Both the position numbers and the translations under genes were made by a program. From Rossellomorea marisflavi (lineage in GTDB: Bacteria; Bacillota; Bacilli; Bacillales; Bacillaceae_B): a stretch of DNA of 64,000 bases. The DNA lies in assembly GCA_003667865.1 (NCBI GenBank), contig CP033051.1, positions 197,501 through 261,500 of the forward strand, read 5' to 3'. Shown here one piece after another: positions 1-64,000 of the stretch. Numbering within the stretch: position 1 is the stretch's first letter; the number at the start of each line of letters is the position of its first letter. The notes under the pieces were generated by a model that saw only the letters and a program-made list of their open reading frames with translations, ran no database searches and was not told the origin of the DNA.

Positions 1-34
1 TATTTAAATGTAGAATATAGGGAGGAACTAAATC

Positions 35-211
35 ATGCTCATACATGCAGCACTTATTATTTCATTTATTATGGCTATTTATTTATTTGCTTATTCATTT
101 GTACAAGCCATTAAAATAAGCGAAAGTGAACATAAAGTACGAGGTGGTACATTTATATTCGCCGTCATCATGGCATTTGTATTCTCTAGCTTTACTTATC
201 TTTTTATTTAA
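35..211 (+). CDS. small two-pass membrane protein, unknown function
   Basis: This 58-residue ORF has GGAGG nine bases before its ATG. Two hydrophobic stretches (about residues 4-26 and 38-58) flank a short charged loop, so it is probably a two-pass membrane protein. No catalytic or binding motif is visible and I do not recognise the family. It ends about 70 bases before a hairpin that can terminate transcription from both directions. Any operon partner upstream is outside the window. Confidence 0.6.
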   Translation: MLIHAALIISFIMAIYLFAYSFVQAIKISESEHKVRGGTFIFAVIMAFVFSSFTYLFI

Positions 212-280
212 AAACTTTGTTTATATATATATCCTTACCTAACTTCAAGAAATATTTTTCTAACAACCAGTTGAAATAAA

Positions 281-318
281 AAGGTTTCAAGAATGTACTT
301 CTCATTCTTGAAACCTTA
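281..318. terminator. bidirectional hairpin terminator
   Basis: A 15-bp perfect stem (AAGGTTTCAAGAATG and its complement) encloses a short loop. It lies between two convergent genes (35..211 and 336..1247) and is A/T rich on both sides. Confidence 0.75.
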
Positions 319-335
319 TATAGGAACTACTCCCC

Positions 336-1247
336 TTAAACAGGGTCTAAAAGTTTTTCTTGAATTCCTCTCTTCTTTCTTCTCTCTTCTATTAAGTATA
401 AAATTAACCCGAAAAATATAATTGATCCTCCTAATAGCTGAGACCAATATAATGTTTCTTTAAAGATGATATATGCCAACAAGGTTGCTCCTATTGGTTC
501 AAATAGTATTGCCATTGAAATTGTATTGGTACTTAACCACTTTAAAGACCAATTAATAAGAGAATGCCCTAATAAAGTAGGAACTATGGCAAGTAAGATA
601 AAAAATGTCCATTCTTCTGCTGGATACGGAACTAATGCATCCCCTTTAATGAAAACATAAGCTAATAAAGTAATAGTACTCATGCAGTAAACAACATAGG
701 TATACGTAATAGAGCTCACTCGTCTTCTCAAACTCTGCCCCACTAATAAATATGCCGTCACGAGCACACAAGCAATAAGTGCAAGTATATCTCCCCATAA
801 AGCCGTGCCACTTATTTTAAAATCTCCCCAGCTAATAATAATGCTTCCTAAGATTGCAAGTGCACCTGCAAATATCGTCTTGTTTGATATCTTTTCTTTA
901 AAAAAGAGATAGCTGCCTAAAAAAGAAAATAAGGGCTGGAGGGTAACAAGTACAGTAGAGCTTGCAATGGATGTGTAATTTAATGACTCAAACCAAAGAA
1001 TAAAGTGAAACGCCAAAAAGATACCAGCAATTATCGAATACATCCAATCCTTTTTATTGATTTTTTTAAACTCTCCTGTTTTACTAACCAAGACAAATGG
1101 AGTCATCAATAAAATAGTAAAAAGCAACCTATAAAACGCAATAACTCCTGAAGGTGCGCTCGTGGCTTTTACTAGAATAGCTGAGGTAGAAATAGACAAC
1201 ACTGCAATAACTAGGATAAAATAGGGATTCTTCATGTTCTGTCTCAT
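336..1247 (-). CDS. EamA/DMT-family membrane transporter
   Basis: A polytopic membrane protein of 303 residues with about ten hydrophobic segments in two tandem EamA repeats (roughly residues 5-140 and 150-290), the layout of drug/metabolite transporter superfamily carriers. The second half carries the family-like INWSLKWLS and ILFEPIGATLLAY segments. An ATG at 1262 is in frame, but the ATG at 1247 is the better start because GAGGA sits eight bases before it. These carriers usually export small metabolites or amino acids; the substrate cannot be read from the sequence. The gene is monocistronic. Confidence 0.85.
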   Translation of the reverse strand: MRQNMKNPYFILVIAVLSISTSAILVKATSAPSGVIAFYRLLFTILLMTPFVLVSKTGEFKKINKKDWMYSIIAGIFLAFHFILWFESLNYTSIASSTVLVTLQPLFSFLGSYLFFKEKISNKTIFAGALAILGSIIISWGDFKISGTALWGDILALIACVLVTAYLLVGQSLRRRVSSITYTYVVYCMSTITLLAYVFIKGDALVPYPAEEWTFFILLAIVPTLLGHSLINWSLKWLSTNTISMAILFEPIGATLLAYIIFKETLYWSQLLGGSIIFFGLILYLIEERRKKRGIQEKLLDPV

Positions 1248-1365
1248 AATAAATTTCCTCATAATAAAGTAGTCTTAAATAAAAGGTAGGAATAAAATTC
1301 CGACTGACAATCTTAGCTAAAAAAAGATATTATAGAAGTAACGCAACTTAGAGGGGGTTATACAG

Positions 1366-1575
1366 GTGAACCAATGGCTAGAACGAATGGATCAGTGGAA
1401 ACGTTCAAACCAACTCTTATATGTACAATATACTTTAATTAAGAAGGGCCCACAAAAGTTTTTTGGACGTTTAATTCAAATAAATGACGATCAGCTTCTT
1501 TTTTATATAGATGATACGAAATCCGTAATGAATTTAAATATTAATCAAATTGATCAAATTGAACCGCATGAATGA
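1366..1575 (+). CDS. small conserved-looking hypothetical protein
   Basis: A 69-residue protein with a GTG start eight bases after GGGGG. An amphipathic N-terminal helix (LERMDQWKRSNQ) is followed by alternating hydrophobic residues suggesting a small beta-rich domain (FFGRLIQI, QLLFYI, MNLNINQI). I do not recognise the family and no catalytic residues stand out. It is a single-gene unit: a strong terminator starts four bases after the stop. Confidence 0.6.
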   Translation: MNQWLERMDQWKRSNQLLYVQYTLIKKGPQKFFGRLIQINDDQLLFYIDDTKSVMNLNINQIDQIEPHE

Positions 1576-1578
1576 AAG

Positions 1579-1617
1579 AAAAGCTCTGGACAGGATTACA
1601 ACCTGTCTAGAGCTTTT
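1579..1617 (+). terminator. Rho-independent terminator
   Basis: A 16-bp stem beginning AAAAGCTCTGGACAGG with one G-U pair and a 7-base loop sits just after the stop codon of the 1366..1575 gene. The 3' arm ends in TTTT. Confidence 0.8.
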
Positions 1618-1695
1618 CTAATTATTGATCTTCTATAGTAAGCAACTCCATTTAATCAATTCAATTAGACATATTCGTTTTTAAGGTTGAATCAA

Positions 1696-2223
1696 TCAAT
1701 ATAACTCTCCTTCAAACAGCTTTAAAAAATGGTTTACCGTTTTCTGCTGTTCTTCCACCGCTGCTTTCGGTGCATATGACCATCCCATACCTGAAATAAA
1801 TTCTCTATACTGCTCTTGAAAATGAGCTTGCTGGTTTGCCATTTTAAAATGAGCCTCTCTAACTGGCTTTACTTTCATTCTTAATGCAGACAAATAATTA
1901 TTTTTTGACATAGATGTAGCCGTAGTTTCTGCTTCAATTGCAATCGCTTGATCATCCAAACTTCCAAATGTGCTTTGACATGCAACAAACGGTTGTTGAA
2001 GCTGAGAAAGACTCGGAACTGGAATAAAGCTTTGCTGAGTTGGTTCAATAAAAGACAACATTACTTTCACATGTGATTGCATAGCTGCTAATTGTTTACC
2101 AACTATATTTTTTAAATAAGGATGTTTTACAGTGCAGTAATATACTTTTAGTTTCCTTATAGCACCTAAGTGTGTTGTCAGGTGTTCTGCCATGAGGCTA
2201 TGATCAATTGATTTGAGAATCAT
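1696..2223 (-). CDS. hypothetical protein, weakly spore-coat (CotF)-like helical protein
   Basis: A 175-residue, largely helical soluble protein starting at ATG after GGGAGGGG. The C-terminal half (about residues 105-160) ends in GMGWSYAP, which recalls the GWY-P ending of the coat F/ferritin-like repeat, and the N-terminal half has a similar helical character. That resemblance is weak and from memory, so a spore-coat or ferritin-like four-helix protein is only a guess. There is no signal peptide or membrane segment. It stands alone. Confidence 0.55.
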   Translation of the reverse strand: MILKSIDHSLMAEHLTTHLGAIRKLKVYYCTVKHPYLKNIVGKQLAAMQSHVKVMLSFIEPTQQSFIPVPSLSQLQQPFVACQSTFGSLDDQAIAIEAETTATSMSKNNYLSALRMKVKPVREAHFKMANQQAHFQEQYREFISGMGWSYAPKAAVEEQQKTVNHFLKLFEGELY

Positions 2224-2326
2224 CTAACCCCTCCCTACATACAAATCTATAGAATCACAATATGCATGTAGGCTTTGATTGGGGATAAATGTCTATAATA
2301 AATATCTAATTTCGTGACAAATGTTC

Positions 2327-2617
2327 CTAATGTATGGAAGAAAAAACATCGTCCAAAGAATGTAATCCCTTCTTTTCATCACCGTCATCCGTTTGAATTG
2401 TCCATTCTTTTTTATTAACTTCTAAATTTCCATTTTCCCTTTTTTCATAGGGTAAATGAACATGGTACACTTTTCCATCTTTACGGATCGTATACCCCAT
2501 AAAGTACAGCTGTTCAGGACCCTCCTCCTCATAGACCCCTATATCCTCTAAATCATATTGATCCATTACAGTTTCAAACGTATTGGTATAGTACGTTCGT
2601 AATTCATCTCTAGTCAT
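2327..2617 (-). CDS. small acidic hypothetical protein (possibly DUF5634)
   Basis: A 96-residue acidic protein. The frame is open further upstream to 2692, but the ATG at 2617 has GGGAG seven bases before it while the upstream ATG has no ribosome binding site, so 2617 is chosen. The sequence shows an N-terminal helix (MTRDELRTYYTNTFETVMDQY), then a beta-rich part (QLYFMGYTIRKDGKVYHVHL). It recalls a Bacillus family of unknown function (DUF5634), from memory only. There is no membrane segment or catalytic motif. Confidence 0.6.
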   Translation of the reverse strand: MTRDELRTYYTNTFETVMDQYDLEDIGVYEEEGPEQLYFMGYTIRKDGKVYHVHLPYEKRENGNLEVNKKEWTIQTDDGDEKKGLHSLDDVFSSIH

Positions 2618-2893
2618 CTTATTACTCCCTTCATATTTATCTTCTATATCTTTCCACGCAAAAGAATCTCTAACCCAGTTTTGTTGAAACATTTCTTACT
2701 AGGTAAGTGCCCGATTTGATAAAAGCTAGAAATAAGCAAAAAACTAGATAATTCACACAAGCTACTACAATTTAAAGGATAAATCCATGATTACCCACAG
2801 CACTTGTCCCGTCACATTTGATTTACTTACATAGGATGATAGAGAATCGTTTTTTTACTAGAAAAGAATGCACTAATAGAAAGGAGTGTCTCC

Positions 2894-3670
2894 ATGAGTT
2901 TGAATGCATTATTCGATTTAACCGGAAAGACAGTAGTTGTAACGGGAGGTGGTAGAGGATTAGGAAAGCAAATGGCTTTAGGTTTAGCCGAAGCTGGAGC
3001 AAACATTGTCATATGTTCAAGAAATCTCGAAGCATGTCAAAAGGCTTGTCAGGAGATTGAACACTATGGTGTAAAATCCTTGGCATTAGCTTGCGATATT
3101 ACAAAACAGGAAGATATTGAACGAGTTATAGAGATCACTCTAAAAACGTTTGAAACGATCGATATATTAATAAACAATAGCGGGACTTCTTGGGTAGCTC
3201 CAGCACTAGATGTCCCTGGTGATAAATGGGACAAGGTTATGGAAGTCAATGTAAAAGGAATGTTTCTATTTTCACAAGCAGTAGCGAAAGTAATGGTTAA
3301 CCAAAACTTCGGGAAAATCATCAACATTTCATCCATTTTAGGGCTAGGCGGAACACCTTCTGCATTTTTAGATGCACTACCTTATAACACAAGTAAGGGA
3401 GCTGTTATCTCATTCACAAAAGACCTCGCAGTTAAGCTAGCACATAAAAATATTCAAGTGAATGCCATTGCCCCAGGCTTATTTCCCACAAAGATGACAA
3501 AAGTATTGGAAAAAGAAGCGCAAAAAATCGTGAGCCATATTCCTCTAGGACGCTTTGGAAATGAAGAGGATTTAAAAGGGACTGCACTATTTTTATCCTC
3601 AAAAGCCTCTGACTACATTACTGGGCATGTTCTTGTGGTAGATGGCGGTATAAGCTCTTCAATTATATAA
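2894..3670 (+). CDS. SDR-family oxidoreductase, putative acetoacetyl-CoA reductase of a PHA cluster
   Basis: A classical short-chain dehydrogenase/reductase of 258 residues. It has the dinucleotide-binding TGGGRGLG at 17-24, NNSG at 94-97, catalytic Ser near 146, and Tyr164/Lys168 in YNTSK. The start is an ATG after AAGGAG. Members of this family reduce or oxidise carbonyl/hydroxyl groups with NAD(P)H; the best matches in style are 3-oxoacyl-ACP/acetoacetyl-CoA reductases and gluconate 5-dehydrogenases. The next two genes on the same strand are phaR and phaC. The inference is that it supplies (R)-3-hydroxyacyl-CoA to the synthase (a PhaB-like role). A 115-base gap separates it from phaR, so shared transcription is likely but unproven. 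Confidence 0.8.
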   Translation: MSLNALFDLTGKTVVVTGGGRGLGKQMALGLAEAGANIVICSRNLEACQKACQEIEHYGVKSLALACDITKQEDIERVIEITLKTFETIDILINNSGTSWVAPALDVPGDKWDKVMEVNVKGMFLFSQAVAKVMVNQNFGKIINISSILGLGGTPSAFLDALPYNTSKGAVISFTKDLAVKLAHKNIQVNAIAPGLFPTKMTKVLEKEAQKIVSHIPLGRFGNEEDLKGTALFLSSKASDYITGHVLVVDGGISSSII

Positions 3671-3785
3671 AGTTCAACGTGTTACCTTCTAGGGTTAAGC
3701 GTTTTATTTTAACTAGTAGTGTAATAACCAAGTAGCTCAATATGAAAAAAGAATGAAATGGTTTAGAAAAAAAGGAGGTTTTTTT

Positions 3786-4289
3786 ATGACAAACCAAAAA
3801 GATGATATCTATGCAACTCTTAAAAAATTGGGTTCTCAGCTTGAAGAACTCGCTAATGAGAAATTGAAACAGGAGCTTGATAGGGAGGAATTCGTATTAC
3901 TAGGTAAGTTAGGAAGTCAAGTGATGTCACGTTTTCTAAAGCAAGCAAATGAAGTACAAGACTTACTATCTACGCATTTTAATTACCCAACAAAAGATGA
4001 TTTAGCACGTGTAGCGAAGCTTGTCCTTCAATCCGAAGAAAAGATAGATTGCCTGGAAGAGAGAGTAAATAAATTACTAAAATTTATTAAAAAAGCAGAG
4101 TCTTCACCTGATCAAAATCAGGAGGAGACAAATGAGGCTTCAGTTCAAGATCCTAAGAGAGCAGAAACTAACGAAACTACGTCGCCAAAGCAAAGAAATA
4201 GAAGTGAGAGACTAAAGCTGTTTCTAGAGCTAACTGAGGCAATGAACAAGAATTCTTTTCTTAGCAAAAATCGGAGGAAAGAATCATGA
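3786..4289 (+). CDS. phaR: class IV polyhydroxyalkanoate synthase subunit PhaR
   Basis: A hydrophilic, helical 167-residue protein matching the PhaR subunit of the Bacillus-type PHA synthase: N-terminal coiled-coil-like segment (LKKLGSQLEELANEKL), a middle segment with NYPTKDDLARVAKLV and EEKIDCLEERV, and a low-complexity Glu/Thr/Asn/Lys-rich tail. The ATG at 3786 follows AAAGGAGG at an ideal distance; an upstream in-frame ATG at 3753 has no such signal. It overlaps phaC by four bases (ATGA), so the two subunits are translationally coupled. PhaR is required for PhaC activity on granules. The PhaR assignment rests on pattern and position. Confidence 0.82.
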   Translation: MTNQKDDIYATLKKLGSQLEELANEKLKQELDREEFVLLGKLGSQVMSRFLKQANEVQDLLSTHFNYPTKDDLARVAKLVLQSEEKIDCLEERVNKLLKFIKKAESSPDQNQEETNEASVQDPKRAETNETTSPKQRNRSERLKLFLELTEAMNKNSFLSKNRRKES

Positions 4290-5323
4290 TAACACCTTCC
4301 TTTAACCGGGAAAAGGATTATCAGCGATGGAAGGGCTTTTTTAAAACAGTACTGCAAGATGAACCAATTCTCCCAACAACTTCACGTACTGCAGTCTGGA
4401 AATTAAATAAGTGTACTTTGTGGCACTATCCTGCTAAAGAGAAGAAATATGGAATTCCAATCTTTATTGTCTATTCCTTAATAAATCAGCCTTATATTTT
4501 GGATTTGGGTCCAGGCAATAGCATGATTGAATTTTTAACGTCATTTGGATTTGATGTTTATTTACTAGACTTTGGAGTACCTGGTTATGAGGACAAAGAT
4601 CTTCGACTTGACGACTATATTTCCTATATCCAAAAAGGGGTACAACGATCACTTGACCACTCAGATAGTAAAACCATTACGCTAATAGGCTTTTGCATGG
4701 GTGGTACGCTTGCAACAATCTATGCAGCAGTCGCAGATGAACCAATAGAAAACCTTGTGTTAATTGTCACTCCAATAGATTTTACCGCTATAAAACTTTA
4801 TAGAAACTGGTTTAAAGCTCTAAAGGCTGGTGGAATCAATGTATCATCCTTGATTCAACAAACCGGTTTAATCCCAGCACGTTATGTAGAAGTAGGAATG
4901 CGACTCATAACATCCCCACTATATTTTAGTCCCTATTTTTCTCTATTAAATAAAGCTTATGATGAAAGTTATGCGCAAAACTGGTTTCGATTTAATAAAT
5001 GGTCAAAGGATCATATTCCTTTGCCAGGAGCAACTGCCTATCAGTTACTTCAAGAATTCGGAATGAAGAATAGCCTGATAAACAACAAACTAACAATTAA
5101 TGGCAAGCTTGCAGCATTATCAAATATTAAAGCGAATCTATTAGCAATCTGTAATGAAAATGATCGCATGGTACCTGCAGAGACTTGTGAACCGCTTATG
5201 AGCCATGTTTCAAGTGATGATAAATATTTCCACTTAACAAAAGGTGGCCATGCGACAACATCTGGTGAACTTCCAAAGCAGCTAGCAAAGTGGTTACCTC
5301 ATCGTTCAAATCCCCTAATATAA
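4286..5323 (+). CDS. phaC: class III/IV polyhydroxyalkanoate synthase catalytic subunit PhaC
   Basis: A 345-residue alpha/beta-hydrolase-fold synthase that polymerises (R)-3-hydroxyacyl-CoA into storage polyester at granule surfaces. The lipase-like box is GFCMGGT with nucleophile Cys137; the other predicted triad residues are Asp293 (NENDRMVP) and His322 (KGGHATTSG). FDVYLLDFGVPG is also typical. Length fits class III/IV PhaC (about 355-360). The start ATG overlaps the phaR stop and GGAGGAAAG lies just upstream. Together with the SDR gene this forms a minimal PHA gene set lacking an adjacent phasin or PhaQ regulator. Confidence 0.9.
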   Translation: MITPSFNREKDYQRWKGFFKTVLQDEPILPTTSRTAVWKLNKCTLWHYPAKEKKYGIPIFIVYSLINQPYILDLGPGNSMIEFLTSFGFDVYLLDFGVPGYEDKDLRLDDYISYIQKGVQRSLDHSDSKTITLIGFCMGGTLATIYAAVADEPIENLVLIVTPIDFTAIKLYRNWFKALKAGGINVSSLIQQTGLIPARYVEVGMRLITSPLYFSPYFSLLNKAYDESYAQNWFRFNKWSKDHIPLPGATAYQLLQEFGMKNSLINNKLTINGKLAALSNIKANLLAICNENDRMVPAETCEPLMSHVSSDDKYFHLTKGGHATTSGELPKQLAKWLPHRSNPLI

Positions 5324-5370
5324 GGGGATTTCTTACGTATCAAAAATAAAAAAGAGAGTGGAGGGTTATT

Positions 5371-5475
5371 GTGTATTACCTTTTTGATGATAAGAAATGC
5401 TTTTGTAATCTATTCACTTCCGAATACTTTGGTCTAGGATTCATCGTATTTCGAAACTTCCTTGAAGAACAATAA
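5371..5475 (+). CDS. possible 34-residue peptide
   Basis: A short ORF with GTG start and a strong GGAGGG five bases upstream, located 47 bases after phaC and ending just before a terminator. The peptide contains two cysteines (KKCFCNLF) and a hydrophobic stretch (GLGFIVFRNFL). The good ribosome binding site is the only direct support; I know of no homologue. Confidence 0.35.
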   Translation: MYYLFDDKKCFCNLFTSEYFGLGFIVFRNFLEEQ

Positions 5476-5478
5476 AAG

Positions 5479-5515
5479 AAGAGGGACGGACCTCAAATTG
5501 AGGTCCGTCCCTCTT
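5479..5515. repeat. AGAGGGACGGACC palindrome, copy 1 (terminator-like)
   Basis: Inverted arms AAGAGGGACGGACCTC and their complement with a 5-base loop, located after the pha genes. The same arm sequence occurs at 37632..37673 and 57451..57492, and a solo right arm at 31853..31868. It probably acts as a terminator here. Confidence 0.75.
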
Positions 5516-5593
5516 CCTAATTACAGCATCCCCACTTCTGCTTCTGATAGTTTGTAGATTATGATTTCACAGTTTAGTAACTTAAATAGTAAA

Positions 5594-5626
5594 AAGAACA
5601 CCATTCACAAGAGTGAACAGTGTCCT
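5594..5626 (-). terminator. hairpin terminator for the FMN reductase gene
   Basis: On the minus strand an imperfect stem (GGACACTGTTCAC with its partner) is followed by TTCTTTTTAC. It lies 14 bases after the stop codon at 5640. Confidence 0.65.
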
Positions 5627-5639
5627 TTAATTTATTGAT

Positions 5640-6176
5640 TTATTGCTTTAATTGCTTTGCCATAAATACGATTTCATCAGCAAGTGTTGTTAGGCGTTTT
5701 ACCATCTCAGGATCTTGAATGTGGTTTTCAGCATCAAAATCACTTGTGTGTAAAAAGACATTGCTTGAAGGTATGTACGCTTTAAAGTAATTAAGAATAG
5801 GCTTTAGTTGGTATTCCAATACAAGCGAATGTCTTTCAGAGCCACCATTCATTACGATACCGACAACTTTGTTTTTAAATGTGTTTGGTGACAAAGAATC
5901 GAAGAGGTTTTTTAATGTACCTGGAATTGATGCTTGGAACACAGGACTGCCAATAACATAAGCATCTGCCTCCATTATTTTGTGAATCAATGTTTGTGTG
6001 TCTTCATTATAGTCAGAGGATGGTCGACCATCTACAAACTCTAGCTTATAGTCCTTTAAATCAATAAGCTCTACATCAATCTCTGGATTATGCTTCTTTA
6101 TGACTTCTAATAATTGTGTAAGAGAAGCAGATGTTTTGCTCCCTAGAATTGTTCCTGAAACTGCTACTAACTTCAT
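5640..6176 (-). CDS. NAD(P)H-dependent FMN reductase family protein
   Basis: A flavodoxin-fold reductase of 178 residues. N-terminal LVAVSGTILGSKTSASL is the FMN phosphate-binding loop and GSPVFQASIPGTLKNLFD is the conserved second flavin-contacting segment of the SsuE/azoreductase-like family. Such enzymes reduce FMN, quinones or azo compounds with NAD(P)H in the cytoplasm. The ATG at 6176 follows AGGAG by seven bases. The nitroreductase gene lies directly upstream on the same strand (38-base gap), so the pair probably forms a small redox operon. Substrate unknown. Confidence 0.85.
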   Translation of the reverse strand: MKLVAVSGTILGSKTSASLTQLLEVIKKHNPEIDVELIDLKDYKLEFVDGRPSSDYNEDTQTLIHKIMEADAYVIGSPVFQASIPGTLKNLFDSLSPNTFKNKVVGIVMNGGSERHSLVLEYQLKPILNYFKAYIPSSNVFLHTSDFDAENHIQDPEMVKRLTTLADEIVFMAKQLKQ

Positions 6177-6214
6177 CAAACCACTCCTAATTGACTGCTA
6201 TTTCTAAGTTATGA

Positions 6215-6805
6215 TTATATTGTAAACCCTTTTTCATCTGAAAACCACTTTGCCACCTCAGACACACTTCGTCTTTTCCCCTCTGGTGGTGTTCGTGTAG
6301 GGACACCAATATATAAAAACCCTAACACTTTTCCTTTTTCTGATAATCCAAACAGATTATTCATAATGGGATCATAGCATGGCTTTCCTGTTCTCCAAAA
6401 TCCACCCAATCCTAAAGCATGTGTTGCAAGTAGCATATTTTGAATGGAAGCATAGACAGCCCCGTATTCTTCTTGTTCAATCACTCGCGGCTGGTCAGAT
6501 GGCTCTACAGCAGCAACTATAATTACGGGGGCACGAAATGGCTTCTCTGCAATCTTTTCCAGCTTTTTCTGATTTGTTTCAGTTGAAGGATCCTCCATAT
6601 CCTTTTTAGCTATTTCTACAAGCGCTTGACCTAAGGGTTTTCTCCCGTTCTCTGTTAAAACAAAATAGCGCCATGGCTCTGTTCTAAAGTGACTTGGGGC
6701 CCATGTTCCTGCCTCTAGAATTTTCTCTATTTTCTCTTGTGATACTGCTTCATCCGACACAAGTCCAATACTTCTTCTACATTGTATTGCTTCAAACACT
6801 TCCAT
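6215..6805 (-). CDS. nitroreductase family protein
   Basis: A 196-residue FMN-dependent nitroreductase. Diagnostic segments are CRRSIGLVSDEAV at the N terminus (phosphate contacts), APSHFRTEPWRY, and GLGGFWRTG in the C-terminal half. Bacillus YfhC/YdjA-type single-domain proteins have this length. The ATG is preceded by AGGAGGGG. These enzymes use NAD(P)H to reduce nitro compounds or quinones; the natural substrate is unknown. It is the first gene of a likely two-gene unit with the FMN reductase. Confidence 0.85.
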   Translation of the reverse strand: MEVFEAIQCRRSIGLVSDEAVSQEKIEKILEAGTWAPSHFRTEPWRYFVLTENGRKPLGQALVEIAKKDMEDPSTETNQKKLEKIAEKPFRAPVIIVAAVEPSDQPRVIEQEEYGAVYASIQNMLLATHALGLGGFWRTGKPCYDPIMNNLFGLSEKGKVLGFLYIGVPTRTPPEGKRRSVSEVAKWFSDEKGFTI

Positions 6806-6904
6806 TTTACCCCTCCTAATGAAATTGGAGCTTCTTTATACCCTATGAAGACTAATAGCCTTTCATGGCAATTTTTTGCCTTACTCCTTTAACATCTATT
6901 TTAT

Positions 6905-7162
6905 GGAAGGTTCTACTCATTTTTCCAGTATTGTGCTCTCGTTGTCGAGAGAGGAACAGAACCATTTGAACAGATAGCCTTCAGTGAATGAATGCCCTTT
7001 AAGGAAATAATGTTCGCTTAAGGGCTGCATGCTGTTTACAGCAAACATTTTCTAAATCTAAGGGTGCTTCATTTGATCCGGGATTTCTACTATTTGACGT
7101 CAGGGCACACCAGTAGGCAAATGTGCATAGAATAAATCCAACCTGAGAGTTGCTCTCAGAAA
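6905..7162 (+). promoter_or_regulatory. structured intergenic region / leader before the permease gene
   Basis: The 370 bases between the nitroreductase and the permease contain four nested or simple hairpins: GGTTCT (6909) with AGAACC (6958) enclosing CTCTCG-TTGT-CGAGAG (6937-6952); GCCCTTTAAG (6994) with CTTAAGGGC (7016); TGCTGT/ACAGCA at 7030-7043; and CTGAGAG/CTCTCAG at about 7142-7158, directly before the ribosome binding site. I recognise no known riboswitch or T-box motif. The structure is seen; a regulatory role is inferred. Confidence 0.45.
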
Positions 7163-7175
7163 GGAGGAAATCAAT

Positions 7176-8603
7176 TTGGAATTAACTTTGGCACATTGGA
7201 TCTATTTGTTTGTCACACTATCTGTAATTATTACGATGATTTTCAGAAAGGGCGTTGTGCTACCAACTTTACTTGGTACATTCCTTGTTGCCTGGGTATA
7301 CAACGGTAGTCTTGTAAGTGGATTTTCTTCTGTCTTTAACGCAAACTTAACTGCTGCAAAAGAGTTGTTTAGTATATTCTTAATTATTACGTTTATGGTT
7401 GCTTTGCTTCATTCCTTAAAGGATATAGGTGCAGATAGACAAATGATTGCACCGATTCAAAAGGTCATGACGAACGGACATATTGCGTATTTCTCACTCG
7501 TTGTGGTCACATATGTTATTTCACTATTTTTCTGGCCAACACCTGCAGTACCACTAATATGTGCTCTACTTGTACCTGCAGCTGTAAGGGCAGGCTTACC
7601 TGTAATGGCAGGTGCCATGGCGGTAGCTCTTGCGGGTCAAGGGATGGCTCTTTCTTCAGACTATGTTATGCAGATAGCGCCAGGCTTAAGTGCGACATCT
7701 GCCGGAATTGATCAGTCTGTTGTTGCAGACAAAGCATTCGTGTTATCCCTTATTTCAGGGGGCGTTGCCATTTTAATTGGCTATTTTAGCTATCGAAAGC
7801 ATATGCGCAAGCCAAATGATCCACTAATTGAGGAAGATTTAGCTGTATTACAAGGGGCAAAATCTAAGGACTCTAATCCTGAACCGACTCCTAATGAAGG
7901 AATAAAGGGTAGAATTTTTGCCATACTTGTTCCCTTATCCATGTTAGCCGTTATGGTCTATATGGTATTTACAAAAGTAAGTGGAGGAAGAATGGGTGGA
8001 TTTGAAGGTGGCGATGGCGCAGCCTTTATTGGAGGAGTTGCTGTACTTTTATTAAGCTTTGCCACCCTGACAAAAGGTAAAAGTATGGCCTTAGATAAAA
8101 TTAGTGAGCATATTACAGAAGGATTTGTATTTGCCTTTAAAGCAATGGGACCTGTTATTCCAATTGCGGGCTTCTTCTTTCTTGGTAGTGGTGACTTTTC
8201 CGCTAGCATTCTATCATTAGGAGACGCAGAAGCTCCGGCCTTCCTATTCGACCTTGTACAGTCCGGACAGAATGTCATCCCTCAAAATATGGTCTTTACA
8301 GCATTCGGAATCCTTATTATTGGAATCATTACCGGCCTTGATGGTTCAGGATTTTCTGGATTACCATTAACAGGAGCATTGTCTGGTGCACTCTCTTCCG
8401 GTTCAGTAGATCCTGCAACATTAGCGGCTATTGGGCAAATGGGCTCGATCTGGACTGGTGGAGGAACCCTCATCGCTTGGTCATCACTAGTCGCAGTTGC
8501 CGGTTTATGTGGGGTACCTGTCATGGATCTCGTGCGGAAAAACTTCTTCCCAGTGATGATCGGATTATTTGTCTCAACCATTGCCGCATTACTCATTTGG
8601 TAA
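7176..8603 (+). CDS. multi-pass permease of unknown substrate
   Basis: A 475-residue membrane protein with about eleven to twelve hydrophobic segments and a central hydrophilic loop near residues 205-240. Glycine-rich segments such as FFWPTPAVPLICALLVPAAV, GLDGSGFSGLPLTG and GQMGSIWTGGGTLIAWSSL suggest an ion-transporter (IT) superfamily-type fold with two inverted halves and re-entrant loops. I do not recognise the substrate. The TTG start is chosen because AAAGGAGG precedes it by seven bases. A terminator follows at 8618. The upstream region is rich in hairpins, hinting at leader-level control. Confidence 0.75.
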   Translation: MELTLAHWIYLFVTLSVIITMIFRKGVVLPTLLGTFLVAWVYNGSLVSGFSSVFNANLTAAKELFSIFLIITFMVALLHSLKDIGADRQMIAPIQKVMTNGHIAYFSLVVVTYVISLFFWPTPAVPLICALLVPAAVRAGLPVMAGAMAVALAGQGMALSSDYVMQIAPGLSATSAGIDQSVVADKAFVLSLISGGVAILIGYFSYRKHMRKPNDPLIEEDLAVLQGAKSKDSNPEPTPNEGIKGRIFAILVPLSMLAVMVYMVFTKVSGGRMGGFEGGDGAAFIGGVAVLLLSFATLTKGKSMALDKISEHITEGFVFAFKAMGPVIPIAGFFFLGSGDFSASILSLGDAEAPAFLFDLVQSGQNVIPQNMVFTAFGILIIGIITGLDGSGFSGLPLTGALSGALSSGSVDPATLAAIGQMGSIWTGGGTLIAWSSLVAVAGLCGVPVMDLVRKNFFPVMIGLFVSTIAALLIW

Positions 8604-8617
8604 CACACTTTTCTAAC

Positions 8618-8662
8618 AACTGTAACCATAGGAGCCTCAGCTTCTTTGGTTGCAGTTTTTTA
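8618..8662 (+). terminator. Rho-independent terminator of the permease gene
   Basis: Arms AACTGTAACCA and TGGTTGCAGTT (one mismatch) followed by TTTTTATT, 15 bases after the stop codon. Confidence 0.75.
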
Positions 8663-8785
8663 TTCCCCCCTAATACCTCTAGACCCTCATCGCTCCGACT
8701 ACAGACCGAATGAAAACCGTTCTATCGCATGTTCATTCAAAACGCTCCTCTCTCTACAATAAAGATAGAGAGGAGGGATACGAAC

Positions 8786-8896
8786 ATGAATACAATCATT
8801 CGGTATATATTTGGTAAAAGAACCAGCCAAGACCTTGAGCAAATTAAAGAAGGGATATTAGATCAACGTGCTAAATACTATAACTCTTTGTATTAA
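8786..8896 (+). CDS. 36-residue small protein
   Basis: ATG start with GGAGGG eight bases upstream; the ORF ends with tandem in-frame stops before a terminator. The N terminus is hydrophobic/basic (NTIIRYIFGKR) and the remainder is an acidic/basic helix (SQDLEQIKEGILDQRAKYY), giving an amphipathic helix that might bind a membrane. I do not recognise a family. Confidence 0.5.
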   Translation: MNTIIRYIFGKRTSQDLEQIKEGILDQRAKYYNSLY

Positions 8897-8907
8897 TAAT
8901 GTTAAAA

Positions 8908-8956
8908 AGTGTGCTCATATCACAACCTAATTTTCAGGTCAGGTAACGAGCACACT
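8908..8956. terminator. bidirectional terminator
   Basis: Stem AGTGTGCTC/GAGCACACT with an inner ACCT/AGGT pairing lies between the 36-residue ORF and the convergent tetR gene. Confidence 0.65.
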
Positions 8957-8962
8957 ACTTTA

Positions 8963-9532
8963 CTATTCATCCTTCATCTGAATTCCGTTTAAAAATGTAT
9001 CAACAATATAGGTTAATGATACATCTAAGTCTAACGGAAGCCCAAAGCCTCCCTTTTGTTCTAAAGACGAAAATCCATGCAACAAACTGCGAAATCCTCT
9101 TACTGCATGAAGCGCTTCTTCTTCTTGGAGTCCAAAACCATTTATTACACGAACAACAATGTTAAGAATGTCTGAAGCAGCTTTCTTTAGTTCCTCATTT
9201 TGTGGATCAGGCGAACGGAGTGTCGCCTCATATAAACCAGGATGAGAGCGAGCAAATTCCACATAGGCACTTGCTATTGCGTGAAGCGCCTCATCATTAG
9301 AACGCCCGACAGCTGCTCGCATTAGAGTATCCGCTAGCTGTTTCATTCCATAAATAGCTAAATGATTTCGTAAATCTGCTAATCCATTAACATGGTTGTA
9401 AATAGACGGAGAGCGAATTCCTATTTTCTTAGCAAGTCCAGCCAATGTAATCCCATCTAAACCTTCTTGATCTGCTAGTTCTGTAGCATGTTGTAAAAGT
9501 GTCTGTAAATCAAGTCCAACTCGAGGTGACAT
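8963..9532 (-). CDS. TetR/AcrR family transcriptional regulator
   Basis: A 189-residue regulator. The N-terminal helix-turn-helix (about residues 24-46, LAGLAKKIGIRSPSIYNHV) is canonical TetR; the C-terminal part with HAVRGFRSLLHGFSSLEQKGGFG matches the WHG-type TetR ligand domain. It lies 15 bases after the MBL hydrolase gene on the same strand, so the two are probably one transcript. Two palindromes in the promoter of that transcript (10271..10311) are its likely operators, implying autorepression and ligand-induced expression of the hydrolase. Confidence 0.88.
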   Translation of the reverse strand: MSPRVGLDLQTLLQHATELADQEGLDGITLAGLAKKIGIRSPSIYNHVNGLADLRNHLAIYGMKQLADTLMRAAVGRSNDEALHAIASAYVEFARSHPGLYEATLRSPDPQNEELKKAASDILNIVVRVINGFGLQEEEALHAVRGFRSLLHGFSSLEQKGGFGLPLDLDVSLTYIVDTFLNGIQMKDE

Positions 9533-9547
9533 CGTTTAACTCCTTTA

Positions 9548-10252
9548 TCAAATATTTCTCTCAGCTTCGCCAATTGCTTTTTCAATTATAACATTTGGAT
9601 TATACATCATTTCCCCATGACCAACTGCTAGTATAGTAGGATGATAACCTTGTAGCTTACGAGCACTTTCCAATGCCTTCACTTTGTTCCATGTAGCCAA
9701 TGCCGGAAATGGAAAAAATGGTCTCATTTGTCCTGCTACCGCCACTCCTCCCCTAGTTTGAAACGCATCCCCAGCAATGAGTGCATTCGTCCTAGTGTCA
9801 AGAAATGCCATTGAACCTGGTGTATGCCCAGGAGCTGCAATGGCTAGTAAAGACTCAACACGATCCCCATCTTCTAATAAAACATCCGCTCTTGTTATAA
9901 GTTTTTTCGGAACATCCCCTTTAATCGGAGTTTGCGGTTCGCTTGTAAGTAGTGAAGTATCCCCTTCCATTAACTTAGCGTCTCTTTTGGAAATATACAC
10001 CTTTACGTTAGGGAGAGCTTCTTTCAGAGCATCAAGTGCTCCAACATGATCGCCATGGGCATGTGTAAGCACAATACGGGTAATCGGCTTCCCGATTCCT
10101 TCAGCAGCTTTTATAATTCCTTTAAAACTAAATGGCATGGCTGCATCAATTAGAGTTAAGTCATTCTCTTCTTCAATTAAGTAACAATTAACAGGAAACA
10201 GACGTGGCATAAATGTAATTTGGTGGACTGTTCCATTATTTATAATACGCAT
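9548..10252 (-). CDS. MBL-fold metallo-hydrolase
   Basis: A 234-residue metallo-beta-lactamase-fold hydrolase. The metal-binding THAHGDH motif is at about residues 61-67, a second His is in AAPGHTPGSM, an Asp in LIAGDAF, and the last His in AVGHGE. The fold covers lactonases, glyoxalase II-like enzymes and thioesterases; the length and the GDAFQTRGG segment fit quorum-lactonase-like or glyoxalase-like subfamilies but do not decide between them. The ATG follows AAAGGAGTG. Its partner is the downstream tetR gene. Confidence 0.85.
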   Translation of the reverse strand: MRIINNGTVHQITFMPRLFPVNCYLIEEENDLTLIDAAMPFSFKGIIKAAEGIGKPITRIVLTHAHGDHVGALDALKEALPNVKVYISKRDAKLMEGDTSLLTSEPQTPIKGDVPKKLITRADVLLEDGDRVESLLAIAAPGHTPGSMAFLDTRTNALIAGDAFQTRGGVAVAGQMRPFFPFPALATWNKVKALESARKLQGYHPTILAVGHGEMMYNPNVIIEKAIGEAERNI

Positions 10253-10270
10253 ATGGTATCACTCCTTTAA

Positions 10271-10318
10271 AACTAATAACGTTAGTTTTATATTAACTAA
10301 TGTTATTAGTTTTTACAA
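10271..10318 (-). promoter_or_regulatory. promoter and double TetR-type operator of the MBL-tetR operon
   Basis: Two 17-bp palindromes, AACTAATAACGTTAGTT (10271-10287) and AACTAATGTTATTAGTT (10295-10311), have centres 24 bp apart. On the minus strand a possible sigma-A promoter is TTGTAA (10313-10318), 17-bp spacer, TAATAT (10290-10295). One palindrome fills the spacer and the other lies just after the -10, where a repressor would block transcription. Confidence 0.75.
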
Positions 10319-10372
10319 TAGGCTTTATTGTGAAATTTTAAAAAGTACATTCGGATTTTTTTAGTGAAATAT

Positions 10373-10417
10373 AAAGAAGCCTCTCTAAAGTTTCGTGAAC
10401 TTATGAGAGACTTCTTT
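10373..10417. terminator. hairpin terminator
   Basis: Arms AAAGAAGCCTCTC and GAGAGACTTCTTT with an inner AAGTT/AACTT hairpin. It lies 88 bases beyond the stop of the lactonase gene (minus strand) and upstream of the MBL promoter. Confidence 0.65.
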
Positions 10418-10504
10418 AATTTTTCACATAACTGTAGAACAAATCCTCACACTCTCTTAAGAGAGACCTACAGTAATTCCAATCTTTTCTTTTCAGATAC
10501 AATA

Positions 10505-11551
10505 TTACGCATTTAAAAACTTCACACAAACAGGTTCAGGAACACTTACATTAAATTGTAGTAAAGAAAGTCTTCCTGTATCTTGTTCTCTACTGAATAA
10601 AGTCATCGTGTTTGATTTCTGATTTGTAGCAACCAGAAATCTTCCAGTCGGATCCAAAACAAAATCACGTGGCCAATTGCCTTCTGTTGAAGTCCATTCA
10701 ATAAAGGTTAATTCACCAGAATCTTGATTCACCTTGAATACTGCTATACTGTTATGTCCACGATTTCCAGCATACACATAATGTCCATCAGCTGAAATAT
10801 GGATCGCACTTCCATCGTTTGTTTCCTTAAAATCCTCTGGAATCGTCGAAATTGTCTGCAGCTCTGTAAAGCTTCCGTTCTTATCATCATAACGAAGCAC
10901 AATAACTTCAGAGCTTAACTCTGTCATAACATAAGCAAATTGTTCATTTGGATGAAACGTAATATGTCTTGGGCCACTTCCAGGTTTTGTAGTATAAACT
11001 TGAGTCTCACTTAGTTTCCCTTGCTCAACATGATACGTGATAACACGATCACTCCCCAAATCGACGGCAATAACATACTTTTCATCCGGTGTAAAACCAG
11101 CATAATGCATATGAGGTTTTTCTTGTCTTTCGTGTGGACCGGATCCTTCATGCTCTATTACAGAAGTTGCTGGCTTCAGTGTTCCATCTTCATTTGTTAA
11201 ATAGGAGATAATTTGCTTTGTATGGTAATTCGCTGTGACAACATTACTTTTAGGATGATTGACACTTACATGGCATGGAGGTGAACCGGCAGAGGTTTGA
11301 CTGTTTAGTTTTACGAGTTCACCTGTTTCAGCATTGACCGAAAACCCTGTAATACCACCATATTCTCCTTCTTTCGCTACAGCATATAAATATTTATTAT
11401 CATCAGTAACGGTAACATATGTAGGGTTGCTCAATTCAGCAGCTAATTTCACATCGACAATCTCTTGTTTCTCTGTATCTAATGTAAATTGATAGACTCC
11501 TTTACTAGCTTCTTTTGTATATGTACCGACATATCCAAATACTTTTGTCAT
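10505..11551 (-). CDS. lactonase family protein (seven-bladed beta-propeller, Pgl-like)
   Basis: A 348-residue propeller protein of the 6-phosphogluconolactonase (YbhE/YkgB) family. Repeated blades are visible: VFGYVGTYT at the start, PCHVSVNHPKSNVVTANY, PHMHYAGFTPDEKYVIAVDLG, PRHITFHPNEQFAYVMTEL, SAIHISADGHYVYAGNRG and WPRDFVLDPTGRFLVATNQ. It would hydrolyse 6-phosphogluconolactone in the pentose phosphate pathway or a related lactone. The start follows AGGAGG. The gene is monocistronic with no metabolic neighbours that refine the substrate. Confidence 0.85.
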   Translation of the reverse strand: MTKVFGYVGTYTKEASKGVYQFTLDTEKQEIVDVKLAAELSNPTYVTVTDDNKYLYAVAKEGEYGGITGFSVNAETGELVKLNSQTSAGSPPCHVSVNHPKSNVVTANYHTKQIISYLTNEDGTLKPATSVIEHEGSGPHERQEKPHMHYAGFTPDEKYVIAVDLGSDRVITYHVEQGKLSETQVYTTKPGSGPRHITFHPNEQFAYVMTELSSEVIVLRYDDKNGSFTELQTISTIPEDFKETNDGSAIHISADGHYVYAGNRGHNSIAVFKVNQDSGELTFIEWTSTEGNWPRDFVLDPTGRFLVATNQKSNTMTLFSREQDTGRLSLLQFNVSVPEPVCVKFLNA

Positions 11552-11827
11552 GGTAAAACCTCCTATAATTTTTCAATAAATGACACGTGAACATGCATGC
11601 TTTAGGTTAACTATTTTCTCATTATACTCTATTGTAGCATTCGAATTAAGCTACAAGCTTAGTGGTACGATTCACTCATGTTATCTTTAACTAGTTGGAC
11701 ATTTTACGATAAACGTTCCTATTTTTAGTCCACCTAAAAAATTTTGAATTTTAACAACAAGTATCTTACCCCTCATTGTATAAATGTAAATTATACGACT
11801 TATCTCTAATTTGAATTCAGTATAAAA

Positions 11828-11850
11828 AAACAGTCCGAAATTCGGACTGT
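11828..11850 (-). terminator. Rho-independent terminator of the GGDEF-EAL locus
   Basis: On the minus strand CAGTCCGA/TCGGACTG is followed by TTTTTTTATA, 142 bases after the EAL stop codon. The rest of 11552-11991 shows nothing else I can support. Confidence 0.75.
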
Positions 11851-11991
11851 GAATACTTTCTGTATACAAAAATTTAGATAAACCTATTAAGTCTAAGTCA
11901 TGTAATGCATTTTAATGATTTAAATCATTTAATTTTGAAAATTGATAGCTATACACCTCTTGAAATGATCAGTGAGCATCCATAATTTACT

Positions 11992-13302
11992 CTAGTCTTT
12001 ATTACCTTGGACACAAATCATTTTATGCCAATAATTTGTAAACCCTATAGATGATAAAGGCTTACTATACAAAAACCCTTGAACCTCATCGCATTCCCAC
12101 TCATAAAGACATTGTAATTGTCCCGTCGTTTCTACTCCTTCTGCTGTCACCTTGATACCAAGATTTTTAGCTACGGATACTAAAGATTGGACTATAGCAA
12201 CATGACTATTATTATAAGGCAGATCGCGAATAAAGGATTGATCAATCTTTATTCTATCTAATGCAAATTTGGATAAGTATGTTAAAGACGTATAGCCTGT
12301 GCCAAAGTCATCCATTGTTATTTGAAACCCAAGATCTTTTAATAGACTAATTTTTTCTCTCGTTAACTCTGTGTTTTCAATTGCTAGATTTTCTGTTATC
12401 TCTAAGTCAATTTTTTCTGGAGAAATTGAAAATTCTCCTAAGTTTTTCAGAAGTAATGGGATAAAATTATCAGCAATAAATTGCTTTGGTGAAATATTTA
12501 TTGATAATTGAAAACTATCTGGAACTGGAAATTCTTTTTCCCATTCTTTAAATTGTCTAAATGCCTGATTAATGATCCAGTTTCCTAGTTGTATAATGAT
12601 ATCCGTTTCCTCTGCTAAAGGAATAAAGTCACCAGGGCTAACAAATCCTTTTTTCGGATGTTGCCAACGTATTAGTGCCTCTACCCCAATAATGTCTCCA
12701 TCTTTAACGCTATGCTTAGGCTGGTAATATAGTTCAAACTGTTCTTCTTCAATAGCAATTTTTAATTCTTCGTACATTGTAATTTTAGCCAGCATCTCTT
12801 TTTCTAAAGCAGCTCTATATTCTGAGTAATTATTTCTACCTGCTTTTTTGGCCGCATACATAGCCATGTCTGCATGTTTAATTAATATATTATAATCTTC
12901 TCCATCTTTTGGAAAATAGGAAATACCCATACTTAATGTAATTTCTTTCTGCTGTCCTTCTATTTTAAATGGTTTTTTCATTTCTCTTTGAATGTCTTCT
13001 ATTAATTCTTTTACTTCTGCTGAGTTCTTCATTTCGGTCAAGCAGATAAGAAACTCATCTCCACCCAGCCGGGCAATGAGACCTGAATTTTTCACTGTAT
13101 TTTCTAACCTCATAGTAATGAGCTTTAACAATGTATCCCCAGCAGCATGACCAAGATGATCATTGATGTCTTTAAACAAATCTACATCCATCAAAATCGT
13201 CGCAAAAAATAAATCTTTGTTAATTTGATCTTCTACTTGTTTATAGATTCCTCTACGGTTTAATAGTCCAGTAAGCTCGTCATGATAAGCTAGGAAGTTC
13301 AC
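11992..13302 (-). CDS. GGDEF-EAL fragment (C-terminal part of a frameshifted signalling protein)
   Basis: A 436-residue reading frame holding a diguanylate cyclase domain (GGDEF at residues 80-84) and a c-di-GMP phosphodiesterase domain (EAL at 208-210, then MDDFGTGYTS and KIDQSFI). The RxxD inhibitory site normally found before GGDEF is not present (KNSG instead). The domain begins abruptly at NFLAYHDELTGLLNRRG, normally preceded by a PAS-GGDEF linker; that linker (VQEKV) is encoded in the same frame just upstream, without a start. The upstream PAS gene runs into this region in the other frame and overlaps it by four bases (GTGA). This looks like one original protein broken at a run of seven A. 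If separately translated it starts at GTG 13302. Confidence 0.75.
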   Translation of the reverse strand: MNFLAYHDELTGLLNRRGIYKQVEDQINKDLFFATILMDVDLFKDINDHLGHAAGDTLLKLITMRLENTVKNSGLIARLGGDEFLICLTEMKNSAEVKELIEDIQREMKKPFKIEGQQKEITLSMGISYFPKDGEDYNILIKHADMAMYAAKKAGRNNYSEYRAALEKEMLAKITMYEELKIAIEEEQFELYYQPKHSVKDGDIIGVEALIRWQHPKKGFVSPGDFIPLAEETDIIIQLGNWIINQAFRQFKEWEKEFPVPDSFQLSINISPKQFIADNFIPLLLKNLGEFSISPEKIDLEITENLAIENTELTREKISLLKDLGFQITMDDFGTGYTSLTYLSKFALDRIKIDQSFIRDLPYNNSHVAIVQSLVSVAKNLGIKVTAEGVETTGQLQCLYEWECDEVQGFLYSKPLSSIGFTNYWHKMICVQGNKD

Positions 13303-14435
13303 CTTTTCTTGAACTTGATTTTTTTCAGTACATCCTGAGCTATCATATATATACCAGTGATGGAATCATCTACTTTTATTGGTGTTGCCGTTACATTGAG
13401 ATTCACTAATTGATTAGATTTAGTCATGATAAATGTCTCAAGATTAGTACTAGTTCCTTTTAATATATCAGGAAGAAATGTTGATAATTTTTCTGTTTCT
13501 TCTTTGTATAACAAGTCTGTAATTTTTAACCGGCGAAGTTCATCAAAGCTGTAACCCGTTAATGACAGGGCAGATGGATTCACTTCCTTAAAGTTCCCTT
13601 CCAAATCTAATATGAAAATAGCATCTGGATTATATTGAAATAAAGATCGATATTGCTGTTCATTAATTTTTAATTTTATATTCTGATTCTCTACCATTTC
13701 ATTTTGGTAAATCATCTGATTTTCAATGTAGTTAATCGTTATGATAAACAAAATAAGTAAACTAGTTATTGATATCATGGTCATAGAAAAATTCATCTGT
13801 TGAAAGAGACTTTCTATAAACATGTAAAGGGTTGAACCCAGGGAGATACTAAATATCGCAAAAAAGCCAGAACTCTTTGTATATGTGATATTTCTATTAA
13901 TCATTAATCGATCGATATGAAGATGTTCAAAAATTCTCGCAATATTATATATTGAAGCAGTTAGAAGTACCACAGTATAAACAATATTTTCTGTAGTTAG
14001 ATTAATGGAATTGCCATAAACTTCTTCTACCAGATATAAGATATAAAGTAAAATGAAGATTGCAACCACACCACTTAATATAAGATACGGCAGGATTCCC
14101 TTCTTTTTATTTGTATTAACTTTAGATGGCTTTATCGCAACTTTTCCAATAATACTCATAAGTTGAAAGCTAATAAAGCAAAATAAAAAAGTATATATAC
14201 CGTTTGTGAAGGTAAGGGATAAACTTTCACTTGATAATTTAATGACTTCAATACTTAATAGACTTATGTATGGAATAATGGAAATAATAAACCCACAGAG
14301 TACAGCCAAAAACAATGAATACAATGCTTCATGCATTTTCTTTCCAGTACTTGTTGTTGTTACATACATATTTAAATTCAACAAAGAAACACAAATAATA
14401 GAACATATAACTAGGTATAAAACCATATTGAACAT
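13299..14435 (-). CDS. membrane-PAS fragment (N-terminal part of a frameshifted GGDEF-EAL protein)
   Basis: A 378-residue frame with about eight membrane segments in the first 235 residues, then a linker helix and one PAS domain (YRSLFQYNPDAIFILDLEGNF to ITGIYMIAQDV, about residues 260-370). It stops at a TGA shortly after a run of seven A, whereas a -1 shift continues in frame into the GGDEF domain. The ATG at 14435 is used because GGAGG is nine bases upstream; an ATG at 14468 lacks one. As a whole the locus would encode an 8-TM sensor-PAS-GGDEF-EAL protein of roughly 820 residues that makes or degrades c-di-GMP. Confidence 0.75.
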   Translation of the reverse strand: MFNMVLYLVICSIICVSLLNLNMYVTTTSTGKKMHEALYSLFLAVLCGFIISIIPYISLLSIEVIKLSSESLSLTFTNGIYTFLFCFISFQLMSIIGKVAIKPSKVNTNKKKGILPYLILSGVVAIFILLYILYLVEEVYGNSINLTTENIVYTVVLLTASIYNIARIFEHLHIDRLMINRNITYTKSSGFFAIFSISLGSTLYMFIESLFQQMNFSMTMISITSLLILFIITINYIENQMIYQNEMVENQNIKLKINEQQYRSLFQYNPDAIFILDLEGNFKEVNPSALSLTGYSFDELRRLKITDLLYKEETEKLSTFLPDILKGTSTNLETFIMTKSNQLVNLNVTATPIKVDDSITGIYMIAQDVLKKIKFKKR

Positions 14436-14644
14436 GGACTTTCCTCCTACTCTAGATGAGAAATACAATACTTTAGTCCTATGATGATTATATAGTGTAA
14501 CTAGAGGAAGAAGAAAGTTTTTAGTGCTTGTAAATAATTCCCTAAAGTTATGCTTTTGTGTCTGCTTTTATTTATTTGCATAGTCAGATTGAGTTGATGT
14601 AAGTGGAAATACAGTGTATGAACAATGACTTGAGGTAAACCAAA

Positions 14645-14823
14645 CGGACATTTATTCCCTTATTATCTGGTTTTGGGCATATGTGCAGGGCGCAGAGGAC
14701 ATTTATTCCCTTATTCAACTAAATCTTCGTCATTTTAGACGAAAAACACTTAAATAACGGAACGAATGTCCTTTTGACCATCAAAATAAGCCATTTCAGC
14801 TGATATAACGGAATAAATGTCCG
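14645..14823. mobile_element. 179-bp four-site inverted element, copy A
   Basis: Four 20-bp sites: direct sites at 14645 and 14696 (CGGACATTTATTCCCTTATT type), inverted sites at 14753 and 14804 (AATAACGGAATAAATGTCCG type). Start-to-start spacings are 51, 57 and 51 bp. The bases just before it (GAACA...CTTGAGGTAAAC) resemble the 3' end of the 15388..16044 gene. ORFs read through the repeat are not considered genes. Confidence 0.85.
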
Positions 14824-14963
14824 CATCGTCCACCAACTGTACCCCGACCACACCAAAAAAGACACCTTCTCTTGCACGAAACAAGGAATAGATGTTATGC
14901 ACAAAGAACCTGGATCGAACTTTGGGTAAGAAGTTCGAACATACAGTCTAGTGCTAGACCAAA

Positions 14964-15142
14964 AGGACATTTATTCCCTTATTATCTGGTTTTGGCTGTA
15001 TTTGTAGGGCGTAGCGGACATTTATTCCCTTATTAACCTATATCTTCGTCATTCTAGATGAAAATCACTTAAATAACGGAACAAATGTCCTCTTCACATC
15101 CAAAATAAGCGATTTCAGCTGATATAACGGAATAAATGTCCG
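14964..15142. mobile_element. 179-bp four-site inverted element, copy B
   Basis: Sites at 14964, 15015 (direct), 15072 and 15123 (inverted), spacing 51-57-51. Just upstream, GTTCGAACATACAGTCTA reads VRTYSL in one frame, matching the last residues of the nuclease-like protein, so a degenerate gene tail precedes the element. From 15181 to 15387 I see nothing further. Confidence 0.85.
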
Positions 15143-15387
15143 CTCCCGTCCACCTCCAGCAGCCGACCACACCAACAAAGACACCGATTTTCCGACAAGT
15201 ATTAACTATATAGCTTATTATTGCATTTTTGCCACTCAACGATTACCATTAAATAGAAAAATAGTTTACCCCACTATTCATTTCCTCTTGAAAACTTCCC
15301 TATTACTCTTTTAATCTATCCCATCTTTTACTGCTTTAGTCGTTAAAATCATCACTTTTTATTACTAATCATTTTATAGAAAAGGAT

Positions 15388-16044
15388 GTGCTTATCATAG
15401 ACTCATTTCAACATGCCTATGACCATTGGCTCCAAAAAAATATATTGGAAGAGACAAATCATAGAAGACGCGAAATCTTGAAGAAAGGATTGGGACATGG
15501 AACCGTTGAATTCCTCCGTTTTATATGGTACCCCACTATCGGCAATTTTGATCATTTATATCCAGAATGGGAAGTTCGTGATTTCAATAACAGGTATCGT
15601 TACCTAGATCTAGCGTATATGCCTGAAGGTGCTAAAGGAGGAATTGAGATTCAAGGATATGGCCCCCATGCCAGAGACCTAGACGTCAGAAGGTTTAAGG
15701 ATTTATGCTGGCGACATTCTTTGCTAGCTTTGGATGGATGGACTTTTTTACCAATCGCTTATTTGTCTATAAAAGACGAAACGAAACAGTGCCAACAACT
15801 TATTCTTGCTTTTATTGGTAAATTCCTTACAAGTGACACACCTTCCTCCTCTTTAAATTGGACAGAAACAGAAGTAGTCCGTTTTGCTAAACGAAAACTA
15901 CGTCCAATAACCCCTCTTGATGTTGCAAATCACCTTAATGTAACTGACCGCCACGCTAGACGCATTTTACATAGGTTGGTTGATTCCCAGATTCTAAAAA
16001 AAGAAAGTGGAAACGAACGAGTAAGAACATATAGTCTGAAGTGA
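15388..16044 (+). CDS. repeat-associated PD-(D/E)XK-like nuclease with C-terminal winged helix
   Basis: A 218-residue protein embedded in the repeat array. Residues about 70-125 (YRYLDLAYMPEGAKGGIEIQ, then a helix with RRFKDLCWRHSLLALDGW and FLPIAY) have the Asp...Glu-x-Gln strand pattern and following helix/strand of Vsr/DUF559-type PD-(D/E)XK folds, with Gln in place of the usual Lys. Residues about 158-218 form a winged helix (ITPLDVANHLNVTDRHARRILHRLV). GTG 15388 is the first possible start, but the purine-rich AAAAGGA sits too close to it; the next ATG is about 80 codons in. Element C starts six bases after the stop. DNA binding is likely; nuclease activity and a role in moving the repeats are inference. 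Confidence 0.7.
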   Translation: MLIIDSFQHAYDHWLQKNILEETNHRRREILKKGLGHGTVEFLRFIWYPTIGNFDHLYPEWEVRDFNNRYRYLDLAYMPEGAKGGIEIQGYGPHARDLDVRRFKDLCWRHSLLALDGWTFLPIAYLSIKDETKQCQQLILAFIGKFLTSDTPSSSLNWTETEVVRFAKRKLRPITPLDVANHLNVTDRHARRILHRLVDSQILKKESGNERVRTYSLK

Positions 16045-16050
16045 ACTAAA

Positions 16051-16229
16051 CGGACATTTATTCCCTTATTATCTCGTTTTCGGCAAATGTGTAGGGCGCA
16101 GCGGACATTTATTCCTTTATTCACCTAAATCATCATCACATTACACGAAAATCACTTAAATAACGGAACAGATGTCCTCTTCACACCCAAAACAAGCGAT
16201 TTCAACTGATATAACGGAACAAATGTCCG
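16051..16229. mobile_element. 179-bp four-site inverted element, copy C
   Basis: Sites at 16051, 16102 (direct), 16159 and 16210 (inverted), spacing 51-57-51. It begins six bases after the stop codon of the nuclease-like gene. It shares the spacer sequences of A, B and D and a downstream CTCCCGTCCACC block. Confidence 0.85.
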
Positions 16230-16352
16230 CTCCCGTCCACCATCCACCCTGCAACCCGCACGAAACAGTGAAAAGTTGTCATGTACATAAAACCAGAGGG
16301 ATCGAACTTTGACTGTAAGGCGTTTGAACATATAGTCTAGGGCTAAACTAAG

Positions 16353-16531
16353 CGGACATTTATTCCCTTATTATCTGGTTTTGGGCATATGTGCAGGGCG
16401 CAGCGGACATTTATTCCTTTATTCACCTAAATCATCATCCCATTAGACGAAAAACACTTAAATAACGGAACAGATGTCCTCTTCACACCCAAAACAAGCG
16501 ATTTCAGCTGATATAACGGAACAAATGTCCG
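16353..16531. mobile_element. 179-bp four-site inverted element, copy D
   Basis: Sites at 16353, 16404 (direct), 16461 and 16512 (inverted), spacing 51-57-51. GAACATATAGTCT immediately upstream is identical to the gene tail before copy C, but in degenerate context. The element lies 100 bp from tRNA-Ala. Confidence 0.85.
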
Positions 16532-16630
16532 CTCCCGTCCACCATCCACCGCCTTCACCACGCCCGTCCCAGAACAAAAAAAGACACCTCCCCCCGGCAC
16601 TACACAGAGAAAAGGCGTCATCTACTAATA

Positions 16631-16703
16631 TGGAGCATACCGGGATCGAACCGGTGACCTTTTGGCTGCCAGCCAAACGCTCTCCCAGCTGAGCTAATGC
16701 CCC
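16631..16703 (-). tRNA. tRNA-Ala (GGC)
   Basis: The minus strand folds as a complete cloverleaf: acceptor GGGGCAT/ATGCTCC, D-arm GCTC...GAGC, anticodon stem TTTGG/CCAAA with loop CTGGCAG (anticodon GGC), T-arm ACCGG-TTCGATC-CCGGT, discriminator A. CCA is not encoded. It is a stand-alone gene with its own promoter just upstream. Confidence 0.93.
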
Positions 16704-16715
16704 GTTGATGATAAT

Positions 16716-16744
16716 ATTTTAGTTCGAATTCAAACATTAGTCAA
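16716..16744 (-). promoter_or_regulatory. sigma-A promoter of tRNA-Ala
   Basis: On the minus strand TTGACT (16739-16744), a 17-bp spacer, and TAAAAT (16716-16721) are followed 12 bases later by the tRNA 5' end. Confidence 0.75.
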
Positions 16745-16828
16745 TAATCAAAAAACTATATTTTTTCCTAAGTATCCTTGCTATAATTCTTATATTATAC
16801 CAAATTCTAGAAAGTAGGTGCTCCAAGC

Positions 16829-17380
16829 ATGAGAGAATTTCCTATTTTAGAAACGGAACGATTAACCCTTAGACAAATCACAGAACAGGATGCGGATTTC
16901 TTACTTAAGCATTTCGGCAATCGTGAAGTGGTAAAATTCTTCGGAATGCCCCCTATGACAGAACGCGACGAGGCTTTGAGTTTTATCGATAACTTCCAAA
17001 AAGGATTTGAGAACAACGGTGCGATGAGATGGGCAATCACACTAAAGGATTCTGGTGATATGATTGGAACTGCCGGATATCATAATAGCTTGAATCCTTA
17101 TAAACGATGCGAGCTTGGCTATGACTTGAGCCCTTTTTATTGGAGACAAGGAATCATGACGGAGGCGCTCTCTCCAATCATTGATTATCTGTTCAACACA
17201 CAAGACATGATTCGTATCGGTGCAACGATTGTGAACCATAATGGAGCTTCTTCACGAGTAGTAGAAAAGCTTGGGTTTAAACAAGAAGGTCTTCTTCGTG
17301 ATTATATTATTCAAGAAGAAACAGTCTTTGATGCATTTATGTACAGCCTGTTACAAAAGGAATGGCAGGATTTGAAGTAA
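16829..17380 (+). CDS. GNAT-family N-acetyltransferase (RimJ/RimL-like)
   Basis: A 183-residue acetyltransferase. It opens with the RimJ/L-type ILETERLTLRQITEQDADFL; motif A-like sequence is ELGYDLSPFYWRQGIMTEAL (acetyl-CoA pyrophosphate loop around residues 100-115), then IGATIVNHNGASSRVVEKLGF, the classic motif B. Substrates in this family are protein N-terminal residues or small amines; which one cannot be told. The ribosome binding site (AAGTAGGTG) is weak. yugO follows 63 bases downstream on the same strand. Confidence 0.85.
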   Translation: MREFPILETERLTLRQITEQDADFLLKHFGNREVVKFFGMPPMTERDEALSFIDNFQKGFENNGAMRWAITLKDSGDMIGTAGYHNSLNPYKRCELGYDLSPFYWRQGIMTEALSPIIDYLFNTQDMIRIGATIVNHNGASSRVVEKLGFKQEGLLRDYIIQEETVFDAFMYSLLQKEWQDLK

Positions 17381-17443
17381 ACTAGTTTGAGATTGAACGG
17401 AATAGGAGATAATGGTCAGTGCAGATGATAAGGAGCTGATTTT

Positions 17444-18436
17444 ATGGTTCAGCATATGTTTCATCATTTTTTGCGCTGGCCTTTATTAATTCGAATACTA
17501 TCCATTGCTGTTATTGTCATGCTGACCTTTGGTGTAGCGATTCATCTTGTAGAACCTGAATCCTATCCAACCCTTTTTGATGGGATTTGGTGGGCAATCA
17601 TTACGACCTCAACCGTTGGGTACGGCGATTTTTATCCATCAACAGTAGAAGGTCGTTTAATTGCCATTACCCTCATTTTTTTAGGAGTCGGCTTTTTGAC
17701 AACTTATTTTGTTACACTTGCAACCGCAACCGTGACGACCCAAAATGCGATTATTGAAGGAAAAGCTATATACAAAGGACACGATCATATTGTTATTATT
17801 GGCTGGAATGCACGGACAAAGGATGTTATTAATCAACTAAAAGTACTTGATGCTCAGCAAGAAGTGACACTAATTGATGAGACACTTGAAAAAAACCCGT
17901 ACACAGACCATCGAATACATTTTATTAGAGGTAAAGCATTTCAGGACTCCATTTTAGAAAAAGCAAACGTATCAGGTGCACAAAAGATTTTAATTACCGC
18001 AGACCAAAATAAAAATGAATTGTATGCAGATATGAACTCCATTCTTACCTTGATTGCCGTAAAAGGCATAAATCCAAATATATACACAGTTGTTGAGATT
18101 TTAACGAGTGATCAAATTGCAAATGCGGAACGTGCAGGTGCTGATGAAGTCATTCAGACAAATAAACAATCTAGTTATGTTATGATGAACAGTCTTATTT
18201 CTCAAGGCATGTCCACAACGATACTCAAATTGTTAAATTATTTAAGAGGCAATCACCTTATGATGCTTCCGGTTACGGAATCTTGGGAGAATAAGACATT
18301 TGAGGAGTTAAGCTCTATTTTGCTAAAAGAGAAAATTATTTTACTCGGTGTAAAAACAGAAGGATCCACAACTGTGAATCCTCCGCTTCATACAAAAATT
18401 CAACTTCATGATCAATTGTTGGTTATTTCTAACTAG
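17444..18436 (+). CDS. yugO: potassium channel protein YugO
   Basis: A 330-residue two-transmembrane K+ channel. TM1 is about residues 14-36, the selectivity filter TVGYGD lies at 57-62, TM2 at about 68-92, and a cytoplasmic RCK/TrkA-N domain (HIVIIGWNARTKDVINQL, then IHFIRGKAFQDSILEKANV) precedes a TrkA-C-like end. Length and neighbours (yugN) match B. subtilis YugO, a channel reported to carry electrical signals in biofilms. The ATG follows AAGGAGC. Its 3' end overlaps yugN by eight bases, tail to tail. Confidence 0.92.
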   Translation: MVQHMFHHFLRWPLLIRILSIAVIVMLTFGVAIHLVEPESYPTLFDGIWWAIITTSTVGYGDFYPSTVEGRLIAITLIFLGVGFLTTYFVTLATATVTTQNAIIEGKAIYKGHDHIVIIGWNARTKDVINQLKVLDAQQEVTLIDETLEKNPYTDHRIHFIRGKAFQDSILEKANVSGAQKILITADQNKNELYADMNSILTLIAVKGINPNIYTVVEILTSDQIANAERAGADEVIQTNKQSSYVMMNSLISQGMSTTILKLLNYLRGNHLMMLPVTESWENKTFEELSSILLKEKIILLGVKTEGSTTVNPPLHTKIQLHDQLLVISN

Positions 18437-18836
18437 GTGTGATAACATCTTCAAGCTCTTTGACTAGCTCTTTACCGACAGCAACGTATTCTTCTGGGAA
18501 GCTCGCATCCGGATCCTGAGGCTCTGAGAACTGATTAATGGATCCGGAGAAGGTTCCTGTTTCAGCATGATCATCAAGACCAATCTGATATTTATGTGAT
18601 AGTAAAAATGGTTTTCCTATCTCAACGGTACACCCTCTTGAATCCAATTGACCGTCTACTGCAACAAATGGTACTCGTAAAAATTGATATCCTACTTCGT
18701 CATCAATTTTATAATCAAAGTATCCGTGATCATAATCCCAATTTCCACCGATATCATATCCTAGTGGTTTTACTAGTTGCTCGAGCTTATATAAATCGAA
18801 ATGCTGACCTTCAAGCTTTGATGAAAGTTCAATCAT
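18429..18836 (-). CDS. yugN: YugN-like family protein
   Basis: A 135-residue acidic soluble protein (MIELSSKLEGQHFDLYKLEQ..., with GGNWDYDHGYFDYKI and FLRVPFVAVDG) of the YugN family, whose function is unknown. The ATG follows AAGGGGG. It is convergent with yugO and overlaps it by eight bases, an arrangement that allows transcriptional interference. Name assigned from sequence character and conserved position. Confidence 0.8.
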   Translation of the reverse strand: MIELSSKLEGQHFDLYKLEQLVKPLGYDIGGNWDYDHGYFDYKIDDEVGYQFLRVPFVAVDGQLDSRGCTVEIGKPFLLSHKYQIGLDDHAETGTFSGSINQFSEPQDPDASFPEEYVAVGKELVKELEDVITPS

Positions 18837-18940
18837 TCTCTTTTATCCCCCTTCTGGAATTTCGTGAATGACGAAAGATCTTCATTAAAAAGATTTTCTT
18901 ACTTTATAGCATTTCCCTTTTTTTTTGATTTCATGAAAAA

Positions 18941-18974
18941 AAGCGAACCACTGAAATTCCTCAGAGGTTCGCTT
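18941..18974 (-). terminator. Rho-independent terminator of pgi
   Basis: Arms AAGCGAACC/GGTTCGCTT followed on the minus strand by TTTTTTT, 12 bases past the pgi stop. Confidence 0.85.
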
Positions 18975-18985
18975 TCTATATAATA

Positions 18986-20335
18986 TTATTTTAATCGCTT
19001 TTCCAGTTCTGCTTTCTTCTCTTCAAATCCTGGCTTTCCTAGAAGAGCAAACATGTTTACTTTGTAAGCCTCTACTCCAGGTTGATCAAATGGATTAACA
19101 CCTAGTAGGTATCCACTCATTGCACATGCTTTTTCGAAGAAGTACACAAGGTATCCAAATGTGTATGCATCCATTTTTGGAATCTCCACAATTAGGTTTG
19201 GCACTCCACCGTCTGTATGTGCTAGCAGTGTCCCTTCAAATGCTTTGTTGTTCACAAAGTCAACAGTTTTACCAGCTAGATAATTTAATCCGTCTAGGTC
19301 ACTCGCTGCTTCTTCAAGCATTAACTCATGACGAGACTCTTGTACTTTAATAACTGTTTCAAAAAGATCACGGCGTCCCTCTTGAACATATTGCCCTAGA
19401 GAGTGTAGATCTGTTGAGAAGTTTGCTGATGAAGGATAGATTCCCTTTTGGTCCTTCCCTTCACTTTCACCAAATAGCTGCTTCCACCACTCAGAGAAAT
19501 ATTGTAAACCTGGCTCATAGTTAATGAGCATTTCAATCGTTTTCCCTTTATTATATAGGGCATTTCGAACAGCAGCATATTGATACGCAATATTCTCAGA
19601 AAGCTCGGATTTGCTTAAGTCCTCACGCGCTTGTGCTGCACCATTCATCATTTCCTCGATGTTGACACCACTAACAGCAATTGGTAATAAACCTACTGCA
19701 GTTAGTACAGAATATCGTCCACCTACATCATCAGGTACTACAAATGTTTCGTAGCCTTCATCAGTTGCCAATGTTTTTAGTGCACCCTTTGCCTTATCCG
19801 TTGTTGCAAAGATACGTTTTCGTGCCTCTTCTACACCATATTTCTCTTCAAGTAGTTTACGGAAAATACGGAAAGCAATTGCCGGCTCAGTAGTTGTTCC
19901 TGATTTTGAAATAACATTAATAGAGAAGTCCTTACCGTCTAGTAAATCCATTAAGTCCTTCATATACGTTGAGCTAATATTGTTTCCAACAAAAATCACT
20001 TGTGGTGTTTGGCGTTTTTCTTTTGGAAGTACGTTATAGAAGCTGTGGTTAAGCATTTCGATTGCAGCACGTGCTCCTAAGTAAGATCCACCAATTCCAA
20101 TAACAAGTAGTACATCTGTATCTTGTTTAATTTTTTCGGATGCTTTTAAAATTCTCGAGAATTCTTCTTTGTCATAGTCTACAGGGAGGTCAATCCAACC
20201 TAAGAAATCGTTACCTGCTCCTGTTTTTTCATGTAAGGAGTGATGTGCTACCTTTACTGCATCGCTTAAATATGTAAGTTCATGTTCTCCAAAGAACGAC
20301 AATGCCTTTGTATAGTCAAAACGAATATGTGTCAT
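18986..20335 (-). CDS. pgi: glucose-6-phosphate isomerase
   Basis: A 449-residue enzyme interconverting glucose 6-phosphate and fructose 6-phosphate. Family signatures are visible: [36 protein letters not shown] (sugar-phosphate binding), [19 protein letters not shown] (PGI signature 1) and [18 protein letters not shown] (signature 2). The ATG at 20335 has GGAGG nine bases upstream and gives the usual Bacillus length; the open frame upstream to 20404 lacks a site. It is followed by its own terminator. Confidence 0.96.
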
Positions 20336-20595
20336 ATAGTTCCTCCGTAAAATAGAATTTACTTTATCACTTTTCACTTTATCGAAAGAACAGAAGAGAA
20401 TCAAGAAAGCACCTAAGTGAAAGCGTGTACAATTCCAAAAAAGTTCTTATGTACTATTTTTTTCTTATTAATGAGCTTTTTATCCTCTGTTTTTCATAAA
20501 TAATTTCTTTTCCCATTAAAGAAAGAATTCGAGGCTTTCTGTGGTCCTCTCCTATAGAAATCCTCCCTGAAACATTCCGATCTTTCAAATATAAA

Positions 20596-20618
20596 AAGGG
20601 CGCCATAAAGACACCCTT
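20596..20618 (-). terminator. hairpin terminator of yugJ
   Basis: Short stem AAGGGCG/CACCCTT with TTTTTAT on the minus-strand 3' side, nine bases past the stop. Confidence 0.6.
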
Positions 20619-20626
20619 CTTATCAT

Positions 20627-21790
20627 TTATAAAGATGCATGTAAAATCGCTAATACATCTTCTTTATTTAACTTGTTAAATTGACCAAATTCACCATTTG
20701 CCATCGCTTTGTCTGCCATCACGTCAACTTTGCTGTCATCAATATCATAATCAGCTAAAGTTTTCGGTGCTCCAATACTGCTCCAGAACTCACGAAGCTT
20801 CTCAATTCCTTCTAAACCTACTTCTTCATCTGATTTACCAGCTGCGTCAACACCGAATACACGGACAGCAAGCTGAGCGAATCGTGATGGTTTTACATTT
20901 AGATTATGCTTCATCCAGTTCGGGAATAGAATCGCTAGACCACCTGCATGTGGGATGTCATATACCGCTGAAACAGCATGCTCAATATTATGAGTTGCCC
21001 AGTCACCGTTATATCCCATTTGAAGCATACCATTTAGAGCGATTGTACCTGAGTAAAGAATCGTTTCTCTTAGCTCATAGTTTTCAAGGTCTTCTAGTAG
21101 CTTAGGTGCCGCTTCCATTACCGTAATCAATGTAGACTCACATAGACGATCTTGTAATGGTGTATTGCTGCCGTTATTGAAGTATTGTTCAAACACATGT
21201 GACATCATGTCAACAATACCATAAATGGTTTGATCCTTTGGAACAGTAAATGTATTAACAGGATCCAGGATTGAGAATTGTGGGAACGTTACAGGACTAC
21301 CCCAACCATATTTCTCTTGTGTTTCCCAATTTGTAATAACAGAACCAGCATTCATTTCAGATCCCGTTGCAGCAAGAGTTAGCACTGTACCGAACGGAAG
21401 CGCTTCTTTCGCAAATGCTTTTCTTGTTACAAGATCCCAAGCCTCACCATCATATTTAGAACCAGCTGCAATCAGCTTTGTGCAGTCAATAACGCTTCCT
21501 CCACCTACAGCTAGGATGAAATCAATGTCGTTTTCTTTACAAATCTGAATCCCTTTTTCAGCTGTTGTTAAGCGTGGGTTTGGTTCGACACCTGCTAATT
21601 CAAATAGCTCAACATCAATTTCTTTCAAGTATGTAGTTACCTTATCATATAAACCATTACGTTTAATGCTTCCTCCACCATAGACAAGAAGTACTTTCTT
21701 TCCGTATTGAGGAACTAATGTTTTTAATTGCTCCACTTGATCTTTACCAAAAATCAATTTCGTCGGATTGTAAAATGTAAAATTGTTCAT
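20627..21790 (-). CDS. yugJ: iron-containing alcohol dehydrogenase (YugJ-like butanol dehydrogenase)
   Basis: A 387-residue group III alcohol dehydrogenase. It has [18 protein letters not shown], the coenzyme loop [15 protein letters not shown], and the metal-ligand region with [35 protein letters not shown]. Such enzymes reduce butyraldehyde-type aldehydes with NADH (BdhA/YugJ group). The ATG follows AAAGGAGG. Length equals B. subtilis YugJ as I recall it, and the position next to pgi/yuzA fits; YugK is the alternative paralogue name. Confidence 0.85.
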
Positions 21791-21948
21791 TTATTTCAGC
21801 CTCCTTTGTTTCTATTATCAAACATAAGCTTCCCATTTTGCAAAGATGTTGCACAAGAATTTTTATATGTGATGGAGAATAATTTTATGTTGATTGACGC
21901 AAATTATTAGTGAACCACTTGAATCACAAACAACAAGGAGGAAACAGC

Positions 21949-22182
21949 ATGAGTGCTATTCAACGTATTGCACTAGTTCTTACAATAATTGGCGCTATTA
22001 ACTGGGGACTCGTTGGTTTTTTCCAATTTGACCTAGTTGCAGCCGTTTTTGGTGGACAGGATTCAGCTCTTGCACGTATCATATATGGTTTAGTCGGTAT
22101 CGCAGGATTAATCAATCTTGGATTACTATTCAAACCATCTGAAGAAGTGTCAAGAGAACCTGAAGCAAGACCAACTCGATAA
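21949..22182 (+). CDS. yuzA: DUF378 small membrane protein YuzA
   Basis: A 77-residue two-pass membrane protein of the DUF378 family (IGAINWGLVGFFQFDLVAAVFGG, then IIYGLVGIAGLINLG). The ATG at 21949 follows AAGGAGG; an earlier in-frame start at 21910 has no site. Function unknown. It is divergent from yugJ and ends in a shared terminator with rocG. Confidence 0.88.
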   Translation: MSAIQRIALVLTIIGAINWGLVGFFQFDLVAAVFGGQDSALARIIYGLVGIAGLINLGLLFKPSEEVSREPEARPTR

Positions 22183-22188
22183 ATCAAA

Positions 22189-22222
22189 AAAACTGGTGGA
22201 AGCAAATGCTTTCACCAGTTTT
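22189..22222. terminator. bidirectional terminator between yuzA and rocG
   Basis: Arms AAAACTGGTG/CACCAGTTTT with inner GAAGCA/TGCTTT pairing. T-runs occur on both outer sides. Confidence 0.85.
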
Positions 22223-22226
22223 CTTT

Positions 22227-23471
22227 TTATACCCAGCCTCTAAAACGAGACGCTTCTGCCATTTTTCTTGCCCCTACCATATACGCGGCAAGCCTCATGT
22301 TCACACGGCGATTTTCTGCTGTTTCGTATACAGTATTGAATGCTGCTACTAGCTTTTTATGAAGCTTTTCATTTACTTCATCTTCAGTCCAGTAATACCC
22401 TTGATTATTTTGAACCCATTCAAAGTACGATACTGTTACGCCTCCTGCACTAGCTAGTACATCGGGAACTAGAAGAATTCCTCTGTCCGATAGAATTCTT
22501 GTAGCTTCAACAGTTGTCGGTCCATTTGCTGCTTCTACTACAATGGATGCTTTAATATTGTTTGCATTATCTGCTGTAATTTGATTTGACACTGCTGCCG
22601 GTACAAGGATATCACAATCTAATTCTAATAGCTCTTTGTTTGAAATTGTGTTCTCAAATAACGTTGTAACCGTGCCAAAACTATCACGACGATCTAATAA
22701 ATAATCAATATCAAGACCCTTAGGATCATGTAAGGCTGCATGGGCATCTGATATTGCAATCACCTTTGCACCTGCATCATGCATAAATTTAGCTAAGAAG
22801 CTACCTGCATTCCCAAATCCTTGGATGACAACACGAGCTCCTTCTATATTGATACCACGTCTTTTTGCCGCTTCCTCAATACAAATGGTCACACCTTGTG
22901 CTGTAGCTTTTTCTCTACCTTGAGAGCCACCAAGCACCAATGGTTTCCCCGTAATAAAGCCTGGTGAATCATTTTCGCGTAAGCGACTGTATTCATCCAT
23001 CATCCAAGCCATAATTTGTGAATTTGTATATACATCAGGAGCTGGAATATCTTTTGTCGGGCCAACTATTTGACTTATAGCACGAACATATCCACGACTT
23101 AATCGTTCCAGTTCTGCAAATGACATTGTTCTAGGATCGCAAACAATTCCACCCTTACCACCACCGTAAGGAAGATCTACGATGCCGCATTTTAAGCTCA
23201 TCCACATGGAAAGAGCCTTCACTTCTTCCTCATCAACATCTGGATGAAAGCGAACGCCACCTTTTGTCGGTCCAACCGCATCATTATGTTGAGCACGATA
23301 TCCTGTGAATACTCTAATGCTGCCATCATCCATTCTTACAGGTATTCGAACCGTTAACAAACGTACTGGCTCTTTTAATAGCTCATACATTTCATCCTGA
23401 TACCCTAGCTTACCAAGTGCATCCTTAATTACGTGTTGAGTAGAAGTAAACAAATTTAGGTTTTCTCCCAT
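22227..23471 (-). CDS. rocG: catabolic NAD-type glutamate dehydrogenase RocG
   Basis: A 414-residue glutamate dehydrogenase that deaminates glutamate to 2-oxoglutarate, the last step of arginine/ornithine/proline use. Signatures include [22 protein letters not shown] (catalytic Lys), [34 protein letters not shown] (NAD Rossmann loop) and VSYFEWVQN; it ends EASRFRGWV like Bacillus RocG/GudB. Start choice is uncertain: ATG 23471 (distance 12 from GAGG) or ATG 23480 (distance 3). Neighbours rocD and rocA make RocG more likely than GudB. Confidence 0.93.
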
Positions 23472-23555
23472 TATAAACATTCGCCTCTTTATAGTATGAT
23501 CTTAAAACGTTGTAATTGTATCATATTAGAATAGCCTAAAACATGTTATAGTGGA

Positions 23556-24752
23556 CTATTTTGAAAGAACTTTTTTAATTCTTTCAATTGCCCAATCAAG
23601 ATCTTCTTCAGAGATTACTAATGGAGGAGCAAAGCGAATCACTGTCTCATGTGTTTCTTTGCATAATAGGCCCTCTTCTTTTAATTGCTCACAATATTTT
23701 CTTGCAGGTTCTGTTAGTTCAACACCGATAAATAAGCCTCTTCCTCGAACTTCCTTAATGTTTGGATTGTCGATTTCTTTAAGCTTATTCATGAAGTATT
23801 CACCAAGCTTTAAAGAACGCTCAGCAAGCTTCTCTTCAATAATAACATCAAGAGATGCAATAGAAACGGCACACGCCATCGGGTTTCCACCAAATGTTGA
23901 TCCATGAGAACCGGGATTAAATACACCTAAAACATCTTCATTGGCAACCACACAAGAGATCGGGAATACCCCACCACCCAGTGCTTTACCAAGGATGTAC
24001 ATGTCTGGTTCAACATCATCCCACTCACATGCAAACATCTTACCAGAACGTGCTAAGCCTGCTTGAATTTCATCAGCAATAAATAGAACATTGTTTTCTT
24101 TACAAAGCTCAGCAGCAGCCTTTAAGAAGCCTTCTGGTGGCAGAACGATACCAGCTTCTCCTTGAATTGGCTCGATCATAAATGCTGCCGTGTTTGGTGT
24201 AATCGCTTCCTTTAATGCCTCAAGGTCACCATAAGGAATTAATTTAATTCCTGGTAGCATTGGACCAAATCCACGCTTATACTCATCTTCAGAAGATAAG
24301 GAAACAGCTGTCATCGTTCTACCATGGAAATTCCCTGTACATGCAATGATTTCAGCTTGATTGTCTTGAACACCTTTTACATCATATGCCCAACGACGAG
24401 CCGTTTTAACTGCCGTTTCCACTGCTTCTGCACCTGTATTCATAGGTAGTGCCATATCTTTGTTTGTAATCTTACAGATCATTTCATACCAAGGACCTAA
24501 TTGGTCATTATGAAATGCTCTTGATGTTAATGTTACTCGATCTGCTTGATCTTTTAATGCTTGAATAATTTTTGGGTGACGATGACCTTGGTTAACAGCT
24601 GAATAGGCACTAAGCATATCCATATATTTGTTCCCTTCAGGATCTTTAACCCATACTCCCTCTGCCTCAGAAATAACAATTGGTAGCGGGTGATAGTTCT
24701 TTGCACCGAATTTGTCCGTTTGTTCAATGATTGTTTGCGTATTTTGTGTCAT
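23556..24752 (-). CDS. rocD: ornithine aminotransferase
   Basis: A 398-residue PLP class III aminotransferase. Visible are [44 protein letters not shown], and the PLP-lysine segment [15 protein letters not shown], followed by [14 protein letters not shown]. It transfers the delta-amino group of ornithine to 2-oxoglutarate to give glutamate semialdehyde, the substrate of RocA. The ATG follows GGGAGGAG. It lies between rocA and rocG, all on the minus strand, giving a complete ornithine-to-2-oxoglutarate pathway. Confidence 0.95.
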
Positions 24753-24811
24753 AATGGCTCCTCCCGTATTCAGTTTTAAAACTGTATTGTAAAAAGGTGA
24801 TAACTATATAA

Positions 24812-24847
24812 CAAGGGGCTGAAATCCAACTGGATCAGTCCCCCTTG
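24812..24847 (-). promoter_or_regulatory. intergenic hairpin between rocA and rocD
   Basis: Stem CAAGGGG/CCCCTTG extended by CTGA/TCAG, with ATCC/GGAT inside. Neither side has a clear U-run, so it looks more like an mRNA-processing or stability hairpin than a full terminator. Confidence 0.5.
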
Positions 24848-24905
24848 CATTAGTAAATCTATAGATCAGATAAAGGAAACAAACCTTCCTATATGTCTGA
24901 ATAAA

Positions 24906-26450
24906 TTAAAGCATTTCTGAAGTTGTTTTTGCTTGCATATGAAGTAATAGGTAATCTGGTCCACCAGCTTTTGAATCTGTTCCAGACATGTTGAATCCAC
25001 CAAATGGTTGATATCCAACAATAGCCCCAGTACATCCACGGTTGAAGTAACAGTTACCTACATGGAAGTCTTCACGTGCTTGCTCAATCTTACTACGGTT
25101 GTTTGTGATAACCGCTCCAGTTAAACCGTAATCAGTATTGTTAGCAATTTCTAAAGCATGATCGAAGTCTTTAGCTTTACAGAATGCTACAACTGGACCG
25201 AAGATTTCTTCTTGCATTAGGCGTGATTCAGGATCAAGGTCAGCAAAAATCGTTGGATTTACAAAGTAACCTTTAGAGTCGTCACCATCTCCACCAATCA
25301 TCAGTCTGCCTTCTTCTTTACCAATCTCAACATAGCTCATAATTTTATCGTATGCAGCCTGATCAATAACTGGACCCATGTACATTGTGCGATCTGTTGT
25401 ATCACCAACAGTTAATTCTTTTGTAAGCTCAACAGCACGTGCAAGTACTTGATCATATACATCTTCTACGATAACGGCACGTGAACATGCAGAACATTTT
25501 TGTCCTGAGAATCCAAATGCAGATGCAACGATTGATTTTGCAGCAAGCTCTAAATCAGCTTCACTGTCTACAATAATTGTATCTTTACCGCCCATTTCAG
25601 CGATAACACGTTTTAACCATTTTTGACCAGGATGAACTTTTGCAGCACGCTCATAAATACGTACCCCAACGTCACGAGAACCTGTGAAAGAAATGAAACG
25701 TGTTTTCGGATGATCAACTAAGTAATCTCCAACTTCTGCTCCGCTTCCTGGAATGTAGTTAATAACTCCTTTTGGAAGACCTGCTTCTTCTAGTACTTCA
25801 ATAAACTTAGCTGCAACGACTGCAGTTGTTGATGCAGGCTTTAATAGCACTGTATTACCAGAAACAATTGCTGCTACAGCTGTACCAGCCATAATCGCAA
25901 AAGCAAAGTTCCAAGGAGAGATGACAACGCCAACTCCTAATGGAATGTAGTTGAATTGATTGTACTCACCTGGACGGCTTTCAACTGGGAAACCATCTTT
26001 AATACGAAGCATTTGACGAGCATAGTACTCCATAAAATCAATTGCTTCTGCCGTGTCTGCATCTGCTTCGTTCCATGGCTTACCTGCTTCTTTAACTAGT
26101 ATAGCTGAGAACTCATGCTTGCGACGACGAACGATTGCTGACGCTCTGAATAAAATGTCTGCGCGCGTTTCAGGCTTTACCTTTCTCCATGTATCAAAAG
26201 TGTCATAAGCAACTGTCATTGCTTTTTCAGCTAATTCTTGATTGGCTTTGGACACGCGCCCAATAACTTCCTCTTTGTTTGCTGGGTTTACAGAAACAAT
26301 CTTGTCTTCTGTAGTGACTCTCTCACCACCGATAATTAGTGGATAGTCTTCACCTAAGTAACTTTGAACAACTTTTAACCCTTCTTCAAAAGCTTTCTGA
26401 TTTTCTTCATTTGTAAAATCAGTAAATGGTTCGTGTTTGTAAGGAATCAT
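24906..26450 (-). CDS. rocA: 1-pyrroline-5-carboxylate dehydrogenase RocA
   Basis: A 514-residue aldehyde dehydrogenase oxidising glutamate gamma-semialdehyde (P5C) to glutamate. Diagnostic parts: [59 protein letters not shown] (catalytic Glu), [13 protein letters not shown] (catalytic Cys) and EIFGPVVAF. Length equals the Bacillus RocA type. The ATG follows AGAGGGGG. It is divergent from the RocR-like regulator across a 179-bp region containing two palindromes. Confidence 0.95.
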
Positions 26451-26516
26451 TATAATTTCCCCCTCTAAACAAAGATTTTAGTGTGTCTCTTAAAAAGAGA
26501 TATTTATGTGTTGGGT

Positions 26517-26579
26517 ATGCAAAAAATATTTGCATTTCTAAAACCCTTACACTTATAATAATGCAAAAGATGATTGCGT
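26517..26579. promoter_or_regulatory. two putative RocR binding palindromes between rocA and rocR
   Basis: ATGCAAA-N5-TTTGCAT at 26517-26535 is a perfect 7+7 palindrome; ATGCAAA-N5-ATTGCGT at 26561-26579 is a degraded second copy with the same 5-bp centre. Their centres are 44 bp apart, about four helical turns, as expected for tandem activator sites. RocR in B. subtilis binds paired upstream activating sequences; assignment here is inference. Confidence 0.6.
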
Positions 26580-26629
26580 TTTTCAAGTATTTTTCATTAT
26601 TTTTTTCTATCAAAGGGAGAGAGCACATT

Positions 26630-28024
26630 ATGAACGACATAGAAAAACGTTTATACATGCTAGAAAGCGTGTCAGATTACCTTGAATCAGGCGTCCACGC
26701 AGTTGATGAAAATGGTAGAACGCTCATTTACAACCGCAAAATGATGGAAATCGAATCAATGGAAATACAGGATGTACTCGATAAAAATCTTCTTGACGTC
26801 TTTCAATTTCAGCAAGAAGAAGAAAGCACGTTATTAAACGTCTTGAAACACAAGGTACCCACACTAAATCGTAAGCAAACATATTTTAATAATAAAGGTC
26901 AGAAAATTACAACGATCAATAATACATATCCGATTTTCTATGAAGAGCAATTTTTGGGAGCTGTTGAGATCGCAAAGGACATTACAAAACTTGAAAACAT
27001 TCTAAAAGGAAGTTATCAAAAGAATGCAAGCAGTCTCAATATGCTTGAAAGTATTGTTGGAGCTAGCCAAGTGCTTCTTGATGCCCTTGAAATTGCTAGA
27101 AAGGCAGCCCAAACGTCCTCTCCTATTCTGATTATAGGAGAAACAGGAACAGGGAAAGACCTTTTTGCGCAAGGAATTCATACAGCTAGTTCACAGCCTG
27201 AGGAACCCTTCATTGTGCAAAATTGTTCTGCTTTACCTCAGGACACATTAGAAAGTATATTATTTGGATCCTCTAGTCATGATTCTTTTCAAAGATCCAG
27301 CCTTTTTGAACAAGCTGAAGGAGGAACATTACTTCTTAATGAATTGCATGCACTTCCACTATCTACTCAGTCAAAGCTATTAACATTTTTACAAGAAAAA
27401 AAGCTACCACAATCTGAAAACCAAAAGGAAATTGATGTAAGAATCATTGCAACCATGAATGAAGATCCAATTGATGCGATTTCAAATGGGAAACTGCGAA
27501 AAGATCTTTACTATAGGTTGAGTATTGTGACTTTGTTTATACCTCCTTTACGAGAAAGAAAAGAAGATTTACAAAAGCTAGTCTCTTATTTTATTGATCA
27601 CTATAATAATATGTTTGGAATGAGTGTAAAGGGTGTGTCGAAGAAGGTTCAGAACCTATTTGAAGCCCATGACTGGCCTGGAAATGTCCGAGAACTTCAG
27701 CATGTGATTGAAGCGAGTTATAATGTATTAGAACTAGATTATCGGGATACCATTCAATATGACCATCTTCCTATGCAATTCCGGCAACGTATACAATTAG
27801 GAGCTGAGCATACTGCCACCCTCGCTGAGCATTTCTTATTTACTGGAGATACAGATATAAAGCCTCTAGATGTATTCATGGAGGAAGCTGAAACGTATTA
27901 TATACAAAAAGCACTAAAGCATCATGACTACAACATAACCAAAACAGCAAAGTCCCTTGGTATGAGTCGGCAAAACCTTCAATATCGAATCCGAAAGTAC
28001 GGAATTGAACGACCAAGTATGTAA
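26630..28024 (+). CDS. rocR: RocR-like sigma-54-type activator lacking GAFTGA
   Basis: A 464-residue regulator: PAS domain (about 12-115), AAA+ domain (about 140-380), Fis-type helix-turn-helix (432-457, ITKTAKSLGMSRQNLQYRI). Walker A is GETGTGKD (170-177) and sensor II GNVREL (351-356) is intact. The L1 loop that contacts sigma-54 (GAFTGA) is missing: LFG is followed by SSSHDSFQRSS and then LFEQ, about three residues short. Walker B reads TLLLNEL with Asn237 where Asp is usual. So it keeps DNA binding and nucleotide-binding features but probably cannot activate sigma-54 conventionally. The ATG 26630 follows GGGAGAG. Confidence 0.85.
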   Translation: MNDIEKRLYMLESVSDYLESGVHAVDENGRTLIYNRKMMEIESMEIQDVLDKNLLDVFQFQQEEESTLLNVLKHKVPTLNRKQTYFNNKGQKITTINNTYPIFYEEQFLGAVEIAKDITKLENILKGSYQKNASSLNMLESIVGASQVLLDALEIARKAAQTSSPILIIGETGTGKDLFAQGIHTASSQPEEPFIVQNCSALPQDTLESILFGSSSHDSFQRSSLFEQAEGGTLLLNELHALPLSTQSKLLTFLQEKKLPQSENQKEIDVRIIATMNEDPIDAISNGKLRKDLYYRLSIVTLFIPPLRERKEDLQKLVSYFIDHYNNMFGMSVKGVSKKVQNLFEAHDWPGNVRELQHVIEASYNVLELDYRDTIQYDHLPMQFRQRIQLGAEHTATLAEHFLFTGDTDIKPLDVFMEEAETYYIQKALKHHDYNITKTAKSLGMSRQNLQYRIRKYGIERPSM

Positions 28025-28092
28025 TCGTCCAATTTTATTATAAACATTCTAATAGTAACCATCCCAGGTTGGAGTGCATATTAGTGAGCACG

Positions 28093-28122
28093 AAATGGCA
28101 TAGGTATTGATCTATGCCATTT
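28093..28122 (+). terminator. terminator after rocR (GGCATAGG palindrome copy 1)
   Basis: Arms AAATGGCATAG/CTATGCCATTT followed by TTGC. A 21-of-22 match to its core occurs in inverse orientation at 57919..57945. Confidence 0.7.
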
Positions 28123-28310
28123 TTGCATATATGTTTTTTGAAAAGCAATTACTAAAAATGTGTCATTAGACAATAATATTTCAATAGTTGTATTACACTA
28201 AAAAATGGTTACAACATACATGTGCCCTGGGGTTTGTAGTTTTGAATCGTCAGTTCAATTAATCGTTATGTTGTGAGACTCTTGAACAATCGGGGTCTGC
28301 TTAAATGCAC

Positions 28311-28489
28311 CGGACATTTATTCCGTTATTATTAGTAAAAGTATCGATTATGAAGTGCTGGCGGACATTTGTTCCGTTATTTAGTGAGATTAGAACAAAT
28401 CCACTGCAATAGTAGTCAAATAGCGGAATAGATGTCCACATAACCACTAAAACGGAAGCTTTTTGTGGAAATAACGGAATAAATGTCCG
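28311..28489. mobile_element. 179-bp four-site inverted element, copy E
   Basis: Sites at 28311, 28362 (direct), 28419 and 28470 (inverted), spacing 51-57-51. The 31- and 37-bp spacers differ in sequence from copies A-D but keep exact lengths. It sits alone in the rocR-yugI gap without an associated gene. Confidence 0.85.
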
Positions 28490-28561
28490 CGCAAAGAGAT
28501 TCGGGTTTACTAGTATTGCCTAATCGCGCGAAGAGTTTCGGATTTACTAGTATTCCCTAAT
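28488..28561. repeat. 37-bp tandem duplication
   Basis: Two adjacent 37-bp copies (28488-28524 and 28525-28561) share TTTACTAGTATT and differ at a few positions. The duplication starts at the right end of element E. Confidence 0.7.
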
Positions 28562-28685
28562 AACCCGCTAATGAAGGTGAAGAAACAGTTTATATTTACA
28601 AGTGTGAAAAATTCATTATCCAAAAAAATATCGTATCAAGAATAATTGTCAGTTTGCACCTCATTCTCATCACTAGTTATATATG

Positions 28686-28709
28686 TGCACCTTAAAACCG
28701 GACAGTTCA
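28686..28709. repeat. TGCACC...GGACAGTT repeat, copy 1
   Basis: A 24-bp sequence that recurs with about 20 identities at 57965..57988. It resembles the end of an IS3-type element from memory; no transposase is nearby. Confidence 0.4.
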
Positions 28710-28777
28710 GTTCATACGGACTATTTTTTTGCTTTGTAATTAGAGGCAAGTATTCCTTACTTGTGTAAGCACAAAAA

Positions 28778-28803
28778 AACTGAATGGCATACACCATTCA
28801 GTT
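28778..28803 (-). terminator. Rho-independent terminator of yugI
   Basis: Arms AACTGAATGG/CCATTCAGTT followed on the minus strand by TTTTTTTGTG. Confidence 0.9.
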
Positions 28804-28816
28804 ACGTAAAGAATTA

Positions 28817-29224
28817 TTATTTCTTGATAAGGTCATTACGTTCAGATTGCTTAATCCACTCTTCAAGCTTATCTTTTAACGTATTGAATCCTGAAGTGTC
28901 TTCAGTTGTAGCAGCTGGTTTTACACTACCTTGACGACGAGTTTTCTTCTCCGCTGCTGCTTTTGGTTCACGAGCAGGTGGTTCTTCTGTTGCACGAATA
29001 GATAGGCTAATTTTGCCTGCATTTTCGTCTACAGAAAGTACTTTTACCTTTACTTCTTGTCCAACCGTTAGATGTTCGCTAACATCTTTTACAAAGCCAT
29101 GTGTAATTTCAGAAATATGAACAAGACCTTGCGTTTCTTCGTCTAGAGCTACGAAAGCACCATATGGTTGAATACCTGTAACCTTACCTGTTACGACGCT
29201 TCCAATTTCAAAATTTGTAGCCAT
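28817..29224 (-). CDS. yugI: S1 RNA-binding domain protein YugI (general stress protein 13)
   Basis: A 135-residue protein with one S1 domain (about residues 7-76: EIGSVVTGKVTGIQPYGAFVAL, GLVHISEIT, KVKVLSVDENAGKISLSIRA) and a basic, low-complexity tail. The S1 fold binds RNA and the protein associates with ribosomes in related Bacilli. ATG 29224 has AGGAG at a normal distance; an in-frame start at 29269 does not. It is monocistronic with its own terminator. Confidence 0.9.
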   Translation of the reverse strand: MATNFEIGSVVTGKVTGIQPYGAFVALDEETQGLVHISEITHGFVKDVSEHLTVGQEVKVKVLSVDENAGKISLSIRATEEPPAREPKAAAEKKTRRQGSVKPAATTEDTSGFNTLKDKLEEWIKQSERNDLIKK

Positions 29225-29403
29225 GGGAACAACTCCTACTATATATATTTTTTCTCCATTTACACGCAATAAAAGATTATACCATAAAAATGTAGATTTA
29301 ACAATTTATCATCTGTCATTCTATGGTACTCTTTTCAATAAACGCGAAAACGAGAAACGTGTTTGCACTAGTATTGTTGCCCTTCCATGGCCTTATTCAA
29401 ACA

Positions 29404-31074
29404 TTATTGTATTGCCAGAAAAGAAACCTTCCAAATTCCGTCTTCCTGCTGCATTCTGAATTCCGTTGAAGTCCCGTCTGTGAAATGCAATCTCACACCA
29501 CTCACAGCACCTGATTCGTCCTTCCACTCCGAGAACCCTGTTAGGTTATCTGTAAGCGAATCGTCTGTTGTCACCATCTCAGCCTCTTGTATAAATGTTT
29601 CTTTATCGACGAAAAGGCCCTCTTCCCCATATAGCTCATACTCGGTTTCATAATCATGTCGATCACTTGCATAGAAGTGCAATGATACTACTTCAAATAT
29701 TGATAAGTCTTTTAACAAGCTATCATCATATGTTTGTGAAAAGCGTTCGTACGTGTCTAGTAATGACGGGCTAAGAGTTGGATTCCATATTTCTTCGACC
29801 TCTTTCTTTCCAATGTCCCCTTCACTATGAGGAATGATTGGAGCTGTTGGCAAATTCTTACCTGACATCTTCATTTCAGTTGCATTTAGATTGTCATAAT
29901 ACATGGAAATGGTGCTTGTAGTTGAATATCCCGGGTATTGTTCTAGGAACTGTTGGAATACGTTTTGAATAGTACTTTTTAACACACCATCTTGATTGTA
30001 GAGTGATTGGTCAACCGAACCTCGTGTGAAATATTGAAATAGCTCACTATATTCTTTTTGTACTCTGTTACGAAGTACAGCATCCGCTGGTAGCTCACGA
30101 AGAATCTTTTCATACTGTATTAATCGATCCCCTAATTCACTCCATGAAACAATCACTTCACCAGATGAAACAGTCGGTGTCGATTTTACAATAAAATAAC
30201 GACCATATAGATCATTTAGTTTAGGGAAATTTTCTTCTACCCAAGCATTGATGGCCGGTCCGTCCATTGTCACGATTACTTTGTTTAAGCTTTCATTATA
30301 CGCAAACAATACGTCATTTCGAATTGTCCCACCAATTAACTCTTGAAGCTCTCCTGAAAAGATACTTTTTTGATCATACATATCTTGGTTAAAATATTGT
30401 AGTGAAGAACCTTCTTCACTTGTCATATTGATCCATTCGCCCTTAAATTCATACAGCTTTTCTTCATAGATTCGAGTGATACTAGTCTGCTTTTCAAGGT
30501 AAGAAGTCATCCACTCTTCTGCTGAAAGCTCACCTTGATCGTTTTTCATCATCTCTTCAGGTGTTTGTAAATAATTTCGGATGTCACCTTTCGCATCAAG
30601 GGCCATTTTTACTTTTTCATCCGCTGTTGGGTACTCTCGTTTTGGAAGCCTTTCAATATAGCTCAATAATGCTTCTGCCTCTTGATCCATAATCGTTTGT
30701 TCGAAAAGCTCATCTGAGAATCCAAGGCTCTCTTTTGCTTTATTTCTTTCTGCTTCAAAGGTTTCTTTAACATGTTGTATTGCTTCTTCTAATTCTGGAG
30801 AAGTGAATGCTTCTTCTGTTTTTTCCTTTGGTTCATCTGATTGGTTTGCTGATTGCTTGTTGTAACCAATAAGCTGCAAGGAGAGTACAGAAGCAATTAA
30901 TAAGACACCAATAAAGCTTGCTACATAGGACCAATGAATAGGTTGCTTCTTTTTCTTAGGCTTTTGCTCATCTTGAATTGCTTTTACTATACTCGAAGTA
31001 TCTGTTCTTGGTGGAATTCGTTTGTAGCCCTCATTTAAAAGCTCCAATCGCTTTTCAAGTGTTTTGTCATCCAT
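29404..31074 (-). CDS. putative membrane anti-sigma factor with large extracytoplasmic region
   Basis: A 556-residue single-pass membrane protein: about 47 cytoplasmic residues ending in a basic patch (KPKKKK), one membrane helix (about 49-70), then about 480 extracytoplasmic residues rich in acidic helices. No zinc anti-sigma HxxxCxxC motif is visible. It overlaps the upstream ECF sigma gene by eight bases, the usual sigma/anti-sigma arrangement, so it most likely holds that sigma factor at the membrane. The C-terminal end (GVRLHFTDGTSTEFRMQQEDGIWKV) may be a sensory domain. Signal unknown. Confidence 0.65.
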   Translation of the reverse strand: MDDKTLEKRLELLNEGYKRIPPRTDTSSIVKAIQDEQKPKKKKQPIHWSYVASFIGVLLIASVLSLQLIGYNKQSANQSDEPKEKTEEAFTSPELEEAIQHVKETFEAERNKAKESLGFSDELFEQTIMDQEAEALLSYIERLPKREYPTADEKVKMALDAKGDIRNYLQTPEEMMKNDQGELSAEEWMTSYLEKQTSITRIYEEKLYEFKGEWINMTSEEGSSLQYFNQDMYDQKSIFSGELQELIGGTIRNDVLFAYNESLNKVIVTMDGPAINAWVEENFPKLNDLYGRYFIVKSTPTVSSGEVIVSWSELGDRLIQYEKILRELPADAVLRNRVQKEYSELFQYFTRGSVDQSLYNQDGVLKSTIQNVFQQFLEQYPGYSTTSTISMYYDNLNATEMKMSGKNLPTAPIIPHSEGDIGKKEVEEIWNPTLSPSLLDTYERFSQTYDDSLLKDLSIFEVVSLHFYASDRHDYETEYELYGEEGLFVDKETFIQEAEMVTTDDSLTDNLTGFSEWKDESGAVSGVRLHFTDGTSTEFRMQQEDGIWKVSFLAIQ

Positions 31075-31699
31075 TCTGTTTCCCCTCCTTTTTCTCAGCT
31101 TCCTCGAGCGCTTTCTTCAGCTGACTTTTGCCTCTTAATATTCTTGTTTTCACAGTTGAAAGCGTAATGTTTAAGATGTCCGAAATTTCTTCATACTTCT
31201 TTTCATGAAAATAAAACAATATAATCGGCAAGCGATATTTTTCATCTAACGTTTGAATACATTGATGTAGTTGCTGGTCCTCTTCTTCTCGAAGTAAACT
31301 CCCCTCCGCATCCACTGAATGCTGAAGCTCGTTTGGCTCATTCTTCATTAGCTCAACGCGTCGGTGATGCTGGCCTTCTTTTCTAAAATAATCTCTTGAA
31401 ACGTTTAGTGTGATCTTATAGAGCCAGGTCGTAAATTTCGCACGCGAAAATTGATCCAAAAATCGATACACCCTTATAAACACTTCCTGTGAAATGTCCG
31501 GGATATCTTGATAGCGATGCCCCATTTGAAAGGCAAAACGCTCAACGATTGGAGAATATATTTTGATGAGCTCTCCATATGCGGTTACGTTCCCTTGCCT
31601 TGCTTCTTCAATCAAACGATCCTCTTCCACTGGAGCACGCCCCCTTTCTTCTGTTTGGTTTTCATATATGAAACGATAGCTTTCGTAAATTTGTTTCAT
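31067..31699 (-). CDS. ECF RNA polymerase sigma factor
   Basis: A 210-residue sigma-70 family ECF factor. Region 2 is GELIKIYSPIVERFAF...ISQEVFIRVYRFLDQF...FTTWLYKITLNVSRDYFRK; region 4 is LDEKYRLPIILFYFHEKKYEEISDILNITLSTVKTRILRGKSQL. The ribosome binding site at the assigned ATG is poor and the N-terminal 25 residues are extra, so the start is uncertain. It is translationally coupled to the downstream membrane protein, a probable cognate anti-sigma factor. Regulon unknown. Confidence 0.85.
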   Translation of the reverse strand: MKQIYESYRFIYENQTEERGRAPVEEDRLIEEARQGNVTAYGELIKIYSPIVERFAFQMGHRYQDIPDISQEVFIRVYRFLDQFSRAKFTTWLYKITLNVSRDYFRKEGQHHRRVELMKNEPNELQHSVDAEGSLLREEEDQQLHQCIQTLDEKYRLPIILFYFHEKKYEEISDILNITLSTVKTRILRGKSQLKKALEEAEKKEGKQNG

Positions 31700-31852
31700 C
31701 TAATTTGATTTTTTATTTCTGTATACACAAATGTAACAGGTTTTTGCTTTAAAAGTAGATTGGCATGCTAATGAGAATAGTACTACTACATTAGCAGCCT
31801 TTGAATCATTACGATTTGCTGACACTCTAGGAAAAATCAGACTAGCTAAAGT

Positions 31853-31868
31853 AGAGGTCCGTCCCTCT
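31853..31868. repeat. solo right arm of the AGAGGGACGGACC palindrome
   Basis: AGAGGTCCGTCCCTCT contains the exact 14-base right arm of the palindromes at 5479, 37632 and 57451, without the left arm. Confidence 0.55.
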
Positions 31869-31968
31869 ATTTTTAACACAATGTTCACGTGGAGGATGCT
31901 TATTTTTTTGTGGAGATGGTAAAATATGAGTATGAAAGATTTTTGATAGGTTCGGGAGGGATTGGAGT

Positions 31969-32328
31969 ATGTCTCATTTTGGTGATAATTTAAGAAGAAT
32001 ACGTGAGGAACGTAATATGAGTCAGCAGGATCTTGCTCTTAAAGGAAGAGTCGGGTCTAGTACAATTGAAAAGTACGAATCTGGTGAACAAATCCCTGAT
32101 ACACAAACCATACTAAGGTTCTCGACAGTGTTAGATGTTCCGGCTTCTGAGTTATTAGAACAACATGTCGACCAACACCATGGAATTGACCCTGAAATTG
32201 AACAATTGATTCAAGACTTAGGCGCGAAACGAGCAAAGCTAATATTACGAAAAGCAAAAGAGTTTAGTGAAGAAGATTTACTACGTGTTATGCAAATGCT
32301 TTATGAAATAAAATACGAAGGTAAGTAA
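31969..32328 (+). CDS. XRE-family helix-turn-helix regulator
   Basis: A 119-residue protein with an N-terminal Cro/C1-type HTH (about residues 6-60, LRRIREERNMSQQDLALKGRVGSSTIEKYESGEQ) and a C-terminal helical part (about 70-119) likely for oligomerisation. The ATG follows GGGAGGG. No adjacent gene reveals the target; it precedes a strong terminator and stands alone. Confidence 0.85.
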   Translation: MSHFGDNLRRIREERNMSQQDLALKGRVGSSTIEKYESGEQIPDTQTILRFSTVLDVPASELLEQHVDQHHGIDPEIEQLIQDLGAKRAKLILRKAKEFSEEDLLRVMQMLYEIKYEGK

Positions 32329-32426
32329 TTCAAGAAAATTCTTTTTCAATAATATGTATAAATGTTCAAAAATTGGAAATCATGATACTAAGCTTTCTAA
32401 GTATTCCCCCTTTTGTTTTCATTGTT

Positions 32427-32456
32427 GGACGATTTCATAAATCGTCCTATTTTTTT
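32427..32456 (+). terminator. Rho-independent terminator of the XRE gene
   Basis: Arms GGACGATTT/AAATCGTCC with a 3-base loop, followed by TATTTTTTTT. The rest of 32329-32774 shows no other feature I can support. Confidence 0.85.
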
Positions 32457-32774
32457 TGCCTAATTTTCTCTTCATAATAAAAACTCATTCCAGTGTTATA
32501 GCTTTTCTATGATTCATCCACTAATACTTAGGCATTTTCACTAATCTTTCTCTACTTCATATGATAATGATGTAGCCTTTCTTACATTAGGAAGAAATTG
32601 AGATATATTTCTAATGTGTTATTTTCTGAACTGCGGGTAGAATACAAATAAGTTTCGAAGCACGTATAACGAGTCTCCCTTCTTTACTACGAAACGACAA
32701 AACGCAGCAGTAAACAGGTCACATTCGTCACGAACACTTTTTTGATATAGGTTCAATAGGAGTGAGTATAAATA

Positions 32775-33683
32775 ATGAACGAGAAGGACTATACGAGAAA
32801 TATAACGGTTAACGGGGCAGACATTCATCTAGAGTACCATGAGCATTCTACATCAAAGGAAACGTTTGTGCTACTTCATGGATTTCTTTCTTCAACCTTT
32901 AGCTTCAGAAGGTTAATCCCCATATTAAAAGAACATTACAATGTGCTTTCCATCGACCTCCCACCTTTTGGTAAGAGTGGAAAAAACAAAGGATTTTACT
33001 ATTCATACGATAATCTTGCACAAACAGTCATTGACGTTCTAAAACATTTAAACATTAAAAACGTTTATTTATCTGGTCATTCAATGGGGGGACAAATCGC
33101 TCTGAATGTCATGAAGAAAGACCCTTCCCTTGTAAAAAAAGGCATACTGCTTTGTAGTTCAGGCTATATGAAGAAGCTTCCTATGCACATGACTTTATTT
33201 TCGTACATTCCTTATTTCCATTTAATCGTTAAGCTTTGGCTTACGAGATCTGGAGTCCGAAACAATCTAGAAAATGTCGTACATGATAAAAACATTATCG
33301 ATGATGAAATGTTAATTGGCTATTTAAAACCTTTCGTTACAGATGATGAGATTTTTAAAGCATTAACAAAAATGATTCGTCATCGTGAAGGAGATTTGTC
33401 TCCAAGAGAGTTAAAAGATATTCAAACACCTTGTTTACTTATCTGGGGTAAACACGACAGAGTGGTTCCTTTACACATAGGAAAAAGGCTTCACAAAGAC
33501 CTACCTAATTCTAAGTTGGAAATTTTAGAAGATGGTGGTCACCTTGTTCCTGAAGAATTACCATACCTAGTCTTCGATAAAATTGAAGAATTTATTGAAA
33601 GCCAAGTAGAAGGTTCATTAGACTGCAGCATGGCAAATAATGTATACAACAAAGGACTTGCCCAATCAATTATCAAATCTTAG
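32775..33683 (+). CDS. yugF: alpha/beta-hydrolase YugF
   Basis: A 302-residue alpha/beta-hydrolase. Oxyanion motif LLHGFLSS, nucleophile elbow GHSMGG, acid residue in WGKHDRVVP and catalytic His in EDGGHLVPEE are all present, so it should be an active esterase or hydrolase; substrate unknown. The spacing of AGGAG to ATG is rather long (12). The name comes from resemblance to B. subtilis YugF and from nearby yugE and patB. Its last codons form the 5' arm of its own terminator. Confidence 0.82.
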   Translation: MNEKDYTRNITVNGADIHLEYHEHSTSKETFVLLHGFLSSTFSFRRLIPILKEHYNVLSIDLPPFGKSGKNKGFYYSYDNLAQTVIDVLKHLNIKNVYLSGHSMGGQIALNVMKKDPSLVKKGILLCSSGYMKKLPMHMTLFSYIPYFHLIVKLWLTRSGVRNNLENVVHDKNIIDDEMLIGYLKPFVTDDEIFKALTKMIRHREGDLSPRELKDIQTPCLLIWGKHDRVVPLHIGKRLHKDLPNSKLEILEDGGHLVPEELPYLVFDKIEEFIESQVEGSLDCSMANNVYNKGLAQSIIKS

Positions 33684-33701
33684 GGGCAAGTCCTCTTTTT
33701 T
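33654..33701 (+). terminator. terminator whose 5' arm lies in the end of yugF
   Basis: GGACTTGCCC (33654-33663, coding) pairs with GGGCAAGTCC (33684-33693), followed by TCTTTTTTT. Confidence 0.8.
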
Positions 33702-33707
33702 TACTAT

Positions 33708-34199
33708 TTAATCCGATAAAATCATCTCGTAGTCACTTGTCTCTGTGTTAACTACAAACCCATGAACGGTTACTGATTGAGGAACAAGTGGATGTTCCTT
33801 AATCTGTTCTATATTCTTTTGAATGATCTCCTCAATATCCCCTGTACCTGTTAACCATTGTAGAATATCTTTCCCTCTACCTGCTGCTTGTATATAGTTC
33901 AACGTTTTAATAACATCAGATTGAACTCCTATTCGCTCAATCTGACTTAAAATATCTTCTGCCCGAATGGAGTATTCTTTAGAGGTCTTTTCACCAATAA
34001 TAAATATGTCTTCAATACCCTCTAGGTAAATCGTCAAAATGACATTCCTCATCATACAGCTGTAGCCGTCTGAAATCCCCACTCCATAACTAGTAATTGT
34101 GAGCAATTCTTCTTGTGTTCTATTTGTTATGCTAGGAAATAAATGCTCGATATTCTTATGAACACCTGTTATGATTAACGCTTTCTTTTTCAATTCCAT
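33708..34199 (-). CDS. zinc-ligand-less beta-carbonic-anhydrase-like protein linked to SbtA
   Basis: A 163-residue protein whose layout follows small archaeal-type (Cab) beta-carbonic anhydrases: N-terminal KKALIITG strand, central ILTIYLEGIEDIFIIGE, and C-terminal EHPLVPQSVTVHGFVVNTET. However, the three zinc ligands and the Asp/Arg dyad are gone: the CxDxR segment reads GVHKN (Gly12, His14, Asn16) and HxxC reads EKTS (Glu70, Ser73). It should therefore not be an active carbonic anhydrase. ATG 34199 follows AGGAGGGG, which overlaps the sbtA stop region 10 bases upstream. A regulatory or structural role for the transporter is inference. Confidence 0.7.
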   Translation of the reverse strand: MELKKKALIITGVHKNIEHLFPSITNRTQEELLTITSYGVGISDGYSCMMRNVILTIYLEGIEDIFIIGEKTSKEYSIRAEDILSQIERIGVQSDVIKTLNYIQAAGRGKDILQWLTGTGDIEEIIQKNIEQIKEHPLVPQSVTVHGFVVNTETSDYEMILSD

Positions 34200-34209
34200 A
34201 ATACCCCTC

Positions 34210-35217
34210 CTAATAGATCCATTTTGCAAGCTCATAATATAGTGGTATTCCAGCAATTAAATTTAGCGGAAATGTTACACCGAGTGATAACCCTAAATAG
34301 ATTGATGGATTTGCTTCAGGTACAGATGTTTTTAATGCAGCAGGTGCCGCAATGTATGATGAACTACCAGCCAGTACTCCCATCAATGTAGCGCCACCGA
34401 GTGATAATCCTATAAAGCTTCCAATCAGTACTCCTAAAGCTCCTAACATCAACGGAATACATGTTGCAAACACCAATAGCTTAATTCCATGCTTTTTCAC
34501 TTCAGGTAATCGTTTCCCTGCAATAAGTCCCATATTCAGTAGGAACAAAATCAGAACACTATTGTATAAATCAAAAAATAATGGTTTGACCATTGGCGTG
34601 GCACTTTCACCTAGCAATAGACCGATAAATAGGCTTCCTAATAGAAGTAAGATACTTTTTCCAAAGAGACTTTCCCGAATAACTTCTTTGTCCATTAATT
34701 TAAACCTATTCGATACAACTCCAACACTTTGTGACGGGATAGAAAGCACGTCCTTGTTTCTTTCTATGATTTTCATAAGAAAAATTGAAACTAAGATTGC
34801 TGGACTTTCCATAAGTACCACCATGGCATTCATAAACCCCTCATAGGTTATCTCATTTTTATCTAAAAAAGAGATAGCCGCACCATAGGTAACAATACTT
34901 ATAGACCCATATGTCGCTGCTAAGCCAATCGAGTTTTTCAAATCCATTTTCATTAATCGTGTTATAAACAGTATGATTAATGGAATGGTTCCACCTATAA
35001 AAAGGGTAGCCACAATCGGTCCTGCTACAGATGCAAGCGAATAATGGGATAGTTCAATTCCTCCCTTAATCCCAATGGCAATTAATAGATAAATACTTAA
35101 TGCTTCACTTAAACCATTTGGAAATTTTAAATCTGATTTTAAGATTGCTGCTAAAAGTCCTAACACAAAGAATAGGACCACTGGTGATAGCAAATTTTGA
35201 GAAATGATTTCTGACAT
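34210..35217 (-). CDS. sbtA: SbtA-type sodium-dependent bicarbonate transporter family permease
   Basis: A 335-residue membrane protein with about ten segments in two inverted halves. VLGLLAAILKSDLKFP, IAIGIKGGIELSH, and GVLAGSSSYIAAPAALKTSVPEANPSIYLGLSLGVTFPLN are characteristic of the SbtA (DUF897) family known from cyanobacteria. ATG 35217 follows AAGGGGG; the frame is open to 35316 but that part contains an intrinsic terminator, so it is leader. Bicarbonate transport is inferred from the family; Firmicute members are not characterised to my knowledge. Confidence 0.85.
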   Translation of the reverse strand: MSEIISQNLLSPVVLFFVLGLLAAILKSDLKFPNGLSEALSIYLLIAIGIKGGIELSHYSLASVAGPIVATLFIGGTIPLIILFITRLMKMDLKNSIGLAATYGSISIVTYGAAISFLDKNEITYEGFMNAMVVLMESPAILVSIFLMKIIERNKDVLSIPSQSVGVVSNRFKLMDKEVIRESLFGKSILLLLGSLFIGLLLGESATPMVKPLFFDLYNSVLILFLLNMGLIAGKRLPEVKKHGIKLLVFATCIPLMLGALGVLIGSFIGLSLGGATLMGVLAGSSSYIAAPAALKTSVPEANPSIYLGLSLGVTFPLNLIAGIPLYYELAKWIY

Positions 35218-35247
35218 CCCTTCAGTCCCCCTTAAGTTTTCTAAAAA

Positions 35248-35308
35248 AAAAACCGACAAATTGAAGGGTATGGTCATTAACGTCCATTCCCTACCAAATT
35301 GTCGGTTT
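35248..35308 (-). terminator. terminator or attenuator between the DUF2294 gene and sbtA
   Basis: On the minus strand AAACCGACAA pairs with TTGTCGGTTT, with a long inner stem (GGG-ATGG/CCAT-CCC), followed by about ten T. It sits 31 bases before the sbtA start codon, so read-through must be permitted for sbtA expression from the upstream gene. Confidence 0.75.
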
Positions 35309-35344
35309 ACTTCCAACGAACCTTAGTTTTTTGGAAAGTCTCCC

Positions 35345-35710
35345 CTATTTAGTAAATATATCTTCAAAAGAATCATATAGTTTGAACACCATTACACGCT
35401 CTCCGGTTACGGTACTAATATCTGTATGAAAGCTTTTTATTTCTTCTCCAGTAATATTTTGAACAATCTCTTTTAATCCCTCTATACCTGATTCCACTAG
35501 GTCAGAACGGGTTCTTTTAATTGATATCATTCCTTCCTTTGTTTTACATAGTGTCAGTTCAGCAGGGGTCAGTACACCCTTTAAGTTCACAATAATCATG
35601 TCGCGCAAAATATCTGTTTTAACAGATACTGAACCTCGACCTAAGTAGTCCTTTTCCCATTGTGTTAGTGCTTTACTAATTTCCGATTCAACAGACCCTT
35701 TTGACCTCAT
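35345..35710 (-). CDS. DUF2294 domain-containing protein
   Basis: A 121-residue protein matching the DUF2294 family (EISKALTQWEKDYLGRGSVSVKTDILRDMIIVNLKG, LTPAELTL, then FHTDISTVTGERVMVFKL). Function is unknown. The ATG follows GGGGAG. It is first in an apparent three-gene unit with sbtA and the carbonic-anhydrase-like gene, and is preceded by a leader with an intrinsic terminator. Association with bicarbonate/CO2 handling is inferred from context only. Confidence 0.82.
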   Translation of the reverse strand: MRSKGSVESEISKALTQWEKDYLGRGSVSVKTDILRDMIIVNLKGVLTPAELTLCKTKEGMISIKRTRSDLVESGIEGLKEIVQNITGEEIKSFHTDISTVTGERVMVFKLYDSFEDIFTK

Positions 35711-35732
35711 AACTCCCCATCCTCACATAACC

Positions 35733-35787
35733 AAAAAAATCGGTATACTCCTTAACATGATGCCCACGTTAAGAAATATACCGATTT
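35733..35787 (-). terminator. leader terminator (attenuator) before the DUF2294 gene
   Basis: On the minus strand AAATCGGTATA pairs with TATACCGATTT and CTTAAC with GTTAAG around an 11-base loop; TTTTTTT follows. It ends 22 bases before the DUF2294 start and lies downstream of a good promoter, so it can act as an attenuator. Confidence 0.75.
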
Positions 35788-35917
35788 ATCTTAATCTCTT
35801 TCTCATCAACAAAGAAGGCTCTTTTTCACACAATCTATTTTCCATAGAAATGCGTGCTAAAGAATTCAAACATTTTGAAGAAAGAATTACAATCTGTCGG
35901 TTATTAAATTTATTAAT

Positions 35918-35946
35918 ACTTTACCTTGAAATAGAAAGTCTGTCAA
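35918..35946 (-). promoter_or_regulatory. sigma-A promoter for the DUF2294-sbtA leader
   Basis: Minus-strand TTGACA (35941-35946), exactly 17 bp spacer, TAAAGT (35918-35923). Transcription would start near 35911, giving a leader of about 200 nt before the DUF2294 gene. Confidence 0.7.
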
Positions 35947-36043
35947 TGACTACTTTATTGCGGTTAGCACGTTACGCTATTCGTATAACTCATATCAAGA
36001 TTGTACCGAGCAGTATTCAAATTCTGACTTACTAAAAATTGTT

Positions 36044-36304
36044 TTATAAAGAACAAGACCCAGTATTCTTTATCGCTAGAAGATTATAAGAAACAGATAA
36101 ACACTTCTCTAATGGAATCCATTCCTCGAATGAGAATTCATATATAGATTGTATCTGTTTTGCAAGTAGATTAGGGTCATCGTAGCGGTGCACAGCACCA
36201 ACAACATCAGCAATCTCTGTGTCGTATCCATCTGCACCAATAGCAAAAGGATCCCATTCTTGTAGGAGTTCAACTAATTTTTCATTTGTTTCTCTAAAGT
36301 TCAT
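36044..36304 (-). CDS. yugE: DUF1871 family protein YugE
   Basis: An 86-residue acidic helical protein of the DUF1871/YugE type (LLQEWDPFAIGADGYDTEIADVV, ending LLAIKNTGSCSL). Function unknown; structures in the family are small helical bundles. The frame is open to 36349, but ATG 36304 gives the usual family length; ribosome binding signals are weak for all candidates. It is divergent from patB, as neighbours yugE-patB in B. subtilis suggest. Confidence 0.75.
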   Translation of the reverse strand: MNFRETNEKLVELLQEWDPFAIGADGYDTEIADVVGAVHRYDDPNLLAKQIQSIYEFSFEEWIPLEKCLSVSYNLLAIKNTGSCSL

Positions 36305-36459
36305 TCTCATCACCGAACTCATAATACCATACTCGTTCTTCCCAGTCACTGTTACATTTTTGTCGATGACATTTCTAGAATTTGTGTATCAATGATTTCG
36401 TTTTCCTGTAAGGTTTGCTTTATGATGAAAGTAGCTAAGATACAGAAAGGGTGACAAAT

Positions 36460-37626
36460 GTGGAAAGATTTGAAAAAGTCATAAACCGAAAAGGAAGCTC
36501 CTCGGTAAAATGGGATTTAACCAAAACGGTTTTTGGGGAAGAGGATGTTCTTCCAATGTGGGTAGCAGATATGGATTTCCCTCCACCTAATGAGGTGATA
36601 GCGGACATGCAAAACCGATTAGATCATGGTTTATTTGGTTATACATTTGTTGGGGATGGGGTGGCTACTGCTATTGCATCCTGGATGAATCGACATCATC
36701 AGTGGAGGATTCAAAAAAACTGGTTATTGTATAGCCCTGGCGTAGTTCCTGCTATTAGTACGCTCATTCAATCCTTGACCGAAGAAGGCGATAAAGTACT
36801 TCTTCAATCTCCTATCTACACACCTTTTTTTGATATGATTGAACAAAACAACCGAGTCGTTGAGAATTGTCCACTAGTGTATGAAAATGGACACTATTAC
36901 ATTGATTTCGAGGCATTAGAGACCTCTCTTCAATCCGGAGTAAAACTATTTTTACTATGTAATCCTCATAATCCAAGCGGACGGGTCTGGACACGAGAAG
37001 AACTGACAAAGATCGGTGACCTATGCCTTGCCAATGATGTTATCATCGTGTCAGATGAAATTCATTCTGATCTAGTATTTAAGCCAAATAAGCATGTTCC
37101 GATTGCTTCTATTCGCCATGATTTTCAAGATCAAACCATTACCTGTATCGCTCCTAGTAAAACATTTAATTTAGCCGGACTACAAGCATCCTCCATGATT
37201 ATCAGCAATGCCACTATTCGAAATCGCATCAGTGAATTTCAGAAAAAACAAGGCTTCTTTACCCTGAACACCTTTGGCATTATCGGAATGGAATCTGCTT
37301 ATAACAAAGGAGATGATTGGTTATCAGAGCTTCTACACTACTTAAAACAAAATATTGATACGGTTATCAATCACCTTTCTGAAAAGCTTCCACAAGTAAA
37401 AGTTGTAGACCCACACGCTACCTACCTCATCTGGCTAGACTGTCGTGCATTAGGCTATACCGATACTGAACTTAACAATCGATTGCTTCAAAAAGGAAAG
37501 CTTGCTCTGGAGCCTGGAACCAAATACGGAAAAGGCGGAGAAGGATTCCTGCGAATGAACATCGCCTGCCCTCATACAACACTACTAGAAGGCTTAGATC
37601 GCTTTGTAACCGCACTTCAAGACTAA
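36460..37626 (+). CDS. patB: MalY/PatB family PLP-dependent C-S lyase (aminotransferase fold)
   Basis: A 388-residue fold-type I PLP enzyme. It begins FEKVINRKGSSSVKWDL, has LPMWVADMDFPPP, LLCNPHNPSGRVW, DEIHSDLVF and the PLP-lysine segment IAPSKTFNLAGLQ, all characteristic of cystathionine beta-lyase-type PatB/MalY proteins that cleave C-S bonds of cystathionine or cysteine conjugates. GTG 36460 is nine bases after AAGG; GTG 36451 immediately follows it and is less likely. A terminator-like repeat follows. Confidence 0.87.
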   Translation: MERFEKVINRKGSSSVKWDLTKTVFGEEDVLPMWVADMDFPPPNEVIADMQNRLDHGLFGYTFVGDGVATAIASWMNRHHQWRIQKNWLLYSPGVVPAISTLIQSLTEEGDKVLLQSPIYTPFFDMIEQNNRVVENCPLVYENGHYYIDFEALETSLQSGVKLFLLCNPHNPSGRVWTREELTKIGDLCLANDVIIVSDEIHSDLVFKPNKHVPIASIRHDFQDQTITCIAPSKTFNLAGLQASSMIISNATIRNRISEFQKKQGFFTLNTFGIIGMESAYNKGDDWLSELLHYLKQNIDTVINHLSEKLPQVKVVDPHATYLIWLDCRALGYTDTELNNRLLQKGKLALEPGTKYGKGGEGFLRMNIACPHTTLLEGLDRFVTALQD

Positions 37627-37631
37627 AAGGA

Positions 37632-37673
37632 AGAGGGACGGACCTTTGCTGTTAGCAAAAGGTCCGTCCCTCT
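37632..37673. repeat. AGAGGGACGGACC palindrome, copy 2 (terminator-like)
   Basis: Arms AGAGGGACGGACCTTTGCT and complement with a short loop, placed between convergent patB and the sodC-like gene. Likely bidirectional terminator. Confidence 0.8.
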
Positions 37674-37683
37674 CTTTATAAGG

Positions 37684-38217
37684 TTATTCAGCTTCCTTGT
37701 CGTTTGTAATTTCCCCACATGCAATTCTAAGTCCCGATTCACCTGCTGGCTGGCTCATTCCATCATCTTTTGCTTCGTGAACGACAATGGATGTACCGTC
37801 CTTTGTAAATATAGACGTTTTCCCTTTTGTCATCGTAATATTTGGTGCAGTAATTTTCACCTTCGCTTTGCCATCACCCTCGACAATAAGATTCGGAAGA
37901 TCACCAGCGTGTGCTCCTTCTGGATGAAGTAACCCATGTTCTTTGTCATCAGGATTAAAGTGATTGCCAGCTGACGTGAAATCTGGTGGCTCACACTTCC
38001 CCTTTTCATGAATATGTATGGCATGGACTCCTGGCTCCAATCCCTTAAGATTAATATCCATTTCAACACCGCTTGCTATTTCCTGTAGTGTAATGGTACC
38101 AAGTGAATCTCCAACATCATTTTTCATATCTACTTCCGTTTTTTTCGGGTTTTGAACTGCCCCTGCACAGCCTGAAATGAAAAGTGCTGCACTTAGCATG
38201 ACGAATATTTTTCTCAT
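37684..38217 (-). CDS. Cu/Zn superoxide dismutase-like lipoprotein (YojM-like)
   Basis: A 177-residue exported lipoprotein: signal peptide MRKIFVMLSAALFISGCAG with lipobox Cys17 near the end, then a SodC domain. Metal-ligand positions can be matched: HIH (two Cu His), SAGNHF, KEHG, GAHAGD (Zn His and Asp), and VVHEAKDD; Cys in GKCEPP and IACGEI can form the disulfide. So the complete ligand set appears present, unlike the reported B. subtilis YojM. ATG 38217 follows GGAGG; the frame upstream to 38310 is ignored. It would dismutate superoxide at the outer membrane face. Confidence 0.85.
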   Translation of the reverse strand: MRKIFVMLSAALFISGCAGAVQNPKKTEVDMKNDVGDSLGTITLQEIASGVEMDINLKGLEPGVHAIHIHEKGKCEPPDFTSAGNHFNPDDKEHGLLHPEGAHAGDLPNLIVEGDGKAKVKITAPNITMTKGKTSIFTKDGTSIVVHEAKDDGMSQPAGESGLRIACGEITNDKEAE

Positions 38218-38282
38218 TCTATTTCCTCCATCATTGTTTTTCTCTTTTCCATTCTTGACGAGGAGATTAGAAAATATTCTAA

Positions 38283-38341
38283 AAAAGGCTTTGCTCGTGA
38301 GCCCCAACACAAATCGGTAACCTCTAATAGCAAAGCCTTTT
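38283..38341 (-). terminator. terminator of the 69-residue membrane protein gene
   Basis: Arms AAAAGGCTTTGCT/AGCAAAGCCTTTT separated by a 33-base loop; on the minus strand the distal arm runs into TTTTTT. Confidence 0.7.
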
Positions 38342-38343
38342 CA

Positions 38344-38553
38344 TTATTCTTCTCTTTGTTTTCGTAATTCTTCTCTTGCTTTTTCTTCTAGATCCTTTGT
38401 CTTTTCCTCTTGTCTTTTGCTAAGACGGAGGATGAATCGAAAGGTTAAGACCGTTATCACTAGGAAAATCGCCATATTAATGGCAGCTGGTATATACTCA
38501 GATTTATCTTCTGGAAAATATAAAAATAAATTCAATATGAATGAAGTGAACAT
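38344..38553 (-). CDS. small membrane-anchored hypothetical protein
   Basis: A 69-residue protein with a hydrophobic N terminus (about 3-12), a membrane helix (about 22-44, IPAAINMAIFLVITVLTFRFIL) and a highly charged C-terminal helix (KRQEEKTKDLEEKAREELRKQREE). The ATG follows AAAGGGG. Function unknown; topology suggests a cytoplasmic coiled-coil tail. Confidence 0.6.
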   Translation of the reverse strand: MFTSFILNLFLYFPEDKSEYIPAAINMAIFLVITVLTFRFILRLSKRQEEKTKDLEEKAREELRKQREE

Positions 38554-38700
38554 ACTAAGCCCCTTTCTGCTTGAAGGTAACGAAAATATTATATCAATTT
38601 GAGGTACAAGAAACCATTTTCGATTGCTCGACTATGTTACGATTTGTTGAACACTGAGAGTTGTTGGTGTAAATTTGCGAGAATTCAGGTTTTGTTCTTT

Positions 38701-38805
38701 TTATGGGAAGATATTTTGGGGTTATGGGAAGATTCGAATTATTTATGGGAACATTCTACCGATTTATGAGAACATTCTCCATGTTTATGGGAATATTCGT
38801 CAATC
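38701..38805. repeat. five tandem 21-bp repeats
   Basis: Units begin at 38701, 38722, 38743, 38764 and 38785, an exact 21-bp period. The first 14 bases are conserved (TTATGGGAANATTC type, core close to the palindrome GAATATTC), the last seven vary. It lies in the 547-bp gap 38554-39100, which otherwise shows no gene. Confidence 0.8.
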
Positions 38806-39063
38806 TACACAATAAAAGCTAAAACAAATCGTATTATTCTTATCATCTTCACACACTTAACTTAATAAACTACGACCACTTGAATTCAAAGTAAGGAATG
38901 TTATGCTATTAAACATGAAAATATACTAGTCCGTATCGAAATGAAATATTTAACAAGAACATATTTACACTGCATCGGAAAGTACACATACTTTACAGAT
39001 CATGTTCATTGGAATCAAATCGTAATTTACAGGACTCAGTCCACCCACACTACATCACAACTA

Positions 39064-39094
39064 AAAAACTAGCCCCACGAAAGGACTAGCTTTT
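39064..39094 (-). terminator. terminator of the cyclophilin gene
   Basis: Imperfect stem around CTAG/CTAG with GTCC...GGGG; minus-strand 3' side TTTTTTAG, shortly past the stop at 39101. Confidence 0.65.
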
Positions 39095-39100
39095 GAAAGT

Positions 39101-39889
39101 CTATTCTTTATCAATCGTAATCGATTCAATCACAACGTCTTCAACAGGCTTGTCATTAGCACCAGTTTCAACATTTGCAATCTGATCGACAATATCCATT
39201 CCTTCAATAACATGCCCAAACACCGTATGCTTGAAATCTAATGAAGGGGTACCCCCCTGTTCCATATAAGCATTAATAATAGGTTCTGGGAACCCTGCAT
39301 CCTGTAGCTGACCTTTTAACGATTGGGCCTCTTCTTCAGTGAACGGACCTTTTTGTACGATAAAGAATTGGCTTCCATTTGTATTCGGTCCTGCATTTGC
39401 CATTGAAAGAGCTCCGCGAAGATTAAAAAGCTCTGTTGAAAACTCATCCTCAAACGGTTCTCCCCATATACTCTCTCCACCTGCTCCAGTGCCCTGTGGA
39501 TCTCCACCTTGTATCATGAAATCATTAATAACACGATGAAATGTTACGCCCTCATAATAGCCATTTTTACTATGTGTTATAAAGTTTTCAACGGTCTTAG
39601 GTGCCTGCTCAGGGAATAGCTTGATTTTAATATCCCCCATACTTGTTTTCATTGTCACAAGCTTTTCATTTTCCGCAACCTCTGTATGTAACTGAGGGTA
39701 ATCTGCAGGATCATTTGATAGGGTTGTATTTTCACCAGATCCGCTATTCTCTTCTGTATCTTGTTCTGTTTCATCTTTTGTTTCTTGCTGAGTTTCCTCA
39801 TTAGAGTTCTCTGTTGTGTTACCTTGTCCACAAGCTGCTAAAAATAAAATCATCCCAAACAATGCTAATAAAAGTGTTAAACGCTTCAT
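39101..39889 (-). CDS. peptidyl-prolyl cis-trans isomerase (cyclophilin type) lipoprotein
   Basis: A 262-residue exported lipoprotein. Signal peptide with lipobox LAACGQG (Cys20), then a low-complexity Glu/Thr/Asn linker to about residue 65, then a cyclophilin domain: [38 protein letters not shown] and [18 protein letters not shown]. It should catalyse proline isomerisation during folding of exported proteins at the membrane surface. An insertion relative to minimal cyclophilins (residues about 185-215) is usual in this bacterial group. Confidence 0.9.
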
Positions 39890-40004
39890 CTTTTTCCCTC
39901 CACATGATAACGTAAGCTTAGATTATGTCGAACTAGTTTCCTCTTCTACATAGTACATGCATTTCCCATTATACTGAAGTTTAATGAATATTAGGAGGTC
40001 TATT

Positions 40005-40403
40005 ATGAGTGAATTCACAATAGGGACAAAAGTCACCGCTTTTTACAAAACTGGAAAATACATTGGAGAAATTACAGGAACCCGTCCGGATGGATATGTT
40101 GTACGTATTTTATCAGTATTAAAGCACCCAAGACAAGGGGACTTACATAATCCTAACCAGACAGACGTTCCACTTTTTCATGAAAGAAAGGCACTTTCAT
40201 TTCGTGAACAGGCAAACATTCCTGAAAAGATGGTGAAATCCTATGATGGTGAGGTTGATGATTACTACGAATCCTTAAGAAAGTCCTTTCAAGATTTACA
40301 ACAGGACCTGTCTAACGATACGTCTGAATTTGCTCAAAAGAGCTTAGAAGCTTTAACAGGTGTAAAAAGAGAGTATGAATTAATGTATAATATCAACCTA
40401 TAA
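40005..40403 (+). CDS. kapB: kinase-associated protein KapB
   Basis: A 132-residue protein matching Bacillus KapB: an N-terminal SH3-like part (GTKVTAFYKTGKYIGEITGTRPDGYVVRILSVLKHPRQGDLHNP) and a helical C terminus. In B. subtilis it supports KinB in the sporulation phosphorelay; no kinB is seen here. ATG 40005 follows TAGGAGG; an in-frame ATG at 39984 lacks a site. kapD follows convergently, keeping the kap neighbourhood. Confidence 0.82.
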   Translation: MSEFTIGTKVTAFYKTGKYIGEITGTRPDGYVVRILSVLKHPRQGDLHNPNQTDVPLFHERKALSFREQANIPEKMVKSYDGEVDDYYESLRKSFQDLQQDLSNDTSEFAQKSLEALTGVKREYELMYNINL

Positions 40404-40420
40404 ATACATCATTAGTAAAA

Positions 40421-40462
40421 AAAGGAGGTATCTAACAATTTCCACAGTTAGATACCTCCTTT
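40421..40462 (+). terminator. Rho-independent terminator of kapB
   Basis: A perfect 16-bp stem (AAAGGAGGTATCTAAC and complement) ending in CTTTCTG. Confidence 0.85.
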
Positions 40463-40491
40463 CTGCATATCATTTCAAACAAAATAAAAAT

Positions 40492-40513
40492 GACGAACCT
40501 TAGGTAGCTCGTC
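40492..40513 (-). terminator. short terminator of kapD
   Basis: Minus-strand GACGA...TCGTC with inner ACC/GGT, followed by ATTTTTATTTTG. Confidence 0.55.
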
Positions 40514-40543
40514 TTTTAACAAATCATTAAAGCTTATTCAGCA

Positions 40544-41161
40544 TTATGCTAATTGGTCCATTAACTTCGACAAATCGATACGATCTCCAATCGTTGTTGA
40601 AGATGCTTTGTCCAGATAACTTTTATCTTTTTCTACAAGCTTGTAAATGTGATAGGTTGTGAGCGCATCGTCTAACGCTTTATGGTGTTTTCCAACGCCA
40701 TCTTTACCATATTCCTGTACAGCTTTCCATAAACCTGTTTGGTTTTGGTCTCCAAAAAACCGCTTATACTCCATAGACAAATCCACAAACTTTGCTTGAA
40801 AAGGGAATTTCACATTTGCTTTTGAGCAATTATCTCTAAGCACCTTCATATCCATATTTCCCCATGTTACGACCTCTTTAATTCCTTTTGAATTAAGAGT
40901 ATCAAAGTATTGAACAAGTTCTTCAAACGATATGCCACCATTTACATCGTCCTGTGAAATTGAAAGAAACTTCTTACAGCGTTCTGTAAGGATTGGAAAT
41001 GCATTAGGCTTCACATAGGAAGAGAATTTTTCCAATACGGTATTCCCTTGAACGACTGCAACGCCAGCTTCAATAATTTCTGGGAAGAACCCTTGAGGAC
41101 GTTGATATTTCTCTGGCATTGAAAATTCGAAATCAATAAATAAAAGGATATCTCCGCTCAC
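40544..41161 (-). CDS. kapD: 3'-5' exonuclease-domain protein KapD
   Basis: A 205-residue DEDDh-family exonuclease-fold protein: LLFIDFEFSMP (Asp, Glu), TWGNMDMKVL (Asp) and GKHHKALDDALTTYHIY (His, Asp). In B. subtilis KapD inhibits the KinA/KinB sporulation pathway. The GTG start has AGGAGG eight bases upstream. Length equals B. subtilis KapD as I recall. The catalytic residues appear intact, so it may be an active nuclease. Confidence 0.88.
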   Translation of the reverse strand: MSGDILLFIDFEFSMPEKYQRPQGFFPEIIEAGVAVVQGNTVLEKFSSYVKPNAFPILTERCKKFLSISQDDVNGGISFEELVQYFDTLNSKGIKEVVTWGNMDMKVLRDNCSKANVKFPFQAKFVDLSMEYKRFFGDQNQTGLWKAVQEYGKDGVGKHHKALDDALTTYHIYKLVEKDKSYLDKASSTTIGDRIDLSKLMDQLA

Positions 41162-41402
41162 TGAAAATCCCTCCTTTGTAAGACATGATTATGTGTACGT
41201 TATATCGTAGATTTATTGTCTGTGAAATAACGAGATGATTGTTTTTATATTATATCACGTTAGCAGAAAAAATTATGACAAATAACATATTTTCTTATTT
41301 TTTCAGTTTATTAGTTGATTGGAAGAGCTATTATTTTATAAAATTAATATTTAGTAAAGCGAAATATATTTTCGTGGTTTTTTTAGTTCCTTAATGAGAC
41401 CG

Positions 41403-41528
41403 TTGCTTTCCGCTACAGGTGCGTGCTTTCCGCGGAGCGGGGGTGAGCTTCCTCGTCGCTTTTCTCCTGCGGGATCTCACCATTCCCGCTATTTCCCGCA
41501 GGAGTCAAGCACCTTTCGCTACAAGCAA
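41403..41528. repeat. GC-rich interleaved (pseudoknot-type) repeat element
   Basis: A GC-rich island in an AT-rich gap. AGCGGGGGTGAG (41436-41447) pairs with CTCACC-ATT-CCCGCT (41476-41490), and CTCCTGCGGGA (41464-41474) with TCCCGCAGGAG (41494-41504); the stems interleave. AGGTGC/GCACCT (41417/41509) close it, and TTTCCGCTACA recurs near the right end. Similar blocks are, from memory, dispersed in Bacillaceae genomes. The rest of 41162-41646 shows no feature. Confidence 0.7.
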
Positions 41529-41646
41529 CTCTGTAGTTTTACTAGGTTCAGTTATATAAAACAAATATTTAACACTTTAATTAACTTCTTTTGATACAGT
41601 TTAATACTTAAATTTCTATTCAAAATTCATTTACTAAATTAACGAG

Positions 41647-42867
41647 GTGTTGACAATCACGATTGAGAAACGAAATTTGATGATTATGTGTTTTGCTAAT
41701 TTTCTCGTGGCTGCTTCTGCTACGATGGTTCTTCCTTTTTTGTCACTTTATATAGAATCGTTTGGGGATTTTAGTTCGGAGTATGTACAGCGTTGGTCGG
41801 GGTATGTGTTTGGGATATCGTTTTTGACGGCTTTTTTCTTTTCTCCAATTTGGGGAAGGGTTGGAGATCGTTATGGATTTAAGCCAATCCTATTGATAAC
41901 AGGGTACGGTATTGCGATATCGATTCTTTTAATGGGCCTTATGCAATCTGTGTTTGCACTGTTTATTTTACGAATGATTATGGGGGTTGTAACAGGATTT
42001 ATTCCGACGTCGATGGCGTTGATTTCTAAGCAAACACCTAAAGAGATTGCTGGGAAAACACTTGGAACATTACAGATGGGTACTGTTTCAGGAGGGTTAT
42101 TCGGGCCTCTAATTGGTGGTATGATGGCAGATCAGTTTGGTTTTTCTTATACCTTTATTATTACATCGATTGCTATTTCAATTGCCACAACTGGAGTATT
42201 GTTTGGCATTATTGAAAAACAAGATGCAAAAACGAAGACAGACTCGGAACAATTTACTAGAAAACAGGTGTTCCAGCATATGTTTAAGCACAAGTTATTG
42301 CTTACTGTAATTGGATTATCCTTCCTTATTCAAGTAGCCAACTTCAGCATACAACCACTGCTAGCGCTATATGTTACAGAGCTAACAAATGCTAGTAATA
42401 TTGCCTTTCTTGCTGGCTTAGCCTTTTCTGCAACAGGGTTTGGAAACCTGCTTGCAACAAGACAGTGGGGGAAGCTGGGAGATCAAATAGGGTATGAAAA
42501 GGTTTTATCCATTCTACTAGTCTTGGCTTCTATTTTTATCGTCCCACAAGCTCTAGCAGAAGAGCTTTGGCAGCTCGTCTTGTTCCGCTTTCTATTTGGT
42601 ATTGCGATAGGAGGTATTATTCCTTGTATCACAGCTTATATTCGCCAAGAGGCTCCACTTTCGATGCAAGGAGAAATACTAGGATATAATCAAAGCTTTC
42701 GCTTCTTGGGAAATGTTGCCGGACCCGTGTTCGGAGGCGTGATTTCAGGCTATATTGGAATTTCCACTGTTTTCTATACGACAGGTGCTTTATTCTTAGT
42801 AGGATTTGCATTATTATGGTGGAGTATACGATATTCTGAAACTCATAGTTTAAAAGAACACTACTAA
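41647..42867 (+). CDS. yuxJ: MFS transporter (YuxJ-like multidrug efflux family)
   Basis: A 406-residue major facilitator with 12 predicted membrane segments. RNLMIMCFANFLVAASATMVLPFLSLYIE opens TM1 and FSPIWGRVGDRYGFKPIL is motif A of the DHA1 drug/H+ antiporters; GVVTGFIPTSMALISK is a motif C-like region. The start is uncertain: GTG 41647 or TTG 41650 follow GAGG very closely. The position before pbpD agrees with yuxJ in B. subtilis. Substrate unknown. Confidence 0.82.
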   Translation: MLTITIEKRNLMIMCFANFLVAASATMVLPFLSLYIESFGDFSSEYVQRWSGYVFGISFLTAFFFSPIWGRVGDRYGFKPILLITGYGIAISILLMGLMQSVFALFILRMIMGVVTGFIPTSMALISKQTPKEIAGKTLGTLQMGTVSGGLFGPLIGGMMADQFGFSYTFIITSIAISIATTGVLFGIIEKQDAKTKTDSEQFTRKQVFQHMFKHKLLLTVIGLSFLIQVANFSIQPLLALYVTELTNASNIAFLAGLAFSATGFGNLLATRQWGKLGDQIGYEKVLSILLVLASIFIVPQALAEELWQLVLFRFLFGIAIGGIIPCITAYIRQEAPLSMQGEILGYNQSFRFLGNVAGPVFGGVISGYIGISTVFYTTGALFLVGFALLWWSIRYSETHSLKEHY

Positions 42868-42968
42868 AGGATTTTTTCGTATACATTGTTTTTACTAGAT
42901 ACGTTATCAACTTTATAAAATGTAACAATGAATACGAAAACAACCTATTAGAAAAGTAGAGTGAAAGC

Positions 42969-44819
42969 ATGAAAAATATAAGTGGATATATAATACTCGC
43001 ACTCCTTATCCCATTATTCTTTTATATCCTATTCTCTACTAGTTCAGAGTTTGAAAAAGTAGAAGCTCTTCACTCTGGACTAGAAGAAGCTGTTAATGTG
43101 GACAATATCGCGCTTGATAAAACAAGTCTCCTTCTTGATCAGAATGGGAACGTTTTTTCCGAAGTGAACCGTCCATTTCGTCTCTATGTTCATGATGAAA
43201 ACATCCCTCAATTTGTAAAAGATGTCATCGTTATGAGCGAAGACCAGCATTTTTATGACCACGTCGGTTTTGATGCTGGTGCGATTATGCGTGCCCTTGT
43301 GAAAAACTTAGTATTTACCCATATTCAACAAGGTGGGAGTACCATCACACAGCAACTCGCAAGAAATCTTTATTTAGGACAAGAGAAAACCTACAACAGA
43401 AAGCTTACAGAGCTATTCTATGCGTTTGAAATTGAACAAAACCTCTCAAAGGATGAGGTACTTGAGCTCTATTTAAATGTCATATACTTTAGTAATGGAG
43501 TATACGGAATTGATACCGCTTCCCAATATTATTTTCAAAAAAATGTTGGAGATCTGAATAAAGCAGAACTTGCTTTCTTAGCATCAATTCCTAACAATCC
43601 GCGAAAATATGACCCTATTGATCATTTTGACGAAACCAAAATTCGCCAAGAGCGTTTACTTGATATTCTTCAACAGAATGGGAAATTAACAGAAGAAGAA
43701 GCACTAGAAATTAAAAAAACTCCTATTAACTTAAACCTTCGCCAGCGCATAGATTCTTATCCAGATTATGCTGTCTATGTAGAAAATGAGTTAGAGGAAT
43801 TGATTGCTGTTCAAGAGGGATACAAGCTCCAACTAGAAACAGCTACCACACCTGAGGAAAAAGAAGCAATTGTGCAAACACTCCAAGAGCGTGTGGCTGA
43901 TGTGCTGAAGTCCGGTATAAAAATTCATACTGGACTGAATCCAGCTATGCAACAAAAAACGGTAAATGCCTTAAATAAGAATCTACCATATCAAGATATC
44001 CAAGCGGCAACTGTAACAATAGATAATGCTACGAGAAGAATTGTTGCGATTTCGGGTGGAAAAGACTATCAAAAATATAATTTCCATCGTGCATACCAAG
44101 CAATCAGACAGCCAGGATCGACGATTAAGCCGATTCTTGTGTACGCACCATATATTGAAACATACCAGCCTTCCATTTATGAAACAGTGAATGCAAATCA
44201 CTATTGTATCGGGAACTATTGCCCACAAAACTACGGAGGCTATCAACCGGGGAATGTGACAATGAATGAGGCATTCAAAGAATCCTACAATATTCCTGCT
44301 GTCAGATATTTAGAAAAGCTTGGTGTTACACCTGCTTTCACCTTCTTGAATGAGTTTTCCTTTAGCCGTGTAACCGAGAATGATCACAACTATGCAGCTG
44401 CTGTCGGAGGCTTTACGTACGGAATGTCACCGCTTGAATTAACAGATGCATTCACATCCTTTGTCGACGGGACATATACCCCTGCTAGAGCCATTGTAAA
44501 AGTAACAGACGGTAAGGGTAATACTCTATATGATTGGAAAGACCAGCCAAAGACAATCTGGTCAGGAAGTACCGTGGAAAAAATCAGAGCCATGATGAAT
44601 GCAACAGCACGAAACGGAACTGGCGCACCCGCTTACGTTAACACCCCGTATGTTGGAATTAAAACAGGAACAACGAACGAATACAGCGACTACTGGGTAA
44701 TGGGATTAACAAACACCTACACAACAGGCGTATGGGTCGGCTACGATATCCCACAAAACATGAAATCAATAGAACAAAATCGCCCAAGCCACCTGATCTG
44801 GAGAGACATTATGAAATAA
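42969..44819 (+). CDS. pbpD: class A penicillin-binding protein 4
   Basis: A 616-residue bifunctional peptidoglycan synthase. An N-terminal membrane anchor (7-24) is followed by a GT51 glycosyltransferase (catalytic Glu91 in SEDQHFYDHVGFD, GGSTITQQLARNLYLGQEKT) and a transpeptidase: SxxK at 384-387 (PGSTIKP), SYN at 439-441, KTGTTN near 556. Family length and the yuxJ neighbour match B. subtilis PbpD. Located outside the membrane, it polymerises and cross-links glycan. All active-site motifs are intact. Confidence 0.92.
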   Translation: MKNISGYIILALLIPLFFYILFSTSSEFEKVEALHSGLEEAVNVDNIALDKTSLLLDQNGNVFSEVNRPFRLYVHDENIPQFVKDVIVMSEDQHFYDHVGFDAGAIMRALVKNLVFTHIQQGGSTITQQLARNLYLGQEKTYNRKLTELFYAFEIEQNLSKDEVLELYLNVIYFSNGVYGIDTASQYYFQKNVGDLNKAELAFLASIPNNPRKYDPIDHFDETKIRQERLLDILQQNGKLTEEEALEIKKTPINLNLRQRIDSYPDYAVYVENELEELIAVQEGYKLQLETATTPEEKEAIVQTLQERVADVLKSGIKIHTGLNPAMQQKTVNALNKNLPYQDIQAATVTIDNATRRIVAISGGKDYQKYNFHRAYQAIRQPGSTIKPILVYAPYIETYQPSIYETVNANHYCIGNYCPQNYGGYQPGNVTMNEAFKESYNIPAVRYLEKLGVTPAFTFLNEFSFSRVTENDHNYAAAVGGFTYGMSPLELTDAFTSFVDGTYTPARAIVKVTDGKGNTLYDWKDQPKTIWSGSTVEKIRAMMNATARNGTGAPAYVNTPYVGIKTGTTNEYSDYWVMGLTNTYTTGVWVGYDIPQNMKSIEQNRPSHLIWRDIMK

Positions 44820-44826
44820 TATAGAT

Positions 44827-44873
44827 CACAAAAAGCATGCCAAATCTCATTAGTGATTGGCATGCTTTTTGTG
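44827..44873 (+). terminator. Rho-independent terminator of pbpD
   Basis: A perfect 17-bp stem (CACAAAAAGCATGCCAA and complement) starting eight bases after the stop; TTTTTGTGTTT on the 3' side. Confidence 0.88.
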
Positions 44874-44940
44874 TTTATTTCTCCTACTTAGGTCGAGATA
44901 TGCTAAAAATGTGAATGAGTAGTGCTAGAGGTTTTTCAAG

Positions 44941-45119
44941 CGGACATTTGTTCCGTTATTAGTGAGAAATACCAGGTTTTAAAGGAGGAAGCGGACATCT
45001 ATTCCGTTATTTATAAGAATCGCAGCTAAATTCATTCAAATCTAACTAAATAGCGGAACAAATGTCCGCAAACTCCCATTAAGTGATGATAATTTTGAAA
45101 ATAGCGGACTAAATGTCCG
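44941..45119. mobile_element. 179-bp four-site inverted element, copy F
   Basis: Sites at 44941, 44992 (direct), 45049 and 45100 (inverted), spacing 51-57-51, between pbpD and the DUF5366 gene. Spacer sequences are unrelated to the other copies. It ends 39 bases from the next gene's stop. Confidence 0.85.
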
Positions 45120-45158
45120 CACCACATCAACATGCTACACTATTTGCACTCACCCAGA

Positions 45159-45734
45159 CTATAACTTAACCTCAGAAATAATCGGCAAACTAGCCATAAT
45201 TCCATTATATAATTTCAGGAAAACAAAAATAACAGACAAAAACAACGATGCCCAAGTAAAAAGCTGAAAACAAATAATCCCAAACGTACTAGCCTTCGAT
45301 ATATGTGGACTAACCTTATAAATAAAAAAGATAAAATAGGCCAAAGAAGAAAGAACAAAAATCACCAATATCCCAAGAAATGATTTCAAGCTAAACACCG
45401 AAACCAAACCACCAACAAAATAAATAACCGATCCATATCGAACAAGATTCAACAGATTCCCCTCAGAATCCTTAGAAAAAAATAACATTGAAACTTCATT
45501 GATCGTCTCAGCAATCAGCTTCAAAGCAGCAAAAACCATAAAACAAACAACCATTAATAAAAATAAGATAACGAGCTTCAATTGAATATCGGAAAGAAAC
45601 TCTCTCATTCCCGGATATACTCCAATTTTCTGAAATAAATCAACGAATACCTCTACTCCATAAACTGAAAACGTCAAACTAAAAAGTAAAATTGAAAACA
45701 ACGGCAAATAGCCTGTTAAATAAGCATTCTTCAA
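45159..45734 (-). CDS. yufK: DUF5366/YufK-like membrane protein
   Basis: A 191-residue integral membrane protein with about five hydrophobic segments (around 8-28, 52-75, 98-120, 122-143 and 152-180). TTG start with AGGAG eight bases upstream. It resembles B. subtilis YufK, which lies near mrp there too; function unknown. Symbol assigned mainly from size, topology and position. Confidence 0.65.
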   Translation of the reverse strand: MKNAYLTGYLPLFSILLFSLTFSVYGVEVFVDLFQKIGVYPGMREFLSDIQLKLVILFLLMVVCFMVFAALKLIAETINEVSMLFFSKDSEGNLLNLVRYGSVIYFVGGLVSVFSLKSFLGILVIFVLSSLAYFIFFIYKVSPHISKASTFGIICFQLFTWASLFLSVIFVFLKLYNGIMASLPIISEVKL

Positions 45735-45868
45735 GATTGTCTCTCCTATTAAAATGAAAGATAACTAACAAACCCATCATACTTGTTTACACCTAGAATG
45801 AAAAGGGTAAATCCTAGTGAATACTCCCTCTAGTGTAATATTCCCCTTTTACGATCAATAAAAATAAG

Positions 45869-45905
45869 ACTAAAACGGGCTTTAGACAAAGCTCAACGTT
45901 TTAGT
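45869..45905 (-). terminator. terminator overlapping the stop of the 84-residue protein
   Basis: Arms ACTAAAACG/CGTTTTAGT with inner GGCTTT/AAAGCT pairing; minus-strand 3' side CTTATTTTTATTG. Confidence 0.65.
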
Positions 45906-46155
45906 CACTAACAGGTTGTATGATTCGAATGTATTCTCTTGAACCAAAGGGACGATGAGTTGGTCTTGTTCCCATCTGCTCGTACCCACTATTTGTGTCT
46001 GATGGGTCAAAATGGAGCTGATGGACATTGACATTTTGTATCGTTAAAGATGGATTTGGTCTATACAAATTAGCTTGATCCTTTACAGTAATAAACCAGG
46101 CTGATACAAAAATGCTCATAAAAATAACGAGAGCCGTTACGACTTTTTTCAACAT
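45901..46155 (-). CDS. small secreted or membrane-anchored hypothetical protein
   Basis: An 84-residue protein with one N-terminal hydrophobic helix (KKVVTALVIFMSIFVSAWFIT, about 3-23) and a polar C terminus (GYEQMGTRPTHRPFGSREYIRI). No lipobox Cys, so it is either a signal-anchored or secreted protein. The ATG follows GAGGTG. It is divergent from the mrp operon, a position held by yufS in B. subtilis; I cannot confirm that identity. Confidence 0.6.
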   Translation of the reverse strand: MLKKVVTALVIFMSIFVSAWFITVKDQANLYRPNPSLTIQNVNVHQLHFDPSDTNSGYEQMGTRPTHRPFGSREYIRIIQPVSD

Positions 46156-46413
46156 TTTTCATTCACCTCTATGGATAGCTTGTGCGAAAAAAAGAAATGC
46201 TATTCAATAGAGACTGATAAATTCTCATAAAAATTTTTTCCTGTAATTGACCGAGTTCTTCCTATTTAATATATTTTTCAGTTCCCTTAAAAGTAAGACC
46301 ATTTGGCATGCAAGCATGATTTTTTTACGTTATAATGCTTTTTGAGGTTTTACTTTTACACATTTATAAAAACAAATAAAAGCACGTAGTGATTTACATA
46401 AGGGGGGTTTTTG

Positions 46414-48819
46414 TTGACATTACTTCATTGGGCTATTATTTCGCCATTTTTATTTGCTATTCTAATCCCTTTTCTCTATAAAGGGCTCCGCAATATCCAT
46501 ACTGGTTGGTTTGTTTTGCTTTTACCAGTGATCTTATTTACATATTTCTTCCAATTCATCTCAATAACAAAAGAGGGAGACACTGTTCAGCAAACTGCAA
46601 ACTGGATGTCTTCATTCGGTATTAATTTTACCGCTTATGTTGACGGACTTGGACTATTGTTCGCTCTGTTAATTACGGGAATTGGATCACTAGTTGTTCT
46701 TTACTCAATTTATTATTTGGATAAAAACAAAGAACAGCTACACAACTTCTATGTGTATCTTTTAATGTTCATGGGAGCAATGTTAGGCGTTGTCTTATCA
46801 GATAACCTTATTGTTCTGTATATGTTTTGGGAGTTCACATCGATTTCTTCCTTCTTACTAATTGGGTACTGGTATCATCGAGAGCGCTCACGTTATGGTG
46901 CGCAAAAGTCCATGCTTATTACTGTTTTCGGTGGGTTATCCATGCTTGGAGGAATTATCCTTCTTTATATCATGGCAGGCACCTTCAGTATTCAACAATT
47001 AATAGCTCAAACAGATGAAATCATGAATCATGCCTTATTTATTCCAGCAATGATTTTAATTTTACTTGGGGCTTTTACAAAATCAGCACAGTTCCCTTTC
47101 CATATCTGGCTGCCAGATGCGATGGAAGCACCAACACCTGTAAGTGCGTATCTTCACTCAGCTACTATGGTAAAGGCAGGTATATACCTCGTTGCACGAA
47201 TGAGTCCAATCTTTGCAGAGTCAAGCACTTGGTTATGGCTAGTTGGGATATTTGGGATATTCACATTATTCTGGGGATCCTTCAATGCCGTCCGTCAGAA
47301 AGATTTAAAAGCGATTCTTGCTTACTCAACAATCAGTCAGCTCGGATTAATCATGTCCTTACTAGGAGTAGGAGCAGCAGCTCTACACTATGACAGTATT
47401 GATGATAATGTCTTTATGGTTGCTACAGTGGCTGCAGTCTTTCACTTAATCAATCATGCAACCTTTAAAGGTAGCCTGTTCATGGTGGTAGGAATTGTTG
47501 ACCATGAAACAGGCACAAGAGATATTCGTAAACTAGGCGGATTAATGAACTTTATGCCAATTACGTTTACGATTGCAATAATCGGTGCCTTTTCAATGGC
47601 TGGTTTACCACCATTTAATGGATTCCTGAGTAAAGAAATGTTCTTTACCGGTATGGTTCGAATCCTAGAATTTGATCTCTTTAACTTAGATACACTTGGC
47701 TTTGTGTTTCCAGTACTAGCTTGGATCGGTAGTGTATTTACCTTTATTTATAGCATGGTGCTTGTATTTAAGACCTTTACAGGCAAGCATCAACCAGAGA
47801 AGCTAGAAAAAACACCACATGAAGCTCCAATTGGGATGCTAATTCCACCAATTATATTAGCTTCACTTGTTGTTATTTTTGGGTTCTTCCCAAATATTCT
47901 TTCTGAAAGAATTATAAAGCCAGTAGTAACAGCAATTTTACCAAGCCTACTTAGCGATGGTGCTGTTTATGATGTTGATATCTACTTCTGGCACGGACCA
48001 ACTGTCGAACTCTTTATGACGATAGGAGTTATATTATTTGGGGTATTACTGTACGTACTATTACCAAAGTGGCAAAAAATTTATGGCCTGTTCTCTGAAC
48101 GGTTCACTCTCAATGCCTTATATGATAAGATATTAGATTTCTTTCCTAAGGCGTCGTATACAATTACTAGAGGCTATATGACAGGCTCTATTAGAAGCTA
48201 TCTCTTATATATTTTCACATTTGCGATCATCATCCTGCTTTCCACTCTTTGGATTAAGGATGCGTTTGCGATTAATACAGAAGATGTGGCACCAATAGGG
48301 ATCTATGAGATCGCGATTGCATTGATTCTTGTTATAGGTGCTGTTACAACGGTATTAGCAAAATCACGCTTAACAGCCATTATCGCTTTGGGTACTGTAG
48401 GCTATACCGTTGCATTATTTTTCGTATTATTCCGTGCACCAGATTTGGCATTAACACAGCTAGTAATTGAAACGGTATCTGTATCTTTATTCCTGCTTTG
48501 CTTCTACCATCTTCCAAAGCTAAGCAGACATGAGGAACGAGTTTCATTCCGCTTAGGAAATGCATTGGTTGCGATTGGTGTTGGAGCAACGGTTACACTC
48601 TTTGCCATTTCAAGCTATAGCACTAAATTATTTGAGTCCATTTCTGAGTATCATATTGAAAATGTGTATGAGAAAGCTGGCGGTAAAAATATGGTTAACG
48701 TTATTCTCGTTGATTTCCGTGGCTTCGATACCTTATTTGAGATATGTGTACTTGGGATTGCTGCACTTGGAATATTCGCCATGATTAAACTTCGATTAAC
48801 AAGGAGGAATGAAGGATGA
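46414..48819 (+). CDS. mrpA: Mrp Na+/H+ antiporter subunit A
   Basis: An approximately 801-residue NuoL-like subunit with MbhD/MbhE-type C-terminal extension. Hallmarks: DGLGLLFALLITGIGSLVVLYS, MFWEFTSISSFLLIGYWY, FPFHIWLPDAMEAPTPVSAYLHSATMVKAG, GLPPFNGFLSKEMFF and C-terminal RAPDLALTQLVIETVSVSLFLLCFYHLPK. TTG 46414 is six bases after GGGGGG; TTG 46411 is only three away. A perfect TATAAT lies at 46331. MrpA starts the seven-gene operon whose products form one complex exporting Na+ for H+, needed for alkali and salt tolerance. It overlaps mrpB by ATGA. Confidence 0.95.
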   Translation: MTLLHWAIISPFLFAILIPFLYKGLRNIHTGWFVLLLPVILFTYFFQFISITKEGDTVQQTANWMSSFGINFTAYVDGLGLLFALLITGIGSLVVLYSIYYLDKNKEQLHNFYVYLLMFMGAMLGVVLSDNLIVLYMFWEFTSISSFLLIGYWYHRERSRYGAQKSMLITVFGGLSMLGGIILLYIMAGTFSIQQLIAQTDEIMNHALFIPAMILILLGAFTKSAQFPFHIWLPDAMEAPTPVSAYLHSATMVKAGIYLVARMSPIFAESSTWLWLVGIFGIFTLFWGSFNAVRQKDLKAILAYSTISQLGLIMSLLGVGAAALHYDSIDDNVFMVATVAAVFHLINHATFKGSLFMVVGIVDHETGTRDIRKLGGLMNFMPITFTIAIIGAFSMAGLPPFNGFLSKEMFFTGMVRILEFDLFNLDTLGFVFPVLAWIGSVFTFIYSMVLVFKTFTGKHQPEKLEKTPHEAPIGMLIPPIILASLVVIFGFFPNILSERIIKPVVTAILPSLLSDGAVYDVDIYFWHGPTVELFMTIGVILFGVLLYVLLPKWQKIYGLFSERFTLNALYDKILDFFPKASYTITRGYMTGSIRSYLLYIFTFAIIILLSTLWIKDAFAINTEDVAPIGIYEIAIALILVIGAVTTVLAKSRLTAIIALGTVGYTVALFFVLFRAPDLALTQLVIETVSVSLFLLCFYHLPKLSRHEERVSFRLGNALVAIGVGATVTLFAISSYSTKLFESISEYHIENVYEKAGGKNMVNVILVDFRGFDTLFEICVLGIAALGIFAMIKLRLTRRNEG

Positions 48820-49238
48820 AAACAAATGATGTAATTTTTCAAACCGTCACAAAAATTGTTGCCTTCGTTGTCATCCTGTTTTCAATCCAAATCTTCTTTG
48901 CAGGACATTATACTCCTGGCGGCGGATTTATTGGAGGTTTAATGACTTCTGCGGCACTTGTTTTACTATTACTTGCGTTTGATATTAAAACGGTACAAAA
49001 AATCATTCCTTTTGATTTTAAAGTAATTATAGCCATCGGATTGTTTTTAGCAGTTGGAACAGGGGCAGGTGCTCTCCTTTTTGATGTCCCTTTCCTTACT
49101 CATGCCTATGAATATTTCCAGCTTCCGCTTCTAGGGAAGACGTCTCTTCATACTGCTGTTATCTTTGATACCGGTGTGTACCTTGTTGTTATCGGTGTAA
49201 CGATGGTCATTATTCAAACGATTGGGGTGAGCGAATAA
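48816..49238 (+). CDS. mrpB: Mrp antiporter subunit B
   Basis: A 140-residue, four-TM MnhB-family subunit ([62 protein letters not shown]). The start ATG shares ATGA with the mrpA stop and the stop TAA shares its last A with the mrpC ATG, so translation is coupled on both sides. Confidence 0.95.
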
Positions 49239-49579
49239 TGGAAATATTAATGGCTTTTGTCGTTGGAATTGTTATTACGTGCGCGGTATATCTAATGCTT
49301 TCAAAAAGCTTAATTCGAATTATTATTGGTACAGGACTTTTAAGTCATGGTGCTCATTTACTTCTGTTATCCATTAGTGGCCTTAAAGGTGGAGCTGCAC
49401 CACTACTTGGAGAACATGCAGATTCTTATGTTGATCCACTTCCTCAAGCGTTAATATTAACGGCAATCGTTATTAGCTTTGGGGTTACGGCATTTTTCCT
49501 AGTTGTCGCTTACAGAGCTTATCAGGAGCTAGGTACAGATAATATGGAATTAATGAGAGGAAACGAAGGAAATGACTAA
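49238..49579 (+). CDS. mrpC: Mrp antiporter subunit C
   Basis: A 113-residue NuoK-like subunit with three membrane helices ([63 protein letters not shown]). It follows mrpB with a one-base overlap and overlaps mrpD by eight bases. Confidence 0.95.
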
Positions 49580-51053
49580 TTTATTAATACTACCACTGTT
49601 AATTCCATTGTTTACAGCAATCTTATTAATGGTGATACCAAAGCATATAAAAGCCCAAAGAGTCATTGCCGTTATTTCAACAGCGATGACGATACTTGCA
49701 GCACTCATTCTTGTTTTTACCATTCGGGCAGAGGGGATACAAACACTTGACCTCGGAAGCTGGGAAGCTCCGTTCGGAATCACACTTGTGTCAGATATGT
49801 TTTCTGCTCTGCTTGTTACAACAACAAGTATCATTACATTAATTGTTACTATTTACTCCTTCCGTTCAATTGGGTTTGAGAGAGAGCGATTTTACTACTA
49901 TCCCATCGTTCAGTTTTTATTAGTAGGGGTAAACGGGGCGTTCACAACAGGAGACATATTTAACCTATTTGTTTTCTTTGAAGTAATGTTAATGTCCTCA
50001 TATGTTTTACTAGTACTTGGAGGCACAAAAATCCAGTTAAGAGAGTCGATTAAATATCTTCTGGTAAATATTATTTCATCAGCCTTATTTGTTATTACAG
50101 TTGCTTATTTATACTCAGTAGTCGGAACATTAAATATGGCAGATATTTCTGTGAAAATAGCTGAAGTAGGACAGCCTGGAATCCTTACAGCTATTGCTGT
50201 ATTATTCTTAATCGTATTCGGACTTAAAGGAGCCATTTTTCCTTTATACTTCTGGTTACCAGGATCGTACTATGCACCACCAGTACCAATCTTAGCACTG
50301 TTTGGAGCTTTATTAACAAAGGTTGGGGTCTACTCTATTATTCGAACCTATACGCTATTCTTTTATCATGACACTGGGTTTACGCATACGATCCTTGGGG
50401 TGTTAGCGATATTAACCATTATCGTTGGTTGTATTGGTGCGGTAGCGTATTCGGATGTTAAGAAGATTATCATCTACAATATCATTATTGCGGTTGGTGT
50501 CATTCTGTTTGGTGTTTCTGTAATGTCTCCAGACTCACTTGAAGGAGCCGTATATTATTTAATACACGATATGCTTATTAAAGCCGCTCTGTTTTTATTA
50601 GTCGGTATTATGATTGCGATAACGGGAACAACAGACATACGAAAAATGGGTGGATTAATTAAAGAATACCCTTGGCTTGGCTGGACATTCTTTATTGCTG
50701 CACTGTCACTAGCAGGTATCCCACCACTTAGTGGATTTGTCGGAAAGCTCCTTATCTTAAGAGGAAGCTTTGCAAGTGAGGAATATATCGGGGCAGCTGT
50801 TGTCCTTATTTCAAGCTTAATTGTTTTATATTCCGTTATGAAAATATTCTTAAATGCCATTTGGGGTACGCCACAAGAATACACAGGTGCTTCAAAAAAC
50901 AAAGCAAAATACTTATGGATGACATCTAGTCTGTTAGTTCTTTTAGCCGTTTTTTATGGATTTGGAGCAGACGTGATACGACCATTTATATCACAAGCAT
51001 CCGAAGTATTAATCAATCCTGAGCTTTATATTGAAGCCGTGTTAAAGGAGTAA
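49572..51053 (+). CDS. mrpD: Mrp antiporter subunit D
   Basis: A 493-residue NuoN/NuoM-like proton-pumping-type subunit with about 14 membrane helices. Family marks: [22 protein letters not shown] (conserved Glu), [21 protein letters not shown] (conserved Lys), [31 protein letters not shown]. Preceded by GAAGGA inside mrpC. Confidence 0.95.
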
Positions 51054-51059
51054 TGTAAA

Positions 51060-51536
51060 ATGGCCTTTCAAATATTATTAAACTTTTTTCTAGCATTTGT
51101 ATGGATGTTTCTTTCCGTTTCCTTTACTTCTACTACATTTATTATTGGCTATTTATTAGGATTACTGGTCATTTTTGCGATGAGAAGATTCTTTCCTTCT
51201 CGTTTCTATTTAGTAAAAGTATACGCGGCAATCAGCTTATTTTTGCTTTTCATGAAGGAATTAATTTTATCCAACATTGCCGTACTAAAAACAATTTTAA
51301 AACCGAAGCTAGATATTAAACCTGGTATCTTTGCGCTTCCGACAGATTTAAAATCAGATTGGGAAATTACACTGCTGGCAAATTTGATTACACTAACACC
51401 AGGAACCCTTGTTGTAGATATCTCTTATGACAACAAAATCTTGTATATTCACTCTATTGATCTTCCAAGTGTCGATGATGCCATAGATGACATAAAGAAC
51501 ACATTTGAAAAAGCAATCAAGGAGGTGAGCCGCTAA
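51060..51536 (+). CDS. mrpE: Mrp antiporter subunit E
   Basis: A 158-residue subunit with two to three N-terminal membrane segments (about 3-22, 24-43, 58-75) and a C-terminal soluble part containing LANLITLTPGTLVVDIS, the MnhE signature. AAGGAG spans the mrpD stop. It ends in a one-base overlap with mrpF. Confidence 0.94.
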   Translation: MAFQILLNFFLAFVWMFLSVSFTSTTFIIGYLLGLLVIFAMRRFFPSRFYLVKVYAAISLFLLFMKELILSNIAVLKTILKPKLDIKPGIFALPTDLKSDWEITLLANLITLTPGTLVVDISYDNKILYIHSIDLPSVDDAIDDIKNTFEKAIKEVSR

Positions 51537-51823
51537 TGTTAGGAACCATTATACAACTATCATTATTACTAGTTTCCCTTTCCATGGTAGCCTTCGTGTA
51601 TCGTGTTGTAAAAGGCCCTTCAACTCCTGACAGAGTGGTTGCCCTTGACGCTATTGGTATTGGACTTGTAGCCATTGTTGCACTTATTTCGATGGTGATC
51701 GATACATTTGCATTTCTTGAAGTCATCTTATTGCTTGGAATCCTTGCCTTTTTAGGTACTGTTGCCTTCTCCAAGTTCATTGAGAAAGGGGAGATTATTG
51801 AACGTGATAGAGAGCATCATTAG
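51536..51823 (+). CDS. mrpF: Mrp antiporter subunit F
   Basis: A 95-residue three-helix subunit (MVAFVYRVVKGPSTPDRVVALDAIG is the MnhF signature; then VAIVALISMVIDTFAFLEVILLLGILAFLGTVAFSKF). GGAGGTG precedes the ATG within mrpE. It overlaps the likely mrpG start by 20 bases. Confidence 0.94.
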   Translation: MLGTIIQLSLLLVSLSMVAFVYRVVKGPSTPDRVVALDAIGIGLVAIVALISMVIDTFAFLEVILLLGILAFLGTVAFSKFIEKGEIIERDREHH

Positions 51824-52181
51824 ATTTCTCATTGGTTTTTTCTTGTTGTTCGGAGCCCTTTTGACCGTTGTCACCGCTGTTGGTCTTCTCCGTCTCCCTG
51901 ATGTATATACGCGAAATCACGCAGCATCAAAGAGTGCTACTCTTGGAGTTATGTCGATCTTATTAGGTACGTTTCTGTATTTCTATTTAGAGCACGGACA
52001 CTTTAACTCACGACTCATATTAGCGATTGCCTTTATCTTTGTAACAGCACCCGTTGCAGGTCACCTTATTTCACGTGCAGCCTACAACTCTGGTGTAAAG
52101 CTATGGGATAAAAGTGTTCAAGACGATTTAAAGTACAAAGTACCTTATGAAAAATCAAAAGCTGTTGAAAACGAAGAATAA
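51804..52181 (+). CDS. mrpG: Mrp antiporter subunit G
   Basis: A 125-residue subunit with three membrane helices; signature LLRLPDVYTRNHAASKSATLGVMSILLGTFLYFYL and TAPVAGHLISRAAYNSGVKLWD. GTG 51804 gives the B. subtilis MrpG length with GGGGAG ten bases upstream; the frame is open further upstream inside mrpF. Last gene of the operon, followed by a strong terminator. Confidence 0.92.
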   Translation: MIESIIRFLIGFFLLFGALLTVVTAVGLLRLPDVYTRNHAASKSATLGVMSILLGTFLYFYLEHGHFNSRLILAIAFIFVTAPVAGHLISRAAYNSGVKLWDKSVQDDLKYKVPYEKSKAVENEE

Positions 52182-52187
52182 ACGTTA

Positions 52188-52233
52188 AAAGAGCTAGTGC
52201 CTTATTTATCACTAATTAAGGCACTAGCTCTTT
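52188..52233. terminator. bidirectional terminator between mrpG and yuxO
   Basis: A 17-bp perfect stem (AAAGAGCTAGTGCCTTA and complement) with a 12-base loop, followed by CTATTTTTTATT. Confidence 0.88.
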
Positions 52234-52240
52234 CTATTTT

Positions 52241-52621
52241 TTATTTTTTTGCGACGACTGCAACCGTACATCTTGATATACAGATCAATTGGTCGGATTC
52301 ATCCTTAATTCGAATATCCCACACCATTGTCGTTCTCCCTTTATGTACGACCTCTCCAACTGCTGTTACGACACCATCCTGCTTGGATTTAATATGATTA
52401 GCATTAATCTCTAAACCAAAACAGATTTCTTTATCCAAATCAATTAGATTAGCAGTCCCTACACTCGCAACCGTTTCAGCTAGAGCTACAGATGCCCCAC
52501 CATGTAAGTATCCATAAGGCTGTCTTGTTCGATCATCTACAGGCATTGTCGCAACAACTCTACCCTCTTCCATTTCTTTTAGCTCAATCCCCAGTGATGT
52601 TAATAGTGTATTCTCCCTCAT
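52241..52621 (-). CDS. yuxO: PaaI-family hotdog thioesterase YuxO
   Basis: A 126-residue hotdog-fold acyl-CoA thioesterase. The conserved PYGYLHGGASVALAETVASVG carries the catalytic HGG...E pattern, and LEINANHIKSKQDG is the second family block. The closest functional group hydrolyses aromatic or 1,4-dihydroxynaphthoyl-CoA esters. ATG follows AGAGGGGG. It lies just after mrp as in B. subtilis; the ComQXPA genes that follow there are absent here. Confidence 0.88.
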   Translation of the reverse strand: MRENTLLTSLGIELKEMEEGRVVATMPVDDRTRQPYGYLHGGASVALAETVASVGTANLIDLDKEICFGLEINANHIKSKQDGVVTAVGEVVHKGRTTMVWDIRIKDESDQLICISRCTVAVVAKK

Positions 52622-52824
52622 ATTCGTTCCCCCTCTTTTTTCATATGTTGTTCAATTCTTTATTGCATCTGTAAAATCCTTTTTAAAATTACCGTTCATT
52701 TCACTGATATCATTTTCTAGAAGCTACATGTCAACTATATGGTGTCAATCTGACGATACCTTATACTTAAATTCTGCATCCTTTAAAAAAGCAAATCAAA
52801 TTTCACGTCTTACGAACAAATACG

Positions 52825-52855
52825 AATAACACCCCTTTTATCTAGGGGTGTTATT
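52825..52855 (-). terminator. terminator of the 3-hydroxyacyl-CoA dehydrogenase gene
   Basis: Perfect arms AATAACACCCCT/AGGGGTGTTATT; minus-strand 3' side is only moderately T-rich (ATTCGTATTTG). Confidence 0.7.
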
Positions 52856-52877
52856 AGAATATGCTATTACAAGTGTT

Positions 52878-53771
52878 CTAGTTTTGTTTTAAGAAATTAG
52901 GCTTCATGTATTCTGGATCAGGATACGTGTAGAAGCCTTCTCCTGTTGAAGCACCCATTTTCCCTTTATCGATCATTTCTGCTTTCAGCTTGTCTGCAAT
53001 AACTCCATAAGCTGGATCTAATTCAGCTCGTGCTCTATTTAAATTGTAAGGTGTTTCCATACCAATGACATCTAAAATACCGAATGGACCTCTTGGAGAA
53101 CCCGTTGAGATCATCCAGTTTTTATCTATTGTATGCGGATCTGCAATGTCCTTCGCCCATAGAGTTAACCCTGCATTTAAGAATGGTACTAATAACGTGT
53201 TTAAAATGTAACCTGGTTGTTCCTTTTTCAGTACAAAAGGAATCATTCCAATAGAACGTGCAAATTCGGTAACTCTTTCCACATATTGTGATTCAGTACC
53301 TGGGTGTCCCATTATTTCAGCAGTATTATTTTGCCAAATTGAGTTCGCAAAATGGAGTGCTAAGAATTTTTCTGGGCGTCCAGTGAACTCTGCAAATTGA
53401 CTTGGTAACATTGTGGAGGAGTTTGACACAAATACGACATCCTCAGCTGCTACAGCCGACAGCTTTTGATAGAAATCTTGCTTAATATCAACACGTTCAG
53501 GAACTGCTTCAATCACTAAATCAATTTCCTTTGCTGACTGCGCTAGGTCTGAACTGAATGATATGCGATCAAATGCTGCTTTTGCTTTTGCTTCATCTTT
53601 GAAGAATTCAGCATATATGTCTATTAATTTTGTAATACGCTCTTTTCCAATTGCTATTGCTTCATCATTAATATCGTATACGCTTACATTACAACCAAAA
53701 AATGCAGATTGGAAAGCGATTTGACTACCTAAGACACCACTACCAGCAACCATTACTCTTTTAAATTCCAT
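52878..53771 (-). CDS. 3-hydroxyacyl-CoA dehydrogenase (3-hydroxybutyryl-CoA dehydrogenase-like)
   Basis: A 297-residue NAD-dependent enzyme. Rossmann loop VMVAGSGVLGSQIAF, IDLVIEAVPERVDIKQDFY, VFVSNSSTMLPSQFA, catalytic His in FLALHFANSIW (usually H-F-x-x-P; here Pro is replaced by Ser), QPGYILNTLLVPFLNAG and STGSPRGPFGILDVIG. It oxidises 3-hydroxyacyl-CoA in fatty acid or butanoate metabolism. The altered residue after the catalytic His suggests a sub-family with a different substrate. A LuxR-type regulator is divergent from it. Confidence 0.87.
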   Translation of the reverse strand: MEFKRVMVAGSGVLGSQIAFQSAFFGCNVSVYDINDEAIAIGKERITKLIDIYAEFFKDEAKAKAAFDRISFSSDLAQSAKEIDLVIEAVPERVDIKQDFYQKLSAVAAEDVVFVSNSSTMLPSQFAEFTGRPEKFLALHFANSIWQNNTAEIMGHPGTESQYVERVTEFARSIGMIPFVLKKEQPGYILNTLLVPFLNAGLTLWAKDIADPHTIDKNWMISTGSPRGPFGILDVIGMETPYNLNRARAELDPAYGVIADKLKAEMIDKGKMGASTGEGFYTYPDPEYMKPNFLKQN

Positions 53772-53910
53772 TTCTATTCTCCTTTACCTATCCTAGATTT
53801 ATATGTGCAACTATTTTGACTCTTTTATTTTAACCGTTTTCTATGCAATAATAAACATACCTTTATATGCAATTACGACAAAATATTAACATACGAATGT
53901 AGGTGTTAAA

Positions 53911-54996
53911 ATGAAAAAAATTGACTTTCAATATTTATTATTTTATAAAATCCACCGTACTGAAATTCTAAATAACGCGCTTATACTCTTAGAGAAAGAA
54001 ATAGAATTGGATTTGTTCCAAAAGGAGCAACTTCGACAGTTATTTTCTGCATTTACTTCATTCCTAATGATTCAACTAAAACATACTGAAATTGACGAAG
54101 ACGCTTTAAACTATTGGGTTCAAATGCACAGTAACGACATGCCAATCACCAAGTCCAACACCTTTAAAGAAATACTAACTAGATCATTTAGAAGCGTGTT
54201 AATCGAACATAGCCACCCCTTAGAAAAAGAGCTTCTGTTATTCAATAATGAATTACTGAACAGCATCGCTTTATTGTATCTTCAATGTGTAGAGAATCCA
54301 CCTAATTACATGGAAATGAAACAAGCATATATGAAACAATTAGATGCATTTAGTGAAATTCTCATTCAATGTAATGGTACAGATGACCTTCCCTACATCT
54401 TAAAGTGTGTCGAAGAAATTTTTGATTTTAAGAGATGTACCTTTTTAAGTTATAATCCCTGGTTAAAAGAATTTTCTGGTGCAGTTGGTGAAGAACTGCC
54501 AAAAGTACATTTATTGCGAGGCAAGATTGAATCGGAACCTGTATTTGCTCAAAAAAAACCCTTATTTCTGAAGCAGCCTGACCCTTATGTACAACAAGTA
54601 GCAATAGAGTTATTTAACTTATCCTCTATTATCTTTATCCCTATCATTCATGAACAACAATTATTCGGATGGCTTACTTTAGATCAAAAAGGGGAGTCTT
54701 TCGAATGCCCAAAGCTTCAATTAGATATTTTAGAACAAGCTGGTAACCGTATTGGGATGTATCTAGCCCGCAAGCAACTTGGTGATGGTTACAAGTATAT
54801 GCTTGATTTAACTGAAAAGGAGCTAGCCATCCTTCATTTGGTATCAGAGGGCTATAGCAACAAAGATATGGCAGGACTAATGTTTCTAAGTGAATTTACA
54901 ATACGCGATTATATACAGAAACTGATGATTAAATTGAAAGCAAAAAATCGCACACAAATCGTTTCTATGGCTTTTCGAATGGGGTTAATCGATTAG
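53911..54996 (+). CDS. GAF-domain LuxR-family transcriptional regulator
   Basis: A 361-residue regulator: N-terminal helical region (1-130), a GAF-like domain (about 150-290, DDLPYILKCVEEIFDFKRCTFLSYNP... FGWLTLDQKG), and a C-terminal LuxR helix-turn-helix (about 298-361, LTEKELAILHLVSEGYSNKDMAGLMFLSEFTIRDYIQKLMIKL). It is not a response regulator, since no receiver domain is present. It is divergent from the 3-hydroxyacyl-CoA dehydrogenase across 139 bp and may control it in response to a small ligand. Confidence 0.82.
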   Translation: MKKIDFQYLLFYKIHRTEILNNALILLEKEIELDLFQKEQLRQLFSAFTSFLMIQLKHTEIDEDALNYWVQMHSNDMPITKSNTFKEILTRSFRSVLIEHSHPLEKELLLFNNELLNSIALLYLQCVENPPNYMEMKQAYMKQLDAFSEILIQCNGTDDLPYILKCVEEIFDFKRCTFLSYNPWLKEFSGAVGEELPKVHLLRGKIESEPVFAQKKPLFLKQPDPYVQQVAIELFNLSSIIFIPIIHEQQLFGWLTLDQKGESFECPKLQLDILEQAGNRIGMYLARKQLGDGYKYMLDLTEKELAILHLVSEGYSNKDMAGLMFLSEFTIRDYIQKLMIKLKAKNRTQIVSMAFRMGLID

Positions 54997-55201
54997 TTAC
55001 TCATAGACTACTAGCAAAAATAGACTTTCATGCTACGAAAGAACTTTTTACCTTCTCTCAGAAGAACTTTTAAGTAAAGAGTTAAAATTAAAGCATATAT
55101 ACAAAAGTAGAAACATAAATTTTCTAATGAATTTCCAAAAAACACATTGAGTAATAATGATTTTATATAGATACCTTACAGCATAGAAAGGGGCAGAATG
55201 T

Positions 55202-55600
55202 ATGTATCATTATCACCAGGTGTATCGACCTGTTCAACAACACCCTCATATTCAATATCCTTATCCTCCACAAATGCCAGTCTATTACGCTCCTCGTCAA
55301 TTTCCACCTGTTCAACCGGAAGTATTTATGGAGTCTTCTAAGAAGATGCTTCCACTATTACGCTCAGCAGAGACGTTAGTTGTCCAGGTTTCTAAATCTG
55401 AGTCTTTTTCTAGGAAGCTTATGGATGCTGCACAAAAGTCTAATGTGGATGAAGTGAAAAAGCTTGTTCAATCAACAGGCGTTCAGGTTACACCCAAAAT
55501 TGATTTTAACCCTGATGGGCTGAACCTTAACTTTGATGCAAAAACTGGTGACGTGGATTGCTGTCACTTAGGTGTTACACTTAGGTGGAGAAACCTTTAA
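55202..55600 (+). CDS. Tyr/Pro/His-rich hypothetical protein, possibly spore-coat related
   Basis: A 132-residue protein. Residues 1-42 are low-complexity and rich in Tyr, Pro, His and Gln (HYHQVYRPVQQHPHIQ, PYPPQMPVYY), typical of coat-type proteins; residues 43-132 are a folded-looking domain with SAETLVVQVSKSES and a C-terminal DCCHLGVTLRW. ATG 55202 has GGGG eight bases upstream. Convergent with a second low-complexity gene (55712..55894). Function unknown; spore coat is a guess. Confidence 0.6.
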   Translation: MYHYHQVYRPVQQHPHIQYPYPPQMPVYYAPRQFPPVQPEVFMESSKKMLPLLRSAETLVVQVSKSESFSRKLMDAAQKSNVDEVKKLVQSTGVQVTPKIDFNPDGLNLNFDAKTGDVDCCHLGVTLRWRNL

Positions 55601-55612
55601 TAATTACAAAAA

Positions 55613-55691
55613 AGGATATCCCGAAGGAGGCATACCATCTACTATACTAGTTACTTGTAGATCGCTATGACTGTTGCCTCGGAGATATCCT
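55613..55691. terminator. large hairpin between two coat-like genes
   Basis: AGGATATC/GATATCCT (55613/55684) encloses GAGGCA/TGCCTC (55627/55675) and an inner CTAC/GTAG. TTATTTTTTTAT follows. It separates two convergent genes; it is larger than an average terminator. Confidence 0.65.
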
Positions 55692-55711
55692 GATCCTGTT
55701 ATTTTTTTATA

Positions 55712-55894
55712 TTAATAATATGGGTAGTAATATGGCGGATAGTACGGAGCTGGATAATATGGATATGGTCTAGGTCTTACTAAAGAAGCCCCTAAAACAC
55801 CACCAAGTACTCCACCTAAAAACGGAAATCCAAATCCACCACCAAAACCTCCAAAACCAAATGGTCTTCTACCATAAATAATTCTTTGATTCAT
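55712..55894 (-). CDS. Gly/Tyr/Pro-rich small protein (coat-like)
   Basis: A 60-residue protein with FGFGGFGGGFGFPFLGGVLGGVLG followed by PYPYYPAPYYPPYYYPYY-type repeats. ATG after GGGAGG. The glycine-rich hydrophobic half and Tyr/Pro-rich tail are typical of small Bacillus spore-coat or exosporium proteins, which can be cross-linked through tyrosine. No family assigned. Confidence 0.65.
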   Translation of the reverse strand: MNQRIIYGRRPFGFGGFGGGFGFPFLGGVLGGVLGASLVRPRPYPYYPAPYYPPYYYPYY

Positions 55895-55978
55895 TTAGAC
55901 TACCTCCCTCTTTTTCTGTTTTTACCCTCTATACTTTTTATGCAGAAAAAGGGCTTTTGGGACTAGGCTATGGTCTAA

Positions 55979-57295
55979 TTATAAAATGATTGCTGCAATC
56001 CAACCGAAAATGACTAGTGGGATATTGAAGTGAATAAATGTAGGTACACAAGTATCCCATATATGATTATGCTGACCATCTGCATTTAACCCGGCAGTCG
56101 GGCCTAACGTGCTATCAGAAGCCGGTGAACCTGCATCACCTAATGCTCCTGCAGTACCAACAATCGCAACGGTAGCAAGTGGACTAAAGCCAAGCTCCAT
56201 TGCTAACGGAACAAAGATGACCGCAATAATCGGAATGGTTGCAAACGACGAACCAATTCCCATCGTAACAAGTAAACCAACTACAAGCATTAAAATCGCA
56301 CCTAAAGCTTGATTTCCACCAATAACAGTAGAAGTGGCTTGAACTAATGCTTCTACATCACCAGTCTCTTTCACTACTTGTGCAAAGCCTGAAGCAGCAA
56401 TCATCACAAATCCAATAAAGGCCATCATCTTCATTCCATCAAGCATAAGTGAGTCTGCCACACTCCACTTGACTGCTCGGGAAATGTACAACACGGCTAT
56501 CCCGGTAATGGCACCTAGAATCATAGATTCAAATTGTAATTGAATAAATAATGCAAGAACAATTGATACTAGTGCCATCACCATACCTAATTTTGAATAC
56601 TCTTTTTTGTCTTCTACTAAGAAGCTTTCACCTTTTTGATAAGTCCTAGGCTTACGGTAGGAAACAAAGATTGAAACAAGAAGTCCAACAACCATTCCTG
56701 CAACAGGTATGAGCATCGCAGTCGGAATATCCGCTAAATCAACTGACATCCCTCCACTTTCCATATTTTCTGCAATGATTTTATGAAATTGCAGACCAAA
56801 ACCTACTGGCAACAATATATAGGGAGCCGTTAAACCAAAGGTTAATACTGAAGCAATCATTCGTCGATCTATTTTTAATTCAAGCATAACCTTTAAAAGG
56901 GGTGGAATTAAAATAGGAATAAAGGCGATATGAATCGGAATAAGGTTTTGTGAAAAACAGGCCATTAATAAAACGGAAAACACAATTAATGCTTTAGAAA
57001 GAATCTTTTTACGGGAGTCTCCTTCCTTTCCAACAAGTTTTACGACAACGTTCACTAGTGCATTGGGAATACCTGTATATGAAATCGCAACGGCAAACCC
57101 ACCTAGTAATGCATAACTTAAGGCAATATTTGCTCCACCACTAACACCTTCTGAAAAACTTGTCATCGTGTCTTGTATCCCAAGTCCCCCAGTGACACCC
57201 CCTGCAATGGCACCTAATACAAGTGCTACAACGACATTTACTCGTAATAAACTCAATATAAGCATGACAAATACAGCAATTAAAACAGCATTCAT
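55979..57295 (-). CDS. yuiF: Na+/H+ antiporter-family permease YuiF
   Basis: A 438-residue carrier with about 11-12 membrane segments in two repeats, of the NhaC/amino-acid permease-like IT superfamily. LSYALLGGFAVAISYTGIPNALV, AFIPILIPPLL, GIGSSFATIPIIAVIFVPLA and GDAGSPASDSTLGPTAGLNADGQHNHIWDTCVPTF are the main conserved blocks. ATG follows GAGAGGAG. It lies before pepA as in B. subtilis. Substrate (Na+ or an amino acid such as histidine) is not decided by the sequence. Confidence 0.85.
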   Translation of the reverse strand: MNAVLIAVFVMLILSLLRVNVVVALVLGAIAGGVTGGLGIQDTMTSFSEGVSGGANIALSYALLGGFAVAISYTGIPNALVNVVVKLVGKEGDSRKKILSKALIVFSVLLMACFSQNLIPIHIAFIPILIPPLLKVMLELKIDRRMIASVLTFGLTAPYILLPVGFGLQFHKIIAENMESGGMSVDLADIPTAMLIPVAGMVVGLLVSIFVSYRKPRTYQKGESFLVEDKKEYSKLGMVMALVSIVLALFIQLQFESMILGAITGIAVLYISRAVKWSVADSLMLDGMKMMAFIGFVMIAASGFAQVVKETGDVEALVQATSTVIGGNQALGAILMLVVGLLVTMGIGSSFATIPIIAVIFVPLAMELGFSPLATVAIVGTAGALGDAGSPASDSTLGPTAGLNADGQHNHIWDTCVPTFIHFNIPLVIFGWIAAIIL

Positions 57296-57450
57296 TTCTG
57301 TTTCTCCTCTCTATGTTGTTAAACGCTTCTGCTTAACAAAAATAAATACACACAAAATATATAAAAACACTTTAGTTTGGTAGAGCACTAAAACAACATT
57401 CCCTAGATTACCAAACTTATATTTATCATGTCAACACTTTATTGCATTAA

Positions 57451-57492
57451 AGAGGGACGGACCTTTGCAACTTTGCAAAGGTCCGTCCCTCT
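57451..57492. repeat. AGAGGGACGGACC palindrome, copy 3
   Basis: Arms AGAGGGACGGACCTTTGC and complement around a 6-base centre, followed by TGTTTT. Located in the 732-bp gap 57296-58027 between yuiF and pepA. Confidence 0.78.
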
Positions 57493-57576
57493 GTTTTAAA
57501 CCGCCAAAACTTGTCTTCAGCTAATACATTCGTTTTGATGTAGAGTATGAAATTCTCATAGAGCCGTATTTCTTCG

Positions 57577-57755
57577 CGGACATTTATTCCGCTAATTTCA
57601 TAGAAAGCTTTCTTTTTGAGGGGGTAGTGGACATTTGTTCCGCTATTTCATGAGAATTCAAGCGAATTTTATCCTTTTTCACTATATAACGGAACAAATG
57701 TCCTCCAGCACCTCATAACCACCGTTTTTACTAATAATAGAGGAATATATGTCCG
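57577..57755. mobile_element. 179-bp four-site inverted element, copy G
   Basis: Sites at 57577, 57628 (direct), 57685 and 57736 (inverted), spacing 51-57-51. Sites are more degenerate (for example TTCCGCTAAT), but the geometry is exact. Confidence 0.8.
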
Positions 57756-57918
57756 GGTCCGGTGGTGCATTCCTACCTACACCGATCATGCAATGTATCC
57801 TCATAACTACTAGTTGAAAGAATTCCCCCATAGCATCACATGTTTACATGTTCAACAATTATTGTCACGTAATTTTAATAGTATACTTTTACCAAATATC
57901 TGGAAATAACCCCAAAAA

Positions 57919-57945
57919 AATCGGCATAGGTCAATACCTATGCCA
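57919..57945 (-). terminator. GGCATAGG palindrome copy 2, terminator of pepA
   Basis: Minus strand TGGCATAGGTATTGACCTAT with its complement arm, followed by GATTTTTTTGG, 83 bases past the pepA stop. Core nearly identical to 28093..28122. Confidence 0.7.
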
Positions 57946-57964
57946 ATTTATGTCACTTATTTAT

Positions 57965-57988
57965 TGCACCAGAAAAACGGACAGTTTA
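57965..57988. repeat. TGCACC...GGACAGTT repeat, copy 2
   Basis: About 20 of 24 bases match 28686..28709. Both copies lie in gaps that also hold a 179-bp element and a GGCATAGG palindrome. Confidence 0.4.
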
Positions 57989-58027
57989 ATGTATCCATAG
58001 AGTATTTCTTACCCTATTCTCGGAACA

Positions 58028-59533
58028 TTATGATTCTGAAGATTGAAAACGTTCTACTACAAGGGCAAGAGTACGAGTCATAGCTCCAGTTGCTCCAGCT
58101 GGGCATAGGTCTTCCTCTTTCTTCGTTGTAGCAGTACCCGCAATATCTAAATGAACCCAAGGTGTATTTTCTGCAAACTCACCGATAAAGGCTCCTGCCA
58201 TAATTGCATGTCCCTCACGACCTGGGGAATTATTCAGATCTGCCATTTTTGAGCTGCGTACACGCTGTTTATCTTTTTCAGTATACGGAAGTCTCCAAAT
58301 ATACTCACCAGCTTCAAATGAAGCTTCTAACACTTGCTCAAAAAACGCCTCATTGTTTGTCATAGCACCTGTTTTATCCGTACCTAGAGCAACAATGACC
58401 CCACCTGTTAAAGTAGCTACGTCGACTAAATATTCTGCTCCATGGTGCTTCGCATATGTGATCGCATCCGCTAAAGCAAGACGACCTTCTGCATCTGTGT
58501 TAAGAACTTCAATTGTTTTTCCATTCATAGAAGTAATCACATCGTCTGGTTTGAACGCATTACCACTAACCATATTGTCTGTTGAAGGGATAACTGCGAC
58601 AACATTTTGTTCTGGACGAAGCTCACCGATAATTTCCATTGCACCTAAAACCGCTGCAGCACCGCCCATATCTGTTTTCATTCCGACAATGCCATCCTTT
58701 GGTTTTAGTGAATAACCACCAGTATCAAAGGTGATTCCCTTCCCTACAAGACCGACAACATCCTTCCACTCATCTTTTCCTTGATATTTCAAGACGATCA
58801 TTTTCGGTGGCTCAACAGATCCTTGGTTTACAGCAAGTAGCGCCCCCATTCCAAGTCTTTCCATTTCTTCTTTATCAAGAATTTCAGCTTCAAAATCATA
58901 CTTGTTTGCTAGCTCAAGAGCATATTCTGCTAGCTTTGTAGCTGTTAGCATATTACCTGGTAGGTTTACTAATGTTCTTGCAGAGTTTGTTCCACGTCCA
59001 TAGGCATAACCTACCTCAGCAGATGCACGAACTTCCTGCTCATCAGCTCCAGTAATAAGCTCAATCATTTCTAGTGGAACTTCTGGCTCATTGGATTTTT
59101 GCTTATAGTTTTGGAATTCATATGTTGCTAATGAGAATGCTTCTGCAAATGCATGTGCAACATCAAATGTATCAATTCCTTCTGTAACAAAGGTATCGAG
59201 AGCCACTCCAAATGTTGAACGCTTCATGTGCTTTAGCGTTTTTGCAGCAACACCAAATGCTTCTTTTAGCTGATCAAATGTTAATTCTTTATCTTTTCCT
59301 AGTCCAACAAACAATAGTCTTTTAGCTGGTACTTTTCCAAAGCTAGGAATTTTTGAAACGTTTTTAAGCTTTGAATTGATGTCACCCTCTTTAATAAACT
59401 GTGTTAGCTGACCATCAAATTTTTGATCTAAGACTGCTAGGTCTCCATCAAATGTTGGTTTATTAAAAACCCCTACTACGATACATTCTTGTTCTTTTTC
59501 TACAAACGAGTCATTATGTATTGAAAATTTCAT
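58028..59533 (-). CDS. pepA: leucyl aminopeptidase
   Basis: A 501-residue M17 metallo-aminopeptidase. Active-site blocks: [19 protein letters not shown] (metal-binding Lys, Asp), [15 protein letters not shown], and the signature [10 protein letters not shown] with metal ligands Asp and Glu. It removes N-terminal residues, preferring Leu, in a cytoplasmic hexamer. ATG follows TTGGAGG. Named yuiE in B. subtilis. Length is normal and no residue is missing. Confidence 0.95.
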
Positions 59534-59683
59534 TTTACAACACCTCCAATTTCATTATATCTGAAACCGCAAACTATTTCGAGTGACTAATCAACTCATC
59601 TAACCCTTCTCATACAACTTCCCTATAGGATTGTGCTATAATGGTAGGAACATACGGAATTTGAAAGGATGCTTACATTCAAT

Positions 59684-60163
59684 ATGGACTTGTTATTTAA
59701 TTTTCCTCTATGGGCTTCGCTTGCTGCCATTTTCTTCGCACAATTTATTAAAGTTCCCATTCAATTTATTGCTTCAAGAGAGTTAAATTGGTCATTACTC
59801 ACCTCTACGGGTGGGATGCCTAGCTCACATTCGGCTGCTGTAACAGCTCTAGCTACAGGGGTGGCTCTTGAAACGGGGCTAGACTCTCCGACATTTGCTG
59901 TCGCTGCTATATTTGCCATTATTACAATGTTTGATGCGACTGGCGTTAGAAGACAAGCAGGAGAGCAGGCAATTGTGTTGAATCAACTAATGTCAGATTT
60001 TCATAAGTTTGTTGAAGAAGCAAAAGGCTGGCAGAAGAAGCCTGAACAGGTAAAACGAAAAGAATTAAAAGAACTATTAGGTCATAAACCGATTGAAGTG
60101 TTTTTCGGCGGTTTATCAGGAATTATTCTTACACTAGTTTTATACTTTATCATGTATAGTTAG
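59684..60163 (+). CDS. yuiD: divergent PAP2-family membrane protein YuiD
   Basis: A 159-residue membrane protein of the DUF212/divergent PAP2 family: FFAQFIKVPIQF, STGGMPSSHSAAVTALATGVAL (PAP2-like SH motif), FDATGVRRQAGEQA and an amphipathic GHKPIEVFFGGLSGIILTLVLYF end. It probably has about four to five membrane segments and acts on a lipid phosphate, but activity is unproven. ATG 59684 gives the usual length; ATG 59669 abuts AAAGG. The next gene starts 10 bases later. Confidence 0.85.
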   Translation: MDLLFNFPLWASLAAIFFAQFIKVPIQFIASRELNWSLLTSTGGMPSSHSAAVTALATGVALETGLDSPTFAVAAIFAIITMFDATGVRRQAGEQAIVLNQLMSDFHKFVEEAKGWQKKPEQVKRKELKELLGHKPIEVFFGGLSGIILTLVLYFIMYS

Positions 60164-60173
60164 GAGTGGCACA

Positions 60174-60965
60174 ATGCGAATCATCTCCATTTGTCCAAGT
60201 AACACAGAAGTGGTAGACTTCCTTGGCCTAACGCCTTATTTAGTTGGGGTAGATAATTACTCAGATTATCCCGAAGCTGTTCTGTCACTCCCTCGTCTTG
60301 GACCTGACCTCTCCATTGATATGGATAAAGTTGAGGCATTAAAACCAGACATCGTGTTAGCCTCTTTAAGTGTTCCTGGGATGGAGAAAAATGTTAAAGA
60401 GCTGGAAAAAAGAAAGATTCCTCATATCGTACTAGATCCCCAGAGCTTTGACGATATAGCCAGTGATATACTCATCGTAGGAAATGCATGTGGTGTAGAA
60501 GAGGTGGCCAAAAAGCGCTCACAAGATTTCAAAAAAATGGTTGAGTACTTAAAATCCCTAGCGGTGAAAGTCGAAATAAAACCAATGCTCTATTGGGAAT
60601 GGTGGCCAAAGCCTGTCTTTACTCCTGGTAGAGTAAATTGGTTAACAGAATTAAGTGAAATGGTTGGAGCAACGAATTGTTTTCACGATGTTGATTTAGC
60701 TAGTGTTCAAACAGATTGGGAAGATGTTTACAAGCGCAACCCAGATTATATTTGTCTTGCCTGGGTTGGCGTTCAAACAGAGAAGGTTAAGCCAGAAATC
60801 GTTATGAAAAGACCGAACTGGACTACCTTAGAAGCGGTGAAACAGGATCGGATTTTAATTCTAGAAGAAGAGCTATACTGTCGACCATCTCCTCGTTTAT
60901 TGACTGGAGCCATACAACTCGGAAAGATCCTTCACCCAGCTTTATTTCATGACGTCGATATCTGA
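60174..60965 (+). CDS. cobalamin-binding (BtuF)-like protein without a signal peptide
   Basis: A 263-residue protein of the class III periplasmic-binding fold (RIISICPSNTEVVDFLGL, LVGVDNYSDYPEA, VEALKPDIVLASL, then LYWEWWPKPVFTPGRVNWLTELSEMVGATN). Proteins of this BtuF/FhuD group bind cobalamin or siderophores for ABC import, but this one starts directly with the first beta strand and has no signal peptide or lipobox. No ABC permease or ATPase is nearby. ATG after GGAGTGG, 10 bases from yuiD. It may bind a cofactor in the cytoplasm; inference. Confidence 0.78.
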   Translation: MRIISICPSNTEVVDFLGLTPYLVGVDNYSDYPEAVLSLPRLGPDLSIDMDKVEALKPDIVLASLSVPGMEKNVKELEKRKIPHIVLDPQSFDDIASDILIVGNACGVEEVAKKRSQDFKKMVEYLKSLAVKVEIKPMLYWEWWPKPVFTPGRVNWLTELSEMVGATNCFHDVDLASVQTDWEDVYKRNPDYICLAWVGVQTEKVKPEIVMKRPNWTTLEAVKQDRILILEEELYCRPSPRLLTGAIQLGKILHPALFHDVDI

Positions 60966-60972
60966 CGTAAAA

Positions 60973-61001
60973 AAGGAAAAGGCTCCTTTGCCTTTTCCTT
61001 C
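60973..61001 (+). terminator. terminator after the BtuF-like gene
   Basis: Arms AAGGAAAAGGC/GCCTTTTCCTT with a 6-base loop, eight bases past the stop codon. Also reads as a terminator for yuiC in reverse. Confidence 0.8.
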
Positions 61002-61006
61002 ATACT

Positions 61007-61714
61007 CTATTCATTTTCTGCCCTAATATATTGTTGGCGAAACACTTGCATATCTTTATTTTCATTTAATGCCATTAATTCTTCTGCTCGTAAACTACCG
61101 TCACCCTTTTTGATTACATATACGTCAACAGATTTTTTCCCCCATTGATCATATACATCTTTAACAGTGTCATAGTATAAGTCAATTTTATTTCCTTTAA
61201 TCGCTCCACCCTTATCGGCAACGACTCCATAGCCATAACCCGGAATGAATAAGATTGTCCCGATTGGAAAAACGTTCAAATCTGCTGCGATTGTAGAATA
61301 TAAATCTCTTTTTACTTTTACTCCAGAATAAGTGATACCATACTCTGGATGATCTGGGGTTTTTCCAGTAGATTCAACACCTGCTGTATAGCCTGTTGCA
61401 ACAACATGATGTTTCTGATACTTTGACCAATCAAAAGCTTCCTCCAAAGTTGGTAATGAACCCTCAACTTTATCACTTGAAGAAATTTGAGTCGTAATAC
61501 CAGCTAATTTTTTTAGAAACTTAAATGACAGTGACAATGGTTTAAAAGAATGAGATTCATAATTGCTGTCTTCTTGTTGTTGCTCATGGTCCATCCACCA
61601 TGCTGTCATTGCCTTCGCTTCTACTCCAGAAATTGATTGAAACGTTGTACCCAATGCTAAACAAAATAAGATCGACATTGTTATTCTTTTTGAATATTTT
61701 TTAAATTGGTTCAT
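61007..61714 (-). CDS. yuiC: exported 3D-domain protein YuiC
   Basis: A 235-residue exported protein: signal peptide (about 1-33, [27 protein letters not shown]), a linker, and a C-terminal 3D domain (about 125-215) with the three aspartates in [20 protein letters not shown] and DVYVIKKG. The 3D domain is a double-psi barrel of the lytic-transglycosylase (MltA/Sps) type; YuiC acts on peptidoglycan in Bacillus. ATG 61714 follows AGGAG by 11 bases; the frame upstream to 61771 is not needed. Confidence 0.85.
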
Positions 61715-61926
61715 ATTATATTTCACTCCTCCCAGAAATATTCCTTTCCCAGAGAAGACATTTTTATACATTAAGTGATGAAAAAAATTTAATAGTTTGA
61801 TTTTTCGAATATTCCTTCAACTATTTTCAACACAAAAATACTGATGAATTTCGAAGTAAACACAAATCCATCAGCATAAATTTTGCAGGCATCTGTAACA
61901 CTTTTTTTACATTGCCATATATTAGG

Positions 61927-62244
61927 TTAAAACATGCGGTACCCATTTTTCCTTAGTAACTTCATAACAATTCCTGAAAGAATGGCTCCAGCTAATCCAC
62001 TAGAGAGAATAAGAATATCAGCAGAAGCTAGTGACACAAATTTTTCACCCAAGCTTGAAAAAGCTTCTCCCGAGTTTCTGAAATAGTCTATAAAACGCAC
62101 TTCATCAATGATAAATATTGTAACGAGTGGAAAAATCACGGCCATAATCCATGTCATGCGTAATAGCATGTTCAACAAAAAGCCAATCCCAAAAAATAAA
62201 ACTAGGAATAATAACATTGAGATTAATAATACGTGAATCGGCAT
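61927..62244 (-). CDS. yuiB: YuiB-like membrane protein
   Basis: A 105-residue membrane protein with three hydrophobic segments (about 4-28, 32-50 and 75-97). Length equals B. subtilis YuiB as I recall. Function unknown. ATG with GGAGG ten bases upstream. Flanked by yuiC and yuiA as in B. subtilis. Confidence 0.8.
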   Translation of the reverse strand: MPIHVLLISMLLFLVLFFGIGFLLNMLLRMTWIMAVIFPLVTIFIIDEVRFIDYFRNSGEAFSSLGEKFVSLASADILILSSGLAGAILSGIVMKLLRKNGYRMF

Positions 62245-62376
62245 CAGTCATGCACCTCCATTGACACTAAAGTTTAGTGTACTCAATTGTGTATGTATCG
62301 TCAATAAACTACGCATAATAGTAGAAGAGTTGTCACAAATTAACATAGAAAGCCTCTAAAAATCCCCAATAAAAAA

Positions 62377-62399
62377 GAGCTGACCAAAGGGGTCAACTC
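62377..62399 (-). terminator. Rho-independent terminator of yuiA
   Basis: Minus-strand GAGTTGACC/GGTCAGCTC followed by TTTTTTATTG, 21 bases past the yuiA stop. Confidence 0.85.
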
Positions 62400-62420
62400 A
62401 TATTATAAACATAGTATTTT

Positions 62421-62543
62421 TTATTTTTTTCCGCTTCCTTCACAACAAGGACAAGTTTCTGAACCACCTAAAATAAGCTGAAAATACCCTTTTCCTGAGC
62501 AGTAAATACATGTATTCTTTTTTGAATCTAGGGTTGCTTTCAT
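62421..62543 (-). CDS. yuiA: small zinc-finger-like protein YuiA
   Basis: A 40-residue protein (MKATLDSKKNTCIYCSGKGY...) with two CxxC motifs, CIYCSGKG and CPCCEGSG, the DnaJ-type zinc-binding repeat pattern; Cys12, Cys15, Cys31 and Cys34 would bind one zinc. ATG after AAGGAG. Matches the small YuiA protein by content and position between yuiB and yumB. Function unknown. Confidence 0.82.
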   Translation of the reverse strand: MKATLDSKKNTCIYCSGKGYFQLILGGSETCPCCEGSGKK

Positions 62544-62690
62544 TTGGTCCATCTCCTTTTCTTAATTTTCTGATAATATAACATCATTTCAAAATTAAGA
62601 AAAGGGACAAAAAGAACTCTATTAGAGTAAGAAAACGGATACATTACTATTTTTCTTCACTATACACGTTTTATCTAATTGTTTTAAATA

Positions 62691-63176
62691 TTATAAAAAT
62701 AATTTATATGTACTATATTGAAATTGATCTCCAGGGTTTATGTTTTCAATTGGTTGTAGATGTTGTATATGCTGAGGAGAACGAAGCATTTCAACAACCA
62801 TTACAGAAGTCATATCGTCTTGAAGCAATTCATCTGGTGTCTTCCACTTCACATCAAATAGCTCAGATTCCTGTACTTCAATAGTTTGGCTTTCATCCTC
62901 TAACGCAAGTGAAAAAATGACCATATTATCACTTATTGTATGTTTAATGACACCACTCCGAATGCCTATAACACCTGTAACTACCGCACATATTCCTGTC
63001 TCTTCCTTTACCTCTCGAACAGCTGCTTCATCAAGTGTTTCACCTTCTTGGACAAACCCAGCCGGAATTGACCACATTCCCTTTAATCCACTGTATTTCT
63101 TTTTAACTACTAGGACTTCTCCTTTTGAATTGGTTAAAAATCCTGCGACAGCAATCCATACATTCCCTCTCGCCAT
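62691..63176 (-). CDS. Nudix hydrolase
   Basis: A 161-residue Nudix-fold hydrolase. The Nudix box [23 protein letters not shown] fits GX5EX7REUXEEXGU, so the metal-binding glutamates are present. These enzymes hydrolyse nucleoside diphosphates linked to other groups; the sequence does not tell which. ATG 63176 follows AAGGGG by eight bases; GTG 63185 is the alternative. Unlinked to its neighbours. Confidence 0.87.
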
Positions 63177-63264
63177 CTTTAGCACCCCTTACCCTATTAT
63201 AAGCTTTATTGGCTTCATTTTCTTTCAATACCTTTTCTGTGTTATATTTTATAAAAATTAAAAA

Positions 63265-63289
63265 AGCAGAATGGGTTTTCCATTCTGCT
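63265..63289 (-). terminator. Rho-independent terminator of yumB
   Basis: Minus-strand AGCAGAATGG/CCATTCTGCT followed by TTTTTAATTTT, 24 bases past the yumB stop. Confidence 0.88.
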
Positions 63290-63312
63290 CTGTAATATAT
63301 CTTTTGTTCGGT

Positions 63313-64000
63313 TTAGAAGAACTTGAATTTCCCTTTTTTGAATACGAGTGATGGTCCCCCTACCATGTATAATGCACGGTTATCTACCATTTTTTTCATA
63401 AAGGAAGCTTGAGACCCAGTAAGTTTCTTACCAAATACAAGTCCAATTGCATCGTCTTCACCTAAAGAACATACTGTTCCTTTAAGATCTGGTGTAAATT
63501 CTTCTAATTCTTCTTTACCATGTAGAAGTGCTACAATGTTGCTAGCACATGTTTCACCTTGTTGCATCGCAATTTGAGCCGTTGGTGGGTATGGACGGTT
63601 AATTTCTTCGTTAATCATTAGAGATGAATCCCCAACGACGAAAATGTTATTGTGTCCTGGTGCTCTTAAGTCTTTTTCAACTTTTACACGGGCACGCATG
63701 TTTTCAATTCCAGCTTTTTCAATGATTGAGCTTCCACGTACTCCAGCAGCCCAAACAATTGTACCAGCTTTAATTTCTTCTACTTCATCTTCACCTTTAG
63801 CAATAAGAACACCTGTCTCATTTGCTTCTTTAATCGGTGTACCTAAATGGAATTCTACTCCACGTTGCTCAAGCTTCGCTCTTGCATATTTTACAAGTTC
63901 AGGATCGAATCCTGGTAAAATCATTGGTGAAGCCTCTACACATACAAGGCGCACTTTTTGGCGATCGATATCATATTCATGACAAAGCTCAGGAATACGG
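63313..64000 (-). CDS. yumB: type II NADH dehydrogenase YumB, 3' part
   Basis: The last 228 residues of a membrane-associated NADH:quinone oxidoreductase (NDH-2); the 5' end lies beyond the window. Visible: [33 protein letters not shown] (FAD-binding GD motif), [20 protein letters not shown] (quinone-site AQxAxQ motif) and the C-terminal [20 protein letters not shown]. The frame is open to the window edge ([23 protein letters not shown]). The ending and the yuiA neighbour favour YumB over Ndh/YjlD. Confidence 0.9.

Follow-up and report, generated by a model that had tools for sequence, protein, structure and literature searches.

A predicted nuclease gene and a dispersed four-site repeat in Rossellomorea marisflavi and relatives as a probable two-part system

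A gene for a nuclease-like/winged-helix protein in Rossellomorea marisflavi lies within an array of repeats that recur throughout the genome, and we propose that gene and repeats are one two-part system in which the protein drives the spread of the repeats in trans by cutting, a reading to which we give a probability of about 0.55. The repeat adjoins the gene in most of the relatives analysed, largely occurs in the same genomes, matches the protein in specificity and is dispersed as a discrete unit, and the protein keeps its acidic residues. Because the repeat adjoins the gene and co-varies with the protein, the two look like one system, probably a self-spreading one. The best reading is a partnership of nuclease and repeat that is likely selfish; that cutting by the nuclease causes the spread is our inference.

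The window, the whole stretch of 64,000 bp analysed here, covers positions 197501-261500 of a single-contig 4.59 Mb genome. The gene (15388..16044, plus strand, GTG start, 218 aa) is present in one copy in the whole 4.59 Mb genome. It sits between the second and third of four elements, with copies A (14646..14822; S1 14646, S2 14697, S3' 14754, S4' 14805) and B (14965..15141; S1 14965, S2 15016, S3' 15073, S4' 15124) upstream and copies C (16052..16228; S1 16052, S2 16103, S3' 16160, S4' 16211) and D (16354..16530; S1 16354, S2 16405, S3' 16462, S4' 16513) downstream. Element coordinates run from the first base of GGAC in S1 to the last base of S4' and carry no strand. The GGAC of copy C comes 7 bases past the stop codon of the gene, on the 3' side that is the usual position in the family (60/70 loci). 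A sequence-only reading of this DNA had described the reading frame with four elements spaced 51-57-51, and all of these were found where it placed them; its count of four holds for the array, the window having seven in total, each with four sites, since three dispersed copies lie at 28312..28488, 44942..45118 (in a convergent gap) and 57578..57754. In the orthologous-flank comparison, the gene upstream of copy A was not covered by the relatives' matches among those listed. Just past the array lies a tRNA-Ala(GGC) gene (window 16631-16703). At four loci from three other genera (L022, L023, L025, L068) the same tRNA gene is found a few hundred bases 3' of the nuclease gene, and it is absent near it in three further loci checked; this neighbourhood may be either an old shared location or a hot spot for insertion. 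An Rfam RNA identity was rejected, the matches being the tRNA and two far under the gathering score.

Each element is about 179 bp long and consists of two direct and then two inverted sites of about 20 bp, with site starts 51, 57 and 51 bp apart. The direct sites are GGACATTTATTCCNTTAT-like, and a site is an imperfect palindrome, AACGGA-N7-TCCGTTA-like in R. marisflavi. Searching the whole genome with a single-site pattern (≤2 mismatches) gave 391 matches, and with the pattern reversed as a control 10; for the 75-bp S2-S3' core the counts were 101 and 0, which corresponds to about 101 elements. Chance repeats were rejected from the reversed-pattern and core counts, together with the control tiles described below. 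In the window and 76 fetched stretches 97 elements were located. All four sites were present in 88/97, and the spacing was almost constant (51 in 91/92, 57 in 95/97 and 51 in 90/93 elements). Information drops to background right outside S1 and S4' in 95 aligned elements, so that the terminal inverted repeats expected of a MITE are present and bound the dispersed unit. Over 4,419 non-tandem pairs, identity was 88% in the sites, 48% in the spacers (the better of two orientations) and 28% in the flanks; spacer identity exceeded 70% in 207 of these pairs in either orientation. The 40 best pairs mostly fell to background identity within about 30 bp beyond S1 and S4', apart from a few with longer common flanks such as L126/L137. 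The dispersed unit is therefore approximately the four-site cassette, as spacer sharing stops near the outer sites.

A/T content within the elements is periodic. The peak at 10-10.25 bp in whole elements, found in the R. marisflavi genome and also in six other genomes (36 elements), may arise in part as a harmonic of the 51 bp between sites, and the test was therefore repeated with spacers only. Spacer A/T content was again periodic, with a broad peak at about 10-12 bp and a power at 11 bp of 1.36, where 200 shuffles gave at most about 0.03. The same genome also holds another repeat type, GGACATAGATGACCTTATT-like, outside the window (C1:1090018, 1186089 and 2129115, with a similar one at 1554798), possibly the relic of a lost paralogue in what is now a one-gene genome.

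Adjacency of gene and repeat was analysed at 75 homologue loci (53 named, 11 of the genus and 11 from a phylum search), of which 70 had at least 300 bp of 3' flank and were used, five having less. The scan fixed the spacing and left the sequence free, and a four-site element was called at a score of at least 70 within 500 bp of the gene. Such an element was found at 63/70 loci, downstream at 60 and on both sides at five, compared with 1/376 control tiles taken in the genus at loci that lack the gene, and 5/275 tiles in the far flanks of the homologue loci themselves. Homologues normally lacking nearby repeats, which the sequence-only reading had named as grounds for abandoning the idea, were not what we found. 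Among the seven misses (L017, L018, L025, L033, L049, L069, L238), L017 and L238 have an element slightly farther away (about 440 bp from the gene in L238), and L018, L025, L033 and L049 have what look by eye like partial elements. Adding four further distant matches as misses, each lacking an element, gives 63/74; these four, L232-L234 and fragment L241, come from 15 listed places outside the R. marisflavi genome and are left out of the 63/70. Fragment L021, which is without a site by pattern, is left out as well. Two or more elements lie inside 1.5 kb at 19/61 loci, and at 8/61 the reading frame terminates within S1 or past its start; in three of those eight (L067, L070, L073) the frame is already broken further upstream. 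In the scan, long tandem arrays of 4-8 elements adjoin the gene at L062, L064, L071, L235 and L239. In L018, after position 2130, the repeat seems by eye to be split by coding-looking DNA, perhaps a mobile gene. The system is not confined to Bacillaceae, where the sequence-only reading had placed it; it also occurs in Paenibacillus, in Cohnella and in one genome from a different class within the phylum.

Across 397 genomes of the order, the gene (called at E≤1e-10) was found in 49 and at least one generic S2-S3' core in 46. At least four cores were present in 26/49 gene-positive genomes compared with 6/348 gene-free ones (Fisher p 9e-22). Abundant repeats without the gene, the other result that had been expected to speak against a partnership, are therefore rare. 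One exception is G104, in which the gene is absent and yet 34 cores are present, with both outer sites in 9/10 examined; the repeats thus persist without the gene, or another agent is at work. Both outer sites were found in 8/10, 4/5, 2/4 and 1/1 elements of gene-positive genomes, in 3/5 of gene-free G241 and in 3/5 of G297, which has a gene fragment. With matches at E≤1e-100, 22/23 genomes hold at least four elements, the 23 including G208, whose gene has an internal stop. Many other gene-positive genomes match at 1e-87 to 1e-94 and resemble a diverged subfamily, whose sites the generic first-type pattern misses. Counting against the partnership, G371 has a strong homologue and 0 elements by the generic pattern. 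A second-type pattern for the diverged subfamily was found in 10/11 gene-positive genomes of the genus versus 5/25 others; these five, with second-type repeats and no second-type gene, also count against it. Within the genus the gene is patchy (12/36 genomes).

Protein and site also vary together. Over 52 loci, protein identity and similarity of the sites correlated with a Mantel rho of 0.70, where 500 permutations gave at most 0.23; for the central spacer the correlation was smaller, with a rho of 0.26 and a permutation maximum of 0.22. Because the spacer correlation also beats all 500 permutations, part of the site signal reflects common descent of the locus. The R. marisflavi genome has 101 first-type cores and 0 second-type matches; among six second-type genomes, first-type cores are absent from four and number 1 in each of the other two. 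Near each of the four paralogues of genome G438 is a four-site element with a site sequence of its own and nearly the same layout, which shows that the layout outlasts the sequence. The site of one of these paralogues has 82 matches genome-wide, gene-side ones included, against 1 for the control; another genome, which carries a related paralogue, has 12 matches, and five others have 0-2. That the layout outlasts the sequence is the strongest sign that the protein would read these sites. The earlier proposal that the protein recognises the 20-bp sites thus gains support from co-variation, which by itself stops short of proof.

The AlphaFold2 model of the protein (mean pLDDT 86.5 over its full length, 87.6 over residues 1-155) combines helices with a mixed alpha/beta core, followed by a C-terminal domain for which winged helices are the best structural matches, none of them at E <0.001. 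Foldseek with residues 1-155 returned R2 retrotransposon proteins on top; the endonuclease-like 3hrl and the catalytic domain of I-Bth0305I were listed too, all of them weak matches with none at E <0.001. The Pfam families DUF559 (best E 7e-5) and REase_MTES_1575 each matched 5/29 members, and neither matched the protein of the window. Vsr, DUF559 and EDxHD are clade names for related nucleases. The PD-(D/E)XK superfamily motif is an acidic core of the D...(D/E)-x-K type. After omitting 11/75 sequences with stops, frameshifts or short matches, and with the window's protein included, D74 and E87 of such a core were present in 65/65 intact sequences, as were E60, E62, D65 and H94; position 89 was Q in 44, D in 13, K in 6 and H in 2. 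These invariant residues support the retention of a PD-(D/E)XK-type active site, and the best reading of the model is a PD-(D/E)XK-like nuclease domain joined to a winged helix, with cleavage as its predicted activity. In some members of the family, stops or frameshifts interrupt the gene. Distant phylum members L232, L233 and L234 carry the nuclease-domain match within frames of 754-858 aa, and no four-site element was found in their fetched flanks. The plasmid collection yielded a match in one record only, a 2.7 Mb replicon of Paenibacillus cellulosilyticus that carries a 28% identical homologue (H1, NZ_CP054613.1:1199426-1200067). A phage-borne gene was rejected, as phage records and viral contigs gave no match.

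The elements are mostly intergenic, 93/97 having no overlap of more than 25 bp with any ORF of at least 90 aa. With tandem-array members entered separately and simple ORF calls, the 51 elements with both neighbours called lie in 21 convergent, 27 same-direction and 3 divergent gaps, copies A and B being two of the last; among the gaps between the 59 ORFs of the window, 11 are convergent, 11 divergent and 36 same-direction. The surroundings of the copy at 44942-45118 were compared with 29 relatives, three of which lacked the flank pair and 26 of which aligned on both sides. No similar element was found in the same gap of any of the 26 at this one site. The gap is 340 bp in R. marisflavi, with a four-site score of 112; in 19/26 relatives it is under 190 bp, below element size, and printed gaps under 60 bp are hardly more than a terminator. 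Gaps of six other relatives score 47-58, and that of L191 scores 70 with a GC-rich set that looks unrelated. Presence of the element is therefore lineage-specific at the single site compared. No movement of an element was observed.

These observations bear on a different explanation, in which the protein serves the host as a nucleoid-organising, terminator-linked or global regulatory binder of the roughly 100 elements, the repeats having spread long ago by other means and been kept by selection on binding. Sites are kept far better than spacers (88% versus 48% alike), which could reflect host selection in place of self-copying; near-constant spacing with varying spacer sequence and the 10-12 bp A/T periodicity of the spacers favour the same view. 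Against it, the gene is patchy within the genus, some of its copies are broken, an element is present in one lineage only, and intact elements occur in a gene-free genome. Regulatory binding is also at odds with the distribution of gaps, in which divergent ones are so few beside the convergent, and invariant nuclease residues would be needless for such a role. We consider a host function of this kind unlikely.

A role in restriction, defence or addiction would have the nuclease attack foreign DNA, with the repeats acting as decoys, protected sites or self markers. Related nuclease folds are known in defence, and PADLOC gave hits to the family, weak ones that cover only the winged helix in the member displayed. 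However, the genome that encodes the protein is full of cognate sites, inspection of the window's ORFs showed no evident methylase or defence gene among the neighbours, and the absence of matches in phage records and viral contigs also counts against this role, which we regard as improbable.

Decidedly improbable is a mechanism like that of REP/RAYT, in which the element would fold into a long hairpin and be cut and transferred in single-stranded form. The sites are nested and inverted, the gene adjoins the repeats, and the folding MFE is below that obtained after shuffling the spacers, with a mean z of -1.63 over the first 40 of 74 elements. However, complementarity of left to right spacers is lower when both come from one element (0.42) than when they come from different elements (0.46), the inner sites S2 and S3 are anti-correlated, and the HUH/Y1 tyrosine transposase family is absent among the Pfam matches listed (all 7 in one search and 25 of 32 in another). 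A long-hairpin element was rejected on low arm complementarity and the S2/S3 anti-correlation, with folding energy pointing the other way; no selection for a hairpin was found. Finally, elements do occur far from the gene, as they would if they belonged to an unrelated mobile element prone to land near it; adjacency at 63/70 loci and specificity matched across paralogues and subfamilies leave such hitch-hiking very unlikely.

In the reading we prefer, the two-part system, the protein would be an endonuclease of the PD-(D/E)XK type that also has a winged helix and binds, probably as a dimer, the imperfect palindromes of about 20 bp. Four sites, two per arm at 51-57-51, could be brought together in a wrapped or looped complex to which the A/T blocks, in about helical phase, would contribute; the strict layout and the A/T phase suggest several protein molecules on bent double-stranded DNA. 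The dispersed unit would be the four-site cassette, bounded by the outer sites. By cutting at or near the sites the protein would most likely drive spread in trans, and repair would then insert or convert a copy elsewhere, with no target duplication and no strict target sequence. No clear target duplication was found in 74 loci (k 2-9, against 12 shuffles); k=4 alone exceeded the shuffle maximum (5 versus 4), with offsets of 39 and 11, away from the element edges. A duplication could have been present in old copies and since been lost. Nor was there a flank consensus around the elements. These results, together with intergenic siting and tandem arrays, fit spread by cutting and repair. We give somewhat under even odds to the fullest form of the proposal: a lone PD-(D/E)XK/winged-helix nuclease would disperse a four-site cassette of about 179 bp in trans, needing neither a known transposase nor a fixed target and leaving no target duplication, and diversification of the family would have produced many pairs of protein and site, several of them in one genome.

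Interspersed repeats of a class so far unexplained, found in Bacillales and Paenibacillus-type bacteria, would thereby be tied to a dedicated protein, as REP sequences are to RAYT. The family also supplies many natural pairings of a small protein with its site of about 20 bp, which can be read beside the gene, and recognition, cutting and spread are therefore directly testable. To our knowledge, the known transposase chemistries do not include the spread of repeats by a nuclease alone. If the nuclease alone does spread the repeats, this would be a transposition-like route outside those chemistries and a new mode of DNA mobility. We found no earlier description of such a nuclease-repeat pair in the open-access literature, the part to which our coverage extends, most subscription papers lying outside it.

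Several known systems share individual features with this one. The predicted fold and the D...E-x-[QDKH] plus His arrangement resemble those of Vsr/DUF559/EDxHD nucleases, I-Bth0305I and the R2 endonuclease domain, with weak scores. A homing endonuclease has one empty cognate target, which is destroyed upon insertion; unlike a free-standing enzyme of that kind, the protein here has about 101 cognate elements in its own genome. TnsA of Tn7-like transposons has a restriction-like nuclease domain followed by a winged helix, and the ends of these transposons carry several protein sites of about 20 bp, so that both domain order and multi-site ends are alike. In contrast to Tn7, no TnsA family was among the Pfam matches listed, and no TnsB/TnsC-like partner was evident by inspection of the window's ORFs.

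As short repeats dispersed in Bacillaceae, the elements resemble bcr1, other bacterial MITEs and Bhal-1, and they differ from the MITE of a DDE transposon in the target-site duplication, which was not found at the 74 loci. Bhal-1 is a stem-loop family of Bacillus halodurans with 74 nt and 36 copies, for which the available part of its description names no gene partner (PMC2267715). Its length is nearly that of the S2-S3' core (75 bp), so that Bhal-1 may be an earlier sighting of such a repeat.

The closest parallel, already drawn in the sequence-only reading, is with REP/REPIN sequences and RAYT (PMC3733652), in which a gene adjoins its own dispersed non-coding palindromic repeats, mostly intergenic. 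The parallel stands for the organisation of gene and repeat, the gene lying beside its own repeat family here too (63/70 loci, five on both sides), and fails for the enzyme and its substrate. RAYT (TnpA-REP) is an HUH tyrosine transposase, whereas the protein here is a predicted PD-(D/E)XK-like nuclease with a winged helix; unlike REP/REPIN, the element has four sites at 51-57-51 and a single-strand hairpin is not favoured; and the hosts here are Bacillales and Paenibacillus. The best reading is a system analogous to REP/RAYT and unrelated to it.
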